Virus record (IMG/VR): IMGVR_UViG_3300046542_000365
Location: 1 to 25,174 of that record
Source of the DNA: a virus
DNA length: 25,174 nucleotides
Direction: 5' to 3' (one strand)
Positions 1-25,174 of the stretch are shown here, one piece after another. Under the pieces are notes generated by a model. The model saw only the letters and a list, made by a program, of their open reading frames with translations. It was not told the DNA's origin and did not search any database. How positions within the stretch are numbered: the first letter of the stretch is position 1; each line of letters begins with the position of its first letter. Both the position numbers and the translations under genes were made by a program.

Positions 1-2473
1 CACCGCAGCCACGCTCGGTGCGCAGAAGACCGTTGCGGTCACCATGGTGCAGGACGCTTCGTTCCTCATGATGCTGGCCTCCAACCTGTATTCCAACCAG
101 AAGCTGGCAGTCGTCCGTGAAGTGCTGTGCAACGCATGGGACGCTCACATCGAGTCGGGCATGACGGCCACGCCGGTCAAGGTGACCATCACCGAAGACA
201 ACGAGCTGATTATCGAAGACAGCGGCTACGGCATCCCCGCCGAGCTGTTCCCGGAAGTCTACGGAACGATGGGCGGCTCGACCAAGCGCAAGAACGTCGC
301 TGTGACCGGTGGCTTTGGCCTTGGCGCCAAGTCACCCTGGTCCTACGTCGATTCGTTCCGGGTGATCAACGAGAACCAGGGAACGAAGACGGTCTACAAC
401 CTGGTGCGTGCCTCGGTCGAAGCCGACGGCATGCCGGCCATCCAGCAAGTCATGCAGGTGCCGACCGAGCGCAGCGGCCTGACGGTGCGCTTCCAGCTTC
501 AGGAGGACGATGTCCGCACGTTCTTCCATTACATCCGCTATATCGCCAAGCACGGCGACATGCTGGTGGATCTGATCGCCCATGAGCAAAACGATGATGG
601 TGAGTTCAACTCCGTCACCGAGCGCCTGCCGACGATCAATCTGGATCCAACGCCGGGTTCCTACAACATCCAGCATGAAAGCTGGTACGCCCATTACATG
701 GGCAACCACCAGCTCTTCGTGCGCTACGGTGCGGTCATCTATCCGATGCTCGACACACCGGGCACGAAGAAGGCGCTCGATCTGCTAAAGGAGTTCATGC
801 AGATCGTCGGCTACCAGAAGATGGTCGTGCAGGCCGCTCCCGGCACGTTGGCACTCACGCCTAACCGTGAAGCGCTCTCGTCGTCGAAGATGACGGAGGA
901 CGGCCTCACCAACCTGTGCGTGGACCTCGTGGCCCGCATCGAGCAGGATCTGATCGACCAGATCCCGGCTGCCATCTACGGTGCGATCGAGCGTCTTTCC
1001 TCTGGCTCGTTTTTCCATCATTCGCTGGCGTACTACCCCAGCCTGCACGAGGCGATCCTGCCGATCACGGTGCGCAAGTACCTCACCTCGCCGCTGGGTC
1101 TGGCGAAGTGGTCGAAGTATCAGCAGGTGTTGAAGGAGGTAGAACGCCGCGGATTCAAGAACAGCAACAAGTTCACGAACAAGACGGCTACCACTGCCTA
1201 CCATCGGCTGCGCGCCAAGGTGGCAGGCAAGGGGCTTACCGAAGCGAATCATGCTCGCATGGCTTTCGTGCGTCACTTCATCCAGCGTCCGTTGGGCCGG
1301 ATCTTCATGAAGCATCGAGATCTGCTCAAGCAGGAGAGCATGTTCCACTCGGCTCACTTCAACTACACGAACACGGCCAAGCGGGAGAACCGCTGGCTTG
1401 CCCGAATGCACCCGGACAGCTTGCACCAGATGCAGCAGTTCATCGACACGCCGACTGTCTTCGTGACTTCGCGCTCGAAGTATCTGGTGAAGAGCATCCA
1501 GTGCTGCCCGTGGGTCACGTACAACGATGCTGCCTGGGTGTACATGGTCGAGCCAAGGGACAAGAAGAAGGACGCCATCATCAAGGCCTTCGCTGATGCC
1601 GGGATGAAGGTGATCGATCTCACGCTCAATCACGACTGGGATGACGGCGCAGCCATGATCGAAGAGGAGCGTCTTCGTCGCAATGGCAATCGTCCTGCGA
1701 AGGTTGCGTCAGCACCTGCAGAGAAGTCGCCCAACCTGCTGATGTCGCTCTCGAACGTGTATGACGAGAACGGTCATCGGCACATGACCCAAGGCACGAT
1801 CAAGACGCTCAAGGATGCGGCGAGCACCACGGACACGCCGCTCTTCTACGTGGAGGCAGGCAGCCTCGGCACGGAAGGGCGCTTGTGTCACTTCGGCTAT
1901 TACCAGGATCTCGACGAGAACGAGCGCATGCACGGTGTCATCGTGCGCAACGGCATCGAAGAGAACATGGCTAAGCGCCGGGGTGCAGTGCCAGTCAGTC
2001 AGTTTCTGGCGAACAAGCTCTGGGCCAAGGCGAACTCCAAGGAGTACATGGAGTACCGCACCAAGCAGCGCAAGGAAGCCGTTGAGGACGAACACCGTGT
2101 TTATTCCTACTGGCTCGATCTGGTGGCCTACCTCGGCATCAAGCTCCCCGGCTACGACAAGCTCATCACCGATCCGGCCATGGAACGGGCTATCGAGCAG
2201 TTGTCTGGGCTGAACTCGGGCAACTTCCAGATCCACATGCCGCACCTGAAGCAAGAGGAGCTGACGCACTTCGACGAAGTGATCATGAAGTACCGACTCG
2301 AAGAGCTGCCGTTCATCGTGAAGCTCAAGGCACTGCGTAAAGACCCGCTGCTGCAGCGTCTGATCTATGGCAACGACTGTGTGGAAACACTCAAGAAGTA
2401 TCCGGACCGCAAGGCCGCAATCAAATCGCTCGTCATGAGCGCACTGAAAAACGGAACCACTACAAATGAATAA
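1..2473 (+). CDS. rIIA: rIIA-like protein with GHKL ATPase fold, 5'-truncated
   Basis: This is a large rIIA-type protein with an N-terminal GHKL (Hsp90/gyrase/MutL-like) ATP-binding domain. The N-box reads REVLCNAWDAH (nt 116-148), the G1 box DSGYGIP (nt 218-238) and the glycine-rich lid GGFGLGAKS (nt 308-334). These are the three hallmark motifs of the fold. The rest has no motif I recognise. In T4, rIIA acts with rIIB at the membrane in exclusion by lambda rex; in N4-like phages the role is unknown. The first in-frame ATG is at 44, but the frame is open to the window edge and the N-box lies only about 30 codons inside, so the true start is probably upstream. The visible part is 823 codons. 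The gene overlaps the rIIB-like gene by 8 nt, which suggests translational coupling. The family call is strong; the function is inferred. Confidence 0.85.
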   Translation, partial: TAATLGAQKTVAVTMVQDASFLMMLASNLYSNQKLAVVREVLCNAWDAHIESGMTATPVKVTITEDNELIIEDSGYGIPAELFPEVYGTMGGSTKRKNVAVTGGFGLGAKSPWSYVDSFRVINENQGTKTVYNLVRASVEADGMPAIQQVMQVPTERSGLTVRFQLQEDDVRTFFHYIRYIAKHGDMLVDLIAHEQNDDGEFNSVTERLPTINLDPTPGSYNIQHESWYAHYMGNHQLFVRYGAVIYPMLDTPGTKKALDLLKEFMQIVGYQKMVVQAAPGTLALTPNREALSSSKMTEDGLTNLCVDLVARIEQDLIDQIPAAIYGAIERLSSGSFFHHSLAYYPSLHEAILPITVRKYLTSPLGLAKWSKYQQVLKEVERRGFKNSNKFTNKTATTAYHRLRAKVAGKGLTEANHARMAFVRHFIQRPLGRIFMKHRDLLKQESMFHSAHFNYTNTAKRENRWLARMHPDSLHQMQQFIDTPTVFVTSRSKYLVKSIQCCPWVTYNDAAWVYMVEPRDKKKDAIIKAFADAGMKVIDLTLNHDWDDGAAMIEEERLRRNGNRPAKVASAPAEKSPNLLMSLSNVYDENGHRHMTQGTIKTLKDAASTTDTPLFYVEAGSLGTEGRLCHFGYYQDLDENERMHGVIVRNGIEENMAKRRGAVPVSQFLANKLWAKANSKEYMEYRTKQRKEAVEDEHRVYSYWLDLVAYLGIKLPGYDKLITDPAMERAIEQLSGLNSGNFQIHMPHLKQEELTHFDEVIMKYRLEELPFIVKLKALRKDPLLQRLIYGNDCVETLKKYPDRKAAIKSLVMSALKNGTTTNE

Positions 2474-4478
2474 CATCGTCACCATTGTTGCCCTGTCCGT
2501 CGATACCCGTCACGCAGTGCTGTATCTGCAGGACGGCTCGACCCTCACTTTCAACCAAGGGGATGCGCGTCTGCCCCGTATCGTCGAGCAGTCGAAAGAT
2601 CTGCTCGCTCGCAACCTGCCGGCGCAGGTCGACATCACGCCGGTGGCCGTTCAGCGCACGGAGTTCTCGGACGCGGAGAAGGGCACCAATGGGGCGATCC
2701 GTTTCTTCCGCGTGGCCAAGGCCATGCTGAAGAAGCTCATCAACACCGAATCGCCGGTCGCAGTGCCGGCGGAAGTGGCGCATATCTCGCCGCTGGAAGT
2801 GGGTGTGTTCCCTGGAGCCAAGGAGAAAGATGAAGTTCCGCAGGAGGCTGTACCTGATACGACTGCGGATACGTTCCGCAAGAACTGGGAAGAGTTCAAG
2901 CGTGCCGAGGAGAATGCAACTACCAGTCCGACACCTGCAGCCCTGACCAATGACCAGAAGCTGGAGGCCGCGCGTGAGCGTATGCAGCAACTGGTCGGCA
3001 ACAGCCACGGCACCGACAAGGCGGAGTTCCATACGCCGCTGGACGAGAAGACGGAAACAATCGTCGCCGTGCATACGGAGACGGGCGCCATCATTCCGGA
3101 CGCTCACAAGCTCGCTCGTCAACTGCGCGCCTCGCAGAAGCTGGAGAGCTACGCAGGCTTTCAGAAGTTCATCGAGCGCCTGTCGGCCATCATCGACCAG
3201 CGTGGTCACTCGGTCGAAGACCTGATGAAGTTCATCGAGCACGGCGATCTGCCGATTGCGGATGACGGCTGCATCGTCATCTACAAGCGGCTGAACAATC
3301 GTGGCGATCATTTCGTCGACGTTCACACCGGCAACGTTAAGCAGAAGGTCGGCTCGTATGTGTTCATGAAGCCGGGCCTGGTGGATCCGAACCGCCGTAA
3401 GGACTGCTCGAACGGCCTGCACGTGGCATCGCTCAGCTACATCCGTAGCTTCAGCGGTGATGTCACGGTCATGGCCAAGGTCCGCCCGGAAGACGTGTTC
3501 GCTGTGCCGGAATACGACACGACGAAGATGCGAGTCTGCGGCTACCACGTTCTCGTGGATCTGCCGGAGAAGCTGCGCAACCTCGTCAACGCAGGCGGCT
3601 CGATCAGCGCCGACCCTGACGGCGCGAAACTCCTGGCCAACGTGCTCAGGGGCAACCACGTGAGCATCACCCAGCACGTGGAGATCGGCGGGGACCAAGG
3701 CACGAACATCACCTACACGGACGTGGCAGGTGCGGTGTCGGCCGATCAGCTCCCGGCCATGCAGCTCGGCACGGCGCAGACGCTCGACATGGAAGAAGCG
3801 CTGGAACCGGAGGCACCGAAGGCTCCGGACGTGAAGGCTCAGGATCTGGTTCAGCCGAAGGCGGAAGACGGCATCGAGCAGGATTCCGAGGAGGATGACG
3901 GCGTCGAGGACGAGCACAGCAATCGCTGCACGGAATGCGGTGATCGGAACGATGACGGCGAAGGCTTCGACGGTCTGTGCGGCAACTGCGCGGACAAGGC
4001 CACGGCTCCGGAACAGGAATCGAACGAAAGTTCGATAGAAACAATTATGTCAAATGACCCCAAAGAAACCTCGGGGGATGAGACGAAACCTGGACATAAG
4101 TTGAGCCAGAAGGAGAAGGCTGCTCACCTCTACGAGATGATGGCTAGCTCGATGGATAAGGAAGCATGCCGACGTGCTGCTTTGCAACTTTCGGATTTCC
4201 GTCGCTCGGCTCGCAAGAGCTGGACGGCACTTGGATTGCCGGAACGTGTGCAAGCTGAAGTCAACGACGCCATGGGCGTCAAACCCGCACCGGTAAACGC
4301 TCCCAAGGCTGCGAAGCCCCAGAGCACGCCGAAGGCAGGAGGCAACACGCTCTCCGAAGAAGGGGTGGCAAATGTTCTGGCTGCCCTTAAGGAGGGCTTA
4401 AGCCAGCGTGCGGTAGCCGAGAAGTTTGGTCTGTCAAAAGACCAGGTCTACCGGCTGGTCAAGAAACATTCGGTGTAA
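2466..4478 (+). CDS. rIIB: rIIB-like protein with added zinc ribbon and C-terminal helix-turn-helix
   Basis: This 670-residue protein is the partner of the upstream rIIA-like gene. Residues about 225-390 form the recognisable rIIB-type core (GDLPIADDGCIVIYKRL, then DCSNGLHVASLSYI and GYHVLVDLP). The N-terminal about 100 residues form another conserved-looking block. Beyond the core lies an acidic linker (about 440-485), a CxxC-x13-CxxC zinc-ribbon-like knuckle (C488, C491, C505, C508), a charged linker and a terminal helix-turn-helix (about 625-670: GLSQRAVAEKFGLSKDQVYRLV). T4 rIIB is only about 312 residues, so this copy is roughly doubled. The start ATG overlaps the rIIA stop (ATGAATAA). 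Base composition becomes AT-richer after about nt 4020, which hints that the tail is a fused module. DNA or RNA binding by the tail is inference. Confidence 0.82.
   Translation: MNNIVTIVALSVDTRHAVLYLQDGSTLTFNQGDARLPRIVEQSKDLLARNLPAQVDITPVAVQRTEFSDAEKGTNGAIRFFRVAKAMLKKLINTESPVAVPAEVAHISPLEVGVFPGAKEKDEVPQEAVPDTTADTFRKNWEEFKRAEENATTSPTPAALTNDQKLEAARERMQQLVGNSHGTDKAEFHTPLDEKTETIVAVHTETGAIIPDAHKLARQLRASQKLESYAGFQKFIERLSAIIDQRGHSVEDLMKFIEHGDLPIADDGCIVIYKRLNNRGDHFVDVHTGNVKQKVGSYVFMKPGLVDPNRRKDCSNGLHVASLSYIRSFSGDVTVMAKVRPEDVFAVPEYDTTKMRVCGYHVLVDLPEKLRNLVNAGGSISADPDGAKLLANVLRGNHVSITQHVEIGGDQGTNITYTDVAGAVSADQLPAMQLGTAQTLDMEEALEPEAPKAPDVKAQDLVQPKAEDGIEQDSEEDDGVEDEHSNRCTECGDRNDDGEGFDGLCGNCADKATAPEQESNESSIETIMSNDPKETSGDETKPGHKLSQKEKAAHLYEMMASSMDKEACRRAALQLSDFRRSARKSWTALGLPERVQAEVNDAMGVKPAPVNAPKAAKPQSTPKAGGNTLSEEGVANVLAALKEGLSQRAVAEKFGLSKDQVYRLVKKHSV
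4019..4036. other. Perfect hairpin with GAAA loop inside rIIB-like gene
   Basis: ATCGAAC (4019-4025) pairs perfectly with GTTCGAT (4030-4036) around a GAAA tetraloop. It lies in the rIIB-like reading frame, 10 nt before an in-frame ATG (4047), at the point where the zinc-ribbon part gives way to the helix-turn-helix tail. It may be an RNA structure or only coding sequence; the geometry (GNRA loop, 7 bp, no mismatch) is notable. Confidence 0.5.
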
Positions 4479-4480
4479 TC

Positions 4481-4511
4481 GGTTGCAGTGTGGGAAACCA
4501 CACTGTTAACC
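4481..4511. terminator. Strong hairpin with GAAA loop just after rIIB-like stop
   Basis: CAGTGTGG (4486-4493) pairs with CCACACTG (4498-4505) around GAAA, and GGTT (4481-4484) extends the stem with AACC (4508-4511) past a short mismatch. It begins 2 nt after the rIIB-like stop codon. The downstream tract is only pyrimidine-rich (TCTCTCTT), so efficient intrinsic termination is uncertain. An RNA-processing or mRNA 3'-end protection role is equally possible. Confidence 0.55.
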
Positions 4512-4530
4512 GGTCTCTCTTCCAAGATAG

Positions 4531-4552
4531 TTCTAGTCATGTCAAACTAGAA
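4531..4552. terminator. Second hairpin followed by T-rich tract, upstream of HTH gene
   Basis: TTCTAGT (4531-4537) pairs with ACTAGAA (4546-4552) across an 8-nt loop and is followed by GTTATTTT (4553-4560). It resembles a weak intrinsic terminator. It also forms the 5' leader directly before the ribosome binding site of the small HTH gene, so attenuation or an AT-rich phage promoter here is possible. The role is not decided by the sequence. Confidence 0.4.
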
Positions 4553-4576
4553 GTTATTTTGAGGAGAGTCCCACCT

Positions 4577-4921
4577 ATGTCAGCCGTTTATCGCGCCAAC
4601 CGAAAGGCGTCGGACGAAGACATTATCCGACTTAACAGTGTCGGACTGTCTTTGTCCACCATCGCCAAGATGTTGGAATGTCACCCAACCACAATTACGC
4701 TCCGCCTAAAGGCACTTGGGATCAGTCCTGCTGACACTCGACGTACCTTTATGGAGGATGTTTTCCTTTCTCTTGCTCCCAAACAACAGGACTGGTTGGT
4801 CAAACAGCTAGGGCCGCACATCTCAATTAAAGATTTCGTGCGCAACCTGTTGGTCAAGGAGTTTCTAACCAACGGTGAATCCAGTGTCAAAGCTCCAAAA
4901 AAGCCAGGAAAAGCAGCCTAA
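4577..4921 (+). CDS. Small helix-turn-helix protein
   Basis: This is a 114-residue protein. I place the start at ATG 4577 because an AGGAGAG ribosome binding site lies at 4562-4568 with 8-nt spacing. The longer frame beginning at GTG 4490 would translate straight through two hairpins and has no such site. Residues about 10-50 (DEDIIRLNSVGLSLSTIAKM, then CHPTTITLRLKALGI) form a helix-turn-helix of the resolvase/sigma-like kind. The C-terminal half is helical and basic, ending in a lysine-rich tail. It could be a phage transcription regulator or a small DNA-binding accessory protein. Base composition is visibly lower in GC than its neighbours, with codons such as ATT, TTG and CTA, which suggests later acquisition. 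The 3' end overlaps the next frame. The fold is likely; the function is unknown. Confidence 0.62.
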   Translation: MSAVYRANRKASDEDIIRLNSVGLSLSTIAKMLECHPTTITLRLKALGISPADTRRTFMEDVFLSLAPKQQDWLVKQLGPHISIKDFVRNLLVKEFLTNGESSVKAPKKPGKAA

Positions 4922-5396
4922 CAATACCTTGAGCGCAACTCTTGCGTGGTTTGATCAGGCTCGCCCCCAACCCACCAACAAGCAGTTTCACACTCAGCTC
5001 GGCGTCCACTTCGAAGAAGTCGGTGAAATGATCGACGAGATTTTCCCACTGGCTGGGAAAGCTGAAGTGCTGCTGCATGAAGCGAGAGTTGCCCTCAAAG
5101 CATTGTCCGCTTATCTCAAAACCAGCGAGCAAGCTGTCACCATCCATCCGGAAAATCGCAAGGACTTCCTGGACGCGATCTGCGACCAGATTGTGACCGG
5201 AACTGGAGTGGCCGCTCATGCTGGTTTCCCGGTTGTCGAGGCCATGGATGAAGTCAACGCATCCAACTGGTCCAAATTCGTCGACGGCAAAGCGCTCGTC
5301 GATGCCAATGGCAAGATCATGAAAGGCCCGGATTACTTCCAGGCTGACCTCGGCCAGTTCGTGCCGAAGCGCATCCCGATCTTCGACCAGCAGTAA
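4875..5396 (+). CDS. MazG/PRA-PH-like nucleotide pyrophosphohydrolase
   Basis: This 173-residue protein resembles the all-alpha NTP pyrophosphatase superfamily (MazG, phosphoribosyl-ATP pyrophosphohydrolase-like). The visible signs are a helix with acidic metal-binding residues (HFEEVGEMIDEI, about 45-56), a second helix with an acidic patch (NRKDFLDAICDQIVTG, about 93-108) and the SNWSK...G...KGPDYF pattern near the C-terminus (about 130-155). Such enzymes hydrolyse nucleoside triphosphates to monophosphates, and phage copies are thought to adjust nucleotide or alarmone pools. The start is uncertain. GTG 4875 has AAGGAG at 4856-4861 with a long 13-nt spacing and overlaps the HTH gene by 47 nt; GTG 4884 and TTG 4929 are alternatives. 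The catalytic domain begins after all three. The family call is probable; the substrate is unknown. Confidence 0.7.
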   Translation: MNPVSKLQKSQEKQPNNTLSATLAWFDQARPQPTNKQFHTQLGVHFEEVGEMIDEIFPLAGKAEVLLHEARVALKALSAYLKTSEQAVTIHPENRKDFLDAICDQIVTGTGVAAHAGFPVVEAMDEVNASNWSKFVDGKALVDANGKIMKGPDYFQADLGQFVPKRIPIFDQQ

Positions 5397-5416
5397 ATCC
5401 CCCGAATCTGTTTTCT

Positions 5417-5436
5417 CCCCTGGTTCACGCCAGGGG
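5417..5436. terminator. Hairpin in the gap before the helicase gene
   Basis: CCCCTGG (5417-5423) pairs with CCAGGGG (5430-5436) over a 6-nt loop in the 64-nt gap between the MazG-like and helicase genes. A T-rich run (TGTTTTCT) lies upstream of it, not downstream. On the plus strand it therefore looks more like a leader hairpin or weak terminator than a canonical intrinsic terminator. Confidence 0.4.
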
Positions 5437-5460
5437 CGTCTCCCTATTAGGACTCCTTAC

Positions 5461-6771
5461 ATGGAACAACTGAGAACCGTCCCGCTGAACCAGGGACAAA
5501 AGGCAGCGGCGGAAGGATTCATGGAATTCCTGTTCGGCCCTGAAAAAGAGATCCGCATCTCCGGACCTGGAGGTGTGGGCAAGACGTACCTCATGTCATA
5601 CCTGATCGATCAGGTGATGCCGACTTACATGAACACCTGCAAGATGTGCAACGTCGATCCGGAGTTCAACGAAGTCGTCATGACGGCCACCACCAACAAG
5701 GCGGCCGAAGTGCTGGCAGAAGCCACGCAGCGCCCTACTTCCACGATCCACAGCTTCATGAACCTCGTGATCAAGGAAGACTGGGCGAGCGGCCGCACCT
5801 ATCTGGACCGCGGCAAAGGCTGGACCATTCACCGCAACAAGATCATCTTCATCGACGAGGCGTCGATGATTGACTCGGGCCTCTTGAACATGATTCGAGA
5901 AGGCACGCTCAACTGCAAGCTGGTCTTCGTCGGTGACGATCGCCAGCTCAACCCGGTGATGGAAGCGGTCAGCCCGGTGTACGGCAATCAGGCGTCGGCC
6001 GGGTTCTTCGAACTCACCGAGCAGATGCGGACCAACAACCCGGATCTGCAGCGCACGAATGCGCAGCTCCGCCAGACGGTGAAGGATGGCGTCTTCCATC
6101 CGATTCGCATCGTGCCGGGCGTGATCGACCTGCTCGACTCCGACCAGATGGAAGCGGAGATTGCGCAGACCTTCAAACAGCAGACATTCGATTCCCGAAT
6201 CCTCTGCTACACGAACAACCGCGTGAAGCTCTACAACCAGCACATCCGCGAGTTGCGTGGACTGGGCGATGACTTCACCGTCGGTGAGTTCCTGGTCAAC
6301 AACGGAGGCTGCGTGCTGCGCAACGGCACCATGCACGCCGAAGAAGAAGTCGAGATCATGGAGCTGAACCCGATCACCGAAATGGTGGATATCAACGAGG
6401 GCGATGCTGAACTCGAATGCGTGCGTGCATCGCTGCAGAACCGTTACAGCACCGTCTACCGGGACGTGATGATCCCGGTCGATCGTGACCACTACGACCG
6501 CCTGCTTGCCTACTACAAGAAGGCCAAGCAGTGGCGCACCTTCTACGCACTGAAGAACGGTTTCCCCGATCTTCGCCAGCGTGATGCGGCGACCACACAC
6601 AAGGCGCAAGGCAGCACCTACGACACGGTTTTCCTCGATCTGGATGACCTGTCCACCTGCCGCAACCCCGATCAAGCAGCTCGTCTGCTCTACGTGGCCT
6701 TCAGCCGTGCCCGCCGCCGAGTCGTTTGCTATGGCGAGCTGGCCGAGAAGTTTGGAGGCTTGACAACCTGA
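5461..6771 (+). CDS. Dda/RecD-like SF1B DNA helicase (N4 gp37-type)
   Basis: This 436-residue superfamily 1 helicase of the Dda/RecD2 branch is expected to unwind DNA 5' to 3' during phage replication. Motif I is GPGGVGKT (residues 35-42, K41). Motif Ia lies in TATTNKAAEVL. Motif II is FIDEAS (D132, E133), motif III is VGDDRQLNPV, and motifs V and VI read TTHKAQGSTYDTVF and YVAFSRARRRVV near the C-terminus. The length is close to T4 Dda (439 residues). The THKAQG motif places it with Dda/RecD rather than with UvrD/Rep. The gene follows a hairpin-containing leader with a weak AGGA site and leads a run ending in DNA polymerase, as in N4-like genomes. I am confident of the biochemical class; the precise replication step is inferred from family. 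Confidence 0.92.
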   Translation: MEQLRTVPLNQGQKAAAEGFMEFLFGPEKEIRISGPGGVGKTYLMSYLIDQVMPTYMNTCKMCNVDPEFNEVVMTATTNKAAEVLAEATQRPTSTIHSFMNLVIKEDWASGRTYLDRGKGWTIHRNKIIFIDEASMIDSGLLNMIREGTLNCKLVFVGDDRQLNPVMEAVSPVYGNQASAGFFELTEQMRTNNPDLQRTNAQLRQTVKDGVFHPIRIVPGVIDLLDSDQMEAEIAQTFKQQTFDSRILCYTNNRVKLYNQHIRELRGLGDDFTVGEFLVNNGGCVLRNGTMHAEEEVEIMELNPITEMVDINEGDAELECVRASLQNRYSTVYRDVMIPVDRDHYDRLLAYYKKAKQWRTFYALKNGFPDLRQRDAATTHKAQGSTYDTVFLDLDDLSTCRNPDQAARLLYVAFSRARRRVVCYGELAEKFGGLTT

Positions 6772-6793
6772 CACCTGAACCAGAGAGGAAATG

Positions 6794-7330
6794 ATGGCCC
6801 GCCGTCCCGTACCCACCACGCCCGAGAACTACCTGTCGAAGTTCATCGACGGCATGCTCGCGCAGATGTTTCAAGCCGAGCATCGCCGGCTGCAAGACAG
6901 TGTCGACCGACTGGTGAACCAGCAGGAAGAGATCGCAGCCAGTGGTGGGCTCATGGCCTTCATGTACAAGGGCTCGGTGTATCGCTCCTCTCTGGCTCGG
7001 TTCAAGTCGGCCAACAACCGCTACCCGTCTCTGCACCTGTCGTTGTGGTCAGCGATGGATGAGCACCTGGCTGATGCCACGTTCATCGAGCGGGATCGCC
7101 AGACCATTCAGCAGGTGCTCTACAAGTGCCTGCAGGGTCACGGCGATATGCAGGACTTTCGCAACCGTCTGCCGGAGATTCTGGTTGGCTTCTTGAAGCC
7201 GGAACACCAGCAGATGCCCCGGACTGTCCCCTTCGAGGAGGCCACATGTCTGAACGACAGGGACATGAAGATGTATCTGAAGATCCTGCCGAGGATCGAG
7301 ATGTATGCAGTCAGCCGAATGATTTACTGA
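6794..7330 (+). CDS. Unknown conserved-position protein between helicase and polymerase
   Basis: This 178-residue protein lies between the Dda-like helicase and DNA polymerase, a slot held by an uncharacterised gene in N4-like phages (gp38 position). I choose ATG 6794 over ATG 6791 because the AGAGAGGA ribosome binding site (6782-6789) is only 1 nt from the earlier codon and 4 nt from the later one. The protein is predicted largely helical and charged, with no signal peptide, membrane segment or cysteine pair. The segment about 20-55 (MFQAEHRRLQDSVDRLVNQQ) looks amphipathic and could form a short coiled coil. No catalytic motif is apparent. It ends 17 nt before the chosen polymerase start. 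A replication accessory role is a guess from position only. Confidence 0.7.
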   Translation: MARRPVPTTPENYLSKFIDGMLAQMFQAEHRRLQDSVDRLVNQQEEIAASGGLMAFMYKGSVYRSSLARFKSANNRYPSLHLSLWSAMDEHLADATFIERDRQTIQQVLYKCLQGHGDMQDFRNRLPEILVGFLKPEHQQMPRTVPFEEATCLNDRDMKMYLKILPRIEMYAVSRMIY

Positions 7331-7347
7331 AGAAGGAAGTTCACGCC

Positions 7348-10005
7348 ATGCGCCACCACGTCTGGGAAAACCAGCCCACCTATCCTGTGTGTCTGCTCGT
7401 CAGCTCGATTCAAACGAGCGAGATCGAGCGGGTCTATTTCCCCGCTGGCTCCACGGTGGACAAGGAAGATGTGATGGTGCTCGACCTTCACTCGACCGGC
7501 AAGAAGACGCCCGTCGGTGAGATGAAGCGCTACATCACCGAGCAGCTTCAGGAAGTGCTCGATGACAGCAAGTGCCAGTACGTGCTGGTCGCGGACTCCG
7601 GCTACTTCAAGGTGCTCACGGGCGCAGCCAAAGCGGACGCCAATCTCGGCTACGTGATGGACAGCCAGTTCGGGCCGCAGAAGATCCTGTACCTGCCCTC
7701 CTTCAAGCTCATGTTCCATGATCCGCAGGGAACCAGGGAGAAAGTGGCGCAGGCGATGGATGCACTCGTCGCTCACGCCACGAGCAGCTACAACGCACCG
7801 GGCCACAACCTCATCAAGTTCGCTGAGTATCCGGAAACGGATGAGGAGATTCAGGCGTGGCTCGATCGGCTCTTGGAGATGGACGTTCCGCTCACAGTGG
7901 ACATCGAGACGTTCGATCTGAAGCACTATGCGGCTGGCATCGGCACGATCAGCTTCACCTGGAACGAGGGGGAAGGCATTGCTTTCGCGGTGGACTACGT
8001 GCCCATCGAGGGAGCAACGCAAGCGCCATTTGGTCGTCGGGTCCATAACCAGACACGTCGAAACATGTTGGCAGTCTTCTTCTTGAAGTTGAAGCAGAAG
8101 GCGATTTATCACAACATTGCCTTCGACGTGTACGTGCTGATCTATCAGCTCTTCATGGGCAGCATCACCGATACGGAAGGTCTGCTCCATGGCCTGAAGA
8201 TCATGCTCAGGAACTGGGACTGCACCAAGCTCATCACCTATCTGGCGACGAACTCGTGTGCAGGCAACGAGCTGGGACTCAAGGTGCAGGCGCAAGCCTT
8301 CGCTGGCAACTATGGACAGGACGAGATCGAGGACATCACCAAGATCCCGCTCAAGCAGTTGCTGGAGTACAACCTGATCGACGGCCTGTCCACCTGGTAC
8401 ACGCACAACAAGCATTACCAGACGATGGTGGATGACGAGCAGCTCGACATCTACGAGAACCTGTTCAAACCGGGAACCGTGGACATCATCCAGATGCAGT
8501 TGACCGGGATGCCGGTCTACATGCCGGCTGTCGATGAAGTCGCCACCGCTTTGCAGGCAGTCTACGACGATGTGATGGTGCGCCTCTCGGGCACCAAGGT
8601 GATCGGCCAGTTCGAGTACCGTCTGAAGGAACAGTACATCGAGAAGAAGCACGCCGAGTGGAAGAAGAAGCGCATCACGATGGCAGAAGTGCCAGATGAG
8701 GTGGTCTTCAATCCGCGCAGCAATCCACAGATGCAGGATCTGCTCTACACCATGCTCGGCATGCCGGTGATTGCCCACACCAAGACGAAACAACCGTCCT
8801 GTGATGGCGACACGATCGCCAAGCTGAAGAACCACACGCAGGATCCGGATGTGCTCGACATGCTGTCGGCGCTGCAGGATCACGCGGCCGTGGACAAGAT
8901 CCTGACCAGTTTCATTCCGGCGCTCAAGAATGCGCAGCAGGGGCCGGATGGCTGGTGGTATCTGTTCGGCAGCTACAACCTGGGCGGGACCGTGTCCGGG
9001 CGGCTCAGCTCGAACAACCCAAACATGCAGAACCTGCCGGCCAACGTGACGATGGCGATCTCGGCTGCGCTGCTTGCAGCCTATCCGGTGCTCGCCAAGT
9101 TCGTGAAGAAGGGCAAGCTGTCGCTCGGCAAGCTGATCAAGTATTGCTTCCAGGCGCCGCCCGGCTGGATTTTCTGCGGACTCGACTTCGCTTCATTGGA
9201 GGACCGCATCAGTGCGCTCACAACGAAAGATCCGCAGAAGCTCAAGGTCTACACGGACGGTTACGACGGCCACTGTCTTCGTGCTCATGCGTACTTCGGG
9301 GACAAGATGCCTGACATCGATCCTAACTCGGTGGAGAGCATCAACTCCATCGAGACGAAGTACAAGGATTACCGGCAGGACTCGAAAGCTCCGACTTTTG
9401 CGCTCACTTATCAGGGGACGTTCTCCACGCTGATGAAGAACTGCGGCTTCACGCTCACGCTGGCCATGGCCATCGAGGCAGCGTATCGCTCGCTCTACCA
9501 TGTCTCCATCAAGTGGGTGCAGGACAGGCTCGACCAGGCAGCCAAGGACGGCTATGTCACAGCAGCTTTCGGGCTGCGGGTGCGTACTCCTCGTCTGGCT
9601 CAGGTCGTCCGCGGCACGAGCCGAACGCCCAAGGAAGCGGAGGCCGAAGGCCGGACAGCCGGCAATGCCCTCGGGCAGAGCTGGTGTCTGCTCAACACCC
9701 GTGCGTGCGTGGAGTTCATGGGCGGTGTGCGCGAGTCGCAGTACCGGCTCGACATCCGCCCGGTGTCGCACATTCACGACGCCCAGTATTACCTCGTGCG
9801 GGAGGACATCGGATGTCTCAGTTACATGAATGAGCATCTGGTGAAGGCTGTCCAGTGGCAGGACCATCCTGACATCTGGCACGACGAGGTCAAGCTCGGT
9901 GGCGAAGTGAGCGTGTTTTTCCCGACCTGGGCGGAGGAAATCACGATCCCCAACGGCGCCAACGAGGACCAGATCATCGAGCTGCTGACCGCCGAAGCTG
10001 CGTAG
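7348..10005 (+). CDS. Family A DNA polymerase with 3'-5' exonuclease
   Basis: This is the replicative DNA polymerase of the Pol I/T7 gp5 class, 885 residues from ATG 7348. That start has AAGGAAG at 7333-7339 with 8-nt spacing and avoids overlap with the previous gene. ATG 7246 (after GAGGAGG) is in frame, adds 34 residues and cannot be excluded. Proofreading motifs: Exo I DIE (D185, E187), Exo II NIAFD (D260), Exo III YNLID (D345). Polymerase motifs: GRLSSNNPNMQNLP, motif A DFASLEDRI (D613), motif B RQDSKAPTFALTYQG (R676, K680, Y688), motif C HIHDAQ (D811). Motif C has alanine where Pol I enzymes usually have glutamate (HDE). The order matches N4 gp39. Activity is near certain; any processivity factor is not evident. 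Confidence 0.95.
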   Translation: MRHHVWENQPTYPVCLLVSSIQTSEIERVYFPAGSTVDKEDVMVLDLHSTGKKTPVGEMKRYITEQLQEVLDDSKCQYVLVADSGYFKVLTGAAKADANLGYVMDSQFGPQKILYLPSFKLMFHDPQGTREKVAQAMDALVAHATSSYNAPGHNLIKFAEYPETDEEIQAWLDRLLEMDVPLTVDIETFDLKHYAAGIGTISFTWNEGEGIAFAVDYVPIEGATQAPFGRRVHNQTRRNMLAVFFLKLKQKAIYHNIAFDVYVLIYQLFMGSITDTEGLLHGLKIMLRNWDCTKLITYLATNSCAGNELGLKVQAQAFAGNYGQDEIEDITKIPLKQLLEYNLIDGLSTWYTHNKHYQTMVDDEQLDIYENLFKPGTVDIIQMQLTGMPVYMPAVDEVATALQAVYDDVMVRLSGTKVIGQFEYRLKEQYIEKKHAEWKKKRITMAEVPDEVVFNPRSNPQMQDLLYTMLGMPVIAHTKTKQPSCDGDTIAKLKNHTQDPDVLDMLSALQDHAAVDKILTSFIPALKNAQQGPDGWWYLFGSYNLGGTVSGRLSSNNPNMQNLPANVTMAISAALLAAYPVLAKFVKKGKLSLGKLIKYCFQAPPGWIFCGLDFASLEDRISALTTKDPQKLKVYTDGYDGHCLRAHAYFGDKMPDIDPNSVESINSIETKYKDYRQDSKAPTFALTYQGTFSTLMKNCGFTLTLAMAIEAAYRSLYHVSIKWVQDRLDQAAKDGYVTAAFGLRVRTPRLAQVVRGTSRTPKEAEAEGRTAGNALGQSWCLLNTRACVEFMGGVRESQYRLDIRPVSHIHDAQYYLVREDIGCLSYMNEHLVKAVQWQDHPDIWHDEVKLGGEVSVFFPTWAEEITIPNGANEDQIIELLTAEAA

Positions 10006-10042
10006 TTTTCTTGGGGTTGCGTTAACTGCTAGACACCTGAGA

Positions 10043-10067
10043 ATCCGTCATTTATCATCCGTCCATT
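10043..10067. repeat. Short direct repeat in the gap after DNA polymerase
   Basis: ATCCGTCATT (10043-10052) recurs as ATCCGTCCATT (10057-10067), a near-exact tandem pair separated by TATC. It lies in the 127-nt gap between the DNA polymerase gene and the next unknown gene, just before a strong hairpin. It may be a regulator binding site; chance is possible at this length. Confidence 0.35.
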
Positions 10068-10080
10068 AGAAATAAGTTTG

Positions 10081-10120
10081 AGGGGAGAAGCCGCCACGGT
10101 TCTCCCCTTCTTTCCCTTTT
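10081..10120 (+). terminator. Rho-independent-type terminator after DNA polymerase
   Basis: AGGGGAGAA (10081-10089) pairs perfectly over 9 bp with TTCTCCCCT (10100-10108); two further C-G pairs extend the stem inside past a bulged G. It is followed by TCTTTCCCTTTT. This is the strongest intrinsic-terminator-like structure in the plus-strand cluster. It lies 25 nt before the next start codon, so it probably modulates read-through rather than fully stopping it. The rest of the 10006-10132 gap shows only weak promoter-like matches. Confidence 0.65.
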
Positions 10121-10132
10121 AGAGGCCCACAC

Positions 10133-10519
10133 ATGAAGGCAACCACCCAAAACGGCAAGCTGTTCCATTTCATGGCAGCCGTCGAAATCGCTTTCGTCGC
10201 ACTCGACGACAAGCAGCAACCGAAGGGCGATCCGTCGATCGCTCGCGTGAACTGCCGCATCACCAACAAAGTCGACCAGCTCGGCGTGCAGCAGCTCGCG
10301 CACGTGCAGCAAGCGGCCCAGATGGCGCTCAAGCAGAAGCTGGGCGACGAAGCGTTCGCCTCGATGTCAGTCATCGACGTGATCATCATCAACATCATCA
10401 GCCTCGGTTTCATGACCGAGGAAGAGTTCCAGGCACGTCCGACGGCGGCCTCGGGCAAGAAGACGGCTCTCCAGATCGTGAAGGAGAACATGGCCAAAGC
10501 ACCGGAAACCGTGCAATGA
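10133..10519 (+). CDS. Unknown 128-residue protein
   Basis: I do not recognise this protein. It is 128 residues with an ATG after TAGAGG in the leader. Residues 1-50 alternate hydrophobic and polar positions (LFHFMAAVEIAFVALDDK), suggesting beta structure. A helix-prone stretch follows (LGVQQLAHVQQAAQMALKQK), then a hydrophobic stretch (VIDVIIINIISLGFM, about 80-95) that could be a buried beta-strand/helix core rather than a membrane span. No cysteines form a metal site and no catalytic motif is visible. It overlaps the DUF3310 gene by ATGA and begins after a terminator-like hairpin, so it heads the second replication block. Codon use matches the neighbours. Confidence 0.75.
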   Translation: MKATTQNGKLFHFMAAVEIAFVALDDKQQPKGDPSIARVNCRITNKVDQLGVQQLAHVQQAAQMALKQKLGDEAFASMSVIDVIIINIISLGFMTEEEFQARPTAASGKKTALQIVKENMAKAPETVQ

Positions 10520-10962
10520 GCCAGGGAAAAGACAAGCCGGCTTTCGTCGAACAGGTAGGCGGTGACCACTATCAGCAGCCGATTCAGGTCTGGGATTTCG
10601 TGGTCGCCAACAAGATCGGTTTCCTCGAAGGCAACGTCATCAAGTACGTCGAGCGCTGGGAGCGCAAGGACGGCATGAAGGATCTACTCAAGGCGAAGAG
10701 CTATGTCGACAAGCTCATCGCTGTCGAGAAAGCACGCCTTGCTGCTGAGCCAGAAAAGAAGATCCCGTCGATCCCGAAGATGGCCGGCAAGGACTACGAG
10801 CATGGCGCGTGGATCGAACATAACGGCAGTCGTAATTGCCCGGTCGATTCTGAAACGCCAGTTCGTTACGAGACTATAGAGGGGAATGTCTACAGTGTCC
10901 TACGGGCAGGTGTTCTGATGTGGGAAGGCATCAAACGGTATCAAGTCACCAGCCGTTTATAG
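10516..10962 (+). CDS. DUF3310 (SaV-like) protein with C-terminal tail module
   Basis: This 148-residue protein carries the DUF3310 motif common in phages and sometimes labelled nucleotide kinase without proof: GGDHYQQPIQVWDFV, then LEGNVIKYVERWERKDGMKDLLKAKSY condensed to residues about 13-65. The C-terminal half (about 95-145) shows the W...HNG...CPVDSETPVRYETIEGNV...W...IKRYQV pattern that recurs as a separate small domain in other phage proteins, sometimes joined to DUF3310. The coding DNA of this tail (10800-10962) is noticeably less GC-rich. The start overlaps the previous stop as ATGA, implying translational coupling. No Walker motif is present, so I would not call it a kinase. Domain recognition is good; biochemical function is unknown. 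Confidence 0.8.
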   Translation: MSQGKDKPAFVEQVGGDHYQQPIQVWDFVVANKIGFLEGNVIKYVERWERKDGMKDLLKAKSYVDKLIAVEKARLAAEPEKKIPSIPKMAGKDYEHGAWIEHNGSRNCPVDSETPVRYETIEGNVYSVLRAGVLMWEGIKRYQVTSRL

Positions 10963-11015
10963 CCTGATCCTTTTCCTTGGCTCGTTTCTCTACTATCCTT
11001 CTTTGAGGACTCCTC

Positions 11016-11996
11016 ATGCTCGTCACCAACAACAATGATGTCTCGCTGCCCATGGCAGTGTGGCTTCTGCACGACGAGTACGACTATCAGAACGACGAGA
11101 ACTACGTCAGTGCGACTCGCCTGATGCGGCCGCTTCGTCACCTCGTACTCCCGCACCGGATCCCTCCGGAGCAAAGGATGCAGCCCGATGTGTCGGACTA
11201 CATCGCCACCTCGCTTGGCAAGGCCGTTCACGATTCCATCGAGAAGGCCTGGAAGAACGGTCACCGTGAAAGCCTGAAGATGCTGGGCTATCCGGATAGC
11301 GTCATCGATCGCATCCGCATCAACCCCGAGGAGCCAGAGGAAGGAACGATTCCGATCTATCTGGAGCAGCGGGCTAAGCGTCAGGTCAACGTCAACGGTC
11401 GTGTCTATACCGTCGGCGGTAAGTTCGACATGGTCGCTGAAGGGATCGTGCAGGACTACAAGTCCACCTCTGTCTGGACGTGGATCTACGGCGGCAAGGA
11501 CGACGACTACCGCCTGCAGGGTTCGATCTATCGCTGGTTGAACCCGGACAAGATCACCGAGGACTTCATCCGCATCAACTTCCTGTTCACGGACTGGAGC
11601 GCAGCGGATGCAAGGACCAACCCGAAGTATCCGGCGCAGCGAGTGGCCTACAAGGACGTGCCACTTCTTTCTCTTGAAGAGACAGAAGCATGGGTCGTCT
11701 GGAAGCTCACGCTGATCCAGAAGTATTGGAACACGCCTGAAAACGAGCTGCCGGAGTGTACCGAGGAAGAACTCTGGCGCTCGTCCCCGAAGTTCAAGTA
11801 TTACAGCGATCCCACAAAGACCAGTGGGCGCTCGACCCGCAATTTCGACACGCTCATCGAAGCCAACAGCTTCTGGAAGGTCGACAAGGGAGGCAAGGGA
11901 ATCGTCATCACAGTGCCCGGAGAAGTGAAACGGTGCAATTACTGTGAGTCGTTCAATGTCTGCTCACAAAAAGATAGGTATATCCAAACGCCATGA
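11016..11996 (+). CDS. PD-(D/E)XK nuclease, RecB/Cas4-like (N4 gp42-type)
   Basis: This 326-residue protein is a probable exonuclease of the PD-(D/E)XK superfamily. Visible are a helix with a conserved histidine (LGKAVHDSIEKAW, H72), the metal site GKFDM (D138) and QDYKST (D147, K149), and the downstream RLQGSIYRW helix that follows the core in RecB/Cas4 relatives. A C-terminal cysteine cluster, CNYCESFNVC (C307, C310, C316), resembles the Fe-S site of Cas4/AddB nucleases, but the usual first cysteine near the N-terminus is absent. Its place directly before the primase matches N4 gp42. It is preceded by GAGGA at suitable spacing and overlaps the next gene as ATGATTGA. The role is probably end resection or recombination during replication; polarity is unknown. 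Confidence 0.82.
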   Translation: MLVTNNNDVSLPMAVWLLHDEYDYQNDENYVSATRLMRPLRHLVLPHRIPPEQRMQPDVSDYIATSLGKAVHDSIEKAWKNGHRESLKMLGYPDSVIDRIRINPEEPEEGTIPIYLEQRAKRQVNVNGRVYTVGGKFDMVAEGIVQDYKSTSVWTWIYGGKDDDYRLQGSIYRWLNPDKITEDFIRINFLFTDWSAADARTNPKYPAQRVAYKDVPLLSLEETEAWVVWKLTLIQKYWNTPENELPECTEEELWRSSPKFKYYSDPTKTSGRSTRNFDTLIEANSFWKVDKGGKGIVITVPGEVKRCNYCESFNVCSQKDRYIQTP

Positions 11997-14170
11997 TTGA
12001 TCTCACCGGAGTGACCCACCACCCGGCAATCGAAGAGATTGTCGATGTGCTCTGCAATAAGACGCAGAACACCGATCGCGGATTTTTCCGCACTGAAGTC
12101 GCCTATTTCTTGGGCAAGCTCGCCAGCTCCATGCGAGCCACGATTGTCACGAAAGACCGTGGTGAGATTCCGGTGAACATCTACGCACTGGCGCTTGCCA
12201 CCAGTGGCTACGGTAAAGGCCACTCGGTCGGTATCGTCGAGAACGAATTCATGGCCGGCTTCAAAGAGCGGTTCATGGAAGACACCATGGGCGTGATCGC
12301 AGAGAAGCACCTGTGGTCGATCGCCAACAACCGTGCGGTCCGTAACGCCAGCGACCCGAACGACGAGTTCGAACAGGTCAAGGGCGAGTACAGCCGTGCT
12401 GGCCACTACGCCTTCACGTTCGACTCAGGCACGGTGCCGGCTGTGAAGCAACTGCGCAGCAAGCTGATCCTGGCGCAGTCCGGGGCCATCAATCTTCAGA
12501 TCGATGAAGTCGGCTCGAACCTGATCAAGGAAATCGAAGTGCTGAACCTGTTCCTGGAGCTGTATGACCAGGGGCTGGTAAAGCAGAAGCTGACCAAGAA
12601 CACGGCCGAGAACACCCGTGGTCAGGAGATGGACGGCAAGACGCCGACCAACATGCTGCTGTTCGGCACGCCCTCGAAGCTCCTCGACGGTGGCATCACC
12701 GAAGACCAGTTCTACTCGATGCTGGAGACGGGCTACGCACGTCGCTGCCTCTTCGGCTGGGGCCGTCAGGTCACCAAGCCCGACACGCAGGAAACGGCTG
12801 AAGCGATCTACAAGAAGTTGACCAACCCGGCCAACGACGCAGCGGTCAAGAAGTGGTCGCAGCACTTCCACAAGCTGGCGGATCCCGCCATGGCTGGCTG
12901 GAAGATGATGGTCGAAGAGCCTGTCGGCGTGAAGCTGATCCAGTATCGCCTCGCCTGTGAAGCGGCCGCGGCCAAGATGCCGGATCACGAGGAAGTCCGT
13001 AAGGCCGAACTCGGTCATCGCTACTGGAAGGCCATCAAGCTCGCCGGCGCATTCGCTTTCGTCGACGAGTCGATGGAAATCGAGATGGACCACCTGCTGA
13101 GCGCAATCCTGCTGGTCGAGGAATGCGGCAAGAGCTTCGAGCAGATCCTGAACCGCGAGAAAGCCTACGTGAAGCTGGCGAAGTACATCGCCACTTGCGG
13201 CAAGGATGTCACGCACGCGGATCTGAACGAGAACCTGCCGTACTACAAGACCGGCCAGGCGGCGCGCAACGAGATGATGACAATGGCGGTGGCCTGGGGC
13301 TACAAGAATCACATCATCATCAAGAAGAGCTTCGACAACGGCATCGAGCTGTTCAAAGGTGAGTCTCTTCAGGAGACCAATCTCGACGAGGTGTCCGTCT
13401 CCTATGGCGAGCACTGGGCCTACAACTACCTCTCGGAGAAGATCCCGTTCGAGCAGTTGCACGTGCTCACCAATGGCTCGCAGGATGACGGCTCGCCGCT
13501 GCACTGGTGCAACCACTTCCTGAAGGGCGGTCACCGCGCTGAAGAAAACGTGGTGCCGGGCTTCAACCTGGTGGTCCTCGATGTCGACGGCGGCGTGAGT
13601 CTGGACGTAGTTCATGACCTGATGCGTGAGTACAAGTTCATGACCTACACCACCAAGCGCCACCAGAAGGACGGCCACGGCGATCGCTTCCGTCTGATCC
13701 TGCCGATCAACTATCGGCTGGAGCTGAACTCCGACGAGTACAAGGCCTTCATGAATTCCATCATGGAATGGCTGCCGTTCCCGACGGATGAAGCGGCGAA
13801 CCAGAGAAGCAAGAAGTGGGAGTCCTTTGAGGCTGGCCAGTACCACTACAACCTCGAAGGCGAAATCCTCGACGCGCTGCCGTTCATTCCGAAGACCTCG
13901 AAGAACGATGCGTTCAACGAGGAGATGAAGAAGATCTCTTCGATGGACAACCTGGAGCGCTGGTTTGCACAGCGCATCGCCAGCGGCAACCGCAACAACA
14001 ACCTGCTCAAGTACGCCATGGCATTGGTGGACGGCGGCATGGACCTGTTGCAGGTGACCGAAGCGGTGTCGGCCTTCAACAGCAAGCTCAGCAACGGTCT
14101 GACCGAAGACGAGCTGCGCCAGACGATCTTCGTGACGGTGGCGAAGCGGTTCAACAAGAAAGCAGCGTGA
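11993..14170 (+). CDS. Primase with N-terminal ATPase-like region (N4 gp43-type)
   Basis: This 725-residue protein sits where N4 has its DNA primase gp43. The C-terminal part has an archaeo-eukaryotic primase-like signature: LDVDGG (D530, D532), TTKRHQ (H557) and DRFRLILP (564-571). These correspond to the DxD, sxH and basic strand of the catalytic core. The N-terminal third shows a P-loop-like SGYGKGHS (71-78, K75) and a Walker-B-like LQIDEVG (D171, E172). The P-loop departs from the textbook spacing, so ATPase or helicase activity is a suggestion only. The start overlaps the nuclease stop. A hairpin follows its stop codon. I am fairly sure of primase identity by motif plus synteny; whether the protein also unwinds DNA is not settled. 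Confidence 0.8.
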   Translation: MIDLTGVTHHPAIEEIVDVLCNKTQNTDRGFFRTEVAYFLGKLASSMRATIVTKDRGEIPVNIYALALATSGYGKGHSVGIVENEFMAGFKERFMEDTMGVIAEKHLWSIANNRAVRNASDPNDEFEQVKGEYSRAGHYAFTFDSGTVPAVKQLRSKLILAQSGAINLQIDEVGSNLIKEIEVLNLFLELYDQGLVKQKLTKNTAENTRGQEMDGKTPTNMLLFGTPSKLLDGGITEDQFYSMLETGYARRCLFGWGRQVTKPDTQETAEAIYKKLTNPANDAAVKKWSQHFHKLADPAMAGWKMMVEEPVGVKLIQYRLACEAAAAKMPDHEEVRKAELGHRYWKAIKLAGAFAFVDESMEIEMDHLLSAILLVEECGKSFEQILNREKAYVKLAKYIATCGKDVTHADLNENLPYYKTGQAARNEMMTMAVAWGYKNHIIIKKSFDNGIELFKGESLQETNLDEVSVSYGEHWAYNYLSEKIPFEQLHVLTNGSQDDGSPLHWCNHFLKGGHRAEENVVPGFNLVVLDVDGGVSLDVVHDLMREYKFMTYTTKRHQKDGHGDRFRLILPINYRLELNSDEYKAFMNSIMEWLPFPTDEAANQRSKKWESFEAGQYHYNLEGEILDALPFIPKTSKNDAFNEEMKKISSMDNLERWFAQRIASGNRNNNLLKYAMALVDGGMDLLQVTEAVSAFNSKLSNGLTEDELRQTIFVTVAKRFNKKAA

Positions 14171-14175
14171 TGCCT

Positions 14176-14206
14176 CTGCCGATCCCGGTTTTTTCGGGGT
14201 TGGCAG
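14176..14206. terminator. Long hairpin with T-rich loop after primase gene
   Basis: CTGCCGATCCCG pairs with CGGGGTTGGCAG as a 12-bp stem with two G-T wobbles, closed by the loop GTTTTTT. It lies in the 66-nt gap between primase and ATPase genes. No T-tract follows the 3' arm, so termination is doubtful. The T-run sits in the loop instead, an unusual arrangement. Confidence 0.5.
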
Positions 14207-14236
14207 GAATCCGCCTCAACACTCACAGAGGACTCT

Positions 14237-14953
14237 ATGAGCCAGAACAAGAATCTGGTCCTGGTAATGGGCAAGCCGAACACGGGGAAGACCACGTCGC
14301 TCCGCAACCTGCCCCAGGAACAAATGGTGTATCTGAACGCCGACCTGAAGGAAACCCCGTTCCGGGACAAGTTCATGGCGAGCGTCGAGATCGCAGATGC
14401 GTATGACGTGCTCAACAACATCGACGAGATCGAGCAGACCAACGACGTGAAAGGCGCCGTGCTCGACACGATCACGTTCCTGATGGCGATGTACGAACGC
14501 CAGTACGTGATCAACTCGGTCAACACGCAAGCAGCGTGGGGAGCCTACGGCAACTTCTATCGTGACCTGATCCACAAGATCAAGGCGGGCACGAAGGACT
14601 ACGCCATCATGGCCCACGAAGACACGGTCGTGAACGAGGAGACCGCCACGTTCGAAGCGAAGGTGCCCATCAAAGGCGCCGTCGGCAAGATCGGCGTGGA
14701 GGCTGACTTCACCACCGTGCTCGCCACCAAGCAGATGCCCGTCAAGAAGCTCGAAGCCTTCGAGAACGATCTGCTGCACATCACCGACGAAGAGCGCGAA
14801 GACGGCGTGAAGTACGTCTTCGTCACTCGCGTCACCAAGGACACGGCCGGCAGCAAGATGCGCTCGGCCATGGGTCTCTGGAATCGCAATGAGCTTTATA
14901 TCGACAACGATCTGAAGCAAGTCTTTGACCGGCTGAAGTCCTACTACGGCTGA
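14237..14953 (+). CDS. Small RecA-like/AAA ATPase, Sak4-like (N4 gp44-type)
   Basis: This 238-residue P-loop ATPase has Walker A at GKPNTGKTTS (residues 12-21, K18, T19) and a Walker-B-like strand, GAVLDTITFL (D77). The compact single-domain size and opening strand LVLVMGKPNTGKT resemble Sak4-type phage ATPases, minimal RecA/Rad51 paralogues that work with the phage SSB in single-strand annealing. Its place directly before the SSB candidate supports this and corresponds to N4 gp44. The ribosome binding site AGAGGA lies shortly before the ATG, downstream of a hairpin. Strand-exchange or annealing activity is inferred from family; a nucleotide-dependent role is clear from the motif. Confidence 0.8.
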   Translation: MSQNKNLVLVMGKPNTGKTTSLRNLPQEQMVYLNADLKETPFRDKFMASVEIADAYDVLNNIDEIEQTNDVKGAVLDTITFLMAMYERQYVINSVNTQAAWGAYGNFYRDLIHKIKAGTKDYAIMAHEDTVVNEETATFEAKVPIKGAVGKIGVEADFTTVLATKQMPVKKLEAFENDLLHITDEEREDGVKYVFVTRVTKDTAGSKMRSAMGLWNRNELYIDNDLKQVFDRLKSYYG

Positions 14954-14963
14954 TCATCCAACC

Positions 14964-14993
14964 GAGTTCTCTCACACAAATTACGGCGAACTC
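14964..14993. promoter_or_regulatory. Leader of SSB candidate with spaced inverted repeat
   Basis: GAGTTC (14964-14969) and GAACTC (14988-14993) form a 6-bp inverted repeat with an 18-nt spacer. An A-rich leader lacking a clear Shine-Dalgarno site follows (only CGGA, about 12 nt before ATG 15025). The repeat could be an operator or a weak stem; an A-rich leader may favour ribosome loading. The evidence is slight. Confidence 0.25.
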
Positions 14994-15024
14994 AAAAACT
15001 CAATCAACACGGAAAAACACTGCA

Positions 15025-15792
15025 ATGAGCACTCTGTTCGGAAATCTCAGCACTGAAGGCCTCGAAGAATCCACCGACCGCCTGGGTGGCTATCAGCCGC
15101 GCAACACGGACATCTACGAGTTCACGATCAAGGCGATGTACGTCACGAAGTCGGCAGGCGGCGCAACGGCCGTCAACCTGCTCGCGGAAGAAGGCGGCAA
15201 GGAATACCGCGAAACCTTCTGGATCACCAACAAGAACGGCGAGAACTGGTTCCCGGCCAAGGACGCGCAAGGCAAGCCGACGGGCAAGAAGTCGCCGCTG
15301 CCGGGCTTCACGATGATCGACGACATCTGCCTGATCGCCACCGGCAAGGGCTTGGCCGAGCAGGACGCCGAGGACAAGGTCGCCAAGGTCTGGGAAGACG
15401 GCAAGGAAGTCAACAAGGCGCTGCCGCACCTGACCGAAGTCGCCGGCCAGAAGGTCGCACTCGCCGTCGTGCGCAAGCTGGTCAACAAGTCGGTGAAGAA
15501 CGACGCCGGCGTGTACGTGCCGACGGCCGAAGAGCGCGAAGAAAACGTGACCGAGAAGGTCTTCCATCCGGAGCTGAAGGTCACGTGCGCGGAAGCCCGC
15601 AACGAAGCCACCGAGCCGGTCTTCTGGGATGCGTGGATCGAGCTGAACAAGGGCAAGGTCAAGGACGGCCGCAAGTTCGACGGCAAGCAAGGCGGCACGG
15701 CAGGCGGCCCGCCGCAATCGGCCAAGGCAGGTGCTCCGGCAGCAGCAGGCGGCGACGCCAAGCCGCGCACGTCGCTCTTCGCCAAGAAGTAA
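15025..15792 (+). CDS. ssb: Probable single-stranded DNA-binding protein (N4 gp45-type)
   Basis: This 255-residue protein occupies the N4 SSB (gp45, about 265 residues) position after the Sak4-like ATPase. The body is rich in beta-prone stretches with aromatic residues (YEFTIKAMYVTKSAGG, ETFWITNKNGENWFPAKD), consistent with an OB-fold that binds single-stranded DNA. The C-terminal 35 residues are low-complexity Gly/Ala/Lys and end in RTSLFAKK, unlike the acidic tip of bacterial SSBs. N4 SSB also activates late promoters read by host RNA polymerase; whether this copy does so cannot be seen. The N-terminus opens with STLFGNL, similar to a motif ending the acidic-tail protein downstream. The identification rests chiefly on synteny, size and composition, so it is probable rather than certain. 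Confidence 0.7.
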   Translation: MSTLFGNLSTEGLEESTDRLGGYQPRNTDIYEFTIKAMYVTKSAGGATAVNLLAEEGGKEYRETFWITNKNGENWFPAKDAQGKPTGKKSPLPGFTMIDDICLIATGKGLAEQDAEDKVAKVWEDGKEVNKALPHLTEVAGQKVALAVVRKLVNKSVKNDAGVYVPTAEEREENVTEKVFHPELKVTCAEARNEATEPVFWDAWIELNKGKVKDGRKFDGKQGGTAGGPPQSAKAGAPAAAGGDAKPRTSLFAKK

Positions 15793-15798
15793 AGCGCC

Positions 15799-16377
15799 AT
15801 GAAGATCCCGGTCCTCGGCATGGATCCCAGTATGCGTAACTGGGGACTGGCCAAAGGGATGCTGGATCTGGACTCTGGCGTGCTCGACCTCCTCCAGATC
15901 TCCATCGTCAAAGGTGAAGACCTGGAGGGCAAGCAGATCCGCAAGAACTCCAGTGACGTGCATCTTGCCACCGAGCTGTGCAGGGGTGTCCTTCCCCTGG
16001 CTCAGTGGGCCAGTGTGGTCTTCGTCGAAGTGCCGGTTGGATCTCAATCGGCCTACGGGATGAAGTCCTACGGGATCGTCTGTGGGGTGCTCGGTGCCAT
16101 GCGTCACGCAGGCATCGAGATCATCCAGGTGGATGCGTTGGACGTGAAGGAATGCCTCACCGGCAACAAGAACGCCACCAAGAAACAGATGATTGAGGCG
16201 GCAGTCACGGAGTACCCGCACGTGGATTGGCCCCGTCAAGAAAAGAACGGTGCCAAGTTCAAGAAGGGTGACCTGAAGAAGGAGTCGGAGCACTGCGCCG
16301 ACGCCATCGCAACCATTCATGCCGGAGTACAAACTCCGGCATTCCAAACTCTCATGCGGCTTTTCGCAAAGGTGTAA
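15799..16377 (+). CDS. RuvC-like Holliday junction resolvase
   Basis: This 192-residue protein has the RNase H-like core of RuvC-type resolvases. The first strand carries the catalytic aspartate in LGMDPSMRNWG (D9). A second acidic residue lies in FVEVPVGSQSAYG (E77), a strand/helix VDALDVKECL follows, and the closing helix supplies EHCADAIA (H165, D168). Such enzymes cut four-way junctions and branched DNA, resolving replication and recombination intermediates before packaging. The gene follows the SSB stop by 6 nt with no strong ribosome site, suggesting coupling. About 20 residues beyond the catalytic helix are encoded by a segment containing a perfect 10-bp inverted repeat. The family call is confident; the cleavage preference is not known. 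Confidence 0.87.
   Translation: MKIPVLGMDPSMRNWGLAKGMLDLDSGVLDLLQISIVKGEDLEGKQIRKNSSDVHLATELCRGVLPLAQWASVVFVEVPVGSQSAYGMKSYGIVCGVLGAMRHAGIEIIQVDALDVKECLTGNKNATKKQMIEAAVTEYPHVDWPRQEKNGAKFKKGDLKKESEHCADAIATIHAGVQTPAFQTLMRLFAKV
16319..16342. other. Perfect 10-bp hairpin in the 3' end of the RuvC-like gene
   Basis: ATGCCGGAGT (16319-16328) pairs without mismatch with ACTCCGGCAT (16333-16342) over the loop ACAA. It lies 35 nt before the stop codon, in the part encoding the tail after the catalytic helix. It could be a processing or read-through-control element; it lacks a downstream T-tract. Confidence 0.55.
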
Positions 16378-16379
16378 AG

Positions 16380-16931
16380 ATGCAAATCACGATCGTTCAA
16401 GCAGAAATCGAACAGGCCATCCGCAACTACATCCAGGACCAGATCAACGTCAAGGATGGCATGCGGATCGACATCGCCCTGAAGGCGACCCGTGGCGAAG
16501 AAGGCACGACCGCCATCATCGACATCGTCAAGGACGAAGTCGTCCTGACCGGCAAGAAGGTCGAAACGAAGGCGGAAGCTGTCGTCACGAAGTCGACGGC
16601 CTCGGTCCCGGCCCCGGTGAAGAAGGAATCGCCGGAGCTGCCGAAGTTCACGCCGGAAGCATCCGTGCCGGTGGCGAGCCAGGGAAAGGAAGAAGTCCTG
16701 GCACAGCCCGCTGGCTCGACCGACTCCGGCCCGAGTACCGACTCGACGGAGCCGACGAATACGGCGGAAGCTGGCACCGCTGGTGACGAGCCGCCCGTCG
16801 ACGGCATGACCCAAGCTGCGGCCGAGCCGTCGAGCACGGAAGCAGCTCAGTCGACGACCGCTGAAGAAGTAGCGGCGAAGCCGGCAGGCCGCTCGCTGTT
16901 CCCGAACCTCAAGCGCATCCAGAACGCCTGA
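16380..16931 (+). CDS. Unknown protein with ordered N-terminus and acidic disordered tail
   Basis: This 183-residue protein is of unknown function. The first about 60 residues look folded: a helix (AEIEQAIRNYIQDQI) and two hydrophobic strands (RIDIALKATR, TAIIDIVKDEVVL). Residues about 65-165 are low-complexity Ser/Thr/Pro/Ala/Glu with many acidic residues and no predicted core. The last stretch turns basic and ends with GRSLFPNLKRIQNA. This resembles a short folded domain joined by a flexible tether to a terminal binding peptide. The ATG lies 2 nt after the RuvC-like stop, with AAGGTG upstream at usable spacing, and the stop overlaps the next start as TGATG. A partner protein in the replication complex is suggested by position and by the LF-N-L similarity to the SSB candidate. 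Confidence 0.72.
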   Translation: MQITIVQAEIEQAIRNYIQDQINVKDGMRIDIALKATRGEEGTTAIIDIVKDEVVLTGKKVETKAEAVVTKSTASVPAPVKKESPELPKFTPEASVPVASQGKEEVLAQPAGSTDSGPSTDSTEPTNTAEAGTAGDEPPVDGMTQAAAEPSSTEAAQSTTAEEVAAKPAGRSLFPNLKRIQNA

Positions 16932-17107
16932 TGCACTGGCTCTCGGTCCTGTTGATCCTGGTGGTCGTCGGGGTGATCTTCGTCTCAGTCACGGCGATGA
17001 TCATTGCGATGGCCCCCTATCTGGCGGTACTCGCCATCATCGGGATCGTCTGCTGGCTTTCCAGCAAGGCACCGGATGAGCCAGGGAACGGACGGCCCCG
17101 CCGATAG
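16931..17107 (+). CDS. 58-residue two-span membrane protein
   Basis: This short gene starts at ATG 16931, overlapping the preceding stop as TGATG, and ends with TAG at 17105-17107. The product begins MHWLSVLLILVVVGVIFVSV, continues through a second hydrophobic run (PYLAVLAIIGIVCWL) and finishes with a hydrophilic tail, SSKAPDEPGNGRPRR. Two closely spaced membrane segments (about 4-27 and 29-43) with a basic C-terminal tail suggest an inner-membrane hairpin with the tail in the cytoplasm. It is the last gene before the terminator. A holin-like or membrane-anchoring role is conceivable, but the known lysis genes of N4-like phages lie elsewhere, so I assign none. The coupled start and clean coding sequence support a real gene. 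Confidence 0.6.
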   Translation: MHWLSVLLILVVVGVIFVSVTAMIIAMAPYLAVLAIIGIVCWLSSKAPDEPGNGRPRR

Positions 17108-17136
17108 ATGTAAGATGTGATCCTTCACCCTGAGAG

Positions 17137-17185
17137 AGTGGAGATGCAGTACCGGAGGTGCCGGACCCTATGCCGGCCCTCCACT
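17137..17185. ncRNA. Structured segment before the bidirectional terminator
   Basis: AGTGGAG (17137-17143) pairs with CTCCACT (17179-17185). Inside, GCCGG (17160-17164) pairs with CCGGC (17173-17177). A terminator follows directly at 17187. This nested fold in the 108-nt gap between convergent units could be a small structured RNA, or simply an extended 3'-end structure for the plus-strand mRNA. No clear promoter lies in front. Confidence 0.35.
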
Positions 17186-17186
17186 G

Positions 17187-17212
17187 AAAAGGCCACCTTG
17201 CGGTGGCCTTTT
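17187..17212. terminator. Bidirectional intrinsic terminator between convergent units
   Basis: AAAAGGCCACC (17187-17197) pairs perfectly with GGTGGCCTTTT (17202-17212) across the loop TTGC. The T-run at the right serves plus-strand transcripts ending after the 58-residue gene. The A-run at the left becomes a T-run for the minus-strand giant gene, whose stop codon is only 4 nt away (17216-17218). This is a canonical two-way terminator. Confidence 0.88.
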
Positions 17213-17215
17213 CTT

Positions 17216-20200
17216 TTACAGGATGTTCACCCACGGGTTCATCTGCGGGGCGTGCAGCAACTGCCCCAGACCCCAGCTATATCCGATCTGCCCGCTGAAG
17301 AGCTTCGCAATGAAGTTGTCCGTCAGTGGTGTGCCGATCGAGCTGAACAAGTCCGGCAGCGGCAGGCTGTAGGCCAGCAGCGTATGCACCGGGTTGTTGC
17401 GCAGCATGGACATCGCCGTCTTCGTCGCCCGGATCTTGAAGTTGTAGAACCACAGCAGACCCACCGACTCCAGATAGCCACGGAACCGACCGGGGAGCTT
17501 GTCATAGTTGACGAACTCTTCGGTGATCCGGCCCAGTGCCTTCTCCTGGCTCAGCTTGTGGCGGTTCATCAGGTCGTCGTACAGCACGGCCTTGGCGATG
17601 AAGTCGCCATACTCCACAGACTTCTGCAGACCCTTGAAGAGCGCGGTGTCTTTGGTCACCAGTGCATAGCGGCCAGCCGTCTGGAAAGCCTTCGGCAACT
17701 TGTCGACCTGCGCTTCCATGAAGGTGTGCCACTTGCCGGAAGTCAGCGCCACATCATCAGCGCCAACCTGCGTTGCATCACTGATCGCAGTGAACTCGCC
17801 GTTCTGAATCAGCGGCCAGATCGACAGACGCTTGAAGCCATCTTCGATAATCTGCCACTGAGTCTGAAGTTGGCGGGACTTCACCACATCATCAACCGAT
17901 GCACGCAGCTCCGCTTCGATCTCGATCTGCTTCTGACGTTGCTTCACATACGCATTAGTCTCAGCGATCTTCTTCGGAATACCAGTCAACACATGCTTGA
18001 TGGGCACTCCGCGGCTCATCAGTTGCAGCACATTGCCCATTGCGTTGATCATCGGCACCACAACACTCTTCACAACGATAAGAGTCTTTGCATCACCGAT
18101 GAAGTTCTGCAACTTACGCTCACCATTGACGAAGTATTCGTAGGCTTTGTTGCCGAACATACCGATCAAAGTCTTCTTCACATACTCTTGAGTTTCCTTT
18201 GACCACCGGGAATTGCCGGTCCACATATCGCCCACGGACGACTGACGATAACCCGTCACATCGTGCAGCATATCCTTGGGCACCCAGAAGGCGTCTTCAC
18301 CGAAGCGAGCCTTGATGGCTGCTCGGGTCTCCGGCGTCCAGAGCTTGACCGCATCATCAATCACCGGGTTGTACTTCAGGTAAGTCCGGTCGAACAGGTT
18401 CACATAGCCCATGATGTTCGAACCGCTCTTCTGCATGTCCGACTCATAGCGGTCGTGCAGCGAGTCGATCAGCGCATTGTTGAACTGCTGCGCCTTCTCC
18501 TCTTCGACCTGACGGCCACGCCATTGGCCGATCTGCTTGGCCATGTTCTGCGGCTCCTGGATCTTCTCCAGCATTGCCGGATCGATCGAGCGCTCATAGG
18601 CGACCACCGAACCGTTACGGTCGAAGACCGGCATCAGCGGCTCATTGCCCTTCTCACCCAGCATCATGTTGGTGTGAATGCGCGCCACCAGATCTCGATC
18701 CGTGATACGGCCGGCGTTCATGGTCGAGTTGTTGTACCCGGTCATGCGATCCACGCCGCCAGCGGTATGCCGCACGTTCTGGAAGATGCCCTGCAGGAAC
18801 ACATTCTTGGCCGGGGTGGAGCTGAAGTAATACCCCATCCTTCCCTTGGTTCCATCAGCCGTCGATCCCGTGTAGTCACCGAGACGGGTGTACGCCTTCT
18901 CGGTCCACTGCTGGTACTCACGGTCATCGGCCACAACCAAATGCACGCTCTGCTTGGTCGTCTCGGGCACGTAGCCCTTGAAGGCGTTCGCTCGAGCGCG
19001 GCCGTTGATCGTGTCCATCTTGCGCAGCTCTTCCGCCCGCTGGCCGACCAGATAGTCGGTAGCGAAGGCGATGCCTTGAGCTTCCTGCTGAGCCAGGGAG
19101 AGAAGACTGTTGCGCTCCGTCGGCGTCAGGTGCTCCAGCGCGTAGAGCGTGGTCAACTGGTCCACCATGTTGACGATGTCGGCGCTCGCATTCTTCGGAC
19201 GGTTGTTCTCGCCCCAGAGGTGAGCGACCGCATGAGCATTGCGCAGCAGGATCTTGCCGACTTCGCCGGTCATCATGAAGCGGGCGAGCTGCTGAGCCTT
19301 CTTCTGGCGAGCGGCGAACCACTTCGGCTCGGCTTGCTGGAGCTGCTTTTCCAGCGCATCGATGGCTTTCGAATGCTCCTTGGCGTCGCCCAGGATCTCA
19401 GCGATCTCGGCATTCGAAAGCGATTGACGCAGAGCTGCGATGTCCGTCTTCGAGAGCGCGCGGTGCAGCGTGTTCCACTCGTGCTCTTCCAGATCCCGGC
19501 TGAACTTGCCGGCGATGATCGAGGGCACGTGCTCACGATAGTTCTGACGGTCTTGCGAGACTTGGCTGCGCACCACCTTCATCATGTCGTAGACAGGAGC
19601 GTTCTGCTCCGTGCGGCCGACGAAGTCATACACCATGTCGTGCAGCGGCTGCCAGGAGTTGGTGCGGTTCATCAACTCCACCACCGACTCGGCCACCTGA
19701 TTGCCGCCCTGCTCGGTCGCCATCTTGAGCGACAATTGCGCCCACTTGGCGGCCGACTTCTGCGCCTTCGATGCCTTCGGATCGTCGATCACCTTCTGCA
19801 TTGCATCGACGCCCTTGGCCGACAGGTCACCGACCATCTCGACGACCTTCTTGTCGAGGTTGTCGACGAACGTCTCAGCGCCCGTGACCTGCTGGAACTC
19901 TTCACGCTCCGCGGCAACCTGCATCACGTGCTGCATCAGGGCGTCGACAGCCGTACCCACCGTCGGCTCGGTCTTGACGCCGGCCGTGCGCTCAGCCAGC
20001 CGGTCCATCAAGCCACCGAAGAAGTTCTCAAGCGTCGCATCCAGACGGCTGCTTGCGGCCGACTTCATCTGCTCGGGCATGCCGATCTGTCCGAGGATGT
20101 CCCGGAACTGGTCGTCGACGATGGCCAGACCCACGAACACCGGCAGGAGCGACGAGCGACCCTGCTTGTCGAACGAGGCGCCGAAGTCACCCACGATGGC

Positions 20201-23200
20201 GTTGACCTTGCGGTTGGCCTGATCACGATCGTTCTGATCGTCATTGGACTCCGGGTTCGCCATGAAGTGTTCGACTTCGAGGTGCTTCACCACGTGCTGG
20301 TACAGCTCCTGAGCGAGCGCCATCGAGTTGGCGTCGAGGTGCATCGACGTGCCCATGGCGGCTGCGATCAGCTCGAACGTCGTCGCCTCTTGCGCGGTCG
20401 TGAGGAAACCCTGACCGCGCAGTGCATTGCGCAGACCCGCTGCCTGGACGGCGGCGAAGTTCGACTGAGCCTGGAACGTGGTCTTCGCATCCTTCGGGTT
20501 CGGCTGCGTGCGGAAGGCCTCCAGCATCGCGCTGAACGACTGGTTGTAGGCGGCCAGCCGCTCGTTGGTGCCATAGGCCGACGAGTGATAGAGCGAGGTG
20601 CCACGCAGCGCTTGTTGCGGGGTGGGCTGCGAGCGCATCACGATCGACGAGTTGAACAGCAGGTTGCTGAACAGATCGTCACCCGGCTTCGGATCCGTGA
20701 CCTTCTTGCGGCCCCAGATCAGTTGCTTGATCGCAGCGAACGCATCCTTCGCCAGTTGAACCAGAGGGGAAACTTTCGTCTTCTGGGCAAGCTCTGCCAG
20801 TTGCTTGTTGGCCAGCGCCCACGCCATGAACTCGTTCAGAGCCTTGGCCTTGGCAGTTGCATCCTGGCCACGTGCCGAGTTGATCGCTGCCATCGCATCG
20901 GCATAGGCCTGCTGCGTCGAAAGCGTCTCGCGCGAGACATCCATGTTTGCAAACTGGCCCATCATCGTCTCGATGCGGCCGATCGCTTCGGCCACTTCCG
21001 GACGAGTCGTGTCGCCCTGGTAGTGAGCGAGCACCGCTTCGAACGTCGCCGCATGGATCAGCTCGTGCGTGAGCACTTCGCTATCCGGGTTGACGATGTA
21101 GATCGTGCGCGAGTCCGGCACGGTCACACCCGAGTCGCCACGGTTGAGCGAGGCGGACTGTTCGTCTCCCTTGGTTCGCGCGTAAGCGGCCACTTGCTCC
21201 GGCGTGCCGGTCACCACCGAGTAGCCCTTGGTGGAGAGCGACAGGCGGATCTCGTTCAACAGCGCCTTCTGGTGCGCCGGGATATTCGGCAGACCCTTCA
21301 TCACCAGCTTCTTGATAGCCGACGGCGAGAGCACCCGAGCGCCGGTCGCCTTGTTGATACGGCCGTACTGGTTGATCTGCCCGCCGATCGCTTCCGACTC
21401 CATGGCGGCCGTGTGTGCTGCCGGCTCTTCGGCTACACGTGCCGGAGCCACATCGATGCCTGCCTGCTGCTTGAGCTTGTTCAGCTCCTCGGCGTACATC
21501 TTGGACATGGCGATCGCCACTTCCTCATCGCTGCCGGTGAGCTGGATCTTGCCCGACACCACATGCGGAGCGCCGGCAGAGGACATCTGATCGACCGCCA
21601 GATTGAGCTGGTCGAGCACGTTGTGACGGGCTTGCGCTTCGAGCGCCCGGTCACGCAAAGCAGGCACCAGCTCGTTGAGGCGTTCAGCCACTTCCGAGGC
21701 CTCGTACTCTGCACCCTTCTGGTCCAGACCGAAGAGCGCTTTGACCAGTTGCTCATGCACGTCATCCGGCAGCTCCATCTTGTCCTTGTTCACCTGTTCC
21801 ATGAACGGTGCGAACGAGTCATAGACGGCCTGCAGCGGATTGGCACGCCAGCTTTCGAGCACGGCCTCATTGGCGGCGCGAGACTGCTCCATGATCGAGT
21901 CGAGCGGCATGTTCATACCGTCGAAGATCTTGAGCGTGCGCTTCACACGCGGATCGTTGGCGAGGATCTGCATCATCATGCCGTCGCCCATACCGATGTT
22001 CAGGAACGGGATACCCGCCACGCCGGCGTTGGCCGGACCGTAGATGAAGCCCGGCGAGCGCAGCGTGTCATCGAGCGCACGGGCGAACACCGAGGTATTG
22101 ACCCCGCTGTTCTGGTTGCCGGCCACGAAGAACTCCTGCCCTGCCGTCTTGATGGTCGGGTGATACGGAGCCAGGGAGCGGAACACTTCCATCACTTCCT
22201 GGTTCGACAGGAAGTCGCTGCGCTTGAAGAGCGGATCGCTTGCTGCACGTGCATCCACCGCCGCATCGATCTTCGTCTTGAAGATGTGAGCGAGCAGGAT
22301 GGACTGCGCCTGAGTTGCCTGACGAATGTGCGTGGTGCTGTCCGTCAGACGCGAACCGACCGTCTTGTTGATGGCGTTCACCAGCGGACCGACGAACAGA
22401 TGCTGCACGTTCGTGGTGAGATTCTTCATCTCGTCCTTGTTCATGGTGAAATCAGCAAAGCTGCCCCAGGACTCGTTCTCCTTCACCGACTGCTTGAAGA
22501 AGTACCAGTCACCGTGCTGGCTCTTCTTCGTGCTGAAGACTACCGTCTCATGCGTGAGGTCGTGCATGATGTCCCGGAACTGCTTCCACTTCTGCTGTGC
22601 CTGGAGATCGTCCGGGAAGAACGCTTCAGCGGCCGTCATCTTGCGACCACCACGCTCGGCGTCCATGCCACGCTGTGCGGCCGCACTCATGCGCTCATAC
22701 AGCTCGCCCATCATGGCGCCAGCCAGCTTGGCTGCGATACCACGCGGACCTGAACCGTAGATCGTGATGGTGAGCGGGTTCTTCGCCACACCACGCTCGG
22801 CCTTGAGCACATCGCCATCGAGCTTGATGTCAGGCAAGAGCAAGCCCATCAGGCGCTTCATCTTCTTCATGTGCTCGGCTTGATCGGCCATCGCACCGAA
22901 GCGGAACTTGTCTTCCAGATCCGACAGCTCATCAGTCAGATGGTTGGTAGCGACCTGATACAGATCCGCGCTCGTGCCTGAGTTGCGGATCAACTGCGAG
23001 GTGTCCATGTCATTGCCGCCGATGGTCAAACCACCCCGGCGCATGTTGGTCACCCAGTCAGCATCGAACGGACCGGTGGAGAGCAGCGCCATGGCGTTGA
23101 CCGGACCATTGGTCATACCGTCGGCTTCGAGGTACTTGGTCGTGGTGAAGGCTTGGCGCTCTTCCGCCGTGGCGTTCTGGTAGCGTGCCCACTCCGTGAG

Positions 23201-25174
23201 TGCATGCAGAGCCAGAGGAGAAATGGCCAGCTTCGCCTTCTGGAAGCCCGTCTCAATCGGCAGCGTGTCGAAGTCAGCCTCGCCCTTCAACCACTTCTGC
23301 AGATGCTCGACGGCCGGTGCCAGCTTCGCCAGCTTGTCTTCCAGCTTCTCGGTCACACCTGCCACTTCAGCCGTGCCGTTGTACTGGAAGTTATGGACCT
23401 TGATGTCCAGTGCCTGAGCCAGGCCCAGATCGAAAGCACGCTTGTGTTCAGCCGTCGTGAGATCGAGCGTCGACCGAGTCGGCAGCATGACCTCGCGGAT
23501 GAACTTCGTGCTCTGCGGGTTGAACTTGCCAAGCATCTGCATCCGCCCAACTCGGCTCATGTTGTAGCCGTAGTGAGTCGGCACATTGGTGATGTGAACG
23601 CCCAGCTCATCTGCCTGCCCCTGCAGTGCATCGTGCAGGTCTTCGAACGCATCGAACGCCTGGGAGATCGAGCGGTTCTGTCCGACGAGTGATGCCTCAT
23701 GGTTCACGTTGAGCACGCGACCTTCCAGATCACCAGCACCGAACCAGCGCAGAGCCACATCACGGCCCATGTCGAAGTACAGATTCGCCATGGTTTCGTT
23801 CAGATAGTTCGGCGTGTTCTGCTCGTTCTTGATGGCGCGGAGCTGATCTTCCGTGTTCTTCACGTACTCGTTGCGCATCTGTTCTTCAGCAACAGGCGGA
23901 CGATCCTTGTTGAAGTAGTAAGTGGGCGTCGGATCATTCATCACAGCCCGCTCAATCAGATCCGGCTGAGCACGCAGTGCCTCCTTCAGACGCTGCATCT
24001 TCGGTTCGTCATCTTCCGAGATGAGCTTTTCCGTGGTGATGCGCTGGATGTTCTTGAGCTTCTTCTCCTTGATGAGATCCTTACTCGGCGCGTCATAGAT
24101 CTGATCCTGCTCATCCGGGCTGACCCAGAAGTCATCGGTGCCGAGCAGGCCCACATCCTTGTGCGCCATGGCACGCAGCACTTCAGCAGCCATCACAAGC
24201 GGGATGCCCTGAGCGATACCTTCCGGCGTGTTGTCATTGGCACGCACGCCCCAGTATTGCTGGATCTTTGCGGCGAGTGAATCCATGGCGTCAATCGTGG
24301 ACGTGGTGCCCTTCACGCGCTCCATCAGAACTTTCCCGACCATCTCTTGGGAGATGCCCAGGTGCGCCGCCACGGTACGCTCATCGTGGACACCACCACC
24401 TTGCTGGCCACCGCTCATCCACCATTGCAGGCCGGCGAGAATGGCGCCTTGCAGCAACTGCTCGTTGTACTTGAACGTGCCACCCGACTCTTCGGTGAGG
24501 TTCAGGATCCGGCCATCGGTCCAGGTGTGGACCGGCTTCGTGCCGTCCTTGAAGTGCTGGCCGACATCCTTGTCCGTGAGGAAGGTCTGCAGGTTGCCGC
24601 GCATGATCTTGGCGATCTTCATGGCGTTGCCATTGAAGAGCACCTTGTAGGCGTCGTAAGTCGCACCCGACTTCTTGCTGGAGAGCTTGCGCACCTGCTC
24701 CTTGATGCTGTCGGCCACACCGGCGAACGGTACTTCCATCGTCGGAATGTTGGTGGGCGGCAAGCCTGCTGCATCAGCCTTGACCGGACGGAAGTTGTTC
24801 GTGAAGAGGTTGCCACCGGCATCCGGCTGCACCAGGCGATCGTACATAGCGGCCAGACCCTGCTTCTTCTCTTCCTTGGTTCCTTCCTTAGAAGTTTCCT
24901 TGGTTTCGGAACCAGAAGAAGGAGCTTCAGTCTTTGCAACGGGTTCTGAATTAACCGCTTCGTCAACTTTTGCCGGTGCTGCGGGCTTTTCTGCGACAGG
25001 CTCGGTAACCTTTTCGACAGTCTCCACTTGAGGAGCAGGGTTTACCGTATCCTTCGGGGCAGGAGCGGGAGATGCTTTCTCATCAGACGTAACCGTTTGT
25101 TTCGGTTCTTGAGCAGGCGCTGCCTCCTTCCTACCCTGTTCACTAACCGACCGGCTGCCGTCCTTGAACCCCTT
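17216..25174 (-). CDS. Giant virion RNA polymerase (N4 gp50-type) with embedded zincin motif, 5'-truncated
   Basis: The visible part is 2652 residues (numbered here from the right window edge); the frame runs off the edge, so the N-terminus is missing. The first about 95 residues are a Pro/Ala/Glu/Lys-rich linker. A T7-like single-subunit RNA polymerase follows: YNMSRVGR...FNPQ (539-551, equivalent to the T/DxxGR motif), motif A EADGMTNGP (D685), motif B RGVAKNPLTITIYG (R794, K798, Y806), then GMGDG (D1064) and motif C IFDGMNMP (D1085). A zinc-peptidase motif HELIH (H1370, E1371, H1374) comes later, with a candidate third ligand in NEFMAWAL (E1448). The remaining about 1200 residues are helical and unrecognised. 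In N4 this protein is packaged, injected and transcribes early genes from hairpin promoters. Polymerase identity is strong; peptidase activity is inferred. Confidence 0.9.
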   Translation of the reverse strand, partial: KGFKDGSRSVSEQGRKEAAPAQEPKQTVTSDEKASPAPAPKDTVNPAPQVETVEKVTEPVAEKPAAPAKVDEAVNSEPVAKTEAPSSGSETKETSKEGTKEEKKQGLAAMYDRLVQPDAGGNLFTNNFRPVKADAAGLPPTNIPTMEVPFAGVADSIKEQVRKLSSKKSGATYDAYKVLFNGNAMKIAKIMRGNLQTFLTDKDVGQHFKDGTKPVHTWTDGRILNLTEESGGTFKYNEQLLQGAILAGLQWWMSGGQQGGGVHDERTVAAHLGISQEMVGKVLMERVKGTTSTIDAMDSLAAKIQQYWGVRANDNTPEGIAQGIPLVMAAEVLRAMAHKDVGLLGTDDFWVSPDEQDQIYDAPSKDLIKEKKLKNIQRITTEKLISEDDEPKMQRLKEALRAQPDLIERAVMNDPTPTYYFNKDRPPVAEEQMRNEYVKNTEDQLRAIKNEQNTPNYLNETMANLYFDMGRDVALRWFGAGDLEGRVLNVNHEASLVGQNRSISQAFDAFEDLHDALQGQADELGVHITNVPTHYGYNMSRVGRMQMLGKFNPQSTKFIREVMLPTRSTLDLTTAEHKRAFDLGLAQALDIKVHNFQYNGTAEVAGVTEKLEDKLAKLAPAVEHLQKWLKGEADFDTLPIETGFQKAKLAISPLALHALTEWARYQNATAEERQAFTTTKYLEADGMTNGPVNAMALLSTGPFDADWVTNMRRGGLTIGGNDMDTSQLIRNSGTSADLYQVATNHLTDELSDLEDKFRFGAMADQAEHMKKMKRLMGLLLPDIKLDGDVLKAERGVAKNPLTITIYGSGPRGIAAKLAGAMMGELYERMSAAAQRGMDAERGGRKMTAAEAFFPDDLQAQQKWKQFRDIMHDLTHETVVFSTKKSQHGDWYFFKQSVKENESWGSFADFTMNKDEMKNLTTNVQHLFVGPLVNAINKTVGSRLTDSTTHIRQATQAQSILLAHIFKTKIDAAVDARAASDPLFKRSDFLSNQEVMEVFRSLAPYHPTIKTAGQEFFVAGNQNSGVNTSVFARALDDTLRSPGFIYGPANAGVAGIPFLNIGMGDGMMMQILANDPRVKRTLKIFDGMNMPLDSIMEQSRAANEAVLESWRANPLQAVYDSFAPFMEQVNKDKMELPDDVHEQLVKALFGLDQKGAEYEASEVAERLNELVPALRDRALEAQARHNVLDQLNLAVDQMSSAGAPHVVSGKIQLTGSDEEVAIAMSKMYAEELNKLKQQAGIDVAPARVAEEPAAHTAAMESEAIGGQINQYGRINKATGARVLSPSAIKKLVMKGLPNIPAHQKALLNEIRLSLSTKGYSVVTGTPEQVAAYARTKGDEQSASLNRGDSGVTVPDSRTIYIVNPDSEVLTHELIHAATFEAVLAHYQGDTTRPEVAEAIGRIETMMGQFANMDVSRETLSTQQAYADAMAAINSARGQDATAKAKALNEFMAWALANKQLAELAQKTKVSPLVQLAKDAFAAIKQLIWGRKKVTDPKPGDDLFSNLLFNSSIVMRSQPTPQQALRGTSLYHSSAYGTNERLAAYNQSFSAMLEAFRTQPNPKDAKTTFQAQSNFAAVQAAGLRNALRGQGFLTTAQEATTFELIAAAMGTSMHLDANSMALAQELYQHVVKHLEVEHFMANPESNDDQNDRDQANRKVNAIVGDFGASFDKQGRSSLLPVFVGLAIVDDQFRDILGQIGMPEQMKSAASSRLDATLENFFGGLMDRLAERTAGVKTEPTVGTAVDALMQHVMQVAAEREEFQQVTGAETFVDNLDKKVVEMVGDLSAKGVDAMQKVIDDPKASKAQKSAAKWAQLSLKMATEQGGNQVAESVVELMNRTNSWQPLHDMVYDFVGRTEQNAPVYDMMKVVRSQVSQDRQNYREHVPSIIAGKFSRDLEEHEWNTLHRALSKTDIAALRQSLSNAEIAEILGDAKEHSKAIDALEKQLQQAEPKWFAARQKKAQQLARFMMTGEVGKILLRNAHAVAHLWGENNRPKNASADIVNMVDQLTTLYALEHLTPTERNSLLSLAQQEAQGIAFATDYLVGQRAEELRKMDTINGRARANAFKGYVPETTKQSVHLVVADDREYQQWTEKAYTRLGDYTGSTADGTKGRMGYYFSSTPAKNVFLQGIFQNVRHTAGGVDRMTGYNNSTMNAGRITDRDLVARIHTNMMLGEKGNEPLMPVFDRNGSVVAYERSIDPAMLEKIQEPQNMAKQIGQWRGRQVEEEKAQQFNNALIDSLHDRYESDMQKSGSNIMGYVNLFDRTYLKYNPVIDDAVKLWTPETRAAIKARFGEDAFWVPKDMLHDVTGYRQSSVGDMWTGNSRWSKETQEYVKKTLIGMFGNKAYEYFVNGERKLQNFIGDAKTLIVVKSVVVPMINAMGNVLQLMSRGVPIKHVLTGIPKKIAETNAYVKQRQKQIEIEAELRASVDDVVKSRQLQTQWQIIEDGFKRLSIWPLIQNGEFTAISDATQVGADDVALTSGKWHTFMEAQVDKLPKAFQTAGRYALVTKDTALFKGLQKSVEYGDFIAKAVLYDDLMNRHKLSQEKALGRITEEFVNYDKLPGRFRGYLESVGLLWFYNFKIRATKTAMSMLRNNPVHTLLAYSLPLPDLFSSIGTPLTDNFIAKLFSGQIGYSWGLGQLLHAPQMNPWVNIL

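Follow-up and report, generated by a model that had tools for sequence, protein, structure and literature searches.

The giant virion RNA polymerase (vRNAP) encoded in the virus record analysed here carries, behind its polymerase region, the C1 subdomain of N4-like vRNAPs, which is a zincin domain of the gluzincin type, i.e., an HExxH motif with a downstream glutamate, and is predicted to be, probably, a working zinc peptidase. The stretch of DNA that was analysed, referred to as the window, is the entire record, 25,174 bases long. We infer zinc binding, peptidase activity, its timing and its substrate for C1, and our favoured reading, to which we give a probability of roughly 0.5, is an active zinc peptidase that is quiet in the virion and, once ejected, works on the ejection complex or on a host protein.

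The sequence-only reading of the window had implied that a zincin within an N4-like vRNAP was new, but it was not. Iyer et al. 2017 (PMC5512222) had already assigned residues 2130-2448 of the N4 vRNAP to the zincin-like metallopeptidases and had named the same functions, i.e., that the domain might process its own protein within the head, bring about release once injected, or attack host proteins. A 2021 review (PMC8472413) repeated the assignment for N4 and Pectobacterium phage CB1, and a 2025 preprint on the N4 vRNAP structure (PMC12633501) resolves the domain as C1 (residues 2124-2375) and mentions the HExxH motif. Since all three sources already describe the domain, its detection by the sequence-only reading is a rediscovery, made from the letters alone. 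Three points are additional: a measurement, across the family and relative to the polymerase motifs, of how strictly the catalytic residues are kept; a link between the vRNAP zincin and phiKMV gp37, for which the papers searched gave no precedent; and the tandem zincins of Vibrio phage phi 1.

The vRNAP gene and its domain layout

The vRNAP gene lies on the minus strand, a detail absent from the sequence-only reading, and continues beyond the end of the record, which cuts off its 5' end, leaving 2652 aa visible and about 900 N-terminal residues outside (Table 1). Compared with PHROGs, the visible product matches phrog_2206 ("virion RNA polymerase") with E=0. It is approximately 43% identical to N4 gp50 and aligns with N4 residues 901-3498; vRNAPs of this family have about 3500 aa and an N-terminal injection domain, and the end of the record cuts the frame before such a domain would come into view. 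All four Pfam N4 vRNAP domains score above their cut-offs and the invariant polymerase residues are present, as expected of a Schitoviridae (N4-like) vRNAP.

Table 1. Features of the vRNAP gene in the window (residue numbers refer to the visible 2652 aa).
Feature	Positions	Strand	Basis
N4-like virion RNA polymerase (vRNAP)	17216..25174	-	phrog_2206, N4 gp50 identity, alignment to N4
T7-like polymerase region (Pfam vRNAP_dom_2, vRNAP_plug, N4_RNAP_helical, vRNAP_dom), residues 443-1197	21584..23848	-	Pfam
Polymerase motif C, FDG (D1085)	21917..21925	-	motif comparison
Linker between polymerase and metallopeptidase, about residues 1242-1262, variable among relatives	21389..21451	-	counterpart of the N4 23-residue linker
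Zincin-like metallopeptidase domain and following helices, residues 1262-1530 (= N4 subdomain C1)	20585..21391	-	AlphaFold2, Foldseek
Strand TIYIVNPDSEVL running into the active-site helix	21071..21106	-	sequence and AlphaFold2 model
E1366, four residues ahead of HExxH	21077..21079	-	conservation (90/91)
HELIH, residues 1370-1374 (H1370, E1371, H1374), predicted zinc ligands and general base	21053..21067	-	conservation
NEFMAWALAN helix, residues 1447-1456, with E1448 (20831-20833) as predicted third zinc ligand	20807..20836	-	conservation and model
Large C-terminal region, equivalent of N4 subdomain C2	17219..20584	-	position relative to N4

Two further features of this region were observed. 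The C-terminal end of the vRNAP (window 17363-18361, residues 2272-2604) matches phrog_19273 (E=4.5e-24), a profile of 4846 positions and unknown function. On the plus strand, a 1496-codon open frame runs antisense to the vRNAP gene (window 18263-22753) and probably results from codon usage.

Conservation of the catalytic residues

The spacing given by the sequence-only reading was exact: H1370 follows D1085 of polymerase motif C by 285 residues, and E1448 follows H1370 by 78. It had also proposed that the HExxH and the downstream glutamate would be conserved among vRNAP homologues, and the alignment bears this out. The set comprised 93 vRNAPs (74 IMG/VR loci, 18 annotated phages across the family, and the window), 91 of which cover the zincin region; the other two, L073 and L074, lack the HExxH as both start at a contig end past the motif, and they stand outside the count. 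H1370, E1371, H1374 and E1448 are identical in 91/91 and are the sole invariant columns across a 450-residue stretch, in a set where identity to the window domain goes down to about 15%. When 22 vRNAPs spanning the family were compared, the invariant residues were those of the polymerase active site plus these four. The codons at the four sites are split between synonyms, which indicates that selection acts on the amino acid. Such absolute conservation of catalytic residues across Schitoviridae says that the predicted activity is needed. Two flanking residues are nearly invariant, E1366 in 90 of the 91 and N1456 (nt 20807-20809) in 89, and may line the active site.

A lone HExxH is weak evidence, because shuffled copies of the window vRNAP contain 0.06 such motifs on average; several vRNAPs also have chance copies towards their N terminus. 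For the motif described here, a chance origin was ruled out by the 91/91 invariance, the 22-member comparison and the synonymous codon variation. Because the first set of loci had been fetched partly with a pattern that included ALNEFMAW, a second fetch used polymerase-region queries, which are blind to the zincin motif. The HExxH is kept in 18/18 further loci obtained in this way and in all 18 annotated phage records, which were picked by whole-protein or weak-domain match, and sampling bias from the pattern was thereby ruled out. A search of genome contigs with the window polymerase region found no prophage relative.

The zincin region varies in architecture in a few of the phages. Vibrio phage phi 1 has two tandem zincins, with HExxH at 1950 and 2185, while JSF3, 94% identical to it over the polymerase region, has a single zincin and 218 fewer residues overall. 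In Vibrio phage 1.188.B, about 400 extra residues lie between motif C (1905) and HExxH (2586), a stretch whose size is unmatched in the other vRNAPs compared.

Predicted fold and fold neighbours

The structure prediction and fold search that the sequence-only reading had proposed were carried out, and the zincin helix pair is present in the models. AlphaFold2 predicted the domain with high confidence (pLDDT 90.6 and pTM 0.89 with 61 homologues; pLDDT 93.7 and pTM 0.87 for a trimmed core). The model runs through a strand, a helix, two strands, the HELIH active-site helix, two helices and the E1448 helix (helix 178-194 of the model), which is the layout of a small zincin. Conservation and predicted layout together uphold the proposed zincin pattern with a glutamate as third ligand.

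Foldseek returned the cryo-EM structures of the N4 vRNAP (9pnr/9pnt, E 6e-12) as best matches and as the sole significant match in the PDB. For the trimmed core, most matches after N4 are HExxH+Glu peptidases from various families, singly not significant (E 0.1-2), and there are structural matches to other polyvalent proteins as well. No curated Pfam or NCBIfam peptidase family scored above its cut-off on the window domain; among relatives, Pfam gave scattered weak matches to zinc peptidases, namely SprT-like (25/61 members), DUF5700, Tox-MPTase4 and M91. A profile search of PDB sequences yielded only N4 and chain G of 9sfn at E<0.001.

A homologous zincin in phiKMV-type ejection proteins

The schitovirus CTD profile matches phiKMV gp37 (gene 7567-11580) with E=7e-16, the search size being set to 50,000. 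PHROGs gave the same link independently: phiKMV gp37 matches phrog_2206, the vRNAP family, at E=2.5e-17 over residues 415-563 only, i.e., over exactly the zincin. Chain G of 9sfn, an "internal virion protein" of 1337 residues matched by the profile at E=3.7e-5, agrees in length and sequence with phiKMV gp37, which is also 1337 residues long. In the literature searched we found neither a zincin described in phiKMV gp37 nor a paper on 9SFN.

According to a 2022 review (PMC8954989), phiKMV gp37 is the counterpart of gp16. All eight phiKMV-like gp16-type core proteins compared keep the HExxH, the A and T that follow it (HExxHAxT-type) and the downstream Glu. LIMElight is the weakest of the eight; its match to the CTD profile alone is not significant, and it was placed by a whole-protein match to phrog_342. 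T7 gp16 has a chance HERLH and no profile match, i.e., the classical T7 gp16 is without the zincin domain.

The occurrence of the zincin in polymerase-free phiKMV-type proteins indicates that the common factor is ejection, not transcription. No function bound up with the polymerase can account for both the vRNAP and phiKMV gp37, which directs attention to entry, and the parallel points to a role of the zincin in entry rather than in transcription. We suggest, tentatively, that these homologous, catalytically intact zincins, which two unrelated families have in the largest protein they eject (the Schitoviridae vRNAP and the phiKMV-type gp37), might be an entry enzyme common to podovirus ejection complexes, acting independently of transcription on a common class of targets at or just inside the envelope.

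Possible functions of the domain

An active domain would mean that the phage ejection complex delivers a protease as infection begins. The zincin would be packaged within the intact vRNAP polypeptide, and the peptidase would stay silent both inside the head and while the protein is being ejected; activity would begin after refolding, either at the inner membrane or in the cytoplasm, and the main substrate would be another protein, either a partner in the ejection complex or a host protein that the vRNAP encounters on entry. Two indirect points suggest such a substrate in trans, namely that no conserved self-cleavage site was found among relatives in the linker between polymerase and C1, and the phiKMV parallel. 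We rank this post-ejection action on other proteins ahead of self-cleavage in the host, in which the zincin would cut its own polypeptide after injection, for instance at the flexible linker, and so free the polymerase from a restraining CTD. Self-cleavage would suit the position of the zincin, which directly adjoins that linker (in N4, the 23 residues before C1 are invisible in the structure), and release of domains in the host was proposed by Iyer et al. (PMC5512222). In the structure preprint (PMC12633501), moreover, the N4 polymerase is reported to be less productive with the CTD, which moves the B-motif loop out of place; what the CTD does in early transcription is left unexplained there. 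Nevertheless, the linker varies widely in sequence and length, the same preprint describes full-length N4 vRNAP (3500 residues) as purified without degradation, and the phiKMV-type proteins have the zincin without any polymerase. The variable linker and the polymerase-free proteins speak against polymerase release as the common function, and we consider self-cleavage rather unlikely; release of the polymerase could be an added function in schitoviruses.

The sequence-only reading had also offered cleavage of the giant polypeptide for ejection. Processing of the vRNAP or of further virion proteins, either before they enter the head or within it, whether for fit or for readiness to eject, is on the list of possible roles drawn up by Iyer et al.; yet the same paper reports that the N4 vRNAP is packaged unprocessed, and the N4 structure work uses the full-length protein. 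As the N4 protein is reported to enter the virion in one piece and to be purified intact, these data weigh against cleavage before or inside the virion, which we regard as very improbable. Somewhat less improbable, but still doubtful, is that the domain is not a peptidase at all and instead holds a structural metal site, or is an iron-dependent HExxH oxygenase, serving for example the contact between CTD and polymerase. C1 of N4 does touch the polymerase, through a D2012-R2279 salt bridge, and radical-SAM-associated HExxH proteins are named beside zincins (both from PMC12633501). A structural site could, however, dispense with the general-base glutamate; E1371 is never lost, and catalysis fits this better than a structural metal site. 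Furthermore, the predicted third ligand is an invariant glutamate, which is the gluzincin arrangement, and gluzincin-type peptidases come next after N4 among the fold matches. A zinc peptidase that acts after ejection, mainly on other proteins, thus remains our preferred reading.

Comparison with known systems

The closest known system is C1 of N4 gp50 (PDB 9PNR/9PNT; maps at 2.6-2.9 A, that of 9PNR being EMD-71769), where H2228, E2229, H2232 and E2310 correspond to the four invariant residues and which belongs to the same protein, has the same position after the polymerase, the motifs HELVH and LNEFMAW, approximately 47% identity over the domain, and the same fold. The two vRNAPs differ by sequence divergence only, the N-terminal part of the window protein being out of view. 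In the papers searched we found no report of bound zinc or of proteolysis by the domain, and in the N4 preprint text found the only mention is of the HExxH motif. Gluzincin-type peptidases of solved structure (the M34 and M9 peptidase domains, PprI/IrrE and selecase) have, like the window domain, an HExxH and a downstream Glu ligand, which is predicted here, but show no detectable sequence relation to it, and their fold matches are singly not significant.

With the zincin-like MPTases of polyvalent proteins, the window domain has in common an HExxH helix after a small beta sheet, a downstream Glu helix, and fusion in a giant protein that is delivered along with the DNA. The large multidomain partner is in this case the vRNAP, whose delivery to the host is known from the N4 literature. 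In terms of curated families, the window domain is a polyvalent-type zincin that no Pfam or NCBIfam model reaches at cut-off. The relation to phiKMV gp37 is of another kind: the window vRNAP matches phrog_2206 and phrog_19273 and not phrog_342, to which gp37 belongs, and the homologous zincin domain is the only part that they have in common, gp37 being a gp16-like ejection protein of the Autographiviridae with no polymerase.
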